From the NCBI GenBank assembly GCA_016281495.1, contig JAEEIU010000045.1:1-64000 (forward strand): a stretch of 64,000 bases of DNA, read 5' to 3'. The DNA comes from Treponema sp. Its GTDB lineage: Bacteria > Spirochaetota > Spirochaetia > Treponematales > Treponemataceae. Numbering within the stretch: position 1 is the stretch's first letter; every line of letters begins with the position of its first letter. Both the position numbers and the translations under genes were made by a program. Positions 1-64,000 of this stretch are shown piece by piece. The notes beneath the pieces were generated by a model. It searched no databases. It saw only the letters and a list, made by a program, of their open reading frames with translations, and was not told where the DNA came from.

Positions 1-98
1 AAGACATAAATGCGGTAAGTAGAATGCCTTGGAACTATACCGCCGCCGTCTATGACTCTGACACTCACACTCTGTATTTTTTTGAGATTGATACATAG
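1..98 (+). CDS. C-terminal end of an unrecognised protein (truncated by window edge)
   Basis: Reading from base 3, an open frame runs 31 codons to a TAG at 96-98 and gives a tail ending FFEIDT. The frame is open from the window edge, so the start lies outside. The composition (aromatic, acidic) fits a real protein end, but there is too little to assign a family. It is followed by a clear promoter for the next gene at 144-171, which suggests it ends its own transcription unit. Confidence 0.5.
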   Translation, partial: DINAVSRMPWNYTAAVYDSDTHTLYFFEIDT

Positions 99-143
99 AC
101 GATATCGGTCTTGAATCTGTTGAATCTGTTCAGTGCACAAGTG

Positions 144-171
144 TTGACTTTTACCGCATGGGTGTTATAAT
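144..171 (+). promoter_or_regulatory. sigma70-type promoter of the 192-1022 gene
   Basis: TTGACT at 144-149 and TATAAT at 166-171 are separated by 16 bases, and a TSS is expected near 178. An in-frame TTG at 171 shares its first base with the -10 box, so it lies upstream of the TSS and cannot be the start codon. ATG 192 or GTG 204 must be used. Confidence 0.7.
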
Positions 172-191
172 TGAATCATATTGACAAAAGG

Positions 192-1022
192 ATGGGTAAA
201 AAAGTGAAAAAAGTTCTGACTGTTGTACCTTTGGTTGCAGCCGTGATTATCCTGACAATAATTCTTGTTTCCCACAAATCACAGCCAAAGAATCTGCCAA
301 AGCCAAAACTCATTTTGGAAAACTCCAACATTTTAGTCGAAGATTATTGCTATGGTATTCTTCCTGAAGTTTTTGACGAAAACACAATTCTTTTTTCAGT
401 TTACAGGGACGGAAAGCTTACGGATAGTGTCAGGGTTAAAAAACTGATAAAGGATATTGATGGATTCAAGAAAGAAAATAATGATGACAACACATATTTT
501 ATCGGCAACCTTTTGTCTGTCTTTGATGACGGCATTGTTTTAGATGGGCTTTCGGAGCAGATGTGGTATGATTTTAAAACAAAGAAATTTTATTCTTCAA
601 ATGAAGAGGAAATCGCCAGGAAAATCGACAAACTGTGCCTTAAGGAATTGGATGATCTTTTATCCGCCACACTCCCATTTGTACAGGATGAAAAGGACAG
701 GGGAATGGTTTTGCAGATACAGGATTCGATACATTCAGAATCACATGAAAACTTGAACTATCGCTATACTCACGCATATTTAAAGATCGCGCATGATAAC
801 CTGATAAAGGCCTGGTACTCTTATAAAACTGATTCAATACCAAACATCAATCTTTTCATATTGATGGAAGATTCTTCCCTTCTTATGGACATAAGCAGGG
901 GAGGTGACAAAAAGGCAATGGAAGAAAAAGGCCTTACGACTTATGACTTTGACCCCAGCAGATGTTATAGGTATTATCCCAAGACCGGCGAGTTTTCTTC
1001 CGGTGATTTTTATTGGGAGTAG
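192..1022 (+). CDS. membrane-anchored or secreted protein of unknown function
   Basis: The protein has a positively charged N-terminus (MGKKVKK) followed by one hydrophobic segment of about 20 residues, so it is an inner-membrane anchored or exported protein with a soluble domain of about 240 residues. I do not recognise the family. The start is ATG 192, or more likely GTG 204, since the AGGA at 190-193 is correctly spaced for GTG 204 but abuts ATG 192. The following lipoprotein gene begins 9 bases after the stop with its own AGGAG, so the two are probably co-transcribed. Both may be envelope proteins of one unit. Confidence 0.75.
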   Translation: MGKKVKKVLTVVPLVAAVIILTIILVSHKSQPKNLPKPKLILENSNILVEDYCYGILPEVFDENTILFSVYRDGKLTDSVRVKKLIKDIDGFKKENNDDNTYFIGNLLSVFDDGIVLDGLSEQMWYDFKTKKFYSSNEEEIARKIDKLCLKELDDLLSATLPFVQDEKDRGMVLQIQDSIHSESHENLNYRYTHAYLKIAHDNLIKAWYSYKTDSIPNINLFILMEDSSLLMDISRGGDKKAMEEKGLTTYDFDPSRCYRYYPKTGEFSSGDFYWE

Positions 1023-1031
1023 GAGAAAAAA

Positions 1032-2093
1032 ATGAAAAGCCTTTTAAAACATTTTATTACAATCCTACTGACATTCAGTCTTTTGTTTAGCGCCTGCAAA
1101 AAAAACAACCCAATTCCAGCGGAAGTCATCCCCGAAACGGAGCCTGCCGCAGAAGAAAGTGAGACGGCAGAAACCTCACATACCCAGGTAAAAGAGGAAG
1201 CTAAAAAAGAAGCTGAAGCAGCAGAAGAAGAGCCAGAAATCCCAGGAACCCCTGCTTCAGTTATTCATGCGAAAATCGATGCGCTTGGATACCAACATGA
1301 AGACATGTTGAAAGTGAATTACAGAGATGGTCCTAATGACGGATATTCCTGGCACAGCAGAGAATGCAATTACGATATAAATGACAAAACACTTTCAAAA
1401 GAAAAACTTCTTTCCACAGTCTGGTTTTTGGATGAAAAGTATGGCAAATCCATTAAGCTCGTTTTTTATTCCGATGATTATTTTATGATTGGTTCCGGTT
1501 ATATTGGTCCAAGTGCATTCGGGAAATACAAAATCGAGGACGACAAGCTGATTCTTTATGATTATGATCATGTTGGAGGCAGGGATTATTACGATAAGAT
1601 TTTTACCAGCGATGAAGTCATAGGTGAATTGAGGTTTGAAAGTGACCATTTTCTAGTTGACAATGAACTGTTGCTAAATGATGTAAAGTTTTTTCCTTAC
1701 GGATGCCCGAAGTTAGCCGGTTCACATGCACTTATAAACGGAATAAACGCAATTGCGGTGAGCGAAGAAAAAGTTTTGACCGACAACGTAAAATTCCGCA
1801 CTGAGCCAAACACGAATTCAGAAACCATAGTTCCAGAAATCTATGAGGAAATCTTTCATAATGAACCTAATTGGAGAATGCCAGACTGCCTCATTAAAGG
1901 CCAAGTTCTTACACTGTATGCACGCACAGAAAACCTGGAAACAATCGATGGAGAAACAGCCTATTGGTATTACACAGGAATGCCAACAATCGCATACTAT
2001 GACTATGGCTGGATTTTCGGCGCCTGGCTTGAAGATTACGATGAAAGCAAAACGGACGAATACTTCGAAATAAGAAGAAAGTATTTTCAGTAA
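1032..2093 (+). CDS. lipoprotein with C-terminal SH3-like domain
   Basis: There is a signal peptide with lipobox LFSAC (Cys about residue 21), then a Glu/Ala-rich low-complexity linker (about residues 30-72), a central domain of unknown type, and a C-terminal stretch (about residues 235-340) that resembles bacterial SH3 domains. That stretch opens with DNVKFRTEPN, like the usual 'vnVRsgPs' SH3b opening, and has a YGWI pattern near the end. A role at the cell envelope, in binding peptidoglycan or peptides, is inferred. The start ATG 1032 follows AGGAG by 7 bases. Function is otherwise unknown. Confidence 0.75.
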   Translation: MKSLLKHFITILLTFSLLFSACKKNNPIPAEVIPETEPAAEESETAETSHTQVKEEAKKEAEAAEEEPEIPGTPASVIHAKIDALGYQHEDMLKVNYRDGPNDGYSWHSRECNYDINDKTLSKEKLLSTVWFLDEKYGKSIKLVFYSDDYFMIGSGYIGPSAFGKYKIEDDKLILYDYDHVGGRDYYDKIFTSDEVIGELRFESDHFLVDNELLLNDVKFFPYGCPKLAGSHALINGINAIAVSEEKVLTDNVKFRTEPNTNSETIVPEIYEEIFHNEPNWRMPDCLIKGQVLTLYARTENLETIDGETAYWYYTGMPTIAYYDYGWIFGAWLEDYDESKTDEYFEIRRKYFQ

Positions 2094-2120
2094 TACAATT
2101 GACGACGTGATGATACAGCC

Positions 2121-2149
2121 TTAACTTAATTGCTGCAACATGCTATAAT
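2121..2149 (+). promoter_or_regulatory. promoter giving a leaderless mRNA (HD hydrolase gene)
   Basis: TTAACT 2121-2126, 17-base spacer, extended -10 TGC-TATAAT (TATAAT 2144-2149). Only six bases separate the -10 from ATG 2156, so the predicted TSS is the A of the start codon. No Shine-Dalgarno sequence is present. Confidence 0.65.
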
Positions 2150-2155
2150 CATTTC

Positions 2156-2770
2156 ATGGCACAAAAGGACTTTCTTTCTAGCTGCAACATACGGTTGGAT
2201 CAGCAGCTCAAATTTACGGCGGAAATCGACAAGATGACTTCCATTCTCAGACGTACTCTGCTTGTAGACGGTACAAGACGCGAAAACGATGCGGAACACT
2301 CATGGCACATTGCTGTGATGGCACTTCTTTTTTCCGAATATGCCGTGGAACCTGTGGACATAGGACGTGCGGTAAAAATGTGTGTTGTACACGACCTCAT
2401 AGAAATCTACGCGGGAGACACATTCGCTTACGACCCCCAGGCAAACAAGGACAAGGCAGACCGAGAAGCCAAAGCCGCAGACAAACTCTTTTCCCAACTG
2501 CCACCAGAACAGGGGGCTGAACTCCGCTCACTCTGGGAAGAATTCGATGCCATGGAAACGCCAGATGGTAAATATGCCGCATGCATGGACAGGCTTCAGC
2601 CATTCCTGCACAACACATTGACGGACGGCCACACCTGGGTAGAAAGCGGGACCAACCGTGCATCCGTAGAAAAACGAATGTCCGTAGTCAGGGAATTCAT
2701 GCCGCAAGTGTACGAATGGGTACAGGCCAACATCGACAACGCCATAGAAAAAGGCTGGTTGAAGAATTAA
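2156..2770 (+). CDS. HD-domain phosphohydrolase (HDDC2/YfbR-like 5'-nucleotidase)
   Basis: A 204-residue HD-superfamily metal hydrolase. The metal ligands are visible: a first His in ENDAEHSWHIA (about residues 44-54), the HD pair in VVHDLIEIYAGD (about residues 79-90), and a later conserved Asp in ACMDRLQPF. Length and the EHSWHIA / HDLIEIYAGD signature fit the HDDC2 / 5'-deoxynucleotidase (YfbR-like) branch, which dephosphorylates (deoxy)nucleoside monophosphates. The exact substrate is inferred from family only. The gene appears to be monocistronic and to be transcribed without a 5' leader (see its promoter). Confidence 0.85.
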   Translation: MAQKDFLSSCNIRLDQQLKFTAEIDKMTSILRRTLLVDGTRRENDAEHSWHIAVMALLFSEYAVEPVDIGRAVKMCVVHDLIEIYAGDTFAYDPQANKDKADREAKAADKLFSQLPPEQGAELRSLWEEFDAMETPDGKYAACMDRLQPFLHNTLTDGHTWVESGTNRASVEKRMSVVREFMPQVYEWVQANIDNAIEKGWLKN

Positions 2771-2842
2771 ATTTTTTTATTTTTGAATCTAGCTATTCAA
2801 TTCCCTTCCATTTTGTGTTATTATATCAATAAGGAGGATGTT

Positions 2843-3079
2843 ATGTCTTTTGATGTTCTAAAAAATGAAGTTCAAAGTCTGCCAATTGAATTGCAGAATA
2901 ATATAGAGATGTATGCTTTGTTTGTTATAAGCCAATTCAAAAAATCCTCACAAAAAAACTGTCGGAAACGTAGTGCATCTGAAATTGTACAGGAACTTAC
3001 TGGTATTATTGAAACCGATAAACCTTATACAATGGAAGATATCCATTCAGAGCGCATAAACTCACGTTATGGGTATTGA
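2843..3079 (+). CDS. antitoxin of a VapBC-like pair (DUF2281-like)
   Basis: A 78-residue protein starting at ATG 2843 behind a strong AAGGAGG. An open frame extends 60 bases further upstream but lacks such a site. The N-terminal half, with LPIELQNNIEMYALFVISQF, resembles DUF2281-type antitoxins ('LPeelqkevldFieFL'). The C-terminal half is charged and likely disordered, the part that normally occupies the toxin active site. It is followed immediately by a PIN toxin gene, the usual antitoxin-toxin order. Autoregulation is expected for the family; no operator was identified. Confidence 0.75.
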   Translation: MSFDVLKNEVQSLPIELQNNIEMYALFVISQFKKSSQKNCRKRSASEIVQELTGIIETDKPYTMEDIHSERINSRYGY

Positions 3080-3080
3080 T

Positions 3081-3497
3081 ATGACTGTTTTTCTTGACTC
3101 TAACATTATTCTTGATGTATTCCTCAAAAATAAAGATTTTTGTGATGAAAGCCAAAAGTTATTAAATCTTGCTGACTTAGATAACATAGATTTCTTTATT
3201 TCCGCTTCATCAATTACTGATATATTTTATCTTTTGAGGAAGTTTATAAAAAATCCTGATGAAGCTAAGAATCACTTAAACTCTCTGTTAGAAATAGTTT
3301 CTATCGCAGGTGTTGATGAAACATGCATAAAAAATGCTTTGAATTCATCGTGGAAAGATTTTGAAGATGCCGTTCAACACGAAGCCTCGGTACAAATTGG
3401 AGCCGATTATATTGTGACAAGAAATATTGATGATTTTCATCATTCATTTATACAAGTCATAACACCAACAGAGTTTTTAAAAAGATTTGGGGAATAA
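3081..3497 (+). CDS. vapC: PIN-domain ribonuclease toxin (VapC-like)
   Basis: A 138-residue PIN domain. It begins MTVFLDSNIILDVFL with the first metal-binding Asp, and ends with the typical FEDAVQ...GADYIVTRNIDDF segment carrying the later acidic residues. Such toxins are Mg-dependent RNases, often cutting tRNA or rRNA, and are blocked by the antitoxin encoded just upstream (stop 3079, start 3081). An alternative ATG at 3069 overlapping the antitoxin is possible; I chose 3081 because homologues start directly at the first strand. AT-rich codon use compared with neighbours suggests acquisition by transfer. Confidence 0.85.
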   Translation: MTVFLDSNIILDVFLKNKDFCDESQKLLNLADLDNIDFFISASSITDIFYLLRKFIKNPDEAKNHLNSLLEIVSIAGVDETCIKNALNSSWKDFEDAVQHEASVQIGADYIVTRNIDDFHHSFIQVITPTEFLKRFGE

Positions 3498-3498
3498 A

Positions 3499-4644
3499 AT
3501 GGAACTTGATCCAGCATACGCTATGAGCTTTATTGGGGGCGCTGACGGGCCTACAAGTGTTTTTATTAGTCACGGAAGATTGGGTGTAATAGGGCCCATC
3601 GTTTTGCTTGCAGTCATATTGGTATTGCTTGGTATTGTGATTTTCGCCCTTGTCCGAAGCGTTAAGAAACAAAACAAAATTTGCACAATTATATTTTCCA
3701 TGCTTACATTCTGTTTCGCGTCAATACTTGTTGCCGGTGTGTTCTTTGGGATAAGGCAATGTCAGATGCAGAAAAGAATTAAGGATTATCTGTTCGATAT
3801 ACAGCTACTCCAGGACAGTAATGAAAAACAAAAAGAAAATCCAGACACAGCTTTGGGAAATGGAAACTCCGAATTAAAGGATGAAAATGAGCCCCAACCG
3901 TTTTTTGCAAATCTGAATGTCGGCGACACAATCAATTTGAAGGGGCATTTTGTTGTCTTTAACGGATATCCACCGAATGTCCGTTTTGTTACGGATCAAA
4001 ATGAAATAATCGGAATCGGCATGGAAGAATGGCCTGAAGATAAACTTGTCAGCAACATAGTGGACAATCAATTGGAATCTGAGGTGATTTTTGAAACAAG
4101 CACGATTTTCAAATACGAAGGATCAGTTGACATTCAATATTACGACAAGCCTCTGATGTGTTTTTCTGTTGAGTCAATTGATTTTATTGATGAGCCTGAT
4201 TCTACCACAAGTTATGTCAGGGGAAAACATGTAAAGGAGGATTATCCTTCCAGCCTGACATGGAACGGCACGAACGCACAGCCGATTCTTGATACCGATT
4301 CAAAGAAAAACTACAGGACAATAATCACGGAAGCGTCCCAACTTCCGCCTGACTTTAACGGCAAATATAAAATCGCAAGCTTTGGCGCAGGAACCATGGC
4401 TCACGGATCTTTCATCATAAACCTAGAAACCGGAGTTGTCACTGAGGGGCCGACATTCGAATATAGTCTTGATTATTCAATAGACAGCAATCTGATTATC
4501 CGCAATCCCAAAGAAGACATTTTGAATTTTTGGAAGGATGAGCTTGTTGGGGATGATGACGAAATCCCACGCTGGAGCATCACAGAGTATTATCTTTTTG
4601 AAGATGATCAGCTTACGGTGATTGATTCGGGATACGAGTTTTAG
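3499..4644 (+). CDS. membrane protein with N-terminal GGADGPT motif, function unknown
   Basis: The start is ATG 3499, 6 bases after GGGGA and 1 base after the toxin stop. The first 20 residues contain IGGADGPTSVFIS, the short re-entrant-loop motif characteristic of the beta subunit of sodium-pumping decarboxylases (OadB), but the rest is not a decarboxylase. Two transmembrane segments follow (about residues 29-51 and 60-83), then a charged linker and a soluble domain of about 250 residues rich in beta-strand-like sequence. The motif alone can cause wrong automatic naming as a decarboxylase subunit. The last 32 bases overlap the convergent acyltransferase gene. Function unknown. Confidence 0.7.
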   Translation: MELDPAYAMSFIGGADGPTSVFISHGRLGVIGPIVLLAVILVLLGIVIFALVRSVKKQNKICTIIFSMLTFCFASILVAGVFFGIRQCQMQKRIKDYLFDIQLLQDSNEKQKENPDTALGNGNSELKDENEPQPFFANLNVGDTINLKGHFVVFNGYPPNVRFVTDQNEIIGIGMEEWPEDKLVSNIVDNQLESEVIFETSTIFKYEGSVDIQYYDKPLMCFSVESIDFIDEPDSTTSYVRGKHVKEDYPSSLTWNGTNAQPILDTDSKKNYRTIITEASQLPPDFNGKYKIASFGAGTMAHGSFIINLETGVVTEGPTFEYSLDYSIDSNLIIRNPKEDILNFWKDELVGDDDEIPRWSITEYYLFEDDQLTVIDSGYEF

Positions 4645-5926
4645 CGTATAATTCTTCTGCAATGAATTGAATTTCTGTGGGATTAAAGTCTTTGTCATCG
4701 GAATAGAGGTAGTAGGTCGCATCCCTGTGCGAAAGGACAATTGCAGGTCCATGCCCGCGGTAATTGTATTCGGTTTGAACTGACTCCCTGATCTTGTGTG
4801 GAAAGCTGACTGTAACAGAACCGTCCTGATTGAACTGCCAGTCTTTCGGCGTGTAATTGTATTTTTCTGACGGATGGAAATTCAATTCAAATGTTTTCTC
4901 ATTCAAATAAAGGGTGCCGCTCCCCATCTTGACAAAGCCGTATTCGTTTGGGAGGGATTCAATCCTTACCTTGAATTTTCTATTTACGCCCTGTTTGTGC
5001 AAATCCCGGATGGCCTCTTCTTTTTCGCTGTTGTACCATTCAACTGGAGAAATTGCATGGCCGTCTATGTCAAAAAGTTTCCCCTGTGGTGTAAGAGTGA
5101 ATTCTATTCCGCATGAACTGCATGTCAGTTTGTTTCCGCTGCTTGTCATCCTGTATTTTGTTCCGCAGCTGAAGCACCTGTAAAGTGGAAGATGCATTCC
5201 CTGTGCAAGATTTTTTCCTGTGTATGAAAGGCTGTTTTCCTCCTGCCATGCATATTCGTCATAAGATAGGAGTCCTTCAATTTTTTTCTGAACGTCATTT
5301 TCGTCTGATTCAAGTAGTTCCTCTGCGGTATAAACCAGTTTGAGTTCTGCCTCAAGTTTTCCCTTTCGCGTGTGCTCTTCATCCCAAAATGGATTTTTAA
5401 GATAGCTTCCGTGAATCAAAAGCATTACAAGTGGTGTGTTGAATTTTTTTGCGTAATGTTTTGCAAGCTTTCCCATGTTGTCCGGGATCAGTGAAGTGGT
5501 GCCGATGTTTGAATGCCTGGACTCTGGAAAAATCACGACCGATTTCTTTTTTGAAAATGCATGTGAAATGTTTTTAATGACAGTGTAATCGGAGACAAAA
5601 CGCCTCTTTCCAATGCAGCCTAGGGCACGGTACAGGGCCTTTCCAAAACCTGCGAAGCCTTCCATGTCGGAAACATAAAATGCCCTTCGCGGAAAAAGTG
5701 CAAGGGGTGCGATGTAATAGTCGGAGAATCCCTGGTGCATCGAAATCACGAGGTAGGGTGGCCGTATTCCCTTGAGGCCTGTCTTTTTTATCCTGAGCCT
5801 TGAGTTTGAAATTGCCGTCATCAGCCGTGAACCGCCCCACATCAGCGGCAGAAGAAAAAACGGTGTCAGTTTTGGGCTCGCCATCATGTCAAAGGGCGTC
5901 ATGTCATTTTTCTTGTTTTCCAGCAT
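4613..5926 (-). CDS. 1-acyl-glycerol-3-phosphate acyltransferase family protein with zinc ribbon
   Basis: A PlsC-type acyltransferase with the HX4D motif as HQGFSD (about residues 64-69) and the later FPESRHS motif (about residues 153-159), so acyl transfer to a lysophospholipid at the inner membrane is likely. About residue 250 a four-cysteine zinc ribbon follows (CFSC ... CSSC), then a further domain of about 150 residues with no recognised fold. Typical PlsC proteins are about 240 residues; this one is 437, so the ribbon and tail are an added module. The start ATG 5926 follows AGGGGA. A promoter with extended -10 TGCTATAAT lies just upstream on the minus strand. Confidence 0.8.
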   Translation of the reverse strand: MLENKKNDMTPFDMMASPKLTPFFLLPLMWGGSRLMTAISNSRLRIKKTGLKGIRPPYLVISMHQGFSDYYIAPLALFPRRAFYVSDMEGFAGFGKALYRALGCIGKRRFVSDYTVIKNISHAFSKKKSVVIFPESRHSNIGTTSLIPDNMGKLAKHYAKKFNTPLVMLLIHGSYLKNPFWDEEHTRKGKLEAELKLVYTAEELLESDENDVQKKIEGLLSYDEYAWQEENSLSYTGKNLAQGMHLPLYRCFSCGTKYRMTSSGNKLTCSSCGIEFTLTPQGKLFDIDGHAISPVEWYNSEKEEAIRDLHKQGVNRKFKVRIESLPNEYGFVKMGSGTLYLNEKTFELNFHPSEKYNYTPKDWQFNQDGSVTVSFPHKIRESVQTEYNYRGHGPAIVLSHRDATYYLYSDDKDFNPTEIQFIAEELYAKTRIPNQSP

Positions 5927-5967
5927 GGTCCATTCCCCTATATAATCCGATTATAGCACAAGATGTG

Positions 5968-5996
5968 AAAATTAAGAATTCCGAATTATGAATTAA
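5968..5996. repeat. AATTAAGAATT/GAATTATGAATT-type intergenic repeat
   Basis: A short AT-rich stretch made of GAATT units (AATTAAGAATTCCGAATT followed by ATGAATTAA) between the acyltransferase and efp. Similar units recur at 16001, 17136, 41226 and 45870. Confidence 0.5.
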
Positions 5997-6067
5997 CATC
6001 ACCTCTCTTGAACAATTCTTATTTTTTCTATATAATTAGGCATACTTTTGAAGAGGAAAGAACTGTT

Positions 6068-6640
6068 ATGATATCAACAAATGAAATCAAAGTAGGATCA
6101 GCCTTCATTTTCGAAGGATCTCCTTTTATTGTTCAGAAGAAGCTTGGCCAGAAGGGTGGCCGTCAGGGAATCACAGTTTTGCTTCGTGTAAAGAACATCG
6201 TTACTGGAAGTACTCAGGATCTCGGTATTGATGCCGGTGAAAAGTTTGAGGAAGTAGAGCTTACCGAACAGACTGTACGTCTTTCTTATGTTGACGGAGA
6301 TGATTACGTTTTCCAGGATCAGACAACTTGGGATGAAGTTCGCCTGAGCAAAGAAGACCTCGGTGACAATGCCGGTTATATTTCTCCGGATGATGATTTT
6401 GACGTAAACATCACATTCTATGAGGGAAAGGCCGTTGGTGTAAATCTCCCAATCAAAGTTGTACGCACAATCACATATTGTGAGCCGGGAATTAAGGGTG
6501 ATACTTCTGGAAAATCTCTTAAGCCCGCTACATTGGATACAGGCGCAGAAATCCGTGTTCCATTGTTCTGCAACACAGATGACCGCATCGTAATTGATAC
6601 ACGGGAAGGCACATTTGTAGAACGTGCCAAAGACAAATAA
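6068..6640 (+). CDS. efp: elongation factor P, Arg32 type
   Basis: A 190-residue EF-P: N-terminal KOW-like domain, then two OB domains, ending in the conserved signature EPGIKGDTSGKSLKPATL. EF-P binds between the P and E sites and rescues ribosomes stalled at polyproline. The loop that reaches the peptidyl-transferase centre reads QKGGRQG; counting from ATG 6068 the tip Arg is residue 32, matching the rhamnosylated Arg32 of Pseudomonas EF-P and not the Lys34 type. EarP, the matching modifying enzyme, is encoded at 20382-21548. The start ATG 6068 follows GAGGAAAG; an upstream in-frame ATG at 6008 has no such site. Confidence 0.93.
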   Translation: MISTNEIKVGSAFIFEGSPFIVQKKLGQKGGRQGITVLLRVKNIVTGSTQDLGIDAGEKFEEVELTEQTVRLSYVDGDDYVFQDQTTWDEVRLSKEDLGDNAGYISPDDDFDVNITFYEGKAVGVNLPIKVVRTITYCEPGIKGDTSGKSLKPATLDTGAEIRVPLFCNTDDRIVIDTREGTFVERAKDK

Positions 6641-6653
6641 ATTGTCAGTTAAA

Positions 6654-6678
6654 TAGGGTTGCCTTTATGGTGGCCCTA
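6654..6678 (+). other. hairpin between efp and tRNA-Arg
   Basis: TAGGGTTGCC (6654-6663) pairs with GGTGGCCCTA (6669-6678) around TTTAT, 10 pairs with three G-U. There is no U run, so it is not a classic terminator. It may be a processing or 3'-end stabilising hairpin for efp upstream of the tRNA. Confidence 0.4.
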
Positions 6679-6685
6679 AACATAT

Positions 6686-6759
6686 GATCCACTAGCTCAC
6701 TTGGATAGAGCGACAGCCTCCTAAGCTGTAGGTAGCGCGTTCGACTCGCGCGTGGGTCA
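6686..6759 (+). tRNA. tRNA-Arg (anticodon CCU)
   Basis: A full cloverleaf of 74 nt. The acceptor GATCCAC pairs with GTGGGTC, the anticodon stem ACAGC/GCTGT encloses the loop CTCCTAA (anticodon CCU, reads AGG), and the T-arm is GCGCG-TTCGACT-CGCGC. The discriminator is A and CCA is not encoded. A terminator follows within 5 bases. Confidence 0.95.
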
Positions 6760-6763
6760 AACA

Positions 6764-6800
6764 ACCCTCCGTATTGAACGATGCGGGGGGTATTTTTTTT
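6764..6800 (+). terminator. rho-independent terminator after tRNA-Arg
   Basis: ACCCTCCGTATT (6764-6775) pairs with GATGCGGGGGGT (6780-6791) including G-U pairs, loop GAAC, then TATTTTTTTT. Confidence 0.85.
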
Positions 6801-6833
6801 TACTTTGGGAAATACGACTTTAAGGAGTTATAT

Positions 6834-7607
6834 ATGAAATCATATTTCGATTTAAAAGGTCAGGTTGCAATCGTAACCGGCTGTTCAACAGGTCTTGGCG
6901 TTCAGATGGCAAAGGCCCTGGCAAATCAGGGTGCAAACATTGTTGCCATAGCACGCAGACAGGAAATGATAGAGGCTGTTGCCAAGGAAATCAAGGACAC
7001 TTATGGTGTTGAAACCATGGCAATCAAGTGTGACATCACCGACACTGCTGTTGTGGATTCAGCAATAGATAAGGTTATGGCAAAGTTCGGACGCATCGAT
7101 ATCGTCATCAACAATGCCGGAACAGGTGCCGTTGCCCCCGCTGAGGATATCTCTGACGATCAGTTCAACAACGAGATGAACATAGACCTCTTTGGTACGT
7201 TCAGGGTAGCACGTGCCGCCGCCAAGAAAGCCATGATTCCTGCAAAATACGGCCGCATCATCAACATTTCCTCAATGTACGGTCTTGTGGGAAACAAAAT
7301 TGCAGGTTCCGCTCCATATCATGCCGCAAAGGGTGGTGTAGTCAACCTTACTCGTGCCCTTGCCGCCGAATGGGGAAAATACAACATCACGGTAAACGCA
7401 ATCTGCCCTGGATATTTTTACACGGATCTTACAAGGGAAACTTTGGATTCAGATTTCTTCCAGCAGAACGCAAAGACAATGATTCCTGAGGAACGCTATG
7501 GAAAAGAGGGTGAGCTTGATACTGCAACCATCTTCCTTGCAGCCCCGGATTCAGCATATGTTACAGGCGTGGCCCTGCCAGTTGACGGCGGGTATACTGC
7601 GATGTAA
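6834..7607 (+). CDS. SDR-family oxidoreductase (gluconate 5-dehydrogenase-like)
   Basis: A 257-residue classical short-chain dehydrogenase. The nucleotide-binding TGCSTGLG is at about residues 16-23, the NNAG motif at about 91-94, a catalytic Ser in NISSMYG, and the YHAAK catalytic Tyr/Lys pair (about residues 160-164). The start of the chain (YFDLKGQVAIVTG) and the PVDGGYTAM end resemble gluconate 5-dehydrogenase / 2-deoxygluconate dehydrogenase members, but substrate cannot be told from sequence. ATG 6834 follows AAGGAG by 7 bases; a longer frame from 6774 begins inside the tRNA terminator and is rejected. Confidence 0.87.
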   Translation: MKSYFDLKGQVAIVTGCSTGLGVQMAKALANQGANIVAIARRQEMIEAVAKEIKDTYGVETMAIKCDITDTAVVDSAIDKVMAKFGRIDIVINNAGTGAVAPAEDISDDQFNNEMNIDLFGTFRVARAAAKKAMIPAKYGRIINISSMYGLVGNKIAGSAPYHAAKGGVVNLTRALAAEWGKYNITVNAICPGYFYTDLTRETLDSDFFQQNAKTMIPEERYGKEGELDTATIFLAAPDSAYVTGVALPVDGGYTAM

Positions 7608-7625
7608 TCGTGCAATGTAAATTGG

Positions 7626-8114
7626 TTATTGTTCCAAAATCAAGTCGGTGACGGTTGCCTTGGTAATTGTTACCAGGTCGTTTGGGGAAAGTACAAGCTG
7701 CTCTCCCCGAACACCGGCACTGATGCATATCTTTTCAAACTGAAGGGCGCTCTGGTCAATGAAAGTCCGGTATGTCCTTTTCATTCCGATGGGGGAACAT
7801 CCTCCCCTGACATATCCGGTCAATGCCAAAAGTTCGTCCTGCTTTACGGGACTTACTTCCTTTGCCCCACATGCGGTTCTTGCTTTTTTAAGGTTTATTT
7901 CGTGAATTGCGCTCTGACAGAAAACAACGACTTCCTTGCTTTCCGTCCTCATTACGATTGTTTTAAAAACAGTGGCGGCGTCAATCCCCAGTTTTTGGGC
8001 AGTTTTTTCCGCTGCTCCCCGTTCCAGTTCATGCTCGCCGTCATCGTCGTATTCGCGGCATTCATAGGCGATTTTTGCACCGTCCAGAATCCGCATGGCA
8101 TTTGTTTTTTTCAT
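7626..8114 (-). CDS. ybaK: Cys-tRNA(Pro)/Cys-tRNA(Cys) deacylase, YbaK/EbsC family
   Basis: A 162-residue single-domain protein of the YbaK/ProX editing family, which hydrolyses mischarged Cys-tRNA(Pro). The catalytic Lys is seen in VFKTIVM (about residues 50-56), along with the conserved GGCSPIG and the SAG(V)RG(E)Q segment near the end. The start is taken as ATG 8114 (MKKTNAM), which abuts the stop of the SPOR gene (8116-8118); an in-frame ATG at 8129 lies inside that gene. Last gene of the apparent polA-coaE-SPOR-ybaK unit. Confidence 0.9.
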   Translation of the reverse strand: MKKTNAMRILDGAKIAYECREYDDDGEHELERGAAEKTAQKLGIDAATVFKTIVMRTESKEVVVFCQSAIHEINLKKARTACGAKEVSPVKQDELLALTGYVRGGCSPIGMKRTYRTFIDQSALQFEKICISAGVRGEQLVLSPNDLVTITKATVTDLILEQ

Positions 8115-8115
8115 T

Positions 8116-9006
8116 TTATTTCTTTGCAAGAGGTGCGCTTGAGTTCACGATGTAAGTTCCAGCTTCTGCAAACAATGCGATTCCATCAACCTGCTTTTTC
8201 CAGTATGATGCCTCATCCTTTGTCGAATATGGACCTACGCGTACACGGTAATAGAGTGTTCCGTTTGAATCGTATGTAAACACTTCGCACTGTATCTTGT
8301 TTTCGTCCAGGAGGCTGCGTGCTTCCTCTGCCTTGTTCTTGCTTGAGTAAGATGCTGCCTGAACCCAGTATCTGTCCGGGATGCCTGTTGTTGTCTTGGT
8401 CTCGGCCTTTTTCTCTGCCACCTTTGTTTCGGTTTTCTTTGCAGTAGTGGTCGGTGTACTTTTCTTTGAGGTGCTTTCGTCAAGGGTTTTTGCTGTTTTT
8501 GCAGTTTCCTTGTTCTTTATTGCGTTTTCTCCAGCCTTGTTCGTGGCCTTTACATTGTTTGATGAATAGGCGTTGGTGTATGAGCTGAAGTCAAATGTCG
8601 TTGTAGTGCTTCCGTTGGCGTTTATTGTTTCTGTGCTTTCCGGAACATATACGTTTGTCGGACCGTTTGCAATTACGGTAAGGTTGTCGGTTTGAGCGAT
8701 GGCATTGTCATTTGCCGTAACCGTGGGTGTTCCTTCCTTAGGACTTGAAAGGCCTTCCCTGATTCCAGGCTCCTTTACCTCATCATCATTTGCAACTACG
8801 CCCTGTGTATAAGTTGGCTCTGGTTCCTTGACTGCAGGTTTTGCAGAAGTTGAAGGTGACATCCAGATGGAAGATGTATCTTTTAAGCTGGTGGCGGTGA
8901 CATTTTTGTTATTTCCTCTGCCACTCATAAGGTAGGCAAAGGTGAAAACAGCACAAAGGAAGAGTCCTGCTGCAATTAAAATCCACAATGTTCTTTTCTG
9001 TTCCAT
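8116..9006 (-). CDS. SPOR-domain membrane protein
   Basis: A short cytoplasmic N-terminus, one transmembrane segment (about residues 8-26), a long Ser/Thr/Lys/Ala-rich linker (about 30-210) and a C-terminal SPOR domain (about 212-285: YWVQAASYSSKNKAEEA ... YRVRVGPYSTKDEA). SPOR domains bind denuded peptidoglycan, usually at division septa, and the architecture matches FtsN/DedD-like proteins. Its start overlaps the end of coaE by 31 bases; GGGGA precedes ATG 9006. A cell-division or cell-wall role is inferred from the domain only. Confidence 0.88.
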   Translation of the reverse strand: MEQKRTLWILIAAGLFLCAVFTFAYLMSGRGNNKNVTATSLKDTSSIWMSPSTSAKPAVKEPEPTYTQGVVANDDEVKEPGIREGLSSPKEGTPTVTANDNAIAQTDNLTVIANGPTNVYVPESTETINANGSTTTTFDFSSYTNAYSSNNVKATNKAGENAIKNKETAKTAKTLDESTSKKSTPTTTAKKTETKVAEKKAETKTTTGIPDRYWVQAASYSSKNKAEEARSLLDENKIQCEVFTYDSNGTLYYRVRVGPYSTKDEASYWKKQVDGIALFAEAGTYIVNSSAPLAKK

Positions 9007-9620
9007 TCTTTTATCCCCGGCCGGCTCGTGTAAAGGAATTTTTCAATCTTTTTTTCAAGACTTTTCCCGGAGCCGATATTCCATACTCTTACAATATCGG
9101 CATTTAAAGCCTTGTATTTAGCAAAAAGATTCCTTTGACTGGCAAAGCGCTGGAGGATATGGCGTGTGGAAAGCCCATCCCTTTTTCTGGCCCTTATGAA
9201 TCTGATGATTCCTGGAGCGTCGATGAACAGGATTTTATCCATTTTTTGCAATAAATCGGGGATTTTATAAAGAACCGTTGCATGAAGAACTGTGTCCCTG
9301 CCGTTGTTTGCGGCAATAAAGTCCTCCATGTATTTTGTGATGTAGGGGTAGACGATGTTTTCCTGCCGTTTAAGCAGTTCCGGATCAGAGAACACAATGG
9401 ATGCCAGGGCACGCCTGTCTATTTTTTTATCAGGGGTCTCAAGGTGAATGTTTTTTTCACCTGCGATAGAGGAGAATTCACCTAGGATTTTGTCCCTGCA
9501 TGCATCAACCGCCTCGTGTGCGACTGTATCTGCGTCTATGCCTGTAAATCCCTTTTTCTCCAGAATAGCCGCCGCAAGGTTTTTCCCTGCCGCCATTGGC
9601 CCCGTCACGCACAGAATCAA
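8976..9620 (-). CDS. coaE: dephospho-CoA kinase
   Basis: The last step of CoA synthesis, ATP-dependent phosphorylation of dephospho-CoA. The P-loop reads GPMAAGKN with DAD (IDADTVAHEAV) downstream, as in CoaE. The usual Ser/Thr after the P-loop Lys is Asn here. A longer frame starts inside polA, but the natural start is probably TTG 9620, whose TTGA overlaps the polA TGA stop and is preceded by GGGGGGA; this gives 214 residues, the usual length. The last about 30 residues (after IEKFLYTSR) overlap the SPOR gene and may be a read-on extension. Confidence 0.85.
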   Translation of the reverse strand: MILCVTGPMAAGKNLAAAILEKKGFTGIDADTVAHEAVDACRDKILGEFSSIAGEKNIHLETPDKKIDRRALASIVFSDPELLKRQENIVYPYITKYMEDFIAANNGRDTVLHATVLYKIPDLLQKMDKILFIDAPGIIRFIRARKRDGLSTRHILQRFASQRNLFAKYKALNADIVRVWNIGSGKSLEKKIEKFLYTSRPGIKEWNRKEHCGF

Positions 9621-12406
9621 TGGAATTCCCCCCAGTTGCTTCCGCTTTCCATGCTTACCCTCAGGGGAACATTCAGCTTTATGGCTCCTTCCATTTTTTC
9701 GCGTATCAGTTTTATGGCATAGTCCACGGTTTCCTTGTCGTCTGGACATTCAAATATAAGCTCGTCATGAACTTGAAGAAGAAGGTTCAGCTTTCCCTTG
9801 AGCTTTGGATCGTTGTCTATGGCATCCTGAACATTCATCATGGCTGTCTTTACTATATCTGCGGCACTTCCCTGTATCGGTGTGTTTACGGCGATTCTCT
9901 GGGCTGCGTTCTGCTCGATTTTATTCTTGCTGTTGATGTTCGTAATGTATCTGCGGCGGTGCAGGATAGTCTCCACGTATCCGTTTTGTTTTGCCGAGGA
10001 GATTGTGTCGTCAAGGAATTTTCGGACTCCGCTGTAGGTCTGGAAGTATTTTTCGATGAATTCCTTTGCCTGCGTGCGTGAGATTCCAAGTTCGTTTGCC
10101 AGCCTGAATGCCGACATGCCGTACATGACGCCAAAGTTTACCGTCTTTGCCATTCGCCTCATTTCCGGTGTAACCTGCTCAGGTTCAATTCCATGAATGA
10201 GTGCGGCGGTTGCCTTGTGCACGTCCACCCCCTGAGTAAATGCCGAGCAAAGGTTTTTGTCCAGCGAGAGGTGTGCCAGTACCACAAGTTCAATCTGGGC
10301 GTAGTCTGCGGAAATCAAAACGGTGCCCGGAACTGCCGTGAATGCGCTCCTTATTCTTCGGCCTGCCTCGTCCCTTACCGGAATGTTCTGAAGGTTGGGG
10401 TTGCTTGATGAAAGGCGGCCTGTTGCGGTTCCTGTCTGAAGGAATGTGGTGTGTATCCTGCTGCCCTTGTCTGCCAGTGTGGGAAGTGTTTCCACATAGG
10501 TGCCCTGAAGTTTTGTAAGGCTCCTGTAATCAAGTATAAGGCGGGGGAGGGGATCTTCCGTGCGTTCCATCAATTCCTCAAGAACTGCGGTGTCCGTACT
10601 GTATCCTGTCTTTGTCTTTTTGCCCGGAACAAGATGACGTTCCTCAAATAAAACTGTCTGAAGCTGCTTTGGGCTTGCGATGTTGAATTCGTGGCCTGCC
10701 TCGGAGTAAATGGACTTTTCCTTTTCCTGAATCTCTTTGGTCAGGTAGACGTTGTATTCTGCAAGTGCCTTTTTGTCCAGGTGAATGCCCTGCCTTTCCA
10801 TGCGTGCCAGTATCGGTAGAATCTTCATCTCCATGTCATAGAAGAGTTCGTGAAGTGAATTCTTTTCAATCAGAGGCTCAAAATATCCTTTAAGCTGCCA
10901 TGTAAAATCAGCATCTTCTGCGGCATAAGGAACAGCTTTATCAAGGGGCACATCTGCAAATGTCTTTCCCTTGGGAACCACATCCTTGAATTCAATTCCA
11001 CGGAGGCCCAGCTTTGTTTCTCCAAGGTATTCCAGGCTATAGGGAGATTTACCCATTTCATCAGGACTCAAGAGCCATGCTGCCACCATGGTGTCAAAGA
11101 TTTTGCATTTGGGAATGCCTGCATATCCGTTTGCCCAAAGCACTTCCAGGTCAAACTTTCCGTTGTGCATGATGAGGGTAAAGTCTTCTGCATCCAGGAG
11201 TCTTGAAAGTTCCCTCATGCATTCGTCTTTTGGAACGGTATCCTCTTCTGCGAACATCAGGTCTGCAAAATACACCGGGACATAAACTGCCTCTCCTGTT
11301 TTTTTACACAGGCTGAATCCCACAAGCTTTGCTGCGTTTGAATCAAGTCCGTCAGTTTCTGTATCAAAGGCCACGCATTTTTCTTTGGAGGCCAAGACTT
11401 CATCGATTAATTTCTTAAGATTCTGAATGTCCGTTATTGCTGAATAATTTCCATGGTTATCCTTAACTTGCGGAAGGACTTTTTCTTCCGGTGTAAAGAG
11501 GGGGCCTGCGTCTGTTGTTTCTGTCTGTGTTGTGGCATAGCTTTTTGCAACAGAGAATGCCTCGTGGCTGTTCAATTTTTTTGCTGCGGCACCATAGTCA
11601 AGGTTTGAAGTTGAAAAGTCCTCAAAATCAATTTTTACAGGAACATCATCTACAAGTGTAATCAGCTTTTTTGAAAAATACGCATTATCCTTGTCCTTTC
11701 GGATTTTTTCTCCGAGAGCTCCCTTTATCTCATCAGCATGCTCATAGATGCCGTCCAGGGTTCCCCATTCATTCAGCAGCTTGAGTGCGGTTTTGTCTCC
11801 GACTCCGTTTACACCGGGAACATTATCCGCGCTGTCGCCAACAAGAGAAAGATAGTCCAGGATTTTTTCCGGCGGTATGCCCCATTTTGCCTTGACTTCC
11901 TCAATGCCTTCCTCTGTCCATCCACCGTTGAATTTGTCCGGCTGCATTTCCTTGCACTGTTCGTCCACAAGCTGAAGAAGGTCCTTGTCTCCGCTTAGGA
12001 TGCGGCATGGCCTGTTTTCTTCCCTGCATTTTTTTGCAACGGTTGCGATTATGTCGTCGGCCTCAAATCCGTCCACCCTGAGTACCGGAACCTTAAGCTC
12101 ATTCAGGACCTCTTCTATCCACGGAACCTGGGCATGAAGATCATCGGGGGTCTTTTGTCTTGTTGCCTTGTATTCGGCATACATTTCATGCCTGAAAGTC
12201 GGTGTGCGTGAATCAAATGCGGCGGCAAGATATGCGGGTTTGTATTTAGCAAGCAGCGCCCTTAGGTTACGGAAAAAAATGGAAAGGGCACCGATGTTTT
12301 CTCCACGTGAATTGGTGAGCGGGTGACTTATCAGGGCAAAGTAGGCCCTGTAGATTAAACCATATGAATCAAGAATATAGACAGTTTTATCGTTGGTATT
12401 AGACAT
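9617..12406 (-). CDS. polA: DNA polymerase I
   Basis: A 929-residue family A polymerase: 5'-3' flap exonuclease (about residues 1-290), 3'-5' exonuclease fold (about 320-510) and polymerase domain (about 545-929, with SADYAQIELVVLAHLS as motif A, the O-helix RRMAKTVNFGVMYG and QVHDELIFE as motif C). The proofreading site is intact: D348 and E350 (FDTETD), D419 (NGKFD), Y494/D498 (YAAED). Many bacterial Pol I proteins have lost these. First gene of a unit with coaE, SPOR and ybaK. Its promoter predicts a leaderless mRNA. Confidence 0.97.
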   Translation of the reverse strand: MSNTNDKTVYILDSYGLIYRAYFALISHPLTNSRGENIGALSIFFRNLRALLAKYKPAYLAAAFDSRTPTFRHEMYAEYKATRQKTPDDLHAQVPWIEEVLNELKVPVLRVDGFEADDIIATVAKKCREENRPCRILSGDKDLLQLVDEQCKEMQPDKFNGGWTEEGIEEVKAKWGIPPEKILDYLSLVGDSADNVPGVNGVGDKTALKLLNEWGTLDGIYEHADEIKGALGEKIRKDKDNAYFSKKLITLVDDVPVKIDFEDFSTSNLDYGAAAKKLNSHEAFSVAKSYATTQTETTDAGPLFTPEEKVLPQVKDNHGNYSAITDIQNLKKLIDEVLASKEKCVAFDTETDGLDSNAAKLVGFSLCKKTGEAVYVPVYFADLMFAEEDTVPKDECMRELSRLLDAEDFTLIMHNGKFDLEVLWANGYAGIPKCKIFDTMVAAWLLSPDEMGKSPYSLEYLGETKLGLRGIEFKDVVPKGKTFADVPLDKAVPYAAEDADFTWQLKGYFEPLIEKNSLHELFYDMEMKILPILARMERQGIHLDKKALAEYNVYLTKEIQEKEKSIYSEAGHEFNIASPKQLQTVLFEERHLVPGKKTKTGYSTDTAVLEELMERTEDPLPRLILDYRSLTKLQGTYVETLPTLADKGSRIHTTFLQTGTATGRLSSSNPNLQNIPVRDEAGRRIRSAFTAVPGTVLISADYAQIELVVLAHLSLDKNLCSAFTQGVDVHKATAALIHGIEPEQVTPEMRRMAKTVNFGVMYGMSAFRLANELGISRTQAKEFIEKYFQTYSGVRKFLDDTISSAKQNGYVETILHRRRYITNINSKNKIEQNAAQRIAVNTPIQGSAADIVKTAMMNVQDAIDNDPKLKGKLNLLLQVHDELIFECPDDKETVDYAIKLIREKMEGAIKLNVPLRVSMESGSNWGEFH

Positions 12407-12412
12407 ACCATG

Positions 12413-12441
12413 ATTTTACCACAAGAATGACCTTATGTGAA
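12413..12441 (-). promoter_or_regulatory. promoter giving a leaderless polA mRNA
   Basis: On the minus strand: TTCACA (12436-12441), 17-base spacer, TAAAAT (12413-12418), then CATGGT and the polA ATG at 12406. The predicted TSS coincides with the start codon; no ribosome-binding site is present. Confidence 0.65.
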
Positions 12442-12475
12442 CCTCTTGAAGCAGGGGCATCACAAAGGTTCATGA

Positions 12476-13777
12476 CTATTGCAGGTTCTTTTCCAAAGTG
12501 CGTTTGGGGCTGGGGAAGCTTGAAGTGCCTGTTTCAAAGACTGCATCCTTGCCGTAAATCCATCCGCTTTTTCCGTCGATGTCCAGACGAAGCCATGGAT
12601 ATTCCATACCGCTTTCCTTGTCCAGAGTGGTTTCTTCCGTGATGGCAGTAATTGAATATACAGGAGATGTGTCTCCCTTGAAGCTGACTATGCCGATTTT
12701 TGTTGAATGTCTTGTTCCTGGGACGTCATAGATCCCGGTTCCGTTTTTAAACGTATAGCTTCGTTCCCCAAGATTGCGGACTGTCCATTTTTCATCTGCG
12801 AATTTAATCTGGTCGGTAACCATGTAAAAGTCGTTTTCGTAAGGATCAGGAATTGCACCCGCGTTCAAATACCCGTCCAGGCCGTTGTCATCTATCCTGA
12901 GCCATATTTCCGTTGTGTTGGATGTGGTAAGCGGATTCATTGTTTTTGCAATGCCCGTAATCTTGATTTCCTGTGGAATGGAAATGCTTCCTACTGTGAC
13001 CTTGTTTTTTATCGAATCATAGATGTTTGTATCCTGAATAAGCCTGACTGTAAGCGTCTGGGTGTGGCGGCGCAAGGTGATGATTGTTCCGTCATCAAGC
13101 TGGTCTGTCTGGATTATCTCTCCGTCATACTCTGTGGAGGAAGTCTGGTCGTCCATTTGTTCTGGTTCTTCAATTTTCTGAATATTGTTGCTGTCCTCTG
13201 CCGTCCCGGTAAAGATGTCCTCTGTCTTCTCTTCCGCCTGAATGCCATTCTCTGCCGGACTTTCCTGGATCTGTTCAACCGTACTGCCTGCTAGAACGAG
13301 CTTTTCGTCGAGTAAAAAAGTGGCGGCAATTGAATAGAAAATCGAGGCAATGAATCCCGCCCATATAAGTGAAAGCGCTATGATGCGGCTTGGCTCAAAC
13401 ACATTGTTGTCATCAAAATAATTGTTGTTGTTTTTGGAGGGCATGCACCATAGGATAAGGTTCACGCCTGGAACAAGAATCAGCCATCCTGTAAGTCCAA
13501 CATCATGGACCCTTCTGACGGCGACACTTATTAATGGCATTGCAAGAACAAGGGCCGTAACAAGAAAAAGTATTATTCCGATTGTAGCTGCATTTATGGA
13601 ACCTATCTTGAACCTTACCTGAAAAAAATGATCGATGGCAAGAAAGAGTCCTGCAATGGCCACACCTACCAGCAATAGCATGAGGGAGCATGTTACAAAA
13701 CTCCAGAATTCAATGCGTGATGTACGACCCCTTAGGGTAAGGTATTTCTTAAAATTGAGGGCAAAGTATTTCCACAT
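12476..13777 (-). CDS. DUF805 membrane protein with C-terminal SH3-like domains
   Basis: The N-terminal about 130 residues are a DUF805 domain: RGRTSRIEFWSF followed by hydrophobic segments and the RRVHDVGLTGW motif that marks the family. A further hydrophobic stretch (about 135-160) precedes an acidic Gln/Glu-rich linker, then about 200 residues of two SH3-like units, the second ending GKSGWIYGKDAVFE. DUF805 is usually a stand-alone protein of about 120 residues; fusion to extracytoplasmic SH3-type domains suggests a membrane sensor or anchor for wall binding, but the role is unknown. It lies 11 bases downstream of ftsH and is probably co-transcribed. Confidence 0.8.
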   Translation of the reverse strand: MWKYFALNFKKYLTLRGRTSRIEFWSFVTCSLMLLLVGVAIAGLFLAIDHFFQVRFKIGSINAATIGIILFLVTALVLAMPLISVAVRRVHDVGLTGWLILVPGVNLILWCMPSKNNNNYFDDNNVFEPSRIIALSLIWAGFIASIFYSIAATFLLDEKLVLAGSTVEQIQESPAENGIQAEEKTEDIFTGTAEDSNNIQKIEEPEQMDDQTSSTEYDGEIIQTDQLDDGTIITLRRHTQTLTVRLIQDTNIYDSIKNKVTVGSISIPQEIKITGIAKTMNPLTTSNTTEIWLRIDDNGLDGYLNAGAIPDPYENDFYMVTDQIKFADEKWTVRNLGERSYTFKNGTGIYDVPGTRHSTKIGIVSFKGDTSPVYSITAITEETTLDKESGMEYPWLRLDIDGKSGWIYGKDAVFETGTSSFPSPKRTLEKNLQ

Positions 13778-13788
13778 AAAGTCCTGCC

Positions 13789-15858
13789 TTAGTCTTCCTT
13801 TGGCTTTCTTCCGCGTTTTTTGGGAGTTTCAGGAGTTTCCACCTTTATTTCTGCTGTAGAAGCACTGCTTGAACTGTCGGATGCAATTTCCTTGCAGTGG
13901 ATTTCTGCCTTTACAATCTCGGCGAACTCTTTTCCGTCCATGGTTTCTTTTTCAAGGAGGTTGTTTCCGATGTATTCCAAAAGCTGCTTGTGGTCTTTTA
14001 ACAGTTTAAGGACATGCTTGTAACGCTCCTGCATGATGCGGGCGATTTCTTCGTCGATGTAGTGCTGGGTTTCCTCAGAGAACTCACGTACAAGTTCCGG
14101 CTCCTGCGGTCCACCGTAACCCTTGCCAGATTTTCCCAATGTCATGTTAAGGAATTTGTCGCTCATACCGTAGTCGGTGATCATGCTCTTTAGGATTCCT
14201 GTGGCACGAGAAATGTCGTTTGCGGCTCCCGTGCTTATTTCGCCAAAGATTACCTGTTCTGCGGCACGTCCACCCAAGAGTACGTCAACTTCATTAAGCA
14301 AATCCCTCTTGGTCTGGAGATTCTTTTCTTCTTCCTCGCGGTATTGTGTAAAACCTCCAACTCCGTGGGAACGTGGAACAACAGTTATCTTGTTTACCGG
14401 CGGATAATCCGGTGTAAAGGCTCCAACAAGCGCATGTCCTGTTTCGTGGTATGCAACGGTCTTTCTTTCCTTTTCGTTTTCACGTCTTGTCTTTTTCTTG
14501 AGGCCTATGCTTACCTTGTCGATTGCGTCGTTAAAGTCTTCCATAGAAACAAGCTTTCTGCCGTTCCTTACAGCAAGAAGGGCTGCCTCGTTTACCATGT
14601 TGGCAAGATCTGCTCCTGCAAAACCTATTGTACCGTGTGCAAGTGATTCAAAATCAACATCGGGGTCAAGCTTTACGTTCTTTGAGTGAATCCTGAGGAT
14701 TGCCTCACGTCCCTTTACGTCCGGGCGTTCAACTGGAACCTGGCGGTCAAATCTTCCGGGGCGGAGAAGGGCTGGGTCAAGAATGTCCGGCCTGTTGGTT
14801 GCAGCCAGAACGATAAGGCCCTTTTCGTTGTCAAATCCGTCCATTTCAACCAAAAGCTGGTTCAGGGTCTGTTCCCTTTCGTCATTGCCACCGAGATTGT
14901 TTACACGGCTTTTACCGATTGCGTCAAGCTCGTCAATAAAGATGATGCACGGTGCCTTTTCGCGTGCGGTACGGAACAAATCGCGGACACGGCTTGCTCC
15001 CACACCAACGAACATTTCAACAAAGTCGGAACCGCTTATCCTAAAGAACGGAACTCCGGCTTCTCCTGCAACTGCACGTGCAAGCAAAGTTTTACCTGTT
15101 CCCGGCGGTCCAACAAGAAGGACACCTTTTGGAATCTTTCCACCGATTTCTGTGTATTTCTTGGGCTGCTTAAGAAAGTCAACAACCTCAACAAGTTCTT
15201 CCTTGGCTTCGTCAACACCCGCAACATCTGCAAACCTGGTCTTTACCTTGCCTTCATCAACTGCCTTGGATTTTCCACCGCCATTACCAAACAGGGAACC
15301 CATGCCGCTCATGCCGCCGCCCATCTTGCGGAACATGAATACATAAAGTCCCACAAGGATGGCAATCGGAAGCAGGGAAATAAGGATCTGTATCCAGATT
15401 CCGCTCTGTCTTGCCTGGTAAGAATAGGTGATGCCTTTCTGGTTCAGGAAATCGATGAATTCATCTGTCAGGATTCCGACTGTACGGTATTCCTTTGTGT
15501 TTGAAGTGGCAAAAGAGAAGAGGCTGAAACCCTTTTCCTTTTCGGCCGTGTCTGTACCGCTTTCCTTGTAGCCGATAAAGTACGAGTCACTCAGTATTAC
15601 GGTGTCTATCTCGTTTGTCTCTATCATCTCGCGGAATTTGGAAAAGTCAATCAAATTCTCTGAATTGCGGGAATTTCTAATGGTTGAAAAAAGCAGAAAA
15701 ACAGCTATTCCCAGGAAGATTAAAGTAAAAATCGGGAATGGCTTTGGTTTTTTAGGTTTTTTATTCTTATCGTCCTTGTCGTCCTGATCCACGGAAAGCT
15801 TAAAAAAATCAAACGGATCGTTTGGATCGTTATTCTTGTTTTCGTTAGGCTCGCTCAT
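13789..15858 (-). CDS. ftsH: ATP-dependent zinc metalloprotease FtsH
   Basis: A membrane-anchored AAA+ protease that degrades misfolded membrane proteins and regulators. Two transmembrane segments flank a periplasmic domain (about residues 42-62 and 158-178), then Walker A GPPGTGKT (about 250-257), Walker [12 protein letters not shown], the second region of homology ending PGRFDR, the zinc site HETGH (about 471-475) and the third ligand Asp in [10 protein letters not shown]. The start is chosen as ATG 15858: the run of codons M-R-M-M-M-S has a GAGG correctly spaced only for the last Met. The C-terminal tail is rich in Ser and Lys. Confidence 0.97.
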
Positions 15859-16000
15859 CATCATCCTCATTTTCTTAATGGTAGAAAAATCTACAGTTCG
15901 CTAATTATATAATATATGGAAAAAAATGTCTTTAGTGAAGAGATAAATTTAGAATTTTTTATATTTTGGGAAAACACAGCCCTGTTTGAGTTTTATTCCG

Positions 16001-16035
16001 GATTCTTAATTCCTAATTCTGCATTCCGAATTAAT
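16001..16035. repeat. GAATT-unit intergenic repeat
   Basis: GATTCTTAATTCCTAATT followed by CTGCATTCCGAATTAATC, downstream of flgN. Same family as at 5968, 17136, 41226 and 45870. Confidence 0.45.
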
Positions 16036-16521
16036 CTAAGCTTCCACTTGAATCAAATTACCGGAGTCGGGGTCGGCGGCGTAGACGGAATTCAGCTTGC
16101 GGTAGGGGTTCCTTAATGTGGCAATCTGTTCCTTAAGGTCTTCAAGCTGGGTGCGGAGGAGCTGCCTGTTCCTTTCGTTCTGGGCAAGGACCTGGGTCTG
16201 CAGGTGGGTTAAATCGTCCTGTAGCTTTTCGATTGGAATGATGTCCTGGGGATTGTAGGTTGAGGTTTTGGCACTCAGATAAAGCTTTTGCATCGGACCT
16301 ATAACCTTTTGCAGTGAGCCTATTCCCCTTACAATCTGGGCTTCCAGTTCACTGTGTGCGATAAGGGCCTGTGCGTCCTGCTCACAGATCTTGCTTTCCT
16401 GCTGTTCAAGAACCTTAAGGTATTCCCTGAATTTGGTACGCTGCTGCTCCAGCAATGCCCTGAACCTTCTGAGTATGGCAATGCGTTCGTTGAGTTCTTC
16501 CTGACTGACCTGTTCTACCAT
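16036..16521 (-). CDS. flagellar protein FlgN-like chaperone
   Basis: A 161-residue, almost wholly alpha-helical protein with heptad-like Gln/Leu/Glu-rich coiled coil (residues about 5-130). Size, composition and its place 38 bases downstream of fliS match FlgN, the export chaperone of the hook-filament junction proteins. FlgN sequences are poorly conserved, so the assignment rests heavily on context. ATG 16521 follows AAAGGTGGG; a GTG three codons upstream is less well placed. Confidence 0.7.
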   Translation of the reverse strand: MVEQVSQEELNERIAILRRFRALLEQQRTKFREYLKVLEQQESKICEQDAQALIAHSELEAQIVRGIGSLQKVIGPMQKLYLSAKTSTYNPQDIIPIEKLQDDLTHLQTQVLAQNERNRQLLRTQLEDLKEQIATLRNPYRKLNSVYAADPDSGNLIQVEA

Positions 16522-16558
16522 TTTTCCCACCTTTATTTCCCACTAAGTTAAAAACAAA

Positions 16559-17011
16559 TTATCCTGTTATACTGATTGTCGGTCTGTCAACAGTCATCTT
16601 TACTGTATTATTAGCCTGTGTATTTGCGGCGTTTGTCCAAGAATCCCTCAATTGGTCAAGAAGATTCAGGATGAATTTGAGCTTGCCCCTGTCGTGCTTT
16701 ATGCTTGCGGTTAAAAGTTCCTTGTTGAAGTAAATGTACAGGGCCATGAGGTTTTGGGCGATTTCTCCGCCTTTTTCCATGTCCAGGCTTACCTGAAGCT
16801 CCGTGATGATGTCCTGTGTCTTTTGAATGTGTATGCCGAACTTCTCGATGTTGTGAGCTGCGATCTTGTTCTCGTCATCGATCATGTTCACAGCGTCTTT
16901 TAAATGAGAGACGGCCCCTTCGTACAGCATGACAACCAGTTTCCCCTGACTGGCAGTTTTGACGCCGACTTCGCGGTATGTGTTATACCCACCATAAGAA
17001 TTGTAACTCAT
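16559..17011 (-). CDS. fliS: flagellin export chaperone FliS
   Basis: A 150-residue helical protein beginning MSYNSYGGYNTYREV, with the family hallmarks KTASQGKLVVMLYEGAV and the later LNLLDQLRDSWTNA. FliS binds the flagellin C-terminus in the cytoplasm and keeps it from polymerising before export. ATG 17011 is preceded by GGTGGGG; an ATG 33 bases further upstream lacks this. In spirochaetes the filaments are periplasmic. It forms a two-gene unit with the FlgN-like gene. Confidence 0.93.
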   Translation of the reverse strand: MSYNSYGGYNTYREVGVKTASQGKLVVMLYEGAVSHLKDAVNMIDDENKIAAHNIEKFGIHIQKTQDIITELQVSLDMEKGGEIAQNLMALYIYFNKELLTASIKHDRGKLKFILNLLDQLRDSWTNAANTQANNTVKMTVDRPTISITG

Positions 17012-17135
17012 AGCAATACCCCACCTGAATAAATTAGTAAACAATATTCCTTAATTCTTGTTATCGGAAAAAGAATTTTAGACTTTAGTACTTTTTTATG
17101 TTTTTTTGAAAAAATTTTGTCACGCGGATTAAAGT

Positions 17136-17162
17136 AATTAAGAATTATGAATTATGAATTAA
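17136..17162. repeat. GAATTAT-unit intergenic repeat
   Basis: AATTAAGAATTATGAATT followed by ATGAATTAA between fliS and guaB, three GAATT units with 7-base period. Same family as at 41226. Confidence 0.5.
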
Positions 17163-17208
17163 CCAATTCCACTACTAGAATTCTTCCATAAAATATGATA
17201 TTATTAGT

Positions 17209-17251
17209 TGAAATTAAGAGGGAGCTCCGTTGCGGGGGGACCTTAATTTCA
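17209..17251 (+). promoter_or_regulatory. 5' stem-loop in the guaB leader
   Basis: TGAAATTAAG (17209-17218) pairs perfectly with CTTAATTTCA (17242-17251). Inside, CTCCG-TTG-CGGGG can form a second stem next to a purine-rich AGGGAG. TATGAT at 17194-17199 would start transcription near 17207, so the structure would sit at the very 5' end of the mRNA. The AAAGAGG ribosome site (17257-17263) lies outside it. It could be an mRNA stabiliser or a small regulatory RNA. Confidence 0.5.
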
Positions 17252-17268
17252 CATTTAAAGAGGACATT

Positions 17269-18783
17269 ATGGCTTACTATTATGACGAACCGTCACACAC
17301 CTTTGGCGAGTATCTCCTGATTCCAGGCTATACTTCTGCAGACTGCATTCCAGAACATGTTTCTTTACGCACTCCGGTTACACGATTTAACAAAAAGGCC
17401 GGGGAAGAATCTGACCTCTACATGAACATTCCGATGGTCAGTGCCGTAATGCAATCCGTTTCTGACGACAAGATGGCGGTGGCCCTTGCTCAGGAAGGGG
17501 GAATCTCGTTCATCTACGGTTCCCAGACCATAGAAGCCCAGGCTGCCATGGTTGCCAGAGCCAAGTCCTACAAGGCAGGATTTGTCACATCAGATTCAAA
17601 CATTCGTCCGGATCAGACTCTTGAGGAAGTTATCCAGCTGATTCAAAAGACAGGACATTCAACAATTGCCGTAACGGCAGACGGAACTTCACACGGAAAG
17701 CTTGAGGGCATCATTACCGAACGTGACTTCCGCGTAGATCATTTCCCGGCAGGCTCTAAGGTCAGGGACTACATGATTCCGTTCAAGGACATGATTACAG
17801 GTCAGGACGGCATTTCATTGAGCGATGCAAACGACCTCATCTGGAAGCACAAGGTCAACCAGCTGCCAATAATCGACAAAAACGGAAACCTTGTTTCACT
17901 TGTATTCAGAAAGGACTTTGATTCAGCCGCAAACCATCCGAATGAACTGCATGATTCAAAACACCGCTATATCGTTGGTGCAGGAATCAATACACGCGAT
18001 TACATGCAGAGGGTTCCAGCATTGCTTGATGCCGGAGTCGATGTCCTGTGCCTTGACTCTTCCGAAGGATATTCTGAATGGCAGGCAAGGGCCCTTCATG
18101 ACATACACGACAAGTTTGGCAAGAACGTAAAGGTTGGTGCCGGTAATGTTGTTGACAGGGACGGTTTCATGTTCCTTGCAGAGAACGGTGCTGACTTTGT
18201 AAAGATTGGTATCGGTGGTGGTTCAATCTGTATTACACGTGAGCAAAAGGGTATCGGACGCGGACAGGCCACAGCCACAATCGAGGTTGCAAAAGCCCGT
18301 GATGAATATTATCAGAAGACAGGAATTTATGTTCCAATCTGTTCTGACGGTGGAATCGTACATGACTATCACATTACGCTTGCACTTGCCATGGGTGCGG
18401 ACTTTGTTATGCTGGGACGTTATTTTGCCCGCTTTGACGAGTCTCCTTCAAATAAGGTAATCATCAACGGAAATTACATGAAGGAATACTGGGGCGAAGG
18501 AAGTTCCCGTGCTAGAAACTGGCAGCGCTATGATCTTGGTGGAAAAGCCGGAATGTCATTTGAAGAAGGCGTAGACAGCTATGTTCCCTATGCAGGACAT
18601 CTTCATGACAATGTTGCAATCACGATCAGCAAGGTTGTTCATACAATGTGCAACTGTGGAGCGTTGACAATACCGGAACTGCAGGAAAAGGCCAAGATAA
18701 CCCTGGTTTCTGCCGTTACAGTTCAGGAAAGCGGTGCGCATGATGTTACGGTCAAGAACGCATCTGTGAGCTACAAGAGTTAA
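17269..18783 (+). CDS. guaB: IMP dehydrogenase, Tritrichomonas foetus-like type
   Basis: A 504-residue enzyme that oxidises IMP to XMP, the first committed step to GMP. A TIM barrel is interrupted by two CBS domains (about residues 95-225). The catalytic Cys is in [15 protein letters not shown] (standard enzymes have GIGPGSIC), and the flap reads [16 protein letters not shown] in place of the common Y.GMGS. These features and the start ([18 protein letters not shown]) closely match the T. foetus parasite enzyme as I know it. ATG 17269 follows AAAGAGG. purA lies 36 bases downstream, so the branch-point enzymes to GMP and AMP are in one unit. Confidence 0.93.
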
Positions 18784-18819
18784 TTAAAAATTTCATAGTT
18801 ATTTGTTGGAGGACAAATT

Positions 18820-20376
18820 ATGAAGGTTGTTGTTATTGGTGCCCAGTGGGGAGATGAAGGAAAAGGTAAAATTGTAGACTACCTTGCAGAAAAAGCCGAT
18901 TACGTTGTTCGCTACTCAGGTGGCCCCAATGCAGGTCACACCATTGTTGTTGATGGAAAAAAGTATGCCCTGCACCAGGTTCCAAGCGGAATCCTTTATC
19001 CCGAGAAAGACGTCTATCTGGGAGCCGGTATGGTTATTGATCCGGAAGCCCTGTTTGATGAGCTTGCAATGCTTAAGAAGAATGGAATCAACTGGGAAGG
19101 CCGTGTATTCATCTCTGACCGCGCACACATCATTTTGCCAAAGTACAGGCAGATGGATAAGGAAAGGGATGCAAACCGCCCAAGACCAATAGGAACAACT
19201 GGACGTGGAATAGGAATCACTTATGGTGAAAAGGCAAACCGTGACGGACTTCGTCTTGCCGACCTTGACTGGAAGGAAAAGATGTCTGAGTTCACAGGTG
19301 AAGATAAAGCCTACCTTGACAAATACAAGAAGAAGCTTTTGGAAATGCGTGTTGACCTGACTGCAGAAATGTGGAAGCACAGAAAGGAAAACATTCTTTT
19401 TGAAGGTGCCCAGGGTGCAATGCTGGACATCGACTCTGGAACATATCCTTTTGTAAGCTCAGGTCCTTCATGTGCCGCTGGTGCCGCTGTTGGAACCGGA
19501 ATCGGACCGCATGACCTTGATACTATCGTGGGTGTTTTCAAGGCCTACGAGACACGCGTTGGAAACGGACCAATGCCTTCTGAATTCAACAATGACACAG
19601 AGAGCGAACTTTGCGAATACGTAAGGAACACTGGACACGAATTCGGTGTTACAACCGGTAGGGCAAGACGCTGCGGTTATCTTGATCTGGTAGCCCTCCG
19701 CTATGCATGCCGCGTCAATTCACTGGACGGCCTAATCCTTACTCACCTTGACATTTATGACGAGATGGATGAAATCGAAGCATGTGTTGCATACGACATC
19801 AACGGACGCATCGTAACAGATTTCCCTGCAAATGTTGACGACATGAACAATGCCAAGCCAATCCTCAAGAAGTTTGACGGATGGAAGTCATCACTCCAGA
19901 AATGCAAGTCTTATGCACGCCTTCCTGAGAATGCAAGGGCATACATCGAATTCATCGAGGACTTTACTGCAACACCGGTAACAATCGTTTCCGTTGGTAG
20001 TGACCGTGCCGAGACAATCGTACGTGCAAATCCGTGGAAAAAAGGCAGTGCCGTAGAATTGGCAGAAAAACCGCTTGCATCAAAGAAGAAGACTGCAAAA
20101 AAAGCTGGTGCCAAAAAGACCACAGCCAAAAAGACAGCCGCTAAGAAGACTGCCAAAAAAGCCACGGCAAAAAAGACCACAGCTAAAAAAGCTGCTGAGA
20201 AAAAAACAACAGCAAAAAAATCCACAGCTAAAAAGACAGTCAGCAAAAAAGCAACCGTCAAAAAGGCCATGGTAAAAAAGACAGCGGCAAAAAAGCCTGC
20301 TAAAAAAACGGCAGTCAAGAAGCCCGCTGCTAAAAAATCAGGTCCAAGAAAAACTGTTGCTAGAAAGGCTAAATAA
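18820..20376 (+). CDS. purA: adenylosuccinate synthase with Lys/Ala-rich histone H1-like tail
   Basis: Residues 1 to about 415 are a complete PurA (GTP-dependent joining of IMP and aspartate): [11 protein letters not shown] at the N-terminus, GGPNAGHT, the TTGRGIGI loop and the [18 protein letters not shown] region. The family is normally about 425-430 residues. Here about 100 extra residues (419-518) follow, about 40% Lys, built from repeats such as TAKK, AAKK and TVKK, and ending [10 protein letters not shown]. This resembles the C-terminal tail of histone H1 and bacterial H1-like proteins and would bind nucleic acid. GGAGG precedes ATG 18820. Confidence 0.95.
20074..20373 (+). repeat. repetitive coding stretch of the PurA tail
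   Basis: About 300 bases of near-repeats coding for Ala/Thr-Lys-Lys units (GCCAAAAAG, ACAGCTAAAAAG and variants). Strongly purine-rich on the plus strand and likely prone to slippage and length change. Confidence 0.8.
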
Positions 20377-20381
20377 TAACC

Positions 20382-21548
20382 GTGAATAACAAATATTCTG
20401 ATGTCACCATTTTGTGCCGTGTTGTGGATAATTATGGTGACATCGGTTTTGTTTACCGTCTGGCACGCAGTCTGAGTGCTCTGGCACCGGAATTAAAGCT
20501 GCGCCTGGTGGTAAGCAATCTTGAATCGTTTGCATCCATGGCTCCAGGACTTGACCCGAGCAAGGCCGTTCAGGAATACCGTTCGTGGACTGTGCTGGAC
20601 TGGAATGCGGATGATGCCTGTCATATTGAATATTCAAAAAATCCCCCGACACTTATTTTGGAATGTTTTCAGTGCTCAAGGCCTCAATGGCTGGATGACA
20701 TATTGTTTGAGCCTGGACGGACAGAAGAAGTTCAAATCATAAACATAGAATACCTTACCGCAGAGTCATGGGCGGATGATTTTCATCTCCTGAAAAGCGG
20801 AACAAGATCTGCTTTGGTAAAGAAAGTGAATTTCATGCCAGGTTTTACGGAAAAAACAGGTGGCCTTGTAATAGACAATGAATTTGCATCTTCCCTTAAA
20901 AGCAGGGATGACGCTCTCTGTCGCTTAAAGAATTATCCTGAATACAACGAGATTCAGCAGGCGATTTGTTCTGATGATGTATTCTGTGTTTCCCTTTTTA
21001 CATATAAGCGTGATTTGTCTCCAATTGTACGGGCGTTAAAAAAATCGGGGCTTGAACTTTGTGTTTTTGTGGCACCGGGATTGAGCCGTGATGTTTGTCT
21101 TGATGAATGGAAAAGGGAAGGGGAACCGTTTAAGCTCATTCTGCTTCCGTATATGGCCCAGGAGTCATGGGATGCCCTTTTGACCCTCATGGATTTGAAC
21201 ATTATCCGTGGGGAAGATTCTTTTGCACGAGCATGCCTTTGCGGAAAACCGTTTTTGTGGAATGCCTATGTTCAGGATGAGGAGCTGCAGTTAGTAAAGG
21301 CCGGTGCCCTGTTGGACAGAATGGAAAGTCACTTTGCTTCTGATGAATCGCTTTTCCAGAATTACAGGACCCTTATGCTGGAGTTCAACAAGACACAGGA
21401 CGTTCAGCCGGAAAAAATAGAAGAGTCAATGCTGCAATTCCTTGGCATGTACAAAAGTGCATCTGAATGTTTTGCCGAATGGGGAAAAACTCTTTTGTCT
21501 TACGGAAACCTTACGGAAAAACTGCTTGATTTTATCCGCACAAGGTAA
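20382..21548 (+). CDS. earP: EF-P arginine rhamnosyltransferase EarP
   Basis: A GT-B inverting glycosyltransferase that puts rhamnose from TDP-rhamnose on Arg32 of EF-P. Signatures: the N-terminal VVDNYGDIGFVYRLARSL with the catalytic Asp residues (about D16 and D20), MPGFTEKTGGL in the middle, and the donor-binding RGEDSFARA with the conserved Glu (about residues 275-283), followed by GKPFLWNAY.Q. The start is GTG 20382, 5 bases after purA. It ends exactly where the convergent hisF ends. The substrate EF-P (6068-6640) has Arg32, so the pair is consistent. TDP-rhamnose synthesis genes are not in the window. Confidence 0.93.
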   Translation: MNNKYSDVTILCRVVDNYGDIGFVYRLARSLSALAPELKLRLVVSNLESFASMAPGLDPSKAVQEYRSWTVLDWNADDACHIEYSKNPPTLILECFQCSRPQWLDDILFEPGRTEEVQIINIEYLTAESWADDFHLLKSGTRSALVKKVNFMPGFTEKTGGLVIDNEFASSLKSRDDALCRLKNYPEYNEIQQAICSDDVFCVSLFTYKRDLSPIVRALKKSGLELCVFVAPGLSRDVCLDEWKREGEPFKLILLPYMAQESWDALLTLMDLNIIRGEDSFARACLCGKPFLWNAYVQDEELQLVKAGALLDRMESHFASDESLFQNYRTLMLEFNKTQDVQPEKIEESMLQFLGMYKSASECFAEWGKTLLSYGNLTEKLLDFIRTR

Positions 21549-22316
21549 TCAGCTTAACCTTACGGGAACACCGTCTTTTTCAAGTGCCTTTTTTATGTCA
21601 CCCACAGTGTACTGTCCCGAATGAACCATGCTTGCAATCAGGGCCGCATCTGCCTTTCCGTCAGTAAGGACTTTTGTAAGGTGCTCTGGTTTTCCACCAC
21701 CACCGGAAGCGATTACCGGAACGTTTACCGCCTCACTTATCATGCGGGTAAGGTTCAGCTCATAGCCGTCTTTTGTTCCGTCTGCGTCAATTGAATTGAG
21801 TACGATTTCTCCGGCACCAAGCTTTACGCCCTTTATTGCCCATTCCAATGCGTCAAGATCGGTTGCGACACGTCCGCCATTCAGGTATACGCGGTATCCG
21901 TTTGGCATTTTTTCGTCACGTGCGGCATCCATTGCAAGGACAATGCATTGGTTTCCAAAAATGCGTGCACCTTCTTTTATAAGGTCAGGATTTTTTACGG
22001 CCTGAGAGTTTAGTGATATTTTTTCCGCACCTGCAAGAATTGTGGAACGTATGTCATCGATTGTACCGATTCCTCCGCCCACACAGAAGGGAATGAAAAC
22101 CTGGCTTGCCACACGGGAAATCAAATCCAGGATTGGTCCGCGTCCACGTGCAGATGCCATGATGTCGTAGAATACAAGTTCGTCAACACCCTGCCTGTAA
22201 TATTCAGCCGCCATTTCCACCGGGTCACCGATGTCGATGTTGTTCTGGAATTTAACGCCTTTAGTTGTCCGGCCGTCCTTTACGTCAAGACAAATGATGA
22301 TTCGTTTTTTCAGCAT
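21549..22316 (-). CDS. hisF: imidazole glycerol phosphate synthase subunit HisF
   Basis: A 255-residue TIM barrel, the cyclase half of IGP synthase. It starts MLKKRIIICLDVKDGRTTKG with the catalytic Asp in CLDV; the second catalytic Asp is in LNSIDADGT (about residues 170-178), and the phosphate-binding glycines are in CVGGGIGT and ASGGGGKP. It uses ammonia from HisH, encoded immediately upstream with a 7-base overlap. The product feeds both histidine and, through AICAR, purine synthesis. Confidence 0.96.
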   Translation of the reverse strand: MLKKRIIICLDVKDGRTTKGVKFQNNIDIGDPVEMAAEYYRQGVDELVFYDIMASARGRGPILDLISRVASQVFIPFCVGGGIGTIDDIRSTILAGAEKISLNSQAVKNPDLIKEGARIFGNQCIVLAMDAARDEKMPNGYRVYLNGGRVATDLDALEWAIKGVKLGAGEIVLNSIDADGTKDGYELNLTRMISEAVNVPVIASGGGGKPEHLTKVLTDGKADAALIASMVHSGQYTVGDIKKALEKDGVPVRLS

Positions 22317-23002
22317 GAACCGTTTCCTCCTGACATGTCGTCCTTAACATAGTTCTTTAGGATCTGAAGGCCAAAGCGTCCTGATTTTTCGGGGTGGAAC
22401 TGGAATACAGTGATGTTGTCCTTTTCAACTATGGCGGGCACCATCGTTTCGTAAGTGGCATATCCCTTTATGATTTCAGGATCATCGGGGTGGATTACAT
22501 ATGAGTGTACGAAATAAAAGTCACTTCCGTCCGGAACACCCTGCATCAGCCTGCTTGAACCGTTGCAGTATGTCACGTCGTTCCAGCCCATGTGCGGGAC
22601 CTTTAGCGTGCAGTCGAGCATGGGAGTGTCGGATTCCTTTTTTTCCTTTTCGCTTGGATTTGTTTCAGCCCATATCGTGTCAAAATGACGGATAACACCG
22701 GGCAGGAGGCCAAGGCATTTTGTGTCGCCTTCTTCACTGTAGTCAAACACAATCTGGGATCCAAGGCAGATTCCCAAAAGATCTTTTCCGGAAGAAGCCC
22801 AGTCCTTTAGGAAAGAGTCAAAACCGGATTTCTTTAACTGAGTCATGGCATAGGCTGCATCTCCTACACCAGGGAAAATGAGGCGGTCTGCTTTTTCCAG
22901 GTCACGTGGGTCCTTGGAGAGTACAAACGGTACTTTAAGATAGTCAAGCGCACGTTCAACACTCTTGATGTTACCTGCATTATAATCAACTATTCCAGTC
23001 AT
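22310..23002 (-). CDS. hisH: imidazole glycerol phosphate synthase glutaminase subunit HisH
   Basis: A class I glutamine amidotransferase of 230 residues: nucleophile Cys in LLGICLGSQ (usually GICLGMQ), oxyanion PGVGD near residue 45, and the His-Glu pair in FQFHPEKSG. A small insertion (about residues 118-135, Glu/Lys-rich) is present compared with the about 200-residue norm. It supplies ammonia to HisF. First gene of hisHF; its promoter places the predicted TSS at the ATG. Confidence 0.95.
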   Translation of the reverse strand: MTGIVDYNAGNIKSVERALDYLKVPFVLSKDPRDLEKADRLIFPGVGDAAYAMTQLKKSGFDSFLKDWASSGKDLLGICLGSQIVFDYSEEGDTKCLGLLPGVIRHFDTIWAETNPSEKEKKESDTPMLDCTLKVPHMGWNDVTYCNGSSRLMQGVPDGSDFYFVHSYVIHPDDPEIIKGYATYETMVPAIVEKDNITVFQFHPEKSGRFGLQILKNYVKDDMSGGNGSC

Positions 23003-23008
23003 GTTTTG

Positions 23009-23037
23009 ATTATACCTTCCCGAGCGAATATATTCAA
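23009..23037 (-). promoter_or_regulatory. promoter giving a leaderless hisH mRNA
   Basis: Minus strand TTGAAT (23032-23037), 17-base spacer, TATAAT (23009-23014), six bases (CAAAAC), then ATG 23002. No Shine-Dalgarno sequence. Confidence 0.7.
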
Positions 23038-23101
23038 CCGTTTTTATATGCTGTAAAATATCTTTGTAAAGAATGGAAGAAAAACAGCCGATAGGGAAAA
23101 T

Positions 23102-23332
23102 ATGAGTATTAACGAATTCTGGGAACTTTGCAAGCTGGTCCTTACAGACTGGCGTGTAATTTTTATAGCGATTTTCTTTATCGTCTTTACGTCTCTTGCG
23201 GGCTATGTTGTAAAATATAAGAAAAAGCCTCCTAAGCCAAAGAAGAAGTCAAAACTTCTGGACAATATGGCCGCTAAGAAGACCGAGAAAAAGAATGAAA
23301 AAGATAAAGAGAAAGAAAGCGAAGAATCTTGA
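23102..23332 (+). CDS. small membrane protein with Lys/Glu-rich tail
   Basis: A 76-residue protein with one transmembrane segment (about residues 18-38) and a cytoplasmic tail made almost wholly of Lys, Pro and Glu (KKKPPKPKKKSK ... EKDKEKE). AGGGAAAAT precedes ATG 23102 and a good terminator follows (23351-23400). Family unknown. Its last 59 bases overlap the convergent recQ-like gene. Confidence 0.65.
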   Translation: MSINEFWELCKLVLTDWRVIFIAIFFIVFTSLAGYVVKYKKKPPKPKKKSKLLDNMAAKKTEKKNEKDKEKESEES

Positions 23333-24869
23333 TTTCCAGACTCTGTAAATAAAGCCATTTTCTGCCGTAAAAAGCTGCAGGAAGTGGCTTTTGTTTTTTA
23401 TTGGAACAGTCAACTTTTCCAAACCAGGGCCATAGGCAAACGCGTATGAGCCTTTTCCTTTTAAGCTGAAACAAAATCTGTTCTATGTCCGCTCCTTCCC
23501 AGATATGCATGCCAAAGCGCTTTTCATCATGCCTGTTGAACAAATCAAGGAGTTTGTCGCTCAATTCCCTCCAGTCAAACATTTTCCTGTGGCTACGGAT
23601 GTATTTTAATGCAAGTTCCGCATCCCATGCAAAATCAGCTTCTTTTTTGTTAAGGCATACGTCACAGCCATCGCATGCCGCCTGTTCCCCTGCAAGGGCA
23701 TCGAGTAAAATCTGTCTCCTGCATGTTTTGGCCTCTGCAAATTCCTTCATCACACGTTCCCGGCTTCCGTTTTTATACCGCGAAAAATGAACTGAATCTG
23801 CCGGACTCCACAGTAAGATTCCCTTTCCGATTGAACCGTCCCTTGCCGCCCTTCCTGATTCCTGAAGATAGTTTTCCGCATTTGCAGAAGGTTCAAGGTG
23901 AATGACCGTATGTATGTCCTTTTTGTCCACACCCATCCCGAATGCCACAGTGCAGCACAAAACCGCATCAGTTTTGTCATAGAACCATTTTTCTATTTCC
24001 GTCTTTTCTTCTCGTTCCAGGCCTGCATGATAAAACCTTACCTTGTAGCTTCCCATATATTCCGAAAGCTCACGTGCCATGTCTTCCGATTTTGCCCTTG
24101 TGCCGCAGAAGATGATGAGTGGTTTTTGTTCCGTCACCGCAAGCCTGAATGCCGCACGTTTTTTTGCATAGGCGTTCTGGACGTAATAGTGTATGTTGGG
24201 GCGGTCAAAGTCACTTTTTACAACATGAGATTTTCCATGAAACAGCACTTCCGAGATTCGGGAAAGAACCGGAGGAGAGGCTGTTGCCGTAAATGCCGTT
24301 ACAACAGGAGGATTAATCCTGTCGATGATGTTGCCAAGCGTAAGATACGATGGCCTGAAAGAGTCTCCCCACTCGCTTACACAATGTGCCTCGTCGACTG
24401 CAATGTGCTGGATGTTGCAATGGCATAGACGTTCAACCAGATTTTGATTTTGCAGGACCTCCGGGTTTGCTATGATTATCTGGGCGCCCTGTCCGAGTAG
24501 CGTAAAATTTTCCTCGCGTTCTTCTGGTGTTTGGCCGCCTTTGAATACCACACATTTTAGCTTTCCGTCCTCCATCCTGCGTTTTTGATCCGCCATTAAT
24601 GCAAGCAAGGGATAGATTACAAGTGTGGGTCCGTTCAGTAAAAGAGCGGGTGTCAGAAAACAAAGTGATTTACCTGCACCTGTTGGCAAGAGTACAATCT
24701 GCCTGTTGTTGTCCTCGTTTGGTTCCAGAATGTTTGAGATTACGATTCTCTGCCACGGATAAAGGTATGTAATCCCAAAGGCATTTTTTGCCGCCTCTGT
24801 GACATAATCTTTTTCTGCAGCAGCATCACATTCGATTTCGTTTTCTTCTTCAAGTTGAATGAAATTCAT
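23274..24869 (-). CDS. recQ: RecQ-family DNA helicase
   Basis: A 3'-5' superfamily 2 helicase: Walker A LLPTGAGKS (about residues 60-68), DEAH box in AVDEAHCVSEWGDSFRPSY, motif III FTATA, and motif VI QESGRAARDG with the arginine finger. A four-Cys zinc site follows (CRRQ...CDGCDVC, about 395-415) with a short winged-helix remnant. There is no HRDC domain. The C-terminus is odd: the frame runs through the neighbouring gene's terminator and ends antisense inside it, so the last about 45 residues may be non-native. The Leu/Phe/Ser-rich end supports this. Confidence 0.9.
   Translation of the reverse strand: MNFIQLEEENEIECDAAAEKDYVTEAAKNAFGITYLYPWQRIVISNILEPNEDNNRQIVLLPTGAGKSLCFLTPALLLNGPTLVIYPLLALMADQKRRMEDGKLKCVVFKGGQTPEEREENFTLLGQGAQIIIANPEVLQNQNLVERLCHCNIQHIAVDEAHCVSEWGDSFRPSYLTLGNIIDRINPPVVTAFTATASPPVLSRISEVLFHGKSHVVKSDFDRPNIHYYVQNAYAKKRAAFRLAVTEQKPLIIFCGTRAKSEDMARELSEYMGSYKVRFYHAGLEREEKTEIEKWFYDKTDAVLCCTVAFGMGVDKKDIHTVIHLEPSANAENYLQESGRAARDGSIGKGILLWSPADSVHFSRYKNGSRERVMKEFAEAKTCRRQILLDALAGEQAACDGCDVCLNKKEADFAWDAELALKYIRSHRKMFDWRELSDKLLDLFNRHDEKRFGMHIWEGADIEQILFQLKRKRLIRVCLWPWFGKVDCSNKKQKPLPAAFYGRKWLYLQSLEIKILRFLSLYLFHSFSRSS
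23351..23400 (+). terminator. terminator of the small membrane protein gene, inside recQ
   Basis: AAAGCCATTTTCTGC (23351-23365) pairs with GCAGGAAGTGGCTTT (23377-23391) with G-U pairs, followed by TTGTTTTTTA. It lies inside the convergent recQ reading frame. Confidence 0.85.
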
Positions 24870-24876
24870 ATTGCCC

Positions 24877-24906
24877 CCTATACTTTAAATGGCACGGGGA
24901 ATGCAA
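24877..24906 (-). promoter_or_regulatory. possible leaderless-type promoter of recQ
   Basis: Minus strand TTGCAT (24901-24906), 18 bases, TATAGG (24877-24882), seven bases to ATG 24869. The GGGGG just before the ATG could also act as a ribosome site if transcription starts further upstream, so this case is ambiguous. Confidence 0.4.
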
Positions 24907-24927
24907 TTTTTAACACAAATTCACAAA

Positions 24928-27702
24928 TTAAATTTTACTTGAGATGACTTTTGCCGAACTTCCGTATACGGGGTCCTTTGTTACCGCTATTTTGTCGTCT
25001 ATCCTGCTGTCCAGCCGCTCTACATGCGAGATTATGCCGACAAGCTTTTTCCCTTGTGCAAGAGAGTAGAGGCAGTTCACGGCTTTTTCCAGTGGTTCCT
25101 CGCTAAGGCTTCCAAATCCTTCGTCAATGAACATGCAGTCAAGTTCTATGCCACCCGCATTTGCCTGAATCTCATCGGAAAGTCCCAGAGCGAGTGCAAG
25201 GGATGCCTCAAAGGTTTCTCCACCAGACAGTCCCTGCACAGGCCGCACCTTGTCAGAGAAATTATCCTGAATGTCCAGGTCCAGTGCAAAGCTTGAACGG
25301 TTGTCATCACTTTTTTGCTTGCGTACAAGACGGTACTGGTTTCCCGCAATGTCCTTGAGCCTTTGGTTTGCATAAAAAAGGATTCGGTCAAAGATGGAAA
25401 CCTGAACATAAGTCTCCAAATCAATTTTTCCATTTTCCGACATTTTTCCGCCGGCGACATTGTCCAGGTCGTTCATCCACTGGTAGGTCTCCTGCACTTT
25501 CTTTAGCTTTGCCTGCAGCTGGGACAGTTTTTCTGATGTGGCCTTGTTTTGAGCAAGCCGGATTTTTATTTCGTCCAGTTCATCCTGCATTTGGTCCTGA
25601 GTTTCAAAAAGTTCGTTGAGTGCGTTTTCCTGCTGTTCAATGTCTGTTTCCTCTTCAAGTTTTTGCTTGAGTTCGGCTACGTTCTTTTCCTGTTGGATGA
25701 TGATTCCCTTTAGCCTGGATATTTCTTCCCTGCATGAATCAAATTTTGTGCGTGCGTTTTCCTGTGCGGTTTTTATGCCGTTGATTTTATCCTGAATTTC
25801 TGTGGCGGCATTTTGTGCGCTTTTTTTGTCCGGGTAGGGAAGCGTGTTTTCCAGTTCCCTGATGGACTTTTCATTTTCGTTGACTGAGCTTTTTAATGCG
25901 GCAATTTCTGTTTCGGCCTGATGCCATGCATTTGTGTTTTGGTTTAGTTCGGCCTGGTTCTTTTCGATTTTTTTCTGAAGCTCCGTTTTTTCATTTTGAT
26001 TTGCAACGAGTATCTTTAGCTGATCGTCCTTTTGCTTGTAATCTCTGCGCAGTTCTTCGCATTTGTATTCAAGTTCCTTTGTGGCCTCTTGAATATTTCC
26101 TTTTATGCCAAGCTCATTAAGTTTTGAGTTTATCTGTTCGGTTTTGCCTTTTACCTGACCGTCCATGTTTCCCGCGAGTGTGCTTTTTTCTTTTGCGATG
26201 TCCTCCAGTTTTTGGCTTTGTTTCTTTAGCTTTTCGATTGAATTCTGGTCGGGTGCGTGATCGCTGAGTTTTGCGGGCTTTGGATGATTTGTTGAACCGC
26301 ATACAGGACATGGAATTCCTTCGCCAAGATCTTTTGCAAGGAGGCCTGCCTGAGCGTCAAGGAATGCCTTTAATGCACCCTGATATTCCTCCGCTGCCTG
26401 AGCTGATTCTTTGGATGCCTTTATGTATTGCGATTTAAATTCCTCGTTTTGTTTTTGGAGTTCGCCAAGCGCATTTATCTGGTTGATTGCGTCAACAAGA
26501 TTTTTCCCCTCTTCCGTAATCCTGTCTCTTGCGGTTTTGGTTTTTTCTATTTCGACTTCAACTCCTGAATATGAGTTGATTTTTTCTTTTGCGGATTCAA
26601 TGGACTGGGAAAGGAGCTCGTTGGTGTTCTTGAGTTCTTCCACTTCCTTTGATTTTGAATTTATCATGCCGATGTTTTTGTTAAGCTGATTTTTTTTCTG
26701 TTCAAGTGAATCGTATTTTGAAAAGCTTTCGTTTATTAGGGTAAGGTCTGAATTAAGCTTGTCTGTTTCCGGCTGTCTTGCCATCTCCCTTTCTACAGTT
26801 TCCTTAAGGGTGGAAAACTCTTCTTCCTGTTTTCCAAGCTTTTGTTTTGATTCCTCAAGGCTTTGTTTTTGCTGCTCAAGGTTCCTGCTGTTATTAAGCT
26901 TGTCCTCTGCTACTTTGATTTTTTTCTTTATTTCCTCAAGCTCCTTGGCATGCTCCTTTTGCTTTTTGACATCGTATTCAAGAAGTTCGGTAAGGTTTTG
27001 ATTCAGCTCTGCATCTGGAGTTTGGGTTGAAAATTTATCCTCGTCATATTCATCCGGGATTACGATTTCTGATACGGCAGAATTTTTTGCCCTGATTATG
27101 TCCTCGCTTTCATCCCTGGCTTTTTTTGTTTCCTCGCTGATTCTTTTTTGCAGGATGTTGAATAGGTCGGTACCAAAAATCTTGCTGTAGATTTCCTTGC
27201 GGTCTTTTGTCGGTGCATTCAGGACGTTGTAAAAATCACCCTGGGCTATCATCGCAATCCTGCAGAACTGGTCTTTTGTAAGCGATAAAAGTTTTTCTAC
27301 GTATGCGGTAACTTTTGATTTGGAACTTGCAAGAACATTGCCGTCACTGTCCCAAAGTGTAGCGTCTGCGGAAAATGTCTTTGTCCTTTTGTTTTTTGAA
27401 ATCCCTTCGTATTCCGGGTTCCGTACAATCCTGTACTGCTTTTTTTTGAATTCAAATGTAAAGTCAACTTCGGTTGGAGTCTCGGGGCCTGCATTTACGG
27501 TCCTGAGCATTTTTTCGGTTCTTGCGGTTCCGCTGGGGTTTCCGTATAGAGCGTAAGTTATGGCATCAAAGATTGTTGTCTTTCCCGCACCGGTGTTTCC
27601 TGTGATGAGGTAAAGTGTTCCGTCTCCAAAAGATGTAAAGTCAATTTCGCATCGGTTAATGTATGCTTCAAAGCCTGTGATTATCAGTTTAAGAGGTCGC
27701 AT
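24928..27702 (-). CDS. sbcC: exonuclease subunit SbcC
   Basis: A Rad50-like ATPase of the SbcCD nuclease, which cuts hairpins and processes double-strand breaks. N-terminal Walker A ITGNTGAGKTT, two long coiled coils (about residues 190-450 and 510-750) separated by the zinc hook CPVC (about residue 470), then the ABC signature GLSGGETFEASLALALGLS and Walker B MFIDEGFGSLSE. The start is ATG 27702, overlapping the sbcD stop as TGATG. A longer frame of five codons upstream is not needed. Confidence 0.96.
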   Translation of the reverse strand: MRPLKLIITGFEAYINRCEIDFTSFGDGTLYLITGNTGAGKTTIFDAITYALYGNPSGTARTEKMLRTVNAGPETPTEVDFTFEFKKKQYRIVRNPEYEGISKNKRTKTFSADATLWDSDGNVLASSKSKVTAYVEKLLSLTKDQFCRIAMIAQGDFYNVLNAPTKDRKEIYSKIFGTDLFNILQKRISEETKKARDESEDIIRAKNSAVSEIVIPDEYDEDKFSTQTPDAELNQNLTELLEYDVKKQKEHAKELEEIKKKIKVAEDKLNNSRNLEQQKQSLEESKQKLGKQEEEFSTLKETVEREMARQPETDKLNSDLTLINESFSKYDSLEQKKNQLNKNIGMINSKSKEVEELKNTNELLSQSIESAKEKINSYSGVEVEIEKTKTARDRITEEGKNLVDAINQINALGELQKQNEEFKSQYIKASKESAQAAEEYQGALKAFLDAQAGLLAKDLGEGIPCPVCGSTNHPKPAKLSDHAPDQNSIEKLKKQSQKLEDIAKEKSTLAGNMDGQVKGKTEQINSKLNELGIKGNIQEATKELEYKCEELRRDYKQKDDQLKILVANQNEKTELQKKIEKNQAELNQNTNAWHQAETEIAALKSSVNENEKSIRELENTLPYPDKKSAQNAATEIQDKINGIKTAQENARTKFDSCREEISRLKGIIIQQEKNVAELKQKLEEETDIEQQENALNELFETQDQMQDELDEIKIRLAQNKATSEKLSQLQAKLKKVQETYQWMNDLDNVAGGKMSENGKIDLETYVQVSIFDRILFYANQRLKDIAGNQYRLVRKQKSDDNRSSFALDLDIQDNFSDKVRPVQGLSGGETFEASLALALGLSDEIQANAGGIELDCMFIDEGFGSLSEEPLEKAVNCLYSLAQGKKLVGIISHVERLDSRIDDKIAVTKDPVYGSSAKVISSKI

Positions 27703-28820
27703 CAGGATTCCTCCCATATCTGCTGGATTAAATCTTTTATGAACTGGGCCTGTTTTTGATCCATTTCGTTTTGCGTTCTTTCCCTGTAGAATGTGGAGAA
27801 TATTTCATAGGGATCAAGCTGTTTTGGGTTTTGAATTCCCTGTGTTCCCGAATCAATAAGCCGTGTCCTGGAATTGTCGTATTCAAGTCGCATGATGTTT
27901 GGGAAAATCTTACGCAGATCCGAAAGTGCGTCCGGTATTGGTGTTTCATCTGTGAGTATGACACGAATGTAGTCGTCGCTTTTTGGGCATAGGAATACGG
28001 AAGAAAAAATATCCCTTATTTCCCTCATTTCGTGCAGGGGCTTAAGTGGCTGTTCTGTAATCTTGATGTCATCCTTTGAATCGAATTGAACTACCGTTAC
28101 GGATTTTTTATGGTTAACCTCAGAGAAAGAATATTTAAGGGGAGTGCCACAATAACGGATTGTATCACGCTGAACTTTTTGGGGGCCATGGAGGTGTCCC
28201 AATGCAACATAATCAAACTGTGAGAACACGCCTGCATCTATATTGTCCAAACCTCCAATGCTAATTTCTTCTGAGTCACATCGTGTGGCTCCCGTTACAA
28301 ACTGATGTGCAATAAGGACGTTTCGTCTTGTCACATCAACATTCATGTGTGCGATGGCAACTTTAACTGCGTCGGTGTAATCTACGATTTCTTCTTCCGG
28401 AAACTGGGCACGTACAATGGCGGGCTTTATGTATGGCAGCATGTAAAAATCAACTTCACCGTTTTTATCCGTTAACGTTACCTTATGCGTCTTGCCGTCA
28501 TAGGCGGGGCATGTATGCATGTGGCTTACCATACGCTTTGAACCGAATGCAACTCTTTCTGCCGAATCATGGTTGCCGCTTATTATCATCGTATGGAGTC
28601 CAAGAGAGGAAAGTTCGTCCAAAAATCTGTCCAGCAACAGCATGGCTTCTACCGATGGCTGCGGGATGTCATAAATGTCTCCGGCAATCAGGACCGCATC
28701 CGGTTTTTCTTTTTTGACAATCTCAAGTATTTGTTTAAGAATAAAGTCCTGGTCTTCTATCATCGAAAATTCATTTACGCGTTTCCCGATGTGAAGGTCC
28801 GAAAGATGAACGAATTTCAA
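27702..28820 (-). CDS. sbcD: exonuclease subunit SbcD
   Basis: A Mre11-like metallophosphoesterase of 372 residues: motif I LSDLHIG, motif II GDIYD, motif III SGNHDS, then the later histidines IAHMN...IAHQF and GHLHGPQ. It forms the nuclease of SbcCD. The initiation codon is TTG 28820 behind GGAGGGG. Its stop overlaps the sbcC start, so the two are translationally coupled. Confidence 0.95.
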   Translation of the reverse strand: MKFVHLSDLHIGKRVNEFSMIEDQDFILKQILEIVKKEKPDAVLIAGDIYDIPQPSVEAMLLLDRFLDELSSLGLHTMIISGNHDSAERVAFGSKRMVSHMHTCPAYDGKTHKVTLTDKNGEVDFYMLPYIKPAIVRAQFPEEEIVDYTDAVKVAIAHMNVDVTRRNVLIAHQFVTGATRCDSEEISIGGLDNIDAGVFSQFDYVALGHLHGPQKVQRDTIRYCGTPLKYSFSEVNHKKSVTVVQFDSKDDIKITEQPLKPLHEMREIRDIFSSVFLCPKSDDYIRVILTDETPIPDALSDLRKIFPNIMRLEYDNSRTRLIDSGTQGIQNPKQLDPYEIFSTFYRERTQNEMDQKQAQFIKDLIQQIWEES

Positions 28821-28844
28821 TTATCCCCTCCAACAAATTGCGGT

Positions 28845-29234
28845 TCAGTATATCGTATATCTTGCGCGGCTGGTGTCGGTTTCAAATACATCCACGGCAA
28901 AAAGGTGCAGTTTGTTCGTGTCGCCGTCAAATGCAAGCTCAGGCATTTTTTCCACAATCGAATTGAAAATGAAAAGTGCAATCCGTTCCGCAGAGGGATT
29001 CTGCTTGAACACAGGCATGTCATTCAGGTTCGTGTGGTCCATGATCTTGCATACTTCCCTGAGCGTTTTCTTGAGTACGGAAAAATCCAAGGCCATTCCG
29101 CCCTCGTCCAGCGTATTGCTTTTTACATGTGCATAAACCTTGTAATTGTGTCCGTGAAGGTTTTCGCATTTACCGTGATAATCCTGTAAAAAATGAGCGG
29201 CCGCAAAATCCGCCTCAACTCTGATTTCAAACAT
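28845..29234 (-). CDS. queD: 6-carboxy-tetrahydropterin synthase (QueD/PTPS family)
   Basis: A small T-fold enzyme of about 129 residues. Zinc ligands: His in FAAAHFL and the HGHNY histidines, with the catalytic Cys in HGKCENLHGHNY. A conserved Glu near the C-terminus is in VDVFETDTSRARY. QueD makes 6-carboxy-tetrahydropterin for queuosine; other PTPS-like activities cannot be excluded. No other queuosine genes are in the window. Of two nearby ATGs (29240, 29234) the second is chosen because the -10 box TATAAT (29241-29246) leaves exactly six bases before it. Confidence 0.9.
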   Translation of the reverse strand: MFEIRVEADFAAAHFLQDYHGKCENLHGHNYKVYAHVKSNTLDEGGMALDFSVLKKTLREVCKIMDHTNLNDMPVFKQNPSAERIALFIFNSIVEKMPELAFDGDTNKLHLFAVDVFETDTSRARYTIY

Positions 29235-29240
29235 AGGCAT

Positions 29241-29249
29241 ATTATACCA
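29241..29249 (-). promoter_or_regulatory. extended -10 of queD, leaderless type
   Basis: Minus strand TGG-TATAAT (-10 at 29241-29246) followed by ATGCCT and ATG 29234. No convincing -35; the extended -10 TG may compensate. Predicted TSS is at the second ATG. Confidence 0.5.
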
Positions 29250-29271
29250 TTAATATTAGGAAGATGAAAGT

Positions 29272-29307
29272 GGAAAGTTGAAAGATGAAAGTTGAGAGTT
29301 GAAAACT
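29272..29307. repeat. GAAAGTTGAGAGTTGAAAAC repeat, copy 1
   Basis: A 20-base core at 29287-29306 recurs exactly, inverted, at 45905-45924, inside a longer run of GAAAGTTGAAAGATG-like units. Confidence 0.6.
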
Positions 29308-29373
29308 GTTCTTTGGACCTTTCTGGAACAACAGGTCTGACCACCATTAAAGAGGGGGTAATTGACAGTGTGA

Positions 29374-29568
29374 ATCCTAAAGGCTTCTACTGATTTTGCG
29401 AAAACAAAACTTGCGGGCGATTTGTCTGCTTATACAGGTGTGTTTAAGGGTACAGCTATTACAGAAATTTATATACCAAATACAATAACTAAACTGGGCA
29501 ACAACTTTTTTAGTGACTGCAAGAAGCTTACGAAAGTTACAATGACATACAATTATACCGGAAATTAG
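29374..29568 (+). pseudogene. remnant of a BspA-type leucine-rich-repeat surface protein
   Basis: A 64-codon open stretch without a credible start, stopping at TAG 29568. It encodes GVFKGTAITEIYIPNTITKL and FFSDCKKLTKVTM, the unit pattern of LRR_5/BspA repeats ('aFsgc.sLtsitiP.sVt.Ig..aF..C.sLt.v') common in treponeme surface proteins. Only about one and a half repeats remain, with no signal peptide. This is the only recognisable content of the 29235-29631 gap apart from the short repeat at 29272 and the flanking promoters. Confidence 0.7.
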
Positions 29569-29595
29569 TCTTTGGCTCTGGGGACAAGGGAATTA

Positions 29596-29624
29596 TTGTA
29601 AATATTTTAATTATTTGCTATACT
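29596..29624 (+). promoter_or_regulatory. promoter giving a leaderless mRNA (CDP-alcohol transferase)
   Basis: TTGTAA (29596-29601), 17-base spacer, extended -10 TGC-TATACT (29619-29624), seven bases to ATG 29632. No Shine-Dalgarno sequence. Confidence 0.65.
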
Positions 29625-29631
29625 TTCTGAT

Positions 29632-30762
29632 ATGAAACTTAAAGCGACAGTAACAAGTGACTCAGATTCAAATAAAAAATATTCATATTCTTCAGAGGAT
29701 TTGTCCATACTTGACTGCTATGTGATTAATCCTCTTGCGGAAAAGGTTGTAAAGAAATTTCCGTGGTGGCTTCCTGCCAACATAATCACAATTGTATCAA
29801 GTGCCCTTGTATTCCTGGCTTCTGTTATTGCGATAACCGTAAAATCAACCAACTGGCCTATCTGGATATTGATTCCGGTATGCTATATCGTCTACCTTGT
29901 CGGAGATGCCGCTGATGGACTTCAGGCAAGACGTACAAAAACAGGTTCACCCCTTGGAGAATTCTGTGATCATTTCCTTGATACTTTCGTTACGGGGCAA
30001 ATGCTGTTCATAATCTGCATTTCCTTTAGGATAAGGAATCCCATCTTCATCGGTGTAATGCTGTATCTTTCGTATTTTGCGCAGATATCCGCCTTTTGGG
30101 AAAAGTATGTAACGCACAGACTTCATCTTGGACGGTTTAGTGCAACAGAGTCAATTCTTTCCCTTTCAACTTTTGGTACGATTGGTTTTATTAAGCCGGT
30201 AAATGTCTTTTTATCACAGCAAGTCGGAAAATTTATTCCCGCCCTTGGTGTGTATAATGTAAGGCTTGTGGATGTGTTTCTTTGTGTGGCCCTGTTCTGC
30301 AGTTTGATTGTTTCCATTACGACTCTGATAAGGACAAAAAAGGTTTCCTTGAATTTTGCGCTTTACATGATTGTTGGTGCTGTCCTTACTGCCACCGCTG
30401 CTTTTGTGGAAAAGGATTCCTTCTTCCATGTTTTCCTTACGCTTACATTCTATCATGTAAATTATTCTGCCGCATTGCTTTCTTCTATAATCATGAAGGA
30501 AAAGGATCCCGCACCGGATATTCTCCTTACTGTGGCAATGTGTGTCGCATTGATCTTTGAGCTTCATCACCCGGTTCTTCTTACGGTATTTTTCCTGTAT
30601 ATCGTCATTTTCGTGGCGATAAGGGTGGCCCTGTTCATAAGGAAGAATTCCCAGTACTGGTATTGGGTTAACCCCGAGCTTTCTGAGAATGCTGTAAAAC
30701 CGGAAGAGAAAACTGAAGAAAAATCTGTCGGACAGGATGCAGGCGAAAAAACTATAGATTAA
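29632..30762 (+). CDS. CDP-alcohol phosphatidyltransferase family membrane protein
   Basis: A multi-pass membrane enzyme (about 8-10 hydrophobic segments). The family motif DGxxARx8Gx3Dx3D is complete as DGLQARRTKTGSPLGEFCDHFLD (about residues 101-123, written here as D101...D123), so it should catalyse CDP-alcohol-dependent phospholipid head-group transfer. Length (376) and the long C-terminal membrane part recall choline/ethanolamine phosphotransferases more than PgsA or PssA. The substrate cannot be told. A charged Glu/Lys tail ends the protein. It overlaps the convergent dedA by 4 bases. Confidence 0.88.
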   Translation: MKLKATVTSDSDSNKKYSYSSEDLSILDCYVINPLAEKVVKKFPWWLPANIITIVSSALVFLASVIAITVKSTNWPIWILIPVCYIVYLVGDAADGLQARRTKTGSPLGEFCDHFLDTFVTGQMLFIICISFRIRNPIFIGVMLYLSYFAQISAFWEKYVTHRLHLGRFSATESILSLSTFGTIGFIKPVNVFLSQQVGKFIPALGVYNVRLVDVFLCVALFCSLIVSITTLIRTKKVSLNFALYMIVGAVLTATAAFVEKDSFFHVFLTLTFYHVNYSAALLSSIIMKEKDPAPDILLTVAMCVALIFELHHPVLLTVFFLYIVIFVAIRVALFIRKNSQYWYWVNPELSENAVKPEEKTEEKSVGQDAGEKTID

Positions 30763-31397
30763 TTCTCTAAATCGTTTTGCTCTGCTGACATCTCCATCTT
30801 TTTTTTCTTTTTGTGATCCACAATTTTTTTTATGATGAGGACAGTCAGAATGCCCCATATCAGCACAAATAGAATTATGCCCAGAATCTTAAAGCCTTCT
30901 TTTGCAGACTCACCTATGAACAGGACAAGTGCATAGAGCGTCGTTGAACTGATGATTGCCGCAATGCCGTCAAACAGAAGGAACTTTGGGAATGGCAGTT
31001 TTGTAAATCCCGATGTCATGAACAGGACGTTACGCATTCCAAACGGAATGAATCTTGTGACAATAAAAGTAAGGAATCCGTGTTTTTCAAGCTTGTTGGA
31101 TATGAAAGCAACTCTCTTGGGTGTAAGGGATTTTGATATCAGCTTCAGCTTGAGGACCCCGTTTCCAATCATGCGTCCCAGCCAATAGCTTATTATGTCG
31201 CTTGCGTAGATTCCCGCATAAAGTCCGATGTAGTTCGGTATAAGCAGGGAACGATCCTCATAAGAGATTAGTGCGGAAATCACTATAAGGACATCCTCGG
31301 ATATGGGCAGATTAAAACCAGAAAGGATGAGTGAGAAAAAACAGACTAAAGGCCAGTAAGTAAAATAATTGCTGAAAAAAGCTATGATCGATTCCAT
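30759..31397 (-). CDS. DedA/SNARE-associated family membrane protein
   Basis: A 212-residue inner-membrane protein with five or six hydrophobic segments. The DedA signatures are present: an acidic residue in the first loop (NLPISEDVLIV) and the R-x-[IP]-P-[FG]-x-R pattern as TRFIPFGMRNV (about residues 118-128). DedA proteins act in membrane lipid recycling (some flip undecaprenyl phosphate or phospholipids). It starts 24 bases after the hisA-IE gene and is likely co-transcribed; the link is not obviously functional. Confidence 0.88.
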   Translation of the reverse strand: MESIIAFFSNYFTYWPLVCFFSLILSGFNLPISEDVLIVISALISYEDRSLLIPNYIGLYAGIYASDIISYWLGRMIGNGVLKLKLISKSLTPKRVAFISNKLEKHGFLTFIVTRFIPFGMRNVLFMTSGFTKLPFPKFLLFDGIAAIISSTTLYALVLFIGESAKEGFKILGIILFVLIWGILTVLIIKKIVDHKKKKKMEMSAEQNDLEN

Positions 31398-31420
31398 TTT
31401 ATCCGCCAGTCAAAAAGATG

Positions 31421-32722
31421 TTATTTCTCTTTGTGCCTCTTGTCAAGTTCATCATAGACGTCCTGCCAGGTCACGCCTTCCTTGTACATCAGCACGCTTG
31501 CAAAATACAAAAGGTCAGCCGCTTCCCAGACAACCTCGTCCTTTCCTTCGGCCTCTGTAAGTTCCTCGGCTTCTTCCATTACCTTTTCGCGAACACGCTT
31601 GTCGTTCAGGGTGGCCGTATAGCTTCCGGGTCTTGGGTTTGCAAAACGTTCGCTTATGGTCTGGTACAGGCGTTCCATGCTGCTCTTTTCGTCCGCTTCC
31701 GAACCAAAGCAAGTCCAGTGTCCGGTGTGGCATGTAGGTCCGTCGGGTACAACTGTTGCAAGGATTGTGTCACGGTCGCAGTCAGCTCGCATGCGCACAA
31801 GGTTCAGGTAATTGTTGCTTGTCTCTCCCTTTGTCCAGAGGGTGTTTCGTGTGCGACTGAAAAATGTGAGCTTTTTTGTCTCGAATGATTTTTCAATGGC
31901 CTCTTTGTTTGAATATCCCATCATCAGAACCTGACCGTGAGTGCTCTGTGCGATTACCGGAATCATGCCGTCAACCTTTTTCCAGTCAAGGCATCTGATG
32001 AAGCTGTCCTTTAGTCCAACTTTCCCGGTATAGAGGGCCATTCCAAGCTGAACGTCGCAGCCCAAGCGCTCAAGTTCTTCTATCTGATCAAGGGAGTTCA
32101 CTCCACCCGCCGCAACCACACGGCACTTTACGGCTTCGCGAAGGGACTTGACCATGCTCATGTCCGTGCCCTGCATGCAGCCTTCCTTTTCCACACAGGT
32201 GAACAAAAGCTCGCTGGCATATTCTTCCGCCGCCTTTGCCCCCTCCACCAGGGAAATGTTTGCGGTTTCAGTCCATCCCTTGAGTGCGATTTTACCGTTG
32301 ATGGCATCCACGGAGATTATGACCCGCTGCTTTCCGATTGCATCACAGAGTTCCTGGAGAAAAGCCGTGTTGAGGATTGGGTCGCCTTCGCTTTTCCTTT
32401 CCGCATTCCAGGCCGCCGAACCGATGATGACTTTTTCCGCCCCAAGGGAAATCAGCTGCCGGGCCTTCTTTACGTCACGGATACCACCGCCAACCCTGAC
32501 ATTGCCCTTCCGGAGCAGTGACTTTAAAAGTGCCGTATTCTTGGTGTTGCCCTTTTCGTCCGTATTGCGCATTGCCGCATCCAGATCGATTATCGCAACC
32601 TCGCCGTATGTATCAAATTCAGAAATAAGGGAGTCCGCATCATCCCGCTGCAATACAAGATCCCTGCCGTTTTTAAGCTGAACGACATGTCCGTCTTTCA
32701 AATCAATAGAAGAAATTACCAT
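31421..32722 (-). CDS. HisA-HisI-HisE three-domain fusion, histidine biosynthesis
   Basis: From ATG 32722 the protein is 433 residues. About 1-235 is a HisA-type barrel (SSIDLKDGHVVQL, VGGGIRDVKKA, AAGGVNSLDQIEEL), the ProFAR isomerase step. About 245-340 is HisI, PR-AMP cyclohydrolase (LMMGYSNKEAIEKS, RMRADCDRDTI, GPTCHTGHWTCF with metal Cys/His). About 345-433 is HisE, PR-ATP pyrophosphatase (REKVMEEAEELTEAE, EAADLLYF). Three consecutive steps are thus in one chain; HisIE fusion is common, adding HisA is not. An open frame extends 99 bases upstream, but the promoter shows that ATG 32722 is the start. Confidence 0.92.
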   Translation of the reverse strand: MVISSIDLKDGHVVQLKNGRDLVLQRDDADSLISEFDTYGEVAIIDLDAAMRNTDEKGNTKNTALLKSLLRKGNVRVGGGIRDVKKARQLISLGAEKVIIGSAAWNAERKSEGDPILNTAFLQELCDAIGKQRVIISVDAINGKIALKGWTETANISLVEGAKAAEEYASELLFTCVEKEGCMQGTDMSMVKSLREAVKCRVVAAGGVNSLDQIEELERLGCDVQLGMALYTGKVGLKDSFIRCLDWKKVDGMIPVIAQSTHGQVLMMGYSNKEAIEKSFETKKLTFFSRTRNTLWTKGETSNNYLNLVRMRADCDRDTILATVVPDGPTCHTGHWTCFGSEADEKSSMERLYQTISERFANPRPGSYTATLNDKRVREKVMEEAEELTEAEGKDEVVWEAADLLYFASVLMYKEGVTWQDVYDELDKRHKEK

Positions 32723-32730
32723 AATAGGAG

Positions 32731-32759
32731 AGTATAGCAGAATAATTGGGTATTTACAA
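32731..32759 (-). promoter_or_regulatory. promoter giving a leaderless hisA-IE mRNA
   Basis: Minus strand TTGTAA (32754-32759), 17-base spacer, extended -10 TGC-TATACT (TATACT 32731-32736), eight bases to ATG 32722. Predicted leader is 0-2 bases. Confidence 0.65.
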
Positions 32760-32828
32760 TCAGTAATGAATAAGAATATGGAAGGCAAGTGCAATTCCAA
32801 ATAAAACTTTGTAATTAACAATCAATAG

Positions 32829-32870
32829 GGGGAGCATCTCCATTCCCGGCGGGAATGAAAGAGCTACCTC
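32829..32870 (+). other. compact structured element between divergent genes
   Basis: GGGGAGC (32829-32835) can pair with GCTACCTC (32863-32870, one bulged A), enclosing CATTCCC-GGC-GGGAATG (32841-32857), a perfect 7-bp hairpin. There is no U tract on either strand. It is upstream of the aminotransferase promoter and so outside its predicted mRNA. Role unknown. Confidence 0.4.
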
Positions 32871-32927
32871 AGTTAATATAAATATATGAATATTTATACT
32901 ATTATAACCCTGCGCATGTCTGATACA

Positions 32928-32956
32928 TTGACATTTAATGCATAATTCTGCATAAT
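32928..32956 (+). promoter_or_regulatory. promoter giving a near-leaderless aminotransferase mRNA
   Basis: Consensus TTGACA (32928-32933), 17-base spacer, CATAAT (32951-32956), nine bases to ATG 32966. The leader would be about 2-3 bases and no Shine-Dalgarno sequence exists. Confidence 0.7.
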
Positions 32957-32965
32957 TATACTATT

Positions 32966-34261
32966 ATGATTTCAGCATTAGCACAAGAATTAAACGACGT
33001 CCTTGCGGGGACTGCTGCCGGTGACCTGCTTTCTGATATGGGAAAAAGGCTCTATTTCCCTAAAGGCATTATTGCCCAGAGTGGAGAAGCTAAAAAGCTT
33101 GGTAAGACTGCCAACGCCACAATCGGCATGACCGTCATCAACGGCTCTCCCGTAACCCTGCAGTCAATTCAGGATCAGGTTCCAAGTTTCAGTTCTAGGG
33201 AGCTTGTAGCATATGCACCCACTGCCGGTAATCCTGATTTGCGCGCTTTGTGGAAAAATGCAATCATAAAGAAAAACCCGCGTCTTGAAAACATTCCAAT
33301 ATCCATGCCGGTTTTAGTTCCAGGCCTTACAGCAGGCATTTCATATCTTGCAGACCTTTTCCTGGATGAGTCAAAGGGGCTTGTTGCATCCGATCCATCA
33401 TGGGACAATTATGTTTTAATCGCATCTGCCAGAAGGAACGCTTCCTTTGTTCAGTTCCCCATGTTCAAGGACGGTAAGTTCAACATCGATGCACTTGAGG
33501 AAAAAATGAGCGAGGAGGCCAAATCCGGTTCTGTCCGCGTGCTCCTGAATTTCCCGCAGAATCCTTCAGGTTACAGTCCAACTACAGATGAGGTAAAGCG
33601 CCTTGTTGAATTCATCAAGGGTCTTGCCGACAAGGGTGTAAAGGTGATGGTGTGGTGCGATGATGCATATTTCGGCCTTGCCTATGAAAAAGAGATTGAG
33701 CGTCAGTCTCTGTTTGCATATCTTGCCGACCTGAGTCCCAACGTTCTTGCCGCAAAAATCGACGGTCCTACAAAAGAAGACTTTGCATGGGGATTCCGCT
33801 GCGGATTCATCACATTTGCAAGCAAGGGAATGACAGAGGAACAGTATGATGCTCTTGTGAAAAAGCTGATGGGAACAATCCGTTCTTCCGTTTCATGTTC
33901 TTCAACTCCACCGCAGAACATTTTGCTCAAGGCATTCCAGGATCCCAAGATTGAGGAACAAAAGGCCGCATATTTTAAGGTTCTTGAAAAACGCTATCAA
34001 ATCGTAAAGAATTTTGTCAATACACATAAAAGTGATGCCCTGTACGCTTTGCCGTTCAACTCGGGATACTTCATGTCATTCCATTTGAATTCAGTTGATG
34101 CCGAAGCATTGCGTAAAAAGCTTCTTGAAGAAAAGGGAATCGGAACCATTGCAATTGACAGCCAAACTTTGCGTATTGCATTCTCAAGCTTGGACGATGA
34201 CAAGATAGAGATGGTTTATTCTGCAATTTATGAGAGTGCTGATGAACTTGCGCGTGCTTAA
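32966..34261 (+). CDS. PLP-dependent aminotransferase, class I/II fold
   Basis: A 431-residue fold-type I enzyme. Visible: TAGNPDLRALW near the substrate site, PGLTAG before the cofactor phosphate loop, NFPQNPSGY (Asn facing the PLP ring), CDDAYFGL (Asp pairing with PLP nitrogen), a likely Schiff-base Lys in DGPTKEDFAWGFRCGF with the conserved Arg. The Lys context differs from the usual S-x-S-K, so substrate prediction is unsafe; amino acid transamination is likely. The downstream solute-binding lipoprotein overlaps it by 20 bases. Confidence 0.87.
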   Translation: MISALAQELNDVLAGTAAGDLLSDMGKRLYFPKGIIAQSGEAKKLGKTANATIGMTVINGSPVTLQSIQDQVPSFSSRELVAYAPTAGNPDLRALWKNAIIKKNPRLENIPISMPVLVPGLTAGISYLADLFLDESKGLVASDPSWDNYVLIASARRNASFVQFPMFKDGKFNIDALEEKMSEEAKSGSVRVLLNFPQNPSGYSPTTDEVKRLVEFIKGLADKGVKVMVWCDDAYFGLAYEKEIERQSLFAYLADLSPNVLAAKIDGPTKEDFAWGFRCGFITFASKGMTEEQYDALVKKLMGTIRSSVSCSSTPPQNILLKAFQDPKIEEQKAAYFKVLEKRYQIVKNFVNTHKSDALYALPFNSGYFMSFHLNSVDAEALRKKLLEEKGIGTIAIDSQTLRIAFSSLDDDKIEMVYSAIYESADELARA

Positions 34262-35513
34262 AAAGACGGGGCTGGTCCTTGCCCTTGCAGTTGTTGTATT
34301 CCTCAGCGGTTGTTCTGAAAAGGATTCAACTATTGTCATCTGGACTAACCGGCCGGAGTTCGCTTCCTATGCCGAGCTGTTCAATTCAACACATCAGGAT
34401 ATGAAGGCTGTGGTCGTATACAAGGAAAACCCTGCCGCCTCACTTCCTCCAGCTAAAAATGAAAAGCTGCCGGATTTGATTGTGGGACCATGGCTCAAGA
34501 CTCCTTCTGCAAAAAAGTATTATTCACCTTTGAACAAGATTTTTTCAGAGGAAGGCTTGGATAAATCGATTTTTTATCCCCAGCTCCTTGAATATGGCGT
34601 GGTTGATGAAAAACAATATCTTCTTCCTGTAAGCTATAATCTTCCCGCTATGGTATGCCTAAAGTCAAACGAGGACCTTTTGCCGGATCAGCATGTCCTT
34701 ACACTTGATGCAATAAAGGAATGTGCGGCAGAATTTAATTCAACAGATAAATATGGCGATTATTCAACAATTGGTTTTGCACCGTCATGGGATTATGATT
34801 TTGTTTATGAGGCCTCAAAAATCCTTGGGGCAGGCTACGAACAGGAAGACGACGGTTTTAAATGGAATGATTACGGCCTGAATGCCACAGTTGAATACAT
34901 GCGCAACTGGACGGAAGAAGTAAACCAGAGTACAACTCTTGAACAGAATTTCATGTTCAACTATCTTTACATGCCAAAGTACAGGTGGGTTTCTACGGAG
35001 AAATGCCTTTTGGCCTTTATGACAAGTGACGAGCTTTTTTCTTTGTCCAATGAGCTTTCCCAAAGCTTTACATTCAGATGGCTTATAACCGATGCGGAAA
35101 AATTCCCTGTTGAGGATGCCATTGTCACCATGGGAATGTATAAAAAATCAAAGAACAAGAAGCTTGCTCGAGAATTCCTCTATTGGTTCTATTCCACAGA
35201 GACTCAGCAGGCCCTGATTGAACGCAACGAAAAAATGAACCTGGATTCAAAGGCTTTTGGAATTGCAGGCGGTTTCTCATCACTAAAGGAAGTGAATATA
35301 AGTGTTTTCCCGAGCCATTACAGGGTGCTTTTGGAAAACCTTCCGACAGAAGAAAACATGGAGTTCGGCTCCCTTCTGCCAAACAGGTGGGCAAACATAA
35401 GGAATCAGGTTTTTATTCCATATTATTCAGAAAGGTGTGACACAACAGTCAACCCGGATGAATGTACTCCGCTTGAAGACCTTATAGCCAATTATAACCG
35501 TACGGCATGGTAA
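34242..35513 (+). CDS. extracellular solute-binding lipoprotein (ABC transporter type)
   Basis: A signal peptide with lipobox FLSGC (Cys about 22), then a two-lobe periplasmic-binding fold of about 400 residues: it opens STIVIWTNRPEFASYAELFN, as in family 1 sugar-binding proteins, with the hinge region YLLPVSYNLPAMV and a C-terminal MGMYKKSKNKKLAREFLYWF typical of these proteins. The ligand is unknown. No permease or ATPase genes are adjacent, so partners must lie elsewhere. It overlaps the aminotransferase end by 20 bases and depends on translational coupling. Confidence 0.8.
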   Translation: MNLRVLKKTGLVLALAVVVFLSGCSEKDSTIVIWTNRPEFASYAELFNSTHQDMKAVVVYKENPAASLPPAKNEKLPDLIVGPWLKTPSAKKYYSPLNKIFSEEGLDKSIFYPQLLEYGVVDEKQYLLPVSYNLPAMVCLKSNEDLLPDQHVLTLDAIKECAAEFNSTDKYGDYSTIGFAPSWDYDFVYEASKILGAGYEQEDDGFKWNDYGLNATVEYMRNWTEEVNQSTTLEQNFMFNYLYMPKYRWVSTEKCLLAFMTSDELFSLSNELSQSFTFRWLITDAEKFPVEDAIVTMGMYKKSKNKKLAREFLYWFYSTETQQALIERNEKMNLDSKAFGIAGGFSSLKEVNISVFPSHYRVLLENLPTEENMEFGSLLPNRWANIRNQVFIPYYSERCDTTVNPDECTPLEDLIANYNRTAW

Positions 35514-35594
35514 AATAAACCATGCACATTCGGAATTATCAACGTAATTCTTGTCTTGAGTTTTATTCAGATTTATGCTTGTCTCGTGCTTTTT

Positions 35595-35990
35595 TTATGC
35601 AGAGATGGAGAATACCTCGCCGGCTTCAGGCATTAAACCTGCAAGTCCGTAGGTTCCGTTTGAAGTTGAAAGCGTAACCACATCCTTGATCTGCCTCTGG
35701 TAGTTTACGATTCTTGATTCAAGATCTGCATCGCTTAAACCTGCGGCCTCATTTTCCAGTGGAACCTTCTGCTTCATTGTGATAAGGCGGTCTATAAGAG
35801 TATTGAGTATTCTGATTTTATCGACGGGAACACCTCTTTCGCCTTTTGGAGCCGGGGTACCGCGAACATGCTCAAACTGAGTATAGACAGCTACATTATT
35901 CTTTACGGGTACAATAATCCGCCCTGACGAAGTGGATGTGAAGAGCGTATTATATGTGTGTGCATTCAAGTTGATTTCTTTTGCGTACAT
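35595..35990 (-). CDS. conserved-looking protein of unknown function
   Basis: A 131-residue soluble protein without signal peptide or membrane segment. The first half is strand-like (INLNAHTYNTLFTSTSSGR), the second includes a predicted helix (DKIRILNTLIDRLITMKQK). ATG 35990 follows AGAGGTGATT; a TTG frame extending 54 bases upstream has no support. Family not recognised. It is 55 bases from the permease gene, in the same direction. Confidence 0.6.
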   Translation of the reverse strand: MYAKEINLNAHTYNTLFTSTSSGRIIVPVKNNVAVYTQFEHVRGTPAPKGERGVPVDKIRILNTLIDRLITMKQKVPLENEAAGLSDADLESRIVNYQRQIKDVVTLSTSNGTYGLAGLMPEAGEVFSISA

Positions 35991-36045
35991 AACAATCACC
36001 TCTCTATTTCCCCTATCGGAAAAAAAGAGGGGTGACTTTAGCAAA

Positions 36046-37398
36046 TTATGCCCAAAGGAGCCAGAGGACGATGGCCGCCGCCGCTGTTGTTAAGATTGTG
36101 AAGGGGACGCCTGCCTTTAGCCATTTGCCGAAGTTCATCGGATAGCCTTCCTTTTTGACTATGCCCATTGCAACCACGTTAGCGGATGCCCCAAACGGTG
36201 TCAGGTTGCCGCCAAGACAGCTTCCCACAAGCAGTGCGAACATGAAAAGCTCTCCGTTCATGCCCATGGTCTTTGCCATTGTGTCAGCAACCGGAAGCAT
36301 GGTGATGATGTAGGGCACGTTGTCCACAAAACCGCTTATGATGATTGAAACCACAAGGATGATGATGAATCCCAAAAGTTTTGAGCCACCTGTCAGACGC
36401 GAGAGGAAAAGGGCTAGGTCATTCAAAAGTCCTGCCGCTTCTATTGCGCCTATGACCACGAATATGCCGATGAGGAAAAAGATTGTCTCCCAGTCAAGTT
36501 CCTTTACTACCGTGCATGTATCCTTGAATGTCTTTTTCTGACACAGGAGGTACCACAAAAGCCCGATGATGCCCAGACCCAGGACAAGGAGTCCGCTCAG
36601 ATATCCAAAATCCGTGTGGATGAATGAAACGGCCGCAAGTCCCATAATCATCGCCAAAAGCAGGACAAAGGGGAACCATGAGATTACCGGTTCATTGTCT
36701 ACCTGAATCTTGTTTTTGCCTGCCTTTGCAAAGAAGAAATAGAAGAAAATGCATCCGGCAAGAAGACCTGTCTGTACGATAAAGAAAATTGAAAGCCTTC
36801 CGTTGTGGATGAAGAAGTCGTTGAAATTGTAGCCCGCATAGCTTGCAAAAATCATGGATGGCGGGTCTCCTACAAGGGTTGCGGTTCCTTCAAGATTGCT
36901 CATTACTGCAAGGCCTATCATGAACATCGTCGGGTTCATCTTGAGTTTCTTGCAGAGGGCCAGTGCGATTGGTGCCATGACAAGGACAGTGGCAACGTTT
37001 TCTACAAAGATTGAAATGATGCCTGTCATTGCAAGGATGGCGATTATGGCAAGACCCGTATTCTTGCTGTGCGATATGATGGAATCGGCGATTCGTGCAG
37101 GTACCTTGGAATAAATGAAGAGGGCGGCGATGATCATGCTGCCCAGGTAAATCATAAGTACGTTCCAGTTGATGATGTCACGGAAGCTGTGTACAAGTGA
37201 ATAAAGTCGTGCCTGAACCGAAGAGCTGGACGTGATAGCCTCAGGAAGTGCAAAAATGGCGTTGGGAAAAATGAATCCCAGTGCAATGACAAGAATTGCG
37301 GCGGCGGTGGTAAACAAAACCTTCCTGCTCTGAAATGCAATTACAAAAACATACATTAAAACGGCAATGGCCAGAATAATCCACTTTAGGTTAAGCAT
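36046..37398 (-). CDS. ArsB/CitM/SLC13-type ion permease
   Basis: An integral membrane protein of 450 residues with about 11-12 hydrophobic segments in two repeated halves. Each half has the ion-transporter superfamily signature: NLEGTATLVGDPPSMIF (about residues 165-181) and LGGNLTPFGASANVVAMG (about 400-417). Such carriers move arsenite, dicarboxylates, citrate or Na+/H+; the substrate cannot be assigned. The start ATG 37398 follows AAAGGAAAA; a frame extending 10 codons upstream has no ribosome site. Arsenic resistance genes are absent nearby, so arsB is not inferred. Confidence 0.85.
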   Translation of the reverse strand: MLNLKWIILAIAVLMYVFVIAFQSRKVLFTTAAAILVIALGFIFPNAIFALPEAITSSSSVQARLYSLVHSFRDIINWNVLMIYLGSMIIAALFIYSKVPARIADSIISHSKNTGLAIIAILAMTGIISIFVENVATVLVMAPIALALCKKLKMNPTMFMIGLAVMSNLEGTATLVGDPPSMIFASYAGYNFNDFFIHNGRLSIFFIVQTGLLAGCIFFYFFFAKAGKNKIQVDNEPVISWFPFVLLLAMIMGLAAVSFIHTDFGYLSGLLVLGLGIIGLLWYLLCQKKTFKDTCTVVKELDWETIFFLIGIFVVIGAIEAAGLLNDLALFLSRLTGGSKLLGFIIILVVSIIISGFVDNVPYIITMLPVADTMAKTMGMNGELFMFALLVGSCLGGNLTPFGASANVVAMGIVKKEGYPMNFGKWLKAGVPFTILTTAAAAIVLWLLWA

Positions 37399-37513
37399 CT
37401 TTTTTCCTTTAAAATGAGTTATACACAATGTAAAAGTTTAGGTGAAATTTGTCAAGGCGGAATGCCTCATACATTTACAGTGAGTCAATCCGCATTATCC
37501 CTATGCCTTGACA

Positions 37514-37735
37514 TTATGCCCTAACAGAAAGGTTTTCCTTAATCTGTATGACCTGCTCCAGTGGGAGACCTATGCATCTGGCAACCTTTTCAGGAGAGTC
37601 TCCTTCCCGTAAAAGGTTTTCTGCACTTTCCAGGGCTTTTTGAGAGGCTCCGTCTATTTTTCCTTCCTCATAGGAAATGTCTTTTTCTTCGTCTATTGTC
37701 TGCTGCCATGTCATGTACTGCTTCCTCCACATCAT
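37514..37735 (-). pseudogene. C-terminal fragment of a second Rpn-type nuclease gene
   Basis: The 73 codons end LREGDSPEKVARCIGLPLEQ then VIQIKENLSVRA, nearly identical to the end of the complete gene just upstream (37821-38720). The frame stays open upstream to about 37840 without a start, encoding a basic helix-rich stretch, so it is the tail of a family member whose N-terminal nuclease domain has been lost. It is probably a product of tandem duplication or recombination. Confidence 0.75.
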
Positions 37736-37820
37736 GTTTTTCTTGGCGAAGCGAACCTTCTTTTCCAGCGATTTTGTCAGGTCACTGCCGGCTTTTTTAA
37801 TCTTCCCTAAAAGGTTTCCC

Positions 37821-38720
37821 CTATGCCTTAACAGATAGATTTTCTTTAATTTGCATGACCTGCTCCAGTGGAAGGCCTATGCAGCGGGCAACTTTTTCTG
37901 GGGAATCTCCTTCCCTAAGAAAGTTTTCTGCGTCTTCCAGGGCTTTTTGAGTGGCTCCGTCTGCTAGGCCATCTATGTAACCATCTTCTCGGACATTCTG
38001 TTTGAATAGTTCTTCATCAAATTCGGTTAATACCATTTCGATAACCTCCGATTTCTGCTGTGAAAAAAATCCTTCCAAAAGGTTTTCTTCTATGGCTTCA
38101 TTTACAGCCTTGTTTATTGAGTCCAGTTCATCCATTCCATTTTTTGAGTTTTCCCGTACTTTTGCAATGAACTTAATATAATCATACAATGGTTTGCACT
38201 TTTTTTGAAGTCCTTTATTACGGTTTTCATTGATATTCTTGACATAAGCAGTCCATTCATAGGCTCCACTTTTATCAGGATGAATGAAAGAATCTGAAAG
38301 TTTCAGTTCAAAATCTTCTGGTTTGTTTGACGGACCATTGTATAGAACAATGAATTTTGGGGTTGGAATTTTGATTTTGGTGTTCCGATTCTGATCCTTT
38401 TTGTTTGTACTTAAGTATTCGTTGTATAATTGAGAAAAATACAGGAATCCACGTAACGGCATGTTCCAGTTATGGCTGGATTGTTGTTCCAAAAGGACCA
38501 TCTGGTCATCAATTAAAAACGAAACATCATTATGCATCGTTATGTAAATGACGTTTTCAATCGTGTTGAGTTCCAGGTCGTCCGGGTTGCTATAGTTTGT
38601 TCCATTGAGTGCATTGTAAAGGTCAAGCCGCCACCGCTTGCTTTCCTCCGTGTCGCGTCCAAATACTGCCTTGAACAGCCTGTCCTTGTATTCCCGCTGA
38701 GGTTTGATTGTCATGTCCAT
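37821..38720 (-). CDS. Rpn-family recombination-promoting nuclease / PD-(D/E)XK transposase-like protein
   Basis: A 299-residue member of the Rpn/YhgA-like family common in many copies in treponemes. It starts MDMTIKPQREYKDRLFKAVFGRD at ATG 38720 behind GGAG; an open frame further upstream crosses the divergent promoter region and is rejected. The PD-(D/E)XK core is seen as DVSFLIDDQMVLLEQQSSHN (Asp, Glu-x-Gln, about residues 68-87), followed by a conserved PKFIVLYNG strand. The C-terminus carries a helical motif shared with the broken copy downstream. A DNA endonuclease activity is expected from the family. Confidence 0.85.
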   Translation of the reverse strand: MDMTIKPQREYKDRLFKAVFGRDTEESKRWRLDLYNALNGTNYSNPDDLELNTIENVIYITMHNDVSFLIDDQMVLLEQQSSHNWNMPLRGFLYFSQLYNEYLSTNKKDQNRNTKIKIPTPKFIVLYNGPSNKPEDFELKLSDSFIHPDKSGAYEWTAYVKNINENRNKGLQKKCKPLYDYIKFIAKVRENSKNGMDELDSINKAVNEAIEENLLEGFFSQQKSEVIEMVLTEFDEELFKQNVREDGYIDGLADGATQKALEDAENFLREGDSPEKVARCIGLPLEQVMQIKENLSVKA

Positions 38721-38866
38721 TTTAATACTCCTTTGTTTTGCTTTTGGGGCAACAATTCCCCCCAGAAATATTACTGGCACCAGAAGTGGCGTTTTTAACA
38801 ATAATTCGCAAAAAAAGTTGGAAAAAAGGGGGATGAAAAACATTTTTAAGGTAAAGTTCAGAAATC

Positions 38867-38895
38867 TTGACCAAGTGCTCTTTTTTTTGTATAGT
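38867..38895 (+). promoter_or_regulatory. promoter of the first outer-membrane barrel gene
   Basis: TTGACC (38867-38872), 17-base spacer containing a T8 run, TATAGT (38890-38895). The leader is about 25 bases with AAGGAG, so this gene is of the ordinary, leadered type. Confidence 0.75.
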
Positions 38896-38925
38896 GATAG
38901 GGATTTTTTAAATCAAGGAGTTACT

Positions 38926-40017
38926 ATGAAGAAAGTTAACAAACTTTTGGCCGCAGGTGCAGTTCTTGCATTTGCCGTGATGGGTTCTGTTTTTGCAGAA
39001 GGTGATTTTACATTTGAGAACGAGCTTTCAACAAGTACGTACAAATTTGGGAACGGCTATGACGACAACAATCGTTTTCCTTATTTCGAAGAGCGCATGC
39101 AGGTTGAATACGAAAGCGAGAAGGTTGATGTAAATGCAGATTTTTCACTCGAGATAAATGGCCGAAATTATGACGGTGTTAATGGTAAAGAGACTGTTAT
39201 TAACTTATATGATGTTAATGGAAATGACAGTTTTGTAAAATTCAGACCAATAGATGCACTGCAGCTTTCTGTTGCGTACTATTGGGGTGCTGAAAAAGCT
39301 GCCGGTTCTTATTTGCCTGTATTGGGTTACTATACCTCATATAATCCTTTGGGAAGATACACAGGTAATTTTGGACTTTTGTTTAAGCCGATGGAAGGCC
39401 TTTCTATTGGCGCAGGAATTGATACTGGTTATCTTTTCCAGAACAGATATGAAAATACCTATAAGAACCTTAAATTGAATTTTGGAGCAGAATATGAAGT
39501 TGAGGACATTGGTTCATTTGCAGTAACATTCAACAATGTTGCAAATCATTTTGGATTTGGTGCTTTTGCAAAGATTTCTGCCGTTCAGGCTATGGACATC
39601 TATGCAGGATTGGCTTATCAAAAGGACAGAAATGAAAATTTCTATAGCATTAATGGAAAACTCTTCTTTAACGCTGGTCTTGAATTAAAGAATACCGAAA
39701 AATTCTCTCTGGCAGCAGAACTTATTACTAATTTCTTTACAGAAGCAGATGACACTTATGATTTGCATGCTGGATTGAGGGCTGGATATGATGTTAATGA
39801 GAACTTTAACATAGGTGCAAAAACCCGTATGTGGTTTGACTTTGTAGACAGTCGAAACAATGAGTATATTGATTATCGTAACAAGTCTAATTTTATGATT
39901 ATTCCTGAAGTAACTTATAAACTTGGAAATAACACTTTCAAGGCTGGATTTAGTATGTCATTTAGCGACGACATTTTCTGGGGAACCATCCCACTGTCAT
40001 GGAAGTATTCATTCTAA
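38926..40017 (+). CDS. outer-membrane beta-barrel protein, paralogue 1
   Basis: A signal peptide (MKKVNKLLAAGAVLAFAVMG then SVFAE, cleavage after about residue 24), then about 340 residues of alternating short strands and turns with many Tyr/Phe/Asn, ending in WKYSF. A terminal Phe is the usual beta-signal for BAM insertion. A paralogue (41391-42548) shares the KFRPIDALQL/KFRPIDMLQL, EKAAGSY and FGLLFKPMEGLSIG patterns. Pore or adhesin function unknown. A strong promoter and a terminator (40052-40101) bracket the gene, so it is likely well expressed. Confidence 0.82.
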   Translation: MKKVNKLLAAGAVLAFAVMGSVFAEGDFTFENELSTSTYKFGNGYDDNNRFPYFEERMQVEYESEKVDVNADFSLEINGRNYDGVNGKETVINLYDVNGNDSFVKFRPIDALQLSVAYYWGAEKAAGSYLPVLGYYTSYNPLGRYTGNFGLLFKPMEGLSIGAGIDTGYLFQNRYENTYKNLKLNFGAEYEVEDIGSFAVTFNNVANHFGFGAFAKISAVQAMDIYAGLAYQKDRNENFYSINGKLFFNAGLELKNTEKFSLAAELITNFFTEADDTYDLHAGLRAGYDVNENFNIGAKTRMWFDFVDSRNNEYIDYRNKSNFMIIPEVTYKLGNNTFKAGFSMSFSDDIFWGTIPLSWKYSF

Positions 40018-40051
40018 TTTGTAATTCATAAGAATTCATACCTAGTTTAAC

Positions 40052-40101
40052 AAGCGGATTTGTTTGGTATAAAGTTTGCCATTCAAGTCCGCTTTTTTTT
40101 T
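40052..40101 (+). terminator. rho-independent terminator after barrel protein 1
   Basis: AAGCGGATTTG (40052-40062) pairs with CAAGTCCGCTT (40084-40094), one G-U, followed by a long T run. Confidence 0.85.
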
Positions 40102-40148
40102 GTGTATTGCAACTTTTTTTTCTAATTTAGAATTTTGATTTGATTGTC

Positions 40149-40177
40149 TTGACCCATGTTTTTATTTCCTGTAGAAT
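40149..40177 (+). promoter_or_regulatory. promoter of lipoprotein gene 40252
   Basis: TTGACC (40149-40154), 17-base spacer, TAGAAT (40172-40177). The leader is about 68 bases. It resembles the promoters at 38867 and 41294 in sequence, with T-rich spacer and CCTG before the -10. Confidence 0.65.
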
Positions 40178-40251
40178 GATTTTAACGGTGAAGTGAAAGC
40201 AATCACTTATTGTATTAACAGAAAAAGTTTGATAAAAAAAGGGGTAAAAAA

Positions 40252-40680
40252 ATGAAAAAGTTTATCAAATGTCTTATGGTATTGGTCTTGTCCCTGTGTT
40301 TCTTTGGGTGCAAGAATGATTTTTTTGACGCTACAATTAGTGGAGTATGTTATACCAGCCAAAATCCATATGGATTGCATTTTGAAGATCTTGAACAAGT
40401 GTCTGATATTCAAAACGGAGTAAACTATTATCTTGTTGCCGATTTTAACCAGCCAAATATGGATGCTGTAAAACTCATTTTACGATACTATTCTAACGGT
40501 ACAGTAAGAGAATCTCAATATACTATGACACCAGAATATGAACAGCAAATAACATGGTGGTCCAACGTGCATTGGGATGTTGGTTCTTACGAATATAATA
40601 AGGAATTAACTTTTTATCTTGAGGATGGAAACGGAAATCGCAGCAATCCTTACACCTTGCATGTTAATTTATGGCCTTAA
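40252..40680 (+). CDS. small lipoprotein of unknown function
   Basis: A 142-residue protein with a signal peptide and lipobox FFGC (Cys about 20), then a single predicted beta-rich domain. A CARDB/Ig-like fold is possible from the pattern GVNYYLVADFNQPNMDAV and a final LEDGNGNRSNPYTLHVNL, but this is not certain. AGGGG precedes ATG 40252. It is placed between the two barrel protein genes. Confidence 0.75.
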   Translation: MKKFIKCLMVLVLSLCFFGCKNDFFDATISGVCYTSQNPYGLHFEDLEQVSDIQNGVNYYLVADFNQPNMDAVKLILRYYSNGTVRESQYTMTPEYEQQITWWSNVHWDVGSYEYNKELTFYLEDGNGNRSNPYTLHVNLWP

Positions 40681-40768
40681 GCGGTTACGGACACTTCATC
40701 GTTTAACATTCAAATCCGTTTGTTTTATCAAATTATAACAAGTCATATTTAAATATTGGAGCTTTATT

Positions 40769-41215
40769 ATGAAAACGTTTAAAGAATGCATTAAAAGTAT
40801 TTGCTTTGTTTTTTGTATGTGCATGGTTTTTTCCCTGCATTTCATTTCCTGTAGTTCAAATTCAAAGGACGGTTTTACAGAGTACACGCTGGACGGTGAT
40901 TTAAGCTGGCTTGAAGGTGAATGGGAACTTGTCAAATGGGAAGTTGATGATCATGGAAATGTTGTTGACAGGACGACTACTTATGAATATGAGCGTCTGA
41001 TCATTGCCGGAGGAACCAGGGATTCTGTCCTGAGGGATGAAACAAAGTCACCTGGAAAAGATGCTTCGGGATACGATTTTACCGTTGAATCTTATCTTTT
41101 TGCGACCAATGCAATTTCAAACAAAGTCAATGGTGCAAAAAATGAGATTAAGCATGTCCGTGAGTATGCCATGGATCCTGAAGTAGTTTTCCATTATATC
41201 TACAGAAAAAAATAA
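40769..41215 (+). CDS. small lipoprotein of unknown function
   Basis: A 148-residue protein with a long hydrophobic signal and lipobox FISC (Cys about 28). The mature part begins with a lipocalin-like opening (LSWLEGEWELVKWEVDDHGN), typical of proteins that measure out an eight-strand barrel, although the chain is short. TGGAGC precedes ATG 40769. It may be co-transcribed with the previous lipoprotein (88-base gap with only a weak hairpin). Confidence 0.72.
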   Translation: MKTFKECIKSICFVFCMCMVFSLHFISCSSNSKDGFTEYTLDGDLSWLEGEWELVKWEVDDHGNVVDRTTTYEYERLIIAGGTRDSVLRDETKSPGKDASGYDFTVESYLFATNAISNKVNGAKNEIKHVREYAMDPEVVFHYIYRKK

Positions 41216-41225
41216 TAAGAATTCA

Positions 41226-41265
41226 GAATTATGAATTATGAATTATGAATTATGAATTATGAATT
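41226..41265. repeat. tandem heptamer ATGAATT (five copies)
   Basis: GAATT followed by five perfect ATGAATT units, ending in ACC. It lies directly upstream of the promoter of barrel protein 2. Partial copies occur at 5968, 16001, 17136 and 45870. Confidence 0.85.
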
Positions 41266-41293
41266 ACCTCCCCCGTGTGGCAAAACAGAAATA

Positions 41294-41323
41294 TTGACGT
41301 ACTCCCTGTTTTTCCTGTATAGT
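41294..41323 (+). promoter_or_regulatory. promoter of the second outer-membrane barrel gene
   Basis: TTGACG (41294-41299), 18-base spacer, TATAGT (41318-41323). Same style as 38867 and 40149. A GGAG site precedes ATG 41391. Confidence 0.7.
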
Positions 41324-41390
41324 TGATTTATTTCCTGTGAAATAGCAGCAAGAGAAAATGACACAGGATAAGTGTCAAAATGGAGTTAAT

Positions 41391-42548
41391 ATGAAAATGT
41401 TTCACAAAACACTGGCCATAGGTGCTGCATTGGTATTTGCGGTAATGGGTACTGTCTTTGCGGATGGCAAGATTTCTTTTGAGAACAAAATCTCAACCAA
41501 CACATATCGCATTGGGGATTACAACGGCAACCAGCGCTTCCCCGGTATTGCAGAAAGAATGAAAATTGAATATCTGGGTGACAAAATTGATGCCAAGGCA
41601 GACATCTCGTTCTGGCTTTACAGGTACAATGATGATATCGAAAAAAACAGTCAGATGGCATTTGACGGTTTTGATTTCGGAGACACCTACGTTAAATTCC
41701 GTCCCATAGATATGCTGCAGCTTGCCATAAGGGGAAACGAAAAAGCAGCCGGTTCATATTTTCCGGTTTTGGATACAAAGCTTGGTCACGGCAACTATAC
41801 TGGTGATTTCGGTGTTTTAGTCAAGCCGATTGAAGGTTTGTCCATTGGAACTGGAATTGACTTTCTGGACGGCTACGGATTCATCTACAATGATTTTGCC
41901 GAAAGTTATGACAGGATTTATCTTAACTTGGGCGCGGAATATGAATTCAAGAAAATCGGAACCTTCGCGCTTACATTCAATGATGTAATAAACAACTTTT
42001 CTTTAGGCGTATATGCAAAGATTCCTTCTGTCAAGAATTTTGACATTTATGCAGGATTCACATATCAGCATAAGGCCGGAGATTTCCTGTGCATTCCGTC
42101 ATATGTCCTGAACGATACATACCTTAGGGGTAACCTCCTTTTGAGTGCAGGAGTTGAATACAGGGGAATTGACAAATTCGTTCTGGGGGCGGATCTTGCC
42201 ACAAACCTTTTTGTAAACGGCAATGCCTATTATGACGGACACTACCATCCTTCATATGACCTGTACACCGGGCTTAAGGTATCATACGAAATAAATGATG
42301 CGTTCAACTTTAATTGTACAGGCTCCCTGGCATTCGATTTTACAGACAGCGGAAACAATGAGTATTTCAACTATTGCGGATCACCGGTCATCTCCATCTA
42401 TCCGGAACTAAGCTACAAAATGGGAAAACACACCTTTAAGGCGGGATTCAAGATGGAATTTGACCATAGTTACAACACCGTAAAATCTGCGGAAAGGGAA
42501 GCCCTCTTTGGAGCATGCCTCCCGATTTCCTGGACATATTCATTCTAG
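41391..42548 (+). CDS. outer-membrane beta-barrel protein, paralogue 2
   Basis: A signal peptide (FHKTLAIGAALVFAVMGTVF then AD) and an about 360-residue barrel ending WTYSF, with terminal Phe. Clear similarity to the 38926 gene along its whole length, including the turn DFTDSGNNEYFNY versus DFVDSRNNEYIDY, so the two arose by duplication. The start is ATG 41391 behind GGAGTTAAT; a frame beginning 33 bases upstream is less likely. The function (porin, adhesin) is not known. The gene ends 7 bases before the convergent ECF gene. Confidence 0.82.
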   Translation: MKMFHKTLAIGAALVFAVMGTVFADGKISFENKISTNTYRIGDYNGNQRFPGIAERMKIEYLGDKIDAKADISFWLYRYNDDIEKNSQMAFDGFDFGDTYVKFRPIDMLQLAIRGNEKAAGSYFPVLDTKLGHGNYTGDFGVLVKPIEGLSIGTGIDFLDGYGFIYNDFAESYDRIYLNLGAEYEFKKIGTFALTFNDVINNFSLGVYAKIPSVKNFDIYAGFTYQHKAGDFLCIPSYVLNDTYLRGNLLLSAGVEYRGIDKFVLGADLATNLFVNGNAYYDGHYHPSYDLYTGLKVSYEINDAFNFNCTGSLAFDFTDSGNNEYFNYCGSPVISIYPELSYKMGKHTFKAGFKMEFDHSYNTVKSAEREALFGACLPISWTYSF

Positions 42549-42555
42549 GTCAACT

Positions 42556-44688
42556 TTAGGAGAAGTATCTTGCGGTAAGGGCGTCGGCAAGGGTTTGAGA
42601 TTTCCTGAATGTCTGTAAAATAAGCGGAACAAAAAGTGGAATGAGCATCTTTACTTTGCCCAGGCCCTTTGCGGCTGAAAATGCACCCCGAATCAATTGC
42701 GTCTTTATTATTCCGGAAAGCTCGTCAATCAAAAGCGGTACAAAACGGAACATGATTCCCATGGTCAGAACAAAATAGCGTACGGGTATCTTTATAAGTG
42801 CCAGTGGTGTAAGGAAAGCGGAAATGCCGTCCATGATCTGCCGTTCATCCGTGGAAAAGATGAAGGTGCCCAGCGTGATGATTATTGCAGGTGCCCTGAT
42901 CAGCATCCTTAAGACTATGCCGACCTTGTATGCGCTTATGTTTATGAATTTCCAGTTAAAGAAAACCCTTGAGCTGTCAACGCTTGCGGGATAAAACAGG
43001 AACTGGATGATTGAAAAAATCAGGAGGAATGGAAGCAGCTTTAAAAAAGCATAGAGCGGTTTTGTAAGCGGATATTTTGCAAGTAGTGCATACAAAACGG
43101 AAACGGCCAGCATGGTAAGCAAAAACGGAACCGGACGTGCAACCATCGAGCATGTCAAGATCAAAAGGAACAGGATGAATTTGATTAGGGCAGGCAATCG
43201 GCTTATGATCGAGTCTGGAATCTTTGGAGGTGCCATAAGGGCTGCGCTTGTCTTTTGGATTTTCTGAAGCATTGAGGCGTTCTTGAGCGGCAAAAGAAGG
43301 TCCAGTTCCTCCGATGCCTTTTGAGCTTCTTCTTTGACGGAATCATTCTTTTTAATCAGGTCTTCCCAAATCAAGTGTTCGTCCGCAATGTCCGATTCTT
43401 CCATCCTGTGCGTGCTGAACAGTACCGTTTTGCCTGAATCTGCAAGCTTCCGCAATGTCTCCAGTACGGTTTTTCGTGATGTGGCATCCAGTGCCGAAGT
43501 CGGTTCGTCAAAAATCAAAATGTCAGCATCCAGTGCAAGAATGCCTGCAAGAGAAAGCTTGCGTTTTTCCCCACCGGACAGCCTGAACGTTCCCCTGTTG
43601 CCGAATTCCTCGTAGGGGAGGCCTACATCCTGCATCGACTGCTTTACCCGCTCAACCAGTTCCTTTCCCTTTACACCGCGGTTTTTAGGTCCGAATGCAA
43701 CGTCATCTGCGGCATAGGATTCAAACAGGGCAGCCTCACTTTCCTGCAATGCAAGCACAGGCCTTGATTTTGCACGGATTTCACCGCCCTTAAGTTTGTT
43801 CAGGCCTGCAAGACATTCAAATAAAGTGGATTTACCGCAGCCGGACGGTCCCGTAATTGCAGTAAGGGTTCCCTTTTTTAAGCTGAATGAAAAATCAGAG
43901 AACACTTCACGCTCTGGATATGAAAACGATGCCCCGGAAACAGAAAGCACCGTTTCATTTTCCTTTTGTGCATCGGGTTTGCCGCCAATTGATATGGGAG
44001 AGCCAAACACTTTGTCTATGATGGAACCGGATGCCATAAAGTCGGCCTTTGTTCCGTCCAGAATTATCTTTCCCCTGTCAAGCGCGATGACCCTCTGTGC
44101 GCAAAAAGCCTCGTCCAGATCGTGGGTTATGTGTATGATTGTGTGGCCCCTCTTGTGCCATTGGTTTATAAGCTGAATTATTTCCGTGCGTGCCCCGGGA
44201 TCAAGCATGGCCGTAATTTCATCAAGAATCAGGACCTCGGGAAAAAGTGCAAGTATTCCGCTCAATGCAAGCCGCTGTGTCTGTCCAAGCGAAAGCTCGA
44301 ATGTCCTGGAAGAAGCCCTGTCCGCAAGCCCCACAACAGAAAGACATTCCAAAGTGCGTAGCTCAATTTCCCCCTTGGTCATCTCAAGGTTCTGGGGGCC
44401 GAATGCCGTATCACGCTCAACTACACCCGCTACAATCTGTTCCTTGGGCTGCTGGAATACAATCCCGGGCAAAAGTCCTTCTTCAAAATCCAGTTTCCCG
44501 GAATCAGGAGAGAAAAATCCCGCAAGAATCCGTGCCAGAGTGCTTTTTCCGGAGCCGTTTCCACCAACAACCGCAATGTATTCCCCCTGATGAATGCAAA
44601 AATTCACGTCATCAAGAGCGCGTACCGTAGACTGAGGATAAGTGTATGCAATGTGTTCGGCTGTAATTATCGGATTATTCTCTGGCAT
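42556..44688 (-). CDS. single-chain ECF transporter module (EcfA-EcfA'-EcfT fusion)
   Basis: A 710-residue fusion of the three parts of an energy-coupling factor module. ATPase 1: Walker A GGNGSGKST (42-50), signature LSLGQ (132-136, Gly to Leu change from LSGGQ), Walker B VLILDE (152-157). ATPase 2: GPSGCGKST (280-288), LSGGE (370-374), ILIFDE (390-395). From about 495 a membrane part with five or six segments and the EcfT coupling motifs IRGAFS and ADALTARYF. The module powers uptake of vitamins or metals through separate S-components; none is in the window. The promoter predicts a leaderless mRNA. Confidence 0.92.
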   Translation of the reverse strand: MPENNPIITAEHIAYTYPQSTVRALDDVNFCIHQGEYIAVVGGNGSGKSTLARILAGFFSPDSGKLDFEEGLLPGIVFQQPKEQIVAGVVERDTAFGPQNLEMTKGEIELRTLECLSVVGLADRASSRTFELSLGQTQRLALSGILALFPEVLILDEITAMLDPGARTEIIQLINQWHKRGHTIIHITHDLDEAFCAQRVIALDRGKIILDGTKADFMASGSIIDKVFGSPISIGGKPDAQKENETVLSVSGASFSYPEREVFSDFSFSLKKGTLTAITGPSGCGKSTLFECLAGLNKLKGGEIRAKSRPVLALQESEAALFESYAADDVAFGPKNRGVKGKELVERVKQSMQDVGLPYEEFGNRGTFRLSGGEKRKLSLAGILALDADILIFDEPTSALDATSRKTVLETLRKLADSGKTVLFSTHRMEESDIADEHLIWEDLIKKNDSVKEEAQKASEELDLLLPLKNASMLQKIQKTSAALMAPPKIPDSIISRLPALIKFILFLLILTCSMVARPVPFLLTMLAVSVLYALLAKYPLTKPLYAFLKLLPFLLIFSIIQFLFYPASVDSSRVFFNWKFINISAYKVGIVLRMLIRAPAIIITLGTFIFSTDERQIMDGISAFLTPLALIKIPVRYFVLTMGIMFRFVPLLIDELSGIIKTQLIRGAFSAAKGLGKVKMLIPLFVPLILQTFRKSQTLADALTARYFS

Positions 44689-44694
44689 AGGCGC

Positions 44695-44723
44695 ATTCTA
44701 CAATATTTGCGTCGTTTTGTCAT
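44695..44723 (-). promoter_or_regulatory. promoter giving a leaderless ECF module mRNA
   Basis: Minus strand ATGACA (44718-44723), 17-base spacer, TAGAAT (44695-44700), six bases (GCGCCT), then ATG 44688. No ribosome-binding site. Confidence 0.65.
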
Positions 44724-44749
44724 TACCAGATTTTTTTAAGGAATTTTGG

Positions 44750-44870
44750 GTCGGCCTGCTGCGGTATATGATGCAACAGTACCGGCCTTGCGGGGCCCGC
44801 TAACGCTCGATGTGCGGCATGGGTGCCGCGCATTGCCTGCAAGCAGTCACCCCTCCAGCCCCGCTGTTAT
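44750..44870. other. GC-rich structured intergenic element
   Basis: In an otherwise AT-rich gap, about 120 bases are GC-rich and highly self-complementary. GCGGGGC (44790-44796) pairs with GCCCCGC (44858-44864), enclosing a hairpin GTGCGGCA-TGGG-TGCCGCGC (44812-44831) and CTGC/GCAG around 44837-44846. Two GGCC boxes flank a further CTG/CAG stem upstream (44753-44787). Not an rRNA or tRNA piece that I recognise. It could be a repeat unit or a structured RNA. Confidence 0.5.
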
Positions 44871-44880
44871 ATTGACGGTT

Positions 44881-45738
44881 TTATTTTACTGTGCTTACGA
44901 TGCGGAATCCGTTCAGGTAATAGCTTTCGGAAGCTTTGGCAGAAGAGCGGTTTGAAACACGGCAGATGCTGCTTCCGTCTCCGATGATGCTTGAGCGTGA
45001 ACCGCCGCGGAGTACCTTTTTGTCTCCTGAGCCCGGTCCCCTGGTGTTGCTCTGTGAACCTTCAGAATAATATGTCTCTGAGTAGTTGTCCCAGCACCAT
45101 TCCCAAACGTTGCCGCTCATGTCATAGATTCCGAGTGAGTTCGGAGCCTTTGTTCCAACCTCGTGGGTTTTGTTTTCGCTGTTTCCGGTGTACCATGCCA
45201 CTTCGTCAATTGAGTCACTTCCAGCGTACTGGAATTTCTCGTTGGCTTTTCCACCACGTGCTGCATATTCCCACTCAGCTTCTGTCGGCAGTCTATATCC
45301 GTTTGCATAAAAATCACAGCTCACTGTTGAACCGATTGAATAGCAGGGATCAAGACCCTGAATCTCGCTCAACTTGTTGCAGAACTTGACTGCATCCATC
45401 CAGCTTACTTTTTCTACGGGAAGCTTGTCACCCCTGAAGTATGAAGGGTTTGTTCCCATGACCTTTTTGTAGAGTTCCTGGGTAATTTCGGTGGTTGACA
45501 TCTTAAAGGAGCCGACTTCTACAGAGTGAACCGGGAATTCATCCTTTTCTCCCTGAGCGTCACCCATCTTAAAGCTGCCACCGGCAACATCAACAAGCTC
45601 AAAAAGTCCTTGTATTTCAGCGGCTTTAGCGGCTGCTGCTTCTGCTTCTTCCGGTGATTGTGCCGTTTTGGAGCCCGAAGCACATCCCATGGCCACGATT
45701 GCCACGACAGTCATAGCTGCAATAAACGCTTTTTTCAT
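44881..45738 (-). CDS. lipoprotein with formylglycine-generating enzyme (SUMF1-like) domain
   Basis: A signal peptide with lipobox VAMGC (Cys about 19), an Ala/Glu-rich linker, then an about 230-residue FGE-sulfatase domain: GGSFKMGD, VSWMDAVKFCNKLSE, YRLPTEAEWEYAARGG, NSLGIYDMSGNVWEWCWDNY, VLRGGS and NGFRIV. The two active-site Cys of true formylglycine enzymes are not evident in the final part, so a non-catalytic surface role is plausible, as for many such lipoproteins in treponemes. ATG 45738 is placed behind GGAGG; a TTG 15 bases upstream overlaps that site. Confidence 0.88.
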   Translation of the reverse strand: MKKAFIAAMTVVAIVAMGCASGSKTAQSPEEAEAAAAKAAEIQGLFELVDVAGGSFKMGDAQGEKDEFPVHSVEVGSFKMSTTEITQELYKKVMGTNPSYFRGDKLPVEKVSWMDAVKFCNKLSEIQGLDPCYSIGSTVSCDFYANGYRLPTEAEWEYAARGGKANEKFQYAGSDSIDEVAWYTGNSENKTHEVGTKAPNSLGIYDMSGNVWEWCWDNYSETYYSEGSQSNTRGPGSGDKKVLRGGSRSSIIGDGSSICRVSNRSSAKASESYYLNGFRIVSTVK

Positions 45739-45869
45739 TACATTATCCTCCAAGATAAATTCTTATTCTATAATTTTATCACATGATTCAAGAAAAGAAA
45801 AGAGAAATTTTCAATAATTCGGAATTTGGTGGGGTAGAAATAAGGGTGAGAACACCAGCCTGACAAGTT

Positions 45870-45905
45870 CAATTCTTAATTATGCATTCTTAATTCTGAA
45901 TTAAG
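45870..45905. repeat. GAATT-unit intergenic repeat
   Basis: CAATTCTTAATTATGCATTC followed by TTAATTCTGAATTAAG, adjoining the second dispersed repeat. The 45739-46033 gap otherwise shows only AT-rich promoter-like sequence. Confidence 0.45.
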
Positions 45906-45930
45906 TTTTCAACTCTCAACTTTCAACTTT
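45905..45930. repeat. GAAAGTTGAGAGTTGAAAAC repeat, copy 2 (inverted)
   Basis: GTTTTCAACTCTCAACTTTC at 45905-45924 is the exact reverse complement of 29287-29306. Confidence 0.6.
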
Positions 45931-46033
45931 CCTGTTGAAATTATTCAATTAAATGTGTAAAATTAAGCTTGAACGTATTATATTGCGTAACTTTTCTTAA
46001 ACGGTATTTTATTGGAAAAAGGGGATTGTTCTT

Positions 46034-47038
46034 ATGGAAATTTCAAAATATGAGCTTGATGAATGTGTATCATACATAAATCGCTGTCGTACGGAAGTTT
46101 CAAAAAGGCTTGTCGGCCAGAAAGATATAGTCGACGGCATTCTTACTGCCATGATTGCAGGCGGTCATGTCCTTTTGGAAGGTGTTCCTGGTCTTGCAAA
46201 AACTCTTGCAGTCCGTACCTTTGCGGAAATCTCTGGGCTTGAGTACAAGCGCATTCAGTTTACGCCGGATCTTCTGCCAGCGGATGTTACGGGAACCCTG
46301 ATCTATCAGCAGACCCTGGGAAAATTCGCCGTAAGGAGGGGACCTGTTTTCTCCAATGTTGTCCTTGCAGACGAAATCAACCGCGCACCGGCCAAGGTTC
46401 AGTCAGCGCTTCTTGAGGCCATGGCAGAGCATCAGGTTACAATCGGTGAGACAAGCTATCACCTTCCGGAACCGTTCTTTGTCCTTGCCACCCAGAACCC
46501 GATAGAGCAGGAGGGAACCTATAACCTTCCAGAGGCAGAGCTTGACCGTTTCCTGATGAAGCTCCTCATAACATATCCTACTCCGGAGGAAGAGATTCAG
46601 GTCATAAAGGCTAACGGAGAATCAATCACGTCTCCAGTTCAGCAGGTTTTCTCCCCCACTGTACTTGAAAAATGCAAGGCTGCCGTACAGGCCATCACCG
46701 CAGACGAAAAGATTCTGCGTTATATTGTTTCTATCGTAAACGTAACAAGGCCTGATCCAAACCGCCAGGAAAAACGCTCTTCAGCAGCACAGAAAAAGAA
46801 CGACATACTTCACTATATTTCATTTGGTGTTTCACCTCGTGCCGGTATTGCCCTCCTGCAGTGCGCACGTGTCGCCGCCTTGTTTGCAGGACGTGGATTT
46901 GTACTTCCTGAGGATGTTCAGAATGTCGCAAAGCCTGTCCTCCGCCATCGCCTTGTCCTGAATTATGAGGCATCCGCAGACGGAGTTTCATCCGACGACT
47001 TGATTTCCAAGATTATCGAACTCATGCCACTTCCATAA
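46034..47038 (+). CDS. moxR: MoxR-family AAA+ ATPase
   Basis: A 334-residue AAA+ chaperone: Walker A LLEGVPGLAKT (about residues 47-57), Walker B VVLADEINRAPAKVQSALLEAM, sensor I TQNPIEQEGTYNLPEAELDRF, sensor II SPRAGIALL. MoxR proteins are thought to insert cofactors or mature VWA-domain partners, and here the VWA genes follow directly. GGGGA precedes ATG 46034. First gene of a moxR-DUF58-batD/A/B-like operon that runs to about 53570. Confidence 0.95.
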   Translation: MEISKYELDECVSYINRCRTEVSKRLVGQKDIVDGILTAMIAGGHVLLEGVPGLAKTLAVRTFAEISGLEYKRIQFTPDLLPADVTGTLIYQQTLGKFAVRRGPVFSNVVLADEINRAPAKVQSALLEAMAEHQVTIGETSYHLPEPFFVLATQNPIEQEGTYNLPEAELDRFLMKLLITYPTPEEEIQVIKANGESITSPVQQVFSPTVLEKCKAAVQAITADEKILRYIVSIVNVTRPDPNRQEKRSSAAQKKNDILHYISFGVSPRAGIALLQCARVAALFAGRGFVLPEDVQNVAKPVLRHRLVLNYEASADGVSSDDLISKIIELMPLP

Positions 47039-47050
47039 TAAAAGGAGTGC

Positions 47051-47926
47051 ATGATGGAAACAGAAGCTCTTGCGAAAAAAGCATCTTATCTACACCTGAA
47101 TTCCGTAAAGCTTGCCCAGGGAATGAGGATTGGTTCTTTCCGTTCCCTGTACAAGGGCCGTGGAATTGAATTCAGCGGTGTACGTGAATATCTGGACGGA
47201 GACGATGTGCGTGCAATTGACTGGAATGTTACAGCCCGCATGGGTCGTCCTTTTGTAAAGCAATATGAGGAAGAACGCGACCTTAACGTGCTTCTTGTTG
47301 TTGATGTGTCACAGTCCATGCGCTCAGGTTCAACCGGCCGCTCAAGGCTTGATGTTGCCCTTGAATGCGCTTCAATTTTAACCCTTGCGTCGTTCCACAA
47401 CTCATCTCCTGTGGGAACTGTCATTTTTGACGGTGACATACGGTTCAACTGCATACCGCGTGCAGGTCATGACCAGGTTATGCTCATTTTGTCTGAATAC
47501 GAGAAAATCAACAAGGTCCTTAAAAACGGATCGGCTTTGGACAATGCCCTTCTTGGTGCTCAAAAGCTCCTTAAGAAACGCACTTTGATCCTGGTTTTCT
47601 CCGACTTCCGTACTTCATCATGGCAGGAAAGCTTTGGCCGCCTTTGCCAGAAAAATGATGTCATAGCAGTCCGCATAGTTGATCCAATGGACGAGATGCT
47701 GCCTTCCGTGGGTGCGATTCCTTTTGCAGACAGCGAAACCGGTTACCGTCTTGTGCTTCCGACTTCCTCCACAAAATTCCGCAGGATGTGGCGTGAGGAA
47801 AATGATGCCCACATGACCGAGTGGGAGCTTGAGTGTGAGCGTAACGGAGGATTCCCCCTTGTCCTGAACACCAGCTCGGATCCCGTCAAAGAGCTTACAA
47901 AATTCTTTATGATCAGGGAGCGCTAG
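47051..47926 (+). CDS. DUF58 domain protein of the bat operon
   Basis: A 291-residue protein with the DUF58 block GRGIEFSGVREYLDGDDVRA then IDWNVTARMGRPFVK (about residues 36-72) and a degenerate VWA-like fold starting VDVSQSM. It is the standard second gene in moxR-bat clusters and lacks membrane segments. AAAGGAG precedes a double start ATGATG (47051/47054). The next gene begins after a single base. Confidence 0.92.
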   Translation: MMETEALAKKASYLHLNSVKLAQGMRIGSFRSLYKGRGIEFSGVREYLDGDDVRAIDWNVTARMGRPFVKQYEEERDLNVLLVVDVSQSMRSGSTGRSRLDVALECASILTLASFHNSSPVGTVIFDGDIRFNCIPRAGHDQVMLILSEYEKINKVLKNGSALDNALLGAQKLLKKRTLILVFSDFRTSSWQESFGRLCQKNDVIAVRIVDPMDEMLPSVGAIPFADSETGYRLVLPTSSTKFRRMWREENDAHMTEWELECERNGGFPLVLNTSSDPVKELTKFFMIRER

Positions 47927-47927
47927 G

Positions 47928-48992
47928 ATGAAGAAATTCTGCAGTCTGCTTTTATGCGCCGCAATTTCATGTTATGCGCTTTTTGCACAGAGTTCCCTTT
48001 CTGCGGCCGATGATTTTGTCCAGCAGCTGTTGTTCCCGAAAATTGTCTATGTCGGTGATCAGACGGAACTGCAGTTTACATTCAACAGCCCGATAGATTT
48101 TTTTGCACTGGCGGATCCAGCCAAAATAACCGGTGATTCCCTTTACATTGAGCCGTCACGCCCGGAGTTCCTTTCCGCTGACGATACGTTTACCGTAAAG
48201 CAGGTTATACTCTACCGCAACGGAATGACATATACGCTGCAGGTTTCGTTCATTCCATGGAGGCCTGGTGTAATCGACATTCCTGTGTTTGACTTGAATG
48301 CATGCATCAGGGACGTGAAGGTTGACGATTCGCAGAATACCGAGCAGTACATAGCGTATGGAATAGACCTTCAGCCTTTTACGGTTGAGTCACTGTCACA
48401 GAAAAACGGAGACCTTTCCCTAAGGCCGCCTGCCGCACCAATCCTGCTTCCCGGAACAAATTATGTCATGTGGACTTTGATTATCGGCGGTGTCCTGTTC
48501 CTCTTCCTCATAACTTTCCTTCTTGCACGTCTCAGGACGATTCAGGAATTCTACTATACCATTAGGGAAAAGCTGGGGCTCATGCGGAACTCCCGTGTGA
48601 CACGCCACAAGTTAAAGAGGCTTTTGGATGCGGATGACAGTGATGTTGATTTTGCCTCATCATGGCAGAAGATTGTCCGCTCCTATCTTGAATACAGGTT
48701 TGCGTGTCCTTTTGCATCGGTAACGGCTTCTCATCTGGCCGGTGTAATCAACAATGCAACCGGAAACATGCTCAGCGATAATCAGGAAAGCGCCGTAATG
48801 GATCTTGTCTCCCTGTTTACACGCACTGACTATATCGTGTTTGCCCAGGGTTCAATTGACTCAAGGCTTGATCCACCCCAGGAACATGAGGCCGCCTTTG
48901 CAGAGGGCGAGAGAAAGGAAATCGTAAAGATAACGGATGCCTGCATTGTAGGACTGGAATCGGTGGATGAAAATATAGGAGTTGGCGTATGA
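47928..48992 (+). CDS. Bat operon exported membrane protein (BatD/DUF4381-like position)
   Basis: An N-terminal signal peptide (cleavage after about residue 20, ALFAQ), a periplasmic beta-rich domain (about 25-165) resembling a BatD 'oxygen tolerance' Ig-like unit, one transmembrane segment (about 180-205) and a cytoplasmic helical domain of about 150 residues with an RHKLKRLLDADDS start. The order signal-periplasmic-TM-cytoplasmic fits the fourth-type component of such operons. The name is based on position more than on motifs. It overlaps the next gene as ATGA. Confidence 0.7.
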   Translation: MKKFCSLLLCAAISCYALFAQSSLSAADDFVQQLLFPKIVYVGDQTELQFTFNSPIDFFALADPAKITGDSLYIEPSRPEFLSADDTFTVKQVILYRNGMTYTLQVSFIPWRPGVIDIPVFDLNACIRDVKVDDSQNTEQYIAYGIDLQPFTVESLSQKNGDLSLRPPAAPILLPGTNYVMWTLIIGGVLFLFLITFLLARLRTIQEFYYTIREKLGLMRNSRVTRHKLKRLLDADDSDVDFASSWQKIVRSYLEYRFACPFASVTASHLAGVINNATGNMLSDNQESAVMDLVSLFTRTDYIVFAQGSIDSRLDPPQEHEAAFAEGERKEIVKITDACIVGLESVDENIGVGV

Positions 48993-49990
48993 TGGAATTT
49001 GAAAACCCCATGGCATTTTTTCTGCTGCTGTTGATTCCTGTATTCTTCTTTTTGCGTTACCTCAAGCTTTTCAGGCCGATAACTTTTCCCCTTACGCTGG
49101 GTGACTGGCACGGACATTATTTCAAGTGGAACAGCCCGGGCAGAACTGCTCTTGGAGTTGTTGCCGTCCTCTGTGCCGTAGCCGGATTCACATGCCTTGT
49201 AATCTCATATGCCAATCCTGTCATGCATCATCAGGACAGGGTTTATTCTTCACGTGGCTCTGACATTCTCTTTGTGCTTGATACAAGTCCTTCCATGGCG
49301 GCAAAGGATATGGCCGGAATGAGCCGTCTGCAGGCAGCTGTACAGGCAATAAAGACACTTGAATCAGAAAACACAGGTGACTGCGTGGGCCTGATCGAGA
49401 TGGCAAAGACTGCGGCGGTTGTCGTTCCTCCTACAATGGACAGGGACGTGTTCTTTAAGAAACTTGATTCAGTCATAATCGGTGAGATGGGGGACGGTAC
49501 TGCAATCGGAAACGGACTGTCATGCGCCGTGTTCCATCTTGCTACCTCACGTTCTCCTAGAAAATCCATTGTCCTGATAACGGACGGAGAAAATAATTCC
49601 GGGGCAATTCACCCGCATACAGGTGCTCGCCTTGCCAAAGAGAAAAACATATCCGTGTATGTTCTGGGAATCGGTACAAAGGGAACTGTTCCCCTGGAGT
49701 ATGTGGACCCCCAGACGGGAAAAGCATATTCAGGATTCTTGAATTCAGATTACGACAGTACGGTTTTGTCTCAGATTGCAAGTGAGGCGGACGGTAAATT
49801 CTACGAGGTGGCTTCCATCGGTGAGCTGTCACAGGCTCTTGATGCAGTTGGCCGCAACGAAAGCATGGTTCAAAGCTATCACATCAAGAATACGGATAAA
49901 AAGTATTATCAGGTATTTGTCCTTATTGCAGCCGCTTTGTTCCTTCTTGCCGTTTTCATCCGCTGTGTGCTCTTGCAGGAGGTACTATGA
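48989..49990 (+). CDS. batA: BatA-like VWA-domain membrane protein
   Basis: A 333-residue protein with two N-terminal membrane segments (about 8-22 and 58-78), a VWA domain (about 90-300) and a last membrane segment (about 308-328). The MIDAS metal site is complete: DTSPS (DxSxS), the Thr in GDGTAIG, and the Asp in ITDGEN. This is the BatA arrangement. The known cluster was named for Bacteroides aerotolerance; its molecular role in spirochaetes is unclear. AGGAG precedes the start, which overlaps the upstream stop by four bases. Confidence 0.92.
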   Translation: MMEFENPMAFFLLLLIPVFFFLRYLKLFRPITFPLTLGDWHGHYFKWNSPGRTALGVVAVLCAVAGFTCLVISYANPVMHHQDRVYSSRGSDILFVLDTSPSMAAKDMAGMSRLQAAVQAIKTLESENTGDCVGLIEMAKTAAVVVPPTMDRDVFFKKLDSVIIGEMGDGTAIGNGLSCAVFHLATSRSPRKSIVLITDGENNSGAIHPHTGARLAKEKNISVYVLGIGTKGTVPLEYVDPQTGKAYSGFLNSDYDSTVLSQIASEADGKFYEVASIGELSQALDAVGRNESMVQSYHIKNTDKKYYQVFVLIAAALFLLAVFIRCVLLQEVL

Positions 49991-51660
49991 ATTTTTCAAT
50001 TGAAAGACCCTGGGTTCTGTACGGCCTGCTTCTTCTTATTCCATACGTATACTTCATGTCCTCCCGTTTTGCAAGGATCATGAAAAACCTTGGTCCACAC
50101 CGTTCCCTGGCAAAGGATTCTGCTGTGTTTACGCGAACAAGGTCAAGTTTTGTTCCAAGCACGTTCTTGCGCTGTCTTGCATGGGTAATGATTGTTCTGG
50201 GTGCTGCAGGCATTTCCTGGGGTGCAAATTATGTCCCCGTTCAGAAAAACGGTCGTGCGCTTTCCCTGGTGTTTGACATTTCACACAGCATGGAGGCTGA
50301 GGATGCTCCAGGTGACATGACACGCCTCAGGGCCGCCGCAAATTACGCTGACAGTCTTCTTGAGCACATTCCATATACATCAGTTTCCGTTGTCCTAGCA
50401 AAGGGTGAGGGTGTTGTTGCCATTCCTCTTACCGAGGACCTGGAATCTGTAAGGACCCTGCTTTATTCCCTTTCTCCTAATCTTATGACAGCCGCAGGAA
50501 GTTCACTTGGAAAAGGCATTGAGACCGCAATCAATTCGTTCCCGGTTCAATCTTCCCAGTCAGGTACGATATGGCTTTTTACGGACGGAGAGGAAACGGA
50601 CGGAACCCTGGCAAATGCACTTACAGAGGCAATGAAGTTTGGAATTCCCGTAACGGTAATCGGCTTCGGTTCAGAAAGGGAAATCTCGGTTCTGGCAGGA
50701 GACGGCAAGACTCAGGTAAAGACAGCCTTGCGTTCAGAGTCGCTTGAGCAGACCATTGCGACAGTAAAGGAAAAATACCTTCAAAAGGCAGGAGACTCTC
50801 CTACAACCCCTGATCTTTTTTATATAGATGCATCTGTACTTGGTTCGGCCAACAAAGTGCTCGACAGCTTTGCAAAAAAGGCCCCGGGCAGTTCATGGCA
50901 GAATCAGGTTTATGGCAGCGATGATGAAACTTCCGTGGTTTATGAACTGGAAACAGTTGACCGCCATAATCTTTTTATCCTGCTAGCAATTGTGTTTATT
51001 GCCGCTTCGTTCATATTCGGAGAGCTTACGATTCCAGTGTCCTACCTCAAGAAAAAAAGGATTTTTGCTTCTTCCGTGCTTGCAATGACCTTCCTTCTTT
51101 CTGGATGTTCGGAGGACATAGCGGATGGTGCAAGCATTCTGTCAGGCAAACTCAACTGGAACAGGAAAAAATATCAGGATTCCGTGGCATCGTTCATGTC
51201 TGTGGCGGAAAATGCAGAGGAAAGGGGAGACAGCGCGGTAAAGGATTATGCACTCTATAATCTTGCAACAACCTACCTGATGCAGAACGAAAATGAGGCG
51301 GCGGAAAAACGCTACAAGGAAATATCACCTGATGCAGATGAAAAAATCAAATTTTCAACACTTTACAATCTGGGAATTCTGTCACACCGCAACGGAGACT
51401 ATGCAAAGGCCGCTGACTATTTTAAGAATGCCCTTCTTGTGGACAGCACGAACATGAATGCAAAGATAAACCTTGAGCTGTCTTTGAACGAGGTAGAGAC
51501 TCATGCCCGTGTACAGGAACAGGTGCTGACTCCGGTTACGCAGAATACCGATGAGCCCAACGCAAGCGAGAATTCACTATATTCAACCATAAGGGAGGAT
51601 GAACAAAACCGATGGAAAAACCAGCAGCAGGAAACAGAAAGTTCGGAATTGGATTACTAG
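49987..51660 (+). CDS. BatB-BatC fusion: VWA domain plus lipobox and TPR repeats
   Basis: Residues 1-345 are BatB-like: two membrane segments (about 10-23 and 62-82), VWA with MIDAS DISHS, AAGSSLG and FTDGEE, and a third segment (about 328-346). At 355-374 a lysine cluster, hydrophobic run and LLSGC look exactly like a lipoprotein signal, followed by tetratricopeptide repeats (about 395-500) as in BatC. So two genes appear joined in frame, keeping the second one's export signal. AGGAGG precedes ATG 49987, overlapping batA as ATGA. Confidence 0.88.
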   Translation: MNFSIERPWVLYGLLLLIPYVYFMSSRFARIMKNLGPHRSLAKDSAVFTRTRSSFVPSTFLRCLAWVMIVLGAAGISWGANYVPVQKNGRALSLVFDISHSMEAEDAPGDMTRLRAAANYADSLLEHIPYTSVSVVLAKGEGVVAIPLTEDLESVRTLLYSLSPNLMTAAGSSLGKGIETAINSFPVQSSQSGTIWLFTDGEETDGTLANALTEAMKFGIPVTVIGFGSEREISVLAGDGKTQVKTALRSESLEQTIATVKEKYLQKAGDSPTTPDLFYIDASVLGSANKVLDSFAKKAPGSSWQNQVYGSDDETSVVYELETVDRHNLFILLAIVFIAASFIFGELTIPVSYLKKKRIFASSVLAMTFLLSGCSEDIADGASILSGKLNWNRKKYQDSVASFMSVAENAEERGDSAVKDYALYNLATTYLMQNENEAAEKRYKEISPDADEKIKFSTLYNLGILSHRNGDYAKAADYFKNALLVDSTNMNAKINLELSLNEVETHARVQEQVLTPVTQNTDEPNASENSLYSTIREDEQNRWKNQQQETESSELDY

Positions 51661-53003
51661 TCCTCTTTTTAATTCAGATATTGCCTGTATTTTGGGCGCC
51701 TGATGTAAACGCATTGTCATGGGCCTATGTCCAGAGCCTTAGGTTCAAGCGGGTTGAAAATTATTTCTACACGGCCACTGACTGTTCCTTTACATTGAAC
51801 ATAGAGAATGTCCCGCCGGAAAAGGTGACTGTCTCGGTTAACGATGTTCCTGAGGGAGTAAGCTTTGTCGGTTCAAGCAAGATAGCTTACATGCCCTACT
51901 CAAATGCCTCAAGCGAGCAGTATGGAACAACCCTTACGCTTTCTTTCAGGTTTGACCAGCCGGGTGTGTATCAGATAAAGGCGATTGATGTCCGTATTGA
52001 TGAGACTTATGCCAAGATTCCAGTGGATGCTGTTGAGGTGTATGAGCATCCCAACACCGTGCGGCCAAAGATATTCCTTTCTTTTGAAAGTCCCAACGTG
52101 CAGGTTTCAGGCAAGAAGATAACCGTAAACGCAAATGAGCATATCATTTTCAGGATGCTGATTCAAAATGCGATTCAGGTCCTCAAGTTTGACTGGAACC
52201 TTCCTGAAGATTCCCTTTTTAAACGGCTTGATTATACGGACCTTAGCGAAAAAGTAAATCCAGGTGATTTTACCCCGGAAAAGATAGCGATAGCACTTTT
52301 TGACTGGCAGCCCCTTAAACCCGGAACCTATGATTTCCCTGAGTTTGATATTGTCGCCACATCCTATGGAGGAATCCGTTATGATGTCGCGTCTCCTGAT
52401 TATACTATAGAGGTGCTAGAGGCTGTTGATGCGCCTGTAAATGACGAGCAGGACAAGGGCCTTTTTGCCTATGCCTTTGTAAGTCCTCCATCTTCACAGG
52501 AAGCGGTTCAGGAAAAGACAGTGGAGGAAGTTCCTGTTGACAGGCTCTATGAACTTTATACAAAAGAGCGCCATTCAATAGTGCTTTTCTCCTCTGCCCA
52601 TTATGAGCGTATGGCACTGGAGGAGGAGCTGGGCTTTTCTTCCATAGTCCACATGCCGAGCATGCCCCTCTTTATCCTGGTGTGGGTTTTGTGCATTTCC
52701 TGCCTTGTTGCCACAATCGTGCTCTTCATACTCAAGAAAATTCCTCATGCGTCTGTTTGTGCGGTCCTGTTCATACTTCTTCTGGCATCGGGAATCCTTT
52801 ACGGCCACCAGATATCAAAGAAATACGGAATTTACGAGGGCGGAGAGATTTATTCAATTCCCGAAAGCGCAGGCGGTTCCGGAATAGACATGCCAAAGGG
52901 CAGTACGGTACTGGTAAAGCACAGTGCTGCGGGATGGCTTTATGTCGTGTTCAACGATACCTACGGTTGGGTTCCTGAAGACACTGTACGCTTGATCCAA
53001 TAG
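51612..53003 (+). CDS. BatD-like exported protein with C-terminal SH3-like domain
   Basis: The N-terminal signal or anchor (about residues 12-35) is followed by several Ig-like strands with NIENVPPEKVTVSVNDVPEG (BatD 'oxygen tolerance' pattern), two membrane segments (about 353-375 and 380-398), then a compact domain of about 60 residues ending GWLYVVFNDTYGWVPEDTVR, a clear SH3b shape. The gene overlaps batB-batC by 49 bases in another frame. The wall-type SH3 end on the last Bat protein suggests that the complex touches peptidoglycan or a periplasmic partner. Confidence 0.8.
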   Translation: MEKPAAGNRKFGIGLLVLFLIQILPVFWAPDVNALSWAYVQSLRFKRVENYFYTATDCSFTLNIENVPPEKVTVSVNDVPEGVSFVGSSKIAYMPYSNASSEQYGTTLTLSFRFDQPGVYQIKAIDVRIDETYAKIPVDAVEVYEHPNTVRPKIFLSFESPNVQVSGKKITVNANEHIIFRMLIQNAIQVLKFDWNLPEDSLFKRLDYTDLSEKVNPGDFTPEKIAIALFDWQPLKPGTYDFPEFDIVATSYGGIRYDVASPDYTIEVLEAVDAPVNDEQDKGLFAYAFVSPPSSQEAVQEKTVEEVPVDRLYELYTKERHSIVLFSSAHYERMALEEELGFSSIVHMPSMPLFILVWVLCISCLVATIVLFILKKIPHASVCAVLFILLLASGILYGHQISKKYGIYEGGEIYSIPESAGGSGIDMPKGSTVLVKHSAAGWLYVVFNDTYGWVPEDTVRLIQ

Positions 53004-53012
53004 GTGGCGGCC

Positions 53013-53570
53013 ATGGATTTTGGAGACATTCTTAGCCAGTGGGAAGGCGAGCAAAAACAGCAGCGGCAGAAAAAGACGGGGCCTCAGAAATCAAACAAAA
53101 AGGCAAATGCACTCACAAAAGAGCAGCGTGAGCTCCTTAAGCAGGGATATTCCCTTGAACGGCAGATGAACGAGGATAATTCCAGGCGTGCAAATCCCAT
53201 AGAGGTATGGCTCAATCAGCATGGAACCGTGGACAAGGATAAGATAAACGACGAGGCAGAGAGGGAAAATGCCCTTAATGACCGGGAATACCTTAAGAAC
53301 CTTAAACCGGAGGCTGTAATCGATCTGCATGGCCTTACACGGGATGAGGCATGGTCAAGGCTGGATGCGTTTGTAACAGATGCGCAGAGAAGGTCATACA
53401 GGAAGATTCTGATCATACACGGCAAGGGAATGCACACTACAGGCTCAGATCCTGTTCTGGGACCGATGGTAAGGCTTTTCATAGAGAAGGACAAGCGTCT
53501 TGGGGCTTCAGGACATCCTGACAGGAATGGCGGCGGCAACGGGGCAACCTGGGTGCTTTTACGCAGATAA
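53013..53570 (+). CDS. Smr-domain protein
   Basis: A 185-residue protein. The N-terminal part is basic and helical (Gln/Lys-rich), the C-terminal about 90 residues are an Smr domain: AVIDLHGLTRDEAWSRLDAF, ILIIHGKGMHTTG and the final GGNGATWVLLRR. Smr domains are nucleic-acid endonucleases or nicking modules, recently linked to rescue of stalled ribosomes in some bacteria. ATG 53013 follows AGGTGG; a GTG three codons earlier is an alternative. It ends the moxR-bat transcription direction. Confidence 0.88.
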   Translation: MDFGDILSQWEGEQKQQRQKKTGPQKSNKKANALTKEQRELLKQGYSLERQMNEDNSRRANPIEVWLNQHGTVDKDKINDEAERENALNDREYLKNLKPEAVIDLHGLTRDEAWSRLDAFVTDAQRRSYRKILIIHGKGMHTTGSDPVLGPMVRLFIEKDKRLGASGHPDRNGGGNGATWVLLRR

Positions 53571-53691
53571 AAATTTGTTTTTTCTTCATTTTTCACTTGT
53601 TTTTAAAGACGATTTTGAGTACCTTTACCTATGATGGAAGTTTTTCCCGCTTTTTAAGGCAGGAGAAATCTTGGATTTATAAGGAATTTGA

Positions 53692-54291
53692 ATGGACGAT
53701 CTGTATAAGGAACTTGGAGTAGATAAGAATGCCTCTAGCGATGAGATAAAGAAAGCTTACCGCAATCTTGCATTTAAATACCACCCGGACAGAAACGAGG
53801 GCAACAAGGCTGCTGAGGATAAGTTCAAGAAGATAAACGAGGCTTATTCCGTGCTTGGTGATGAGGCAAAACGCCGTCAGTATGACCTTTATGGTTCAAG
53901 CAGCTCACAGTCATATTCATCATCCGGCTCAGGCACCAGTGGTTCCGGATATGGACAAAGCTACGGTACATACGGTCCGTACGGCTCAAACGACTGGAGT
54001 TCCAGTGACAGTGCGTTCTGGGAGTTTTTCAGGCAGGCGGAGAACAGTCAGGATTCGTCACAAAAGAACAACACCTACACATGGACAACGCGCAACACAA
54101 ATACCAAGTATACGCGCCGTCAGGGGGTCACAATGCTCCTTAACGGTCTCCTTCAGGGCATTGCGGGACTTGCGTTCTTTGACCTGTTGATGTGGTTCTT
54201 GCCTGTAAATATTATATGTCTTTGTATTGGTGTCAAGGGATTTGTGAATGCCATAAGGGCATTCAAGTACATTTTCCCCGGCAAAAAGTAA
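53692..54291 (+). CDS. J-domain membrane protein (DnaJ-like)
   Basis: Residues 2-65 form a J domain with the HPD tripeptide (KYHPDRN), so it should stimulate a DnaK-type Hsp70. A Ser/Gly/Tyr-rich linker (about 68-108) replaces the G/F region, there is no zinc domain, and one or two membrane segments end the protein (about 148-190). It is thus a membrane-tethered co-chaperone, perhaps recruiting Hsp70 to the membrane. AAGGAA precedes ATG 53692. Confidence 0.88.
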
Positions 54292-54312
54292 AATACGGTA
54301 TAATCGGAACCG

Positions 54313-54534
54313 TTAGCGCTCACGGAAGATGATGCGTCCGCGGTTAAGGTCATAAGGGGACAATTCCACTTTTACGGTGTCGCCCGGTACTATACGGATG
54401 TAATGTTTACGCATTTTTCCGCTCAAATGGGCAAGGATAATGTGCTGGTTCTGCAGTTCAACGCGGAACATAGTGTTTGGAAGGGCTTCTTTTACCACAC
54501 CTTCAACTTCGATAGCTTCGTCTTTATTAGCCAC
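54313..54534 (-). CDS. infA: translation initiation factor IF-1
   Basis: A 73-residue S1-like OB fold: [35 protein letters not shown] and the end [13 protein letters not shown] are diagnostic. IF-1 binds the ribosomal A site during initiation. The start codon is GTG 54534 behind GGAGGA. The gene stands alone and not in a ribosomal protein operon. Confidence 0.97.
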
Positions 54535-54625
54535 AAATTCCTCCAGAATTTATTTGCTTTTTTTAGGATTTATACTTATACTAGTATGTACAAAATAGCA
54601 TAAATTGTCAATAAAGGGGATTTAA

Positions 54626-54982
54626 ATGAAAAAAGACTTTGTCGAAAAACAAAAGAAAAAATTACTTGAGATGAGGGAAGAAATATTAACCAAGCTTAAA
54701 GACCGCCATGAAGAGGCTGCTGTACTGGCTAGCACTTCTGAGCCTGGAGACGAGGTGGACGTGGCATCTACAGCCATAGACGGCAACCTCCTGAATGAGC
54801 TTAGTGATCATGAGACACGACGCCTTAACATGATAAACAATGCCTTGGACCGCATCCAGCAGAATACATATGGCCGCTGCCTCTTGTGTGAAAAGAACAT
54901 TCCGGAAGCACGTCTGGTTGCCATTCCGTATGCACCCTTGTGTGTGGACTGTCAGACCCAGGAAGAAAGGCGGGCCAGATAG
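54626..54982 (+). CDS. DksA/TraR-type zinc-finger protein
   Basis: A 118-residue protein with an N-terminal coiled coil (about residues 4-80) and a C4 zinc finger, YGRCLLCEKNIPEARL ... CVDC (about 86-110). The coiled-coil tip carries acidic residues (EPGDEVDVAS), as DksA does with its catalytic Asp pair, so binding in the RNA polymerase secondary channel is likely. AGGGGA precedes ATG 54626. It is divergent from infA with about 90 bases between. Confidence 0.9.
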   Translation: MKKDFVEKQKKKLLEMREEILTKLKDRHEEAAVLASTSEPGDEVDVASTAIDGNLLNELSDHETRRLNMINNALDRIQQNTYGRCLLCEKNIPEARLVAIPYAPLCVDCQTQEERRAR

Positions 54983-54984
54983 GT

Positions 54985-55842
54985 TTAAGCGTCAAACTTC
55001 TGCATTAAAGACTTGCCGCCGGAAAAATACATGAATTCCGTGTAGCCGGCTTTTTTTGCCAGAAGTATTGCCTTGTCAAAAGCAAAGTCCAGGTGTTCAG
55101 TTGAATGTGCATCTGAACTCAATGTAACGGGAACGTTTTTCTCGTGAAGCATCTCAAGAAGCTCAGGTGAGGGGTAGGGAGAATCAAGTTTTCCCCTTGC
55201 CATCGCACCCGTGTTTATCTCTACGCATACGCCGCTTTTTGCAATGGCATCTGCGGTTTCCTTTATGCAATCCCTGTACCAGCTTTCTTCCTCGTTGAAC
55301 AGCGGATAGGGGGCCTTGGGTGAATTCTGTATCTTGACCAGGTCACAGTGCGCCAGTATCTGAAAATCTCCGGCTTTGAGCATTTCCCTTTCGCATGCAA
55401 AATATTCCTGAACGGCTTTTTTTACATCACCGTTGAACACTCTCTTTATCTGCTCCCTTGCCTTGTCAAAGAATGTATCGACCCCAAAATAACCTTTGCT
55501 CCATGGAACATAATGAACCGCACCTATAAGGTATTCCGGCTTAAGTTCATCTGGATATTGGCTTGGAATGGGACAGCATACACCCTCCACAAAATCTGCC
55601 TCATATCCCAGCATTATTTCAATTTTATCTTTATAGGCTTCTTTTAGCCTCTTGATTTCATTTGCATATGATAAATGGTCACGGCATGAAATGTGCCAGT
55701 CGCTTGAAAACGGATACATTGAATGTGAGCTGAATCCTATGGTGGTAAAGCCCCTCGCCAGGGCCTCCTGAACCATTTCTTCCGGCGTGTTTTTTCCGTC
55801 GCAGAATGTCGTGTGCATGTGGTAGTTAGTCTTTGCTGTCAT
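54985..55842 (-). CDS. hisK: histidinol-phosphatase, PHP family
   Basis: A 285-residue PHP-domain metal phosphatase. Metal ligands are visible in order: NYHMHTTFCDG, FSSHS, GYEADF, GAVHYV, LAHCDLVKI, and the final SSDAHSTEHL. This set fits the HisK/HisJ-type histidinol-phosphate phosphatases, and other his genes occur in the window (hisHF, hisA-IE). AGGAG precedes ATG 55842, 27 bases after the kinase gene, so it is probably in the same transcript as the two-component pair. Confidence 0.85.
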   Translation of the reverse strand: MTAKTNYHMHTTFCDGKNTPEEMVQEALARGFTTIGFSSHSMYPFSSDWHISCRDHLSYANEIKRLKEAYKDKIEIMLGYEADFVEGVCCPIPSQYPDELKPEYLIGAVHYVPWSKGYFGVDTFFDKAREQIKRVFNGDVKKAVQEYFACEREMLKAGDFQILAHCDLVKIQNSPKAPYPLFNEEESWYRDCIKETADAIAKSGVCVEINTGAMARGKLDSPYPSPELLEMLHEKNVPVTLSSDAHSTEHLDFAFDKAILLAKKAGYTEFMYFSGGKSLMQKFDA

Positions 55843-55868
55843 ATATTCTCCTGACAGAACAGTTCATT

Positions 55869-57851
55869 TCAAAGTGTGCTGTTCCATTGCTTTACAAGTT
55901 TTTTTAATTCAATAAAATCCAGGGCAAAGTCTGTTTTTGCGGCTTCCAGTGCCACGGGATTGTTGTCGTGTGCGGCCTGTTCCATTTTTCCTGCAGAGAC
56001 TGCCAGTTTTGAGCTGCTTATAGAGTTGCTGGTCTCTTTTGCTTTTCTTGAAAGCTTTTCCAGGTTTCCGTATTCTTTTTCCTCATGCTCCAGCTTGTCG
56101 TTTATCTGGTTCAACAGGCTTTCTGTTCCGCTTATGTATTCCCTTATCATGGAGAGTGCCCTGTCCCGGCTTTTGTCCGCTTTTCCGATAAAGGATGCTA
56201 TGTCCCATAATCCCGATGACTTGCTGTTCACGCTGGCTATTGTCATTATGTTTCTTGCCTTTGGGAACGAAAGCACCGTGTTCCATTTCTCCAGGATCTG
56301 CTTTACCGTATCCCTTTTGAACGGTTTTACAAGGATGTCGTTTATGCCTATGCTGTGGTATTCTGCAAAATCATTTGAATCGTTGTTTGCCGTGCATGCT
56401 ATGATTATGCCGTTGTATCCCATGTTGCGGATTTCTGATGTAGTATCAAGCCCGCTCTTTACCGGCATGTGGATGTCCATGAAGATAAGGTCGGTGTTGA
56501 ATTTTTCTATTATGCGTTCTATGGCTTCCTGTCCGTTTTCTGCCTGAATCACTGTGGCTCCGAATTTTTCCAGGAATGACACAAGGATTTTTCTGTTTAC
56601 CGGATGATCTTCTGCAACAAGGACCGTTTTTCCCTTCATAAGGGTGTTCTCGTTAGTAAGTGATGAAATCGGATATGTGCTTTCGTTTTCGTCCGTGCGT
56701 TTTGAATCTGCGGGTTCCAGTTCAAACGGCTGGTTAAAGGCTTCTACCAGAGTATTCAGCAGCTGGTTTCTCTTGATCGGCTTGTAAAGGTATCCGTTGA
56801 ACCAGTTCAGGAATTTCATCTTTGCCTCTCCCTTCATCTGTCCCTCTGGAACCATCAGGTAAAGCTTCATGTTGTTGATTTTCGGGTTGCTGTTTATTTC
56901 TGCCGCCAGATACCATCCGTCCATTCCGGGCATTAGCATGTCGATGAACGCAAGCGTAAAAGGATGCCCCTTGTCGTAAGCGTCCAGTAGTTTTTGCAGT
57001 GCCCCATTACCACTGGTTGCCGTTTCCACTGAATGAATGCCAAGGCCTTTCATCTTGTCAACCATGCTCCTGAGTGCCAGACTGTTGTCGTCAACAATCA
57101 GCATGTGGGATGAAGCTGGGGTTTCAAGTTCAAACTGCTTTTCATTACCAAGATTGACGCATGTAAGTGGAATGTTGAACCAGAAGATGGAACCTCCGCT
57201 TGGATTTGTCCTTACTCCGATGGAACCGCCTATAAGGTCAACAATGCTCTTGCATATTGCGAGCCCAAGTCCTGAACCGCCGAACCGTCTTGTCGTGGAT
57301 GCATCAACCTGATAAAACTGCTTGAATATAAGGTCCTGCTTGTCCTCGGGAACACCAACGCCGGAGTCTTCCACCTGAAAACAAAGTGTGTTTTCCAGTC
57401 TTTGGACCGAAACAAAAATGTAGCCTTTCTCGGTGAATTTAACCGCATTTTTGACCAGATTCAAGATTACCTGCTGCATTCGCGTGGGGTCGCCCATTAT
57501 CATCTTTGGAATGTATGGGTCAATGTCGGTGGCTAGCTCAAGTCCTTTTTCAAACGCTTCTATGGCAACCAGGTCAACGACATGTTCAACAAGCTCGGAA
57601 ATGTCAAAGGGAATGTTTTCCATCTGCATCTCGCCTGAATTAAGCTTTGAGACGTCAAGGATGTCGTTTGCAAGCTGAAGAAGAACGTCTGCACTAAACT
57701 GAATCTGCCGTACGTATTCGCGCTGTTCTTTGTTGAGGGGGGTGTCCTGCATCAATTCCGTTGTGCTTACGATTGTCTGCAAGGGTGTCCTAAGTTCGTG
57801 GAGTGTGCTTGCCAAAAATCTTGAGCCGGAAATAACGGAATTGTCGTCCAT
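55869..57851 (-). CDS. hybrid histidine kinase with two receiver domains and a degenerate HPt
   Basis: Order: HisKA with LHELRTPLQ at the very N-terminus (His18), HATPase (about 120-235: NLVKNAVKFT, DSGVGVPED, GGSGLGLAI), receiver 1 (about 248-370, FIDMLMPGMDG), receiver 2 (about 408-530, AEDHPVNRK, FMDIHMPVKSG), then about 100 helical residues resembling HPt. In that last part the phospho-His is not found: the usual A-H-x-L-K-G is replaced by KAKETSNS. There is no sensor, PAS or membrane segment, so input must come from another protein. The response regulator is encoded 4 bases upstream. Confidence 0.9.
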   Translation of the reverse strand: MDDNSVISGSRFLASTLHELRTPLQTIVSTTELMQDTPLNKEQREYVRQIQFSADVLLQLANDILDVSKLNSGEMQMENIPFDISELVEHVVDLVAIEAFEKGLELATDIDPYIPKMIMGDPTRMQQVILNLVKNAVKFTEKGYIFVSVQRLENTLCFQVEDSGVGVPEDKQDLIFKQFYQVDASTTRRFGGSGLGLAICKSIVDLIGGSIGVRTNPSGGSIFWFNIPLTCVNLGNEKQFELETPASSHMLIVDDNSLALRSMVDKMKGLGIHSVETATSGNGALQKLLDAYDKGHPFTLAFIDMLMPGMDGWYLAAEINSNPKINNMKLYLMVPEGQMKGEAKMKFLNWFNGYLYKPIKRNQLLNTLVEAFNQPFELEPADSKRTDENESTYPISSLTNENTLMKGKTVLVAEDHPVNRKILVSFLEKFGATVIQAENGQEAIERIIEKFNTDLIFMDIHMPVKSGLDTTSEIRNMGYNGIIIACTANNDSNDFAEYHSIGINDILVKPFKRDTVKQILEKWNTVLSFPKARNIMTIASVNSKSSGLWDIASFIGKADKSRDRALSMIREYISGTESLLNQINDKLEHEEKEYGNLEKLSRKAKETSNSISSSKLAVSAGKMEQAAHDNNPVALEAAKTDFALDFIELKKLVKQWNSTL

Positions 57852-57855
57852 TTTT

Positions 57856-59094
57856 TTAACTGTTCAGGACTCCAAGGGCCTTTTGGATTATGAGTGCGGG
57901 TTTCTGAGGCTTTACAAGGAAGCTTCTTGCACCAAGACTCAATGCCTGAATTACACCCTCTTTGCTTGTGGGCTGGGAATAAACGATGATTGGAGTTGTA
58001 AATCCCTGCCTCTGAAGGTTCCTGAGGATATCAAGTCCGTTGATGTCGCTAAGGTTCAAATCCATGATTACAACATCAAACTGGTCGTTTGCAATGGATG
58101 ATTGGAATGTAGTGCCGTTTTCAAATACCACAGCCTCTGCATTAATTGCCTTGAACGATGCAACAAGAATATTGCGTGACTGTTCGTCATTGTCTACAAT
58201 GGCAACCTTTATTGTTGAGCTCTTTTGCTCGTCATTCTTTGCTGAACCGCCGTTGTCATTGCCGAAACGTGTGTCGATGGAACTGGGAACAATCTCATCA
58301 TCAGCAAAAAGGATTTTATCTGAAACAATGTCAATTACATCATCCGCGGTGGTGCCGCTGTCCACAAGAGAGTTGAGGATGTCGTTGAGGCTTTCTACAA
58401 CTTCAATTCCATGGTATGCGGGGTGCCCCTCGATAAGGTCGGTTGTAAATTTGTTAAGCGAAAGAACCTTGATGTTTTTAAGCAGGAATGAGCCTATCAA
58501 ATTGTCAAAAAGTATCTCAAGGTTCGTACCGTCAACAAAAGTCAAATCCAAACTGGTCATCATGATGATGATCTTAGGATCGTGCATTTTGTTCTTTTCT
58601 ACAATTTCGTCAAGCTTGTATTTAAGGATTTCGATCTTGTCGCGGTTAAGGCCCTGTGCAATGTCAACAAAGATGATGTTTCCGTTGACATGGGTTTCTA
58701 TTACGCTTGGAGTTTCGTCTATTGTAAGCCTGGTCTTTATGATGCGGCCTATGGCTTCAAAGAATACATCGAACTTTATGGGTTTTGTAAAATAGTTGAA
58801 GACACCGTACTTTGCAAGGTTTGAAATGCTTGAGCGCGGAATCTCCGGACCGACAATCATCATGGGAAGCTTGGCGGCATTCGGTTCTGAAATCTTGTTG
58901 TCAAGGAAGTCCTGTATATGAAGAATGTCTGACTCAACGTCCACGATGACAAGGTCAGGCATCAGGCTCACCATTTTTTGAAAAGCGTCTCGGTTTCCTG
59001 CTGCAGTTTCAACCTTAATCTGCTCGGCGAGTAATCTTTCCTTCAAGAACTCCATAAAAATAGGAGAAGCATCAATCAAAAGAACCTGTTTCAT
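57856..59094 (-). CDS. response regulator with receiver-STAS-like-receiver layout
   Basis: Receiver 1 (about residues 1-120, phospho-acceptor D52 in VIVDVE; only one acid of the acidic pocket, I7-D8), a middle domain (about 132-240) with NIIFVDIAQGLNRDKIEIL and TSLDLTFVDGTNLEILF that resembles STAS anti-sigma-antagonist domains, and receiver 2 (about 290-412, VDNDEQSRN, IMDLNLSDINGLD, KP). There is no DNA-binding output. Together with the sensor-less hybrid kinase just downstream this suggests a protein-protein signalling relay. The promoter predicts a leaderless mRNA. Confidence 0.85.
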   Translation of the reverse strand: MKQVLLIDASPIFMEFLKERLLAEQIKVETAAGNRDAFQKMVSLMPDLVIVDVESDILHIQDFLDNKISEPNAAKLPMMIVGPEIPRSSISNLAKYGVFNYFTKPIKFDVFFEAIGRIIKTRLTIDETPSVIETHVNGNIIFVDIAQGLNRDKIEILKYKLDEIVEKNKMHDPKIIIMMTSLDLTFVDGTNLEILFDNLIGSFLLKNIKVLSLNKFTTDLIEGHPAYHGIEVVESLNDILNSLVDSGTTADDVIDIVSDKILFADDEIVPSSIDTRFGNDNGGSAKNDEQKSSTIKVAIVDNDEQSRNILVASFKAINAEAVVFENGTTFQSSIANDQFDVVIMDLNLSDINGLDILRNLQRQGFTTPIIVYSQPTSKEGVIQALSLGARSFLVKPQKPALIIQKALGVLNS

Positions 59095-59100
59095 ACTAAT

Positions 59101-59129
59101 ATTCTATAGTAACTATGGTATAATTTCAA
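59101..59129 (-). promoter_or_regulatory. promoter giving a leaderless response-regulator mRNA
   Basis: Minus strand TTGAAA (59124-59129), 17-base spacer, TAGAAT (59101-59106), six bases (ATTAGT), then ATG 59094. No Shine-Dalgarno sequence. Confidence 0.7.
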
Positions 59130-59165
59130 GTGATTTTTTGTTTCTGGGGAAAAAGTTTAAAAAAC

Positions 59166-59180
59166 ATCACACGGATTCGA
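59166..59180 (+). repeat. 15-bp inverted repeat, left arm
   Basis: ATCACACGGATTCGA. Its exact reverse complement is at 60562-60576, so the two arms frame the 59236-60489 gene. An 8-bp hairpin GATTTTGC-TAAC-GCAAAATC starts at its inner end (59179-59198). Confidence 0.75.
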
Positions 59181-59235
59181 TTTTGCTAACGCAAAATCCT
59201 TTTAAAGAGTATTTGCCATTCAGATCGGGGAAATG

Positions 59236-60489
59236 CTACCTTGATGAGGTGATAACATTTTTCACTATGATTTTATCCTTGTTTTCTATATCAAAAACAT
59301 GCCACAAAACACCAGCTTTCCCAGGTTCTATAGTAAAAGTTTGCTTATGTTCATTCCCAAAATATACTTCTACACGTGCACCTGATAAAGAAAGTCTGTC
59401 GCTTTCATAATTGCCGCCATCTGTGTAATTATGTACCCAATATTCGTATTTATCTTCTGTTTTTGGTTCTCTTATGGTTATTGTTTCAGGGCCGTAAGAG
59501 CTTGTATCGTCATGATCAAGATTCAGGTTTCCATCATCTTTGTCTATCCAATAAGCGTGGTAATTTTGACTGAAAATATGAGAATCCAAATCACTGGGAG
59601 CTTCACCCCATGTTAGTATAATCTTTATTCTGTCATAATCAACAGCTTTTGGAAGTGATACAAGGTTTGCGGAGGGTAAGCATCCGTTAATGATTGAGAA
59701 TGATTTTTCGGTTTTCACATAGTCTCCATCTTGCTTTTCTATCACGAAACTGTGTTCACCATCCTCTATATCTTCCGGCAAGGCAACTTTTCCATTGTTA
59801 TCACTCTTTAAAAACCATTTTTTGTCAATGGTGATGTCAGCATTTGTAATGGGACTTCCTGTGTCGCTATCAGAAATCAAAAGAAACTTCTGGTTGTTTA
59901 CATCCGACTTGCTTAATATAAGTTGATTTGGAGATGTTATTTCACCAGATTTTAGTGAAAGAGTTCTTTGGGTTTTTGAATAGTTATCAGTACTTTTTTC
60001 TACTGTAATGCTATGGTCGCCGTCTGTAATGTCATCTGGAATAATTACTTTGCCATTTGAATCTGCCTTCAAGGTTGTTTTATTGTCAATAACCATTTCT
60101 GCATTTGCAACTGGTTTTCCGGTAACACTGTCCGTAATATAAACTGCTCTACTACTAACGGGAGGTTTGTCAAGCCGTTCATACCAGATGTCATTTATCC
60201 GTTCTTTTTTTACAATGGGTAGGTTTGTCAGCATTTTTGCATGAAGGTCTGCAGATTCTTTGTTTGGTTGATGTTCCTCCCACATAAGCCTATAATAGAC
60301 TGTATAATCCGGGGCTGTATAATGAGAAATGTTTGTTTTTATGTCATTTTTCCTCAATAATTCCTGGCGTCGTGTTGCATTCGTGTAATTCCTGAAAGAA
60401 CCAAGATAGATGCACCAGTCCTCAGAAAAGGTCAAAGCAGAGATAGAAAAAAAGAAAAAAGTTGAAATAAGATATTTAGCGATTTTCAT
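59236..60489 (-). CDS. exported protein with SPOR-like start, two Ig-like repeats and YfaP-type C-terminus
   Basis: A signal peptide (about residues 1-22), then a SPOR-like stretch (WCIYLGSFRNYTNATRRQEL ... YTVYYRLMW), two homologous carboxypeptidase-regulatory-type repeats (about 115-190 and 200-270: DSVTGKPVANAEMVID / DSDTGSPITNADITID, each followed by DSNGKVIIPDDI or DNNGKVALPEDI), and a C-terminal domain like YfaP/DUF2135 (LTWGEAPSDLDSHI, YWVHNYTDGGNYESD). All parts suit a periplasmic or surface protein. It is framed by 15-bp inverted repeats and more AT-rich than its neighbours, suggesting transfer. Confidence 0.78.
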   Translation of the reverse strand: MKIAKYLISTFFFFSISALTFSEDWCIYLGSFRNYTNATRRQELLRKNDIKTNISHYTAPDYTVYYRLMWEEHQPNKESADLHAKMLTNLPIVKKERINDIWYERLDKPPVSSRAVYITDSVTGKPVANAEMVIDNKTTLKADSNGKVIIPDDITDGDHSITVEKSTDNYSKTQRTLSLKSGEITSPNQLILSKSDVNNQKFLLISDSDTGSPITNADITIDKKWFLKSDNNGKVALPEDIEDGEHSFVIEKQDGDYVKTEKSFSIINGCLPSANLVSLPKAVDYDRIKIILTWGEAPSDLDSHIFSQNYHAYWIDKDDGNLNLDHDDTSSYGPETITIREPKTEDKYEYWVHNYTDGGNYESDRLSLSGARVEVYFGNEHKQTFTIEPGKAGVLWHVFDIENKDKIIVKNVITSSR

Positions 60490-60561
60490 TAAGATGTACC
60501 TTCCAAATTATTATATGAGGTAATACTGGATAAGTCAATCTTAGGAAATCATGTAATGATT

Positions 60562-60576
60562 TCGAATCCGTGTGAT
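60562..60576 (-). repeat. 15-bp inverted repeat, right arm
   Basis: TCGAATCCGTGTGAT, exact reverse complement of 59166-59180. Confidence 0.75.
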
Positions 60577-60681
60577 AATAAACCTGAATTTCCATATGTA
60601 TGTCAAATAAACCTTGACTTTAGGAATTATGGGGGATTATAATGAAAAGACATGATGCAAAATTTTAACAGGAGATAAAAA

Positions 60682-60894
60682 ATGGAAAACGAGAACAAAA
60701 ATGAAACAAAGAATGTGATTACAGGAAATAAAATTGTGACAGTTCTGTCAATCGTCGGATTTTGTATCGGCGCCTTCCTGTTTGGATGGAACCTGTATTT
60801 CAAAAGGGTGCCTCAGATGATTGTATTTCTTTTGATTACATTGATTTGTGCCGGCTTCTTTGTGAACAACGTTAAGGGCAAAGGAAAAAAATAA
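60682..60894 (+). CDS. small two-segment membrane protein
   Basis: A 70-residue protein with an Asn/Glu/Lys-rich N-terminus and two transmembrane segments (about residues 19-38 and 43-62), ending KGKGKK. AGGAG precedes ATG 60682. Family unknown. The DJ-1 gene follows after 18 bases, so the two are likely co-transcribed. Confidence 0.65.
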   Translation: MENENKNETKNVITGNKIVTVLSIVGFCIGAFLFGWNLYFKRVPQMIVFLLITLICAGFFVNNVKGKGKK

Positions 60895-60912
60895 TACAAA
60901 TAGGGGAATGAC

Positions 60913-61476
60913 ATGAAACGAGCTGTAGTTTTTATTACTGATGGTTCGGAAGAGATAGAGACTCTTTCGCCAGTAGATTACCTGAGGCGTGCCAAGGTTG
61001 ATGTTACCCTGGTTGCTGTTTCCAATAACAAGACTGTAAAATGTTCCCGTGGTGTAACGGTTACTGCGGACAAGACGATAGCAGAGCTGGATTTGAATGA
61101 TCTTCCTGATGCGGTTGTTGTTCCCGGTGGAATGCCCGGTACAAAGGTTCTGGCCGGAGACAAAACTGTAGTGGAAACCGTCAAAAAGATGAATGCAGAA
61201 GGCCGTCTTGTATGTGCCATATGTGCCGCCCCCGCTCTTGTGCTTCCTCAGACAGGTGTTCTGGATGGCAAGGAATGGACTTGTTACCCGGGAATGGAAA
61301 ATGAAGCTGCGGCATTTAAGTCAAAATATGTAAGTGGCAAAGCTTTTGTAAAAAGTGGAAACCTTATTACAGGTCGTGGTCCCGGAGCTGCCGAGGAATT
61401 CTCCATGGAGATAGTTAAGTCTCTTATGGGAGAAGCTGTTTATTCCCAGGTAAAGGCAGACGCACAGCAAAGATAA
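60913..61476 (+). CDS. DJ-1/PfpI family protein
   Basis: A 187-residue DJ-1 superfamily member. The catalytic-type Cys is in VCAICAAPALVL (about residue 105) with the supporting Glu in TDGSEEIET (about residue 15) and PGGMPGTKVL. This matches the YajL/DJ-1 branch, proteins tied to protection against oxidative or glycation damage; the actual reaction is disputed in the field. AGGGGA precedes ATG 60913. A TetR regulator follows after 26 bases. Confidence 0.92.
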   Translation: MKRAVVFITDGSEEIETLSPVDYLRRAKVDVTLVAVSNNKTVKCSRGVTVTADKTIAELDLNDLPDAVVVPGGMPGTKVLAGDKTVVETVKKMNAEGRLVCAICAAPALVLPQTGVLDGKEWTCYPGMENEAAAFKSKYVSGKAFVKSGNLITGRGPGAAEEFSMEIVKSLMGEAVYSQVKADAQQR

Positions 61477-61502
61477 AAAAACTCAAGGGAGGGGTACCGT
61501 AA

Positions 61503-62165
61503 TTGGCCAAGGGGCTTTCCAGGGATGTCATTATTAAAAGTGTGCTGCATGCCGCATTCATCCGTTCTCCGGGTGGAATATCGCTTTCGGACGTTGCGGA
61601 TGATCTTAACGTAAAGAAGGCATCCCTTTACAATCATTTTTTCAGCCGCGAAGACATAATGGAAAGTACTCTGGATTTTTGCGGAAAGTATTATTCTTCG
61701 ATTACATTTTCTCCACCGGATCTTGACTCTGTTGCCCAGAGATATTCTGCCGAGACAGTGTTCAAGGGGGTGGTTGACCGTTATGTAAAAATGCACGAAA
61801 AGCTTCCGTTAATCGAAGTCTACACCTTTGTTCAAAGCCAGAAATATTTCAGCAAAAAGGCGGCGTTCATCGTTCAAAATGAATTGAAAAAAATCACATC
61901 ACAAACAGAGCAGATTCTTGAGGCCCTTTTAAAAAATCAAAAAATCAATGTTCAGGAAAAATCGATTCCTGCATGTGCAAAATGGTTTTGTTCTGGGGTA
62001 AGCTCAATACTATGCGATTACATCATTGCAAAAAAACAGCTGATAATGGACAACCCTGAATCCGGAGAAGGAGAATTGTTCTCGCTTCCTGCAGATTCAA
62101 GTTCGCTTGAGACCGTGGAAAAACTTGTCTCTGATTTCTGTGCCCTGTTTATGAACGCATCCTAG
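61503..62165 (+). CDS. TetR/AcrR-family transcriptional regulator
   Basis: A 220-residue protein with an N-terminal helix-turn-helix of the TetR type (GISLSDVADDLNVKKASLYN then HFFSREDIM, about residues 25-54) and a helical ligand-binding part. The start is TTG 61503, 9 bases after GGGAGGGG. It may control the DJ-1 gene upstream or the convergent flavin reductase, whose stop it overlaps by 4 bases. The ligand is unknown. Confidence 0.88.
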   Translation: MAKGLSRDVIIKSVLHAAFIRSPGGISLSDVADDLNVKKASLYNHFFSREDIMESTLDFCGKYYSSITFSPPDLDSVAQRYSAETVFKGVVDRYVKMHEKLPLIEVYTFVQSQKYFSKKAAFIVQNELKKITSQTEQILEALLKNQKINVQEKSIPACAKWFCSGVSSILCDYIIAKKQLIMDNPESGEGELFSLPADSSSLETVEKLVSDFCALFMNAS

Positions 62166-62698
62166 CGCTTGTCAATCAGTACTTTATAAATCTCGCCGAT
62201 GTACATTGTGTGGAAGTCGTCGTTCTTGTAATTCTGCTTGAGCATTTTTTCTTCCACAAAGCAGTCGGGATCAAATGGCTGGGCATACAGTTTCTTGCAG
62301 AAGAGGACCAGTCTTGCCTGCTTGATGTATGGAGTTCCGTTGCTGTAGAGTACGTCCAGTTTTGCACTCTTGAATTTATCTCCGTCACGTCCCGAATGGC
62401 TTCCGCAGTAATTGAGCGCCTGCCTGAATTTTTCCGGGAGCACGCTTAGGGTAAAGGTGTCTGTTTCATCAATTATTTCTTTTGTGTAGCGCTGAGGCCT
62501 GATGTAAATTGTTGCCACAGGTTTGTTCCATAGCTCACCGAGTCCGCCCCAGCTTGCGGTCATTGTATTGACACGTCCCGTAGTGATTTTACCTTCCGGG
62601 TCCACGGTTTTTGTGCATGCGGTAACAAGCATCCAGTCCTTGCTGATCAAAGAGATGGCATTGTCGGTGATTTGTTCCGGCCTGATTTCCTTTATCAT
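62162..62698 (-). CDS. flavin reductase-like (FMN-binding split barrel) protein
   Basis: A 178-residue protein. The segments VNTMTASWGGLGELWNKPVA and IYIRPQRYTKEIIDETDTF match the flavin reductase-like domain, which binds FMN as a dimer. The exact reaction (flavin reduction or FMN-based electron transfer) is not predictable. AGGAG precedes ATG 62698. It lies upstream-to-downstream of the tRNA-Ala terminator and is convergent with the TetR gene. Confidence 0.87.
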   Translation of the reverse strand: MIKEIRPEQITDNAISLISKDWMLVTACTKTVDPEGKITTGRVNTMTASWGGLGELWNKPVATIYIRPQRYTKEIIDETDTFTLSVLPEKFRQALNYCGSHSGRDGDKFKSAKLDVLYSNGTPYIKQARLVLFCKKLYAQPFDPDCFVEEKMLKQNYKNDDFHTMYIGEIYKVLIDKR

Positions 62699-62736
62699 GA
62701 TTCACTCCTTTTGGGGCATGTTTGATGAACAGACAT

Positions 62737-62769
62737 AAAAAAAGACCTAGTGTCATAAACATTAGGCCT
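62737..62769 (-). terminator. terminator after tRNA-Ala
   Basis: On the minus strand GGCCTAATGT pairs with ACACTAGGTC (one mismatch, one G-U), loop TTATG, then seven T residues. Confidence 0.7.
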
Positions 62770-62773
62770 ATGA

Positions 62774-62847
<74 letters not shown>

Positions 62848-62922
62848 TAAATAATGTGCATAATATATCAGATTATAAGAAATACGTCAATATAGGATGT
62901 GGAAGGGAAGTGCAAATTACGT

Positions 62923-63351
62923 TCATTCAGAGAACCAGTCTTCCACGCGTAAAAAAGTTTTTTCCCTTATCGTTATGAAATCATCAAGATTATGGGTGAC
63001 AAGGACCATGCCGTTTGAGACTGCTGTGGCCGCAATCTGTGAGTCATAGCAGGGCAGTGATTTTCCTGTTTTCTCCGCATCAGCCTGAATCTCCCCGCAA
63101 ATCCGTGCAGTGAATTTGTCGTAGGGAATGACATCAAGGTCCTCCTCATATTCTTCAAGACAGTTTTGAAGATACTGCTTTCTTCGGCCTTCTGGCAGAC
63201 GTTGGACTCCTCTTGTCAGTTCTTGCCATGTTATTGCAGAAATTGCACACAAATCTCTTCTAGCTTTGTATAGTTCAACTACCTGAGCATTAGGACGCTC
63301 TTTAGAAAACTCAGAAACAATATTGGTGTCCAATAAATAAGTTTTTTTCAT
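62923..63351 (-). CDS. vapC: PIN-domain toxin VapC
   Basis: A 142-residue PIN domain of a different branch from the one at 3081. It starts KKTYLLDTNIVSEFSKERPN (first Asp), has the middle Glu in ITWQELTRGVQRLP, and ends with CYDSQIAATAVSNGMVLVTHNLDDF. An Mg-dependent RNase is expected. The FitB-like form usually pairs with a Phd or ribbon-helix-helix antitoxin, and the antitoxin gene lies upstream with 42 bases between. AGGAG precedes ATG 63351. Confidence 0.92.
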   Translation of the reverse strand: MKKTYLLDTNIVSEFSKERPNAQVVELYKARRDLCAISAITWQELTRGVQRLPEGRRKQYLQNCLEEYEEDLDVIPYDKFTARICGEIQADAEKTGKSLPCYDSQIAATAVSNGMVLVTHNLDDFITIREKTFLRVEDWFSE

Positions 63352-63393
63352 GTAAATCTCCTGATTAAATCTCCTGATTTATAATTGTGAATG

Positions 63394-63669
63394 CTATGCC
63401 CATGGATCTTTTGAATAATCCGGACATTCCCGTGAAGGTGTTATGTCGAATCCAAGATCATCTACGACATCTGAAAATTGTTTTTTTAATGCATCGAGTT
63501 TGTCCAGAAGTGATGGCTTTGTTTCCTGTTTATTCTCATATTCCCCGTAGCTTATGATTACGGCAACAGGTTTGTCATATCGTGTAAGCTCCACGACCTC
63601 ACCTTCTTCTGCCATCTTTACCAGGGCCGAGAAATTATTGCGCGCTTCGTAAATAGATGTCCTGCACAT
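63394..63669 (-). CDS. Phd/YefM-family antitoxin
   Basis: A 91-residue protein. The N-terminal half is the Phd fold (SIYEARNNFSALVKMAEEGE then VVELTRYDKPVAVIIS, about residues 5-41), which binds operator DNA; the C-terminal half is acidic and neutralises the toxin. It ends CPDYSKDPWA. AAGGAGGAG precedes ATG 63669. Antitoxin-first order as usual. Confidence 0.92.
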   Translation of the reverse strand: MCRTSIYEARNNFSALVKMAEEGEVVELTRYDKPVAVIISYGEYENKQETKPSLLDKLDALKKQFSDVVDDLGFDITPSRECPDYSKDPWA

Positions 63670-63753
63670 AGCTCCTCCTTATATTTAATAATATAACACA
63701 TGGATAGGTTCTGGTCAACTTTAAAATAGTTGGCTAACATTGTGCTTTTCCTC

Positions 63754-63782
63754 TTGACAGTATAGATTTTTTGATTCAGAAT
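63754..63782 (+). promoter_or_regulatory. promoter giving a leaderless rsgA mRNA
   Basis: Consensus TTGACA (63754-63759), 17-base spacer, CAGAAT (63777-63782), seven bases to ATG 63790. No Shine-Dalgarno sequence. Confidence 0.65.
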
Positions 63783-63789
63783 TAAATAA

Positions 63790-64000
63790 ATGCGAGGATT
63801 GATTCTTAACGGCAGTAAAAACGTTTTTGAAGTTGAATGTGATGACGAACGTACGCGCTTTTGTTCCATCAAGGGAAAGATTTTAAAGACCGACAAAGAG
63901 TATTATAATCCTCTGGCCCCTGGAGATTATGTGGAGCTTGAGGATTCTTCCCTGGAAGAGGACAAGGGCCTGATTGTAGGCCTGCTTCCGCGCAAAAATG
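63790..64000 (+). CDS. rsgA: ribosome small subunit-dependent GTPase RsgA, N-terminal part
   Basis: The first 70 residues are the OB-fold of RsgA, a GTPase that checks 30S subunit maturation: MRGLILNGSKNVFEVE, CSIKGKILK, YNPLAPGDYVELE and the final GLLPRKN, the stretch just before the circularly permuted GTPase domain. The rest lies beyond the window. The start ATG 63790 is supported by the conserved opening and by the promoter spacing. Confidence 0.92.
   Translation, partial: MRGLILNGSKNVFEVECDDERTRFCSIKGKILKTDKEYYNPLAPGDYVELEDSSLEEDKGLIVGLLPRKN

Follow-up and report, generated by a model that had tools for sequence, protein, structure and literature searches.

A HisA-HisI-HisE fusion protein of Treponema with a glutamate at the place of a catalytic aspartate of HisA

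Can a single polypeptide supply three consecutive steps of histidine biosynthesis in Treponema, and does the barrel at its front still act as an isomerase? These questions were raised by a gene in a 64,000-nucleotide stretch of a Treponema sp. genome (contig JAEEIU010000045.1, positions 1 to 64,000; here called the window), for which an original prediction, made from the sequence alone, had proposed a HisA-HisI-HisE fusion. The three-part architecture is already in print, as a 2021 paper contains one sentence on Spirochaetia sequences with all three activities and also names some Gammaproteobacteria. The protein described here corresponds to those sequences in the three activities assigned to one chain and in bacterial class; the section concerned of the 2021 paper does not list residues, describe the gene context or the spread, or test for a sole copy. 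The listing in Fani 2007 (PMC1963479) comprises five his fusions, none of them HisA-HisIE, and covers four Spirochaetes, with no HisIE among these. Yeast HIS4 (HisI-HisE-HisD), as described in that source, is also a multifunctional his fusion around HisIE, but its partner is HisD at the back, whereas the partner in the treponeme fusion is HisA at the front. A literature search, with most subscription papers outside its reach, found no paper on the sole-copy status or gene-order history of the fusion and no earlier report of the glutamate at its isomerase site.

Domain organization of the fusion protein

The gene was found to be one open frame with an ATG start at 32722 (Table 1), giving a protein with the N terminus MVISSIDLKDG; the open reading frame listing takes the frame further upstream, to a TTG at 32821. 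Scores above the gathering cut-offs were obtained with three Pfam families, namely, His_biosynth (PF00977; 152.1 bits versus 23.6), PRA-CH (PF01502; 104.5 bits versus 27) and PRA-PH (PF01503; 71.8 bits versus 21.3), and the predicted presence of HisA, HisI and HisE parts in one chain was thereby borne out. An AlphaFold2 model built with 27 sequences of the protein's own lineage (mean pLDDT, 83.2; pTM, 0.69) placed the barrel up to residue 243, the HisI fold from residue ~252 and the HisE helices from residue 349, with ~10 residues of linker between the barrel and the HisI part. The poorest stretch of the model was residues 331 to 340. The best PDB matches in a Foldseek search were HisIE (6j22) for the back half and HisA/PriA (4x9s and 5a5w) or HisF structures for the front. 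Compared to the bifunctional HisIE of E. coli (PDB 6j2l), the fusion has the same HisI-then-HisE order and retains the motifs, with a HisA-like barrel added in front.

Table 1. Positions of the fusion gene, its predicted parts and associated features in the window
Feature	Position	Strand	Remarks
hisA-hisI-hisE fusion gene	31421..32722	-	433 aa plus stop
HisA-like (beta/alpha)8 barrel, residues 1-243	31994..32722	-	PF00977 at 1-235; model helices/strands up to 243
HisI (phosphoribosyl-AMP cyclohydrolase) part, residues 244-345	31688..31993	-	PF01502 at 267-339; model; match to 6j2l (Shigella-type HisIE)
HisE (phosphoribosyl-ATP pyrophosphohydrolase) part, residues 346-433	31424..31687	-	PF01503 at 350-430; TIGR03188, 71.8 bits versus cut-off of 42.7
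Glu180 codon, aligned with catalytic Asp176 of Salmonella/E. coli HisA	32183..32185	-	Alignments
hisF	21549..22316	-	TIGR00735, 338 bits versus cut-off of 294.55; would use PRFAR made by the fusion
hisH, glutaminase partner of HisF	22310..23002	-	TIGR01855, 201 bits versus cut-off of 105.4
Predicted promoter TTGTAA-17-TATACT	32731..32759	-	Ends 8 bases before ATG; position conserved in many relatives

The fusion as the only copy in the genome

The genome from which the window was taken (3.2 Mb in 61 contigs; 98.8% complete) was searched with the Pfam profiles for separate hisA, hisI and hisE genes, and none was detected above the cut-offs. PF00977 identified HisF and the fusion only, and PF01502 and PF01503 identified the fusion only. 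The claim that no separate hisA is present in the window therefore held and could be extended to the genome at these cut-offs, with no stand-alone rival to the fused copy. HisG, HisD and HisB were present on other contigs. A HisHF pair had been predicted 9 kb from the fusion; hisH and hisF were indeed located on the same strand at a distance of ~8.4 kb, but because they occupy separate frames overlapping by 7 bases, they constitute a gene pair and not a HisHF fusion. As the rest of the pathway is present and the fusion is the sole copy, the fusion would therefore be needed for steps 2 to 4.

The aminotransferase encoded next to the fusion (32966-34261, +) was considered as a candidate HisC and was rejected on the basis of its score with TIGR01141 (21.6 bits versus 276.55). 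A TrpF domain scored above the Pfam cut-off in this genome within a TrpC-TrpF-TrpB protein, the three parts of which form a single 927-aa chain (L116:211-2991, -).

Assignment of the barrel and annotation of HisA

Among NCBIfam models, the HisA models ranked highest for the front of the fusion. The barrel scored 147.8 bits with the HisA equivalog TIGR00007, which is below the curated cut-off of 228.95, 62.3 bits with the HisF equivalog TIGR00735 (cut-off of 294.55) and 48 bits with the hisA-trpF model (cut-off of 306). A score of 208.2 bits was obtained for the fusion with the HisIE equivalog NF002747 (cut-off of 187), and this HisIE model was matched by all 27 alignment members that were scanned. 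In a TIGR00007 profile search of 247 genomes, the curated cut-off was exceeded in 116. Best E values of 2.9e-47 to 6.4e-30 were obtained for the 30 listed members of the order with a match, all of them weaker than the least significant of the listed matches above the cut-off (6.7e-68). Because the barrel is below the curated HisA cut-off while the HisIE model is matched, rule-based naming would give HisIE only and leave a false HisA gap. Many rumen and gut treponemes may hence be listed without HisA and be mistaken in models for histidine auxotrophs. The barrel is a member of His_biosynth (PF00977) and would work like HisA; since it has neither the curated score nor the catalytic Asp described below, it was not assigned to the HisA equivalog.

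Conservation of catalytic residues and selection

Fused proteins were compared in an alignment of 126 rows, which represented 110 distinct proteins, as 16 came from both collections; gaps were due to rows truncated at contig ends (L101, L114 and L134) and to L135, a frame without HisE (from G138). Asp7, Asp139, Trp150 and Thr175 were retained in every distinct fused protein covering these positions, and the HisI motifs DCDRD and CH...C and the HisE motif EE..E...D were likewise retained in all distinct proteins covering them. Asp7 and Asp139 are the counterparts of Asp7 and Asp129 of E. coli/Salmonella HisA and of Asp8 and Asp127 of Thermotoga HisA; DCDxD and CH...C are metal and active-site motifs of HisI, and EE..E...D is the motif of HisE. 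Trp150 of the fusion aligns with Trp145 of HisA. The equivalent of the phosphate gripper Arg83, Arg82, was found in 119 of the 126 rows, with Ala, Lys or Asn in 6 and a gap in 1.

A distinct difference was detected at the position of catalytic Asp176 of Salmonella HisA. All 110 distinct fused proteins had a glutamate (Glu180), as did 45 of 45 rows in a second alignment that reached families f2 to f4 and overlapped with the first in its row set, whereas Asp was present at this position in all 37 stand-alone HisA proteins (E. coli, Ilyobacter and 35 Spirochaetota loci). The alignment check of the HisA catalytic aspartates was thus favourable in part, with Asp7 and Asp139 kept throughout but Glu in place of Asp176. 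Overall, the barrel shares its fold and the equivalents of Asp7, Asp129, Trp145 and Thr with the HisA ProFAR isomerases of Salmonella (5a5w) and Thermotoga (1qo2) but differs from them in having Glu for Asp176 and Ala for the Ser preceding Gly-Gly (E. coli S202), in its sub-cut-off score and in its fused state. The catalytic aspartate has been described as Asp176 in Salmonella HisA and Asp175 in PriA (PMC9088769). Salmonella HisA variants D176A and D176V had no HisA function in a published table from which D176E is absent (PMC7591586), and changes of D169E and D176E occur in computed HisA and HisF designs (PMC2667513). We infer that the Glu180 site is altered rather than dead, because Glu retains the acid group though its side chain is longer.

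Purifying selection was detected on all three parts in a comparison of nine relatives (pN, 0.04 to 0.21; pS, 0.52 to 0.92), in which synonymous sites were near saturation and many pN/pS ratios cannot be given.

Proposed function and alternative explanations

We consider it highly probable (approximately 0.86) that the fusion is a trifunctional enzyme that converts PR-ATP to PRFAR and alone provides steps 2, 3 and 4 in this genome. This conversion by a single chain, as originally predicted, is supported by sequence and pathway logic, from which we infer the isomerase step. The C-terminal HisE part would convert PR-ATP to PR-AMP, the middle HisI part would open PR-AMP to yield ProFAR, and the N-terminal barrel would isomerise ProFAR to PRFAR, which would be passed to the separate HisH-HisF pair; the order of the parts in the chain is the reverse of the reaction order. 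The activity of each of the three parts is a prediction from conserved sequence. As further suggestions, the barrel may work with Glu180 replacing the usual catalytic Asp, and the closeness of the sites may favour the handing on of PR-AMP and ProFAR. For Acinetobacter HisIE, the reported kinetics point to proximity channelling of PR-AMP with no tunnel involved, and the authors emphasize that a fusion does not by itself guarantee channelling (PMC10242683); by analogy, proximity channelling of PR-AMP may occur in the fusion. A bolder proposal is that the fused barrels form their own branch of ProFAR isomerases with an altered mechanism, one in which Glu acts as the acid and changed together with the fusion, ProFAR is taken up directly from the attached HisI part and three-site proximity channelling from PR-ATP to PRFAR operates across the order. 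We regard this as unlikely in its entirety. A natural, order-wide three-site histidine enzyme would allow site proximity and the catalytic Asp-to-Glu change to be tested together.

The presence of Glu throughout at the Asp176 position and the score under the HisA cut-off could also be explained by a barrel that has no ProFAR isomerase activity and acts as a scaffold, with an unrecognised enzyme performing step 4. The retention of Asp7, Asp139, Trp150 and Thr175, the purifying selection on the barrel, the lack of another candidate barrel over the cut-off in the genome and the retention of the remaining pathway argue against this explanation, which we judged to be very unlikely. The barrel could alternatively be bifunctional, like actinobacterial PriA, and supply TrpF activity as well, which would fit with a report of bifunctional ancestral HisA enzymes (PMC5445326). 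However, a TrpF domain is present in the TrpC-TrpF-TrpB protein, and a PriA-like role is therefore not called for; together with the low score in the hisA-trpF model, this left little probability for such a dual role.

Cleavage of the chain after synthesis into HisA and HisIE, such that fusion would matter for expression only, was considered equally improbable, as the linker is short and the position of the join is constant in aligned relatives. Least probable was the explanation that the front barrel is related to HisF, or has a new activity, and is not an isomerase. Its location between HisA and HisF in an unrooted tree is in line with this, but the HisA profile outscored the HisF profile (148 versus 62 bits), the Gly-Trp motif of HisA, which HisF lacks, is retained, and a true HisF adjoins HisH in the window.

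Distribution of the fusion in the Spirochaetota

A scan was performed on 392 Spirochaetota genomes, of which 110 (counted from the table) belonged to the order of the window; 92 of these had a match of any kind and 18 had none. The HisA-HisI(-HisE) fusion was present in one frame in 89 of the 92 matching genomes (48 of the 49 in the genus, 15 of the 17 in the remainder of the family and all 26 in three further families); on the question of phylogenetic spread raised by the prediction, the fusion thus proved to be the usual state in this order. Only a single weak match was obtained in each of the remaining three (G384, G347 and G363). The fusion was cut by a contig end in G361, the frame of G138 stopped after HisI, and those of G070 and G372 carried inserts yet stayed open. 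Nine of the genomes with the fusion consisted of a single contig, and eight of them showed the fusion and HisF only (in G309, four of six candidates were scored); the ninth, G194, had a further HisH-HisF pair besides. Some genomes of a second scan contained weak extra matches to PF00977, part of which were inspected.

The fusion was also detected at 52 to 98% identity in 80 kept loci of a contig collection, which was scanned with patterns taken from the query; two of these loci (L101 and L114) were partial due to contig ends. All 80 were titled Treponema or Spirochaet- and included T. saccharophilum, T. berlinense and T. zioleckii. Because it recurs in these loci and in 89 genomes of the order, the fusion is neither a chance join nor an assembly join. 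Matches were present in 651 plasmid records, and the 15 listed were annotated with separate hisA, hisF and hisIE genes or were unannotated, each match being in two pieces. Outside the order, no full-length stop-free match was found among the matches listed, which extended down to an E value of ~1e-32 and which a distant fusion could escape; two fusions of another type (G130 and G245) were found later.

Thirteen genomes of the window's own family, mostly of genera g2 and g3 and including G019, G031 and G056, had no match at all. The fusion seems to have been lost in these genomes, probably along with the whole of histidine synthesis. In f60, a further family of the order represented by one genome of the second scan only (G392), hisA was apart and there was no fusion; the gene directly after hisA encoded HisE together with a HisI-like stretch for which PRA-CH gave no match (L143), and a HisI match was located on another contig. 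A second hisH-hisF pair, far from the pair adjacent to the fusion, was observed in L141 (G194) and L142 (G342).

Origin of the fusion and gene order

In a quick unrooted tree of 77 barrels, which carries a long-branch warning, the 38 fused barrels were set off by one branch (SH-aLRT, 95) from both stand-alone HisA and HisF, and a single origin of the fusion was not rejected. The gene order in families f2, f3 and f4 was mostly hisH-hisF-[hisA-hisI-hisE], often with a short overlap of a few bases between hisF and the fusion. The fusion of the window is separate from hisH-hisF. Elsewhere in the class, hisA was directly upstream of a gene with a HisI-like stretch and a HisE end. A single fusion event at the base of the order, joining adjacent hisA and hisIE genes of a hisH-hisF-hisA-hisIE run, is the probable origin of the three-part gene.

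The fusions of the other type were found in two other families of the class, in G130 (L221, -, 466 aa) and G245 (L220, -, 450 aa), in one frame with no stop at the join. Loci from eight genomes (L226 to L233) matched the whole G130 query with a single in-frame stop at the join and represent the unfused neighbour state. The G130 and G245 proteins likewise have HisA first and HisE last, but unlike the fusion of the order they retain the usual catalytic Asp and have no PRA-CH match in Pfam, and HisI must therefore come from elsewhere. We read their middle stretch as a HisI remnant. Joining of HisA to a HisE-bearing neighbour has probably occurred more than once, with the HisI motifs left whole and the catalytic Asp changed in the order and, probably, with a HisI remnant in the other families.

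Several further gene arrangements were examined. A whole-query match with one stop in L121 to L124 was considered as an unfused hisA-hisIE precursor and was rejected, as these loci have hisF followed by hisIE, with hisA before hisF. Apparent HisF-HisIE fusions in G260, G382, G308 and G385 (listed frames of 469 to 504 aa) were rejected when the fetched DNA showed HisIE frames of 206 to 225 aa. A five-part HisH-HisF-HisA-HisI-HisE frame in G414 (L158:4708-9249, 1,513 aa), which ran on past these parts, was rejected as an assembly artefact because single N bases were present at both gene joins and the genes of relatives overlap in different frames. HisH and HisF were in one open, N-free frame, as a HIS7-like HisHF beside HisAIE, in 15 genomes belonging to families f2 and f4 (L125, L126, L131, L132, L149, L150, L153, L154, L165, L166 and L168 to L172); these loci were partly picked for long HisF frames, and the number does not give a rate.

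Expression of the fusion gene

No Shine-Dalgarno sequence was seen upstream of the fusion ATG in the window. An Rfam search for an RNA leader of the fusion detected two tRNAs only, neither of them near the fusion. Among 67 loci of the contig collection with a full upstream region (between L036 and L104), a -10-like hexamer was present 5 to 10 bases before the ATG in 47, and a Shine-Dalgarno-like word was present in 2. The corresponding numbers for 270 control frames from the same loci were 34 and 114, a contrast that is approximate, as the control starts were first ATGs and partly wrong. Together with the predicted promoter, these results suggested that the fusion message is probably leaderless.

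Elsewhere in the window, the adenylosuccinate synthetase (18820-20376, +) was observed to carry a Lys/Ala-rich tail of ~110 residues, which scored 43.5 bits with the histone H1-like HC2 family (cut-off of 40).

Follow-up and report, generated by a model that had tools for sequence, protein, structure and literature searches.

A stretch of 64,000 nucleotides of Treponema DNA (hereafter the window) contains a 15-bp sequence, ATCACACGGATTCGA, that returns as its exact reverse complement on the other side of a single gene of note. Do these two arms belong together and, if so, what kind of unit do they delimit? A preliminary description had located both arms exactly and suggested that they frame a mobile cassette or former insertion, or else an invertible segment. 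It had also observed that the left arm adjoins an 8-bp hairpin, but missed that the right arm does so as well (Table 1). Allowing two mismatches, the window holds no third match to the 15-mer, with 0.10 expected by chance, and by a rough estimate 64 kb of sequence would contain ~0.1 inverted repeats of 15 bp by chance with the arms within ~1.5 kb of each other. The pair by itself is therefore only mildly unusual, and we take it as real because further copies exist genome-wide.

Table 1. Coordinates of the window unit, its neighbours and comparable GxxExxY elements; entries with an L number refer to loci outside the window.
Feature	Position	Strand	Remarks
Left arm (15-mer)	59166..59180	+	53.9 bits to covariance model R1
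TIR core TCACACGGATTC of left arm	59167-59178	+	
Left hairpin GATTTTGC-TAAC-GCAAAATC, 8-bp stem	59179..59198	+	
Right hairpin GAAATCAT-TAC-ATGATTTC, 8-bp stem	60545..60563	-	37.3 bits including right arm
Right arm (reverse complement of 15-mer)	60562..60576	-	TIR core 60564-60575
417-aa gene between arms	59236..60489	-	Signal-peptide-like start; only gene of note between arms
Promoter-like TTGACT-17-TATAAT of 417-aa gene	60510..60538	-	Just inside right arm; predicted, read from sequence
70-aa probable membrane protein	60682..60894	+	Outside right arm; derived AT-rich block; kept in G009
Left neighbour, response-regulator gene	57856..59094	-	Adjoins DJ-1 in six congeners
Right neighbour, DJ-1/PfpI gene	60913..61476	+	
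GxxExxY gene filling element end to end	L213:1442-1893		Stop = last TGA of terminal repeat
GxxExxY gene filling element end to end	L214:1450-1901		Stop = last TGA of terminal repeat
GxxExxY gene filling element end to end	L216:1448-1924		
GxxExxY gene filling element end to end	L218:1433-1914		

The arms are termini of Treponema repeats that form a dispersed family with hairpin ends, an assignment that we regard as practically certain. In the window's genome, for which all copy counts are those returned by searches, the 15-mer occurs 23 times with at most one mismatch while a reversed control pattern gave 0 matches; an exact core-plus-loop pattern finds 62 ends against 0 in controls, and the number rises to 81 (E ≤ 0.001) with a covariance model derived from 18 tetraloop copies. 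Each end reads (ATTG)TCAC[A/G]CGGATTC and continues into an 8-bp stem, whose loop is TAC, TAAC or TTAC; two such ends face inward. In 130 element instances, a few of them overlapping or from duplicate loci, the TCAC[A/G]CGGATTC motif was found at both termini. With the covariance model, family ends were detected in 25 of the 39 Treponema genomes, the next richest after that of the window containing 55, 51, 43, 32, 27, 21 and 20 ends; the end pattern had no match in the 23 genomes that represented other genera within the order. Among the matches listed from the genome collection, those bearing a name mostly belong to rumen Treponema, T. bryantii among them. Viral contigs gave no match to the end pattern, and a phage origin of the family was rejected on these grounds. 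An Rfam search of the window returned two tRNAs only, the repeat family being absent from Rfam. No description of such repeats in Treponema was found in the literature searched, which comprised papers readable without subscription, and the family is apparently undescribed. The window contains in addition a third, degenerate end without hairpin, TCACGCGGATT at 17116-17130 (13.6 bits to the covariance model), which adjoins a short repeat recurring after other copies (L010, L018, L044).

The hairpin stems differ between copies while remaining paired. Of 279 half-sites chosen by the core of the terminal inverted repeat (TIR) alone, 237 have a stem with at least seven of eight pairs at a constant offset, compared with 0.35 in shuffles; part of these loci had been fetched with a pattern in which the loop, though not the stem, was fixed. 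There are 46 different 5′ stem arms, and swapping the arms among copies lowers pairing from 95.5% to 58.7%. Two alignments yielded covariation scores of 0.78 and 0.71 versus 0.18 after shuffling and contained 46 and 35 cells altered on both sides, with only one single-sided change in each; the half-site count is nevertheless the fairer test, since the rows of both alignments were picked for distinct stems with at least seven of eight pairs. The near-absence of one-sided G-U states points to a constraint at the DNA level, to palindrome correction or to replacement of whole hairpins rather than to stepwise evolution of an RNA. We infer that the stems stay complementary despite sequence change through palindrome correction or recognition of the DNA hairpin. 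Stems that alter in sequence yet remain perfectly paired make the choice between palindrome correction and selection on the fold directly testable.

Outside the window's species, complete elements are mostly 73-90 bp long, with a short AT-rich spacer separating two inward ends; this basic element can fold into a TIR stem bearing two hairpins. Most complete elements of the window's genome measure 145-360 bp and have further repeats nested inside. Twenty-four of 75 distinct complete copies of up to 115 bp lie in open frames that extend for at least 50 codons on either side, and they encode a common peptide. The host genes include a type I restriction specificity subunit (HsdS) and an ABC transporter, both confirmed by Pfam. 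An identification of one gene with an in-frame copy as ssb was rejected, this gene being a type I restriction specificity subunit. In the ATPase domain of the ABC transporter, one surface loop holds either an in-frame family copy or unrelated repeats according to species (L166, L099, L122, L188, L032, L142), as though insertions at this spot were tolerated.

Short palindromic repeats dispersed in-frame inside unrelated proteins, and also between genes, are known from Rickettsia as RPE. Like these and their Wolbachia counterparts, the Treponema family is short, palindromic and dispersed, and occurs in-frame in unrelated proteins as well as in intergenic regions. However, its host is another and its sequence probably unrelated, and it has two side hairpins with covarying stems as well as gene-bearing forms with the same ends. 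An isolated inverted repeat has led to an apparently undescribed family of gut Treponema, whose small palindromic repeats behave like the protein-invading elements of Rickettsia; repeats of this kind would accordingly not be confined to intracellular bacteria. The family also resembles MITE-like elements in being short and non-coding, with terminal inverted repeats, many dispersed copies and a possible larger coding relative, but no known transposase family with matching ends was found. With REP/BIME sequences and their RAYT it shares hairpins, inverted pairs and dispersal; however, the Treponema stems are variable and the ends different, and a REP/RAYT identity was rejected because the Y1 transposase (PF01797) had no match in the element-rich genomes tested (G000, G004, G009, G020, G024). 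Finally, a single gene bounded by hairpin-forming sites recalls the gene cassettes of integrons. Sites of the attC type lie in direct orientation and have RYYYAAC/GTTRRRY cores, whereas the ends of the window unit are inverted and without the attC core, and no integrase was seen; an integron cassette was rejected for these differences in the ends.

The gene between the arms is present once in the genome. It had been labelled Ig-repeat/YfaP-like, to which Pfam lends little weight, its matches being a sub-threshold carboxypeptidase-regulatory-like repeat and an equally sub-threshold SPOR-like N-terminus. Relatives of the gene in G001 and G005 lie at none of the covariance-model matches listed and, given also the single genome copy, a multicopy transposon carrying the 417-aa gene was rejected. 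At a GC content of 0.364 the gene is indeed AT-richer than the neighbouring HK, RR and DJ-1 genes (0.43-0.47; window, 0.44); the 70-aa ORF just beyond the right arm is as AT-rich (0.366). In six congeners the response-regulator (RR) and DJ-1 genes are divergent and 68-166 bp apart with nothing between them, whereas the window species and G009, its closest relative, have arm, gene, arm and 70-aa ORF in this interval. The whole block must hence be derived, including the part that runs beyond the right arm.

G009 is the only relative to carry the unit and has both arms in the same place and the same orientation, from which it follows that the unit is old. Between these conserved arms length and content vary. 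The first 118 residues of the 417-aa protein are 87% identical to those of its G009 counterpart (L090), while the remainder (window 59236-60160) is non-homologous; judged by eye, the C-terminal part of the G009 gene resembles a von Willebrand A-type domain. In G009 (L090) the left arm is split by 60 bp of inserted sequence with the 5-bp repeat ATTCG on either side, which the window lacks and which is a sign of nested insertion. The same module recurs in many elements of the window's genome (L009, L041, L042, L055, L224). At another element site common to both species the interior measures 195 bp in G009 and ~1630 bp, with genes, in the window's genome. A small gene pair further along the window (62923-63669), PIN-type toxin-like and antitoxin-like by eye from the translations, is likewise kept in G009 (L090:3328-4097).

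The best explanation of the locus, to which we would give about an even chance, is that the window unit represents a gene-bearing copy, now fixed, of a small mobile element with hairpin ends. Larger forms of the element hold a gene or other repeats between their ends, and this one would consist of a promoter, one gene and two hairpin ends. The unit would have been set between the response-regulator and DJ-1 genes in the ancestor of the window species and G009 and have stayed fixed from then on, the 3′ half of the 417-aa gene presumably having been exchanged later; movement would probably have occurred via the folded ends as single-stranded DNA. The proposed mobile cassette or former insertion is borne out insofar as the arms are the ends of a repeat family with mobility-like features, the block is absent from six congeners and the same ends box other genes, among them a 231-aa ORF without family and a 149-aa secreted-like protein in G009. 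A cassette that is recent or freely moving is contradicted by the two arms in G009, the single-copy gene and a derived block that exceeds the right arm. Neither a target duplication nor a clean empty site was recovered for the unit, the congeners that lack it being too diverged, and the empty-site candidates of other element copies aligned poorly or retained half an element.

The strongest counter-argument to the arrival of the unit as one element is the extension of the derived block beyond the right arm, together with the frequency of unpaired ends. Both speak for two independent half- or truncated copies that happen to flank a gene block acquired by ordinary recombination, the arms never having acted together, a serious alternative whose probability falls somewhat below one half. 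The search in the window's genome gave 23 near pairs of ends and ~50 ends without a near partner; half-elements that have lost their other half occur (L162), and repeats of the family crowd accessory regions. However, the arms of the window unit face inward, both have kept their hairpins, their distances to the gene ends are 70 and 86 bp, and other genes are boxed alike. Two inward solo pairs 420-1500 bp apart exist in the window's genome where 0.2 would be expected under uniform placement, an expectation that is too low because accessory DNA clusters.

A quite different possibility would make the hairpins transcription terminators or mRNA stabilisers, retained for that reason at gene ends, with mobility wholly a matter of the past. 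This appears improbable. It would suit the many intergenic copies and the position of the left hairpin, 38 bp past the stop codon of the 417-aa gene and before the next gene on the same strand, but the T-run does not directly follow the hairpin and the right hairpin lies upstream of the promoter-like sequence. That a third of the short copies lie within frames, and that G-U changes on one side of the stem are so rare, also speaks against it. The invertible segment of the preliminary description, which a recombinase would have to turn round at the 15-bp repeats, has to be abandoned as extremely unlikely even though the inverted arms enclose one gene plus its predicted promoter, considering the unchanged orientation in G009, the lack of a recombinase among the neighbouring genes checked, the ~80 similar ends genome-wide and the position of the promoter inside the segment, such that inversion would not switch the gene.

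The best candidate for a mobilising enzyme would be GxxExxY (PDDEXK_3 nuclease-like; PF13366, TIGR04256), whose gene fills the element from end to end in related species. It lies between two inward ends ~450-480 bp apart in G027, G031 and G004. The G027 and G031 loci look orthologous and thus count as one; in both, the hairpin abuts the ribosome-binding site of the GxxExxY gene, the gene terminates in the final TGA of the TIR, and the element is adjoined by a relative of 212-230 bp whose ends are the same. In G010 the gene is boxed in the same layout with the TIR core alone conserved. Two contigs of the window's genome, C3 and C38, break at their right ends (L224, L227) inside a GxxExxY gene that begins to be read just past an element end and is identical in sequence in the two, which suggests a multi-copy GxxExxY unit that broke the assembly. 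Inverted repeats scoring at least 13 boxed 15 of 31 GxxExxY genes in a sample from genus and phylum, versus 1 of 51 neighbouring ORFs. While in related Treponema the GxxExxY genes lie between the same ends as the window unit, which carries another gene, the repeats that box them elsewhere in the phylum differ in sequence, for example AACAAACGGATTTGTTC with a CTAACG loop, CACAGATTACACAGAT and ACAGGATTAACAGGATT (L219, L220, L221, L234-L256).

GxxExxY is a candidate only, as it was not found in the element-rich G009 and G024. The papers found that name it assign no function to it, and it is not known to have transposase activity. In a broader proposal, which we consider rather unlikely, GxxExxY proteins would be the mobility proteins of a widespread class of very small elements whose inverted ends bear hairpins; the short palindromic repeats in Treponema proteins would be their gene-less offspring, and the same ends could take up unrelated genes, including that of the window unit. 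If this is true, GxxExxY should bind or cut folded single-strand ends in a structure-dependent manner next to TCACACGG. The boxed genes already point to a possible role for this widespread protein family. Two further loci may be mentioned, both read from the sequence: small genes between two ends at L036:4103-4991 resemble, by eye, a toxin-antitoxin pair, and a 270-aa gene resembling recombination-promoting nucleases adjoins an element at L039:3095-3907.
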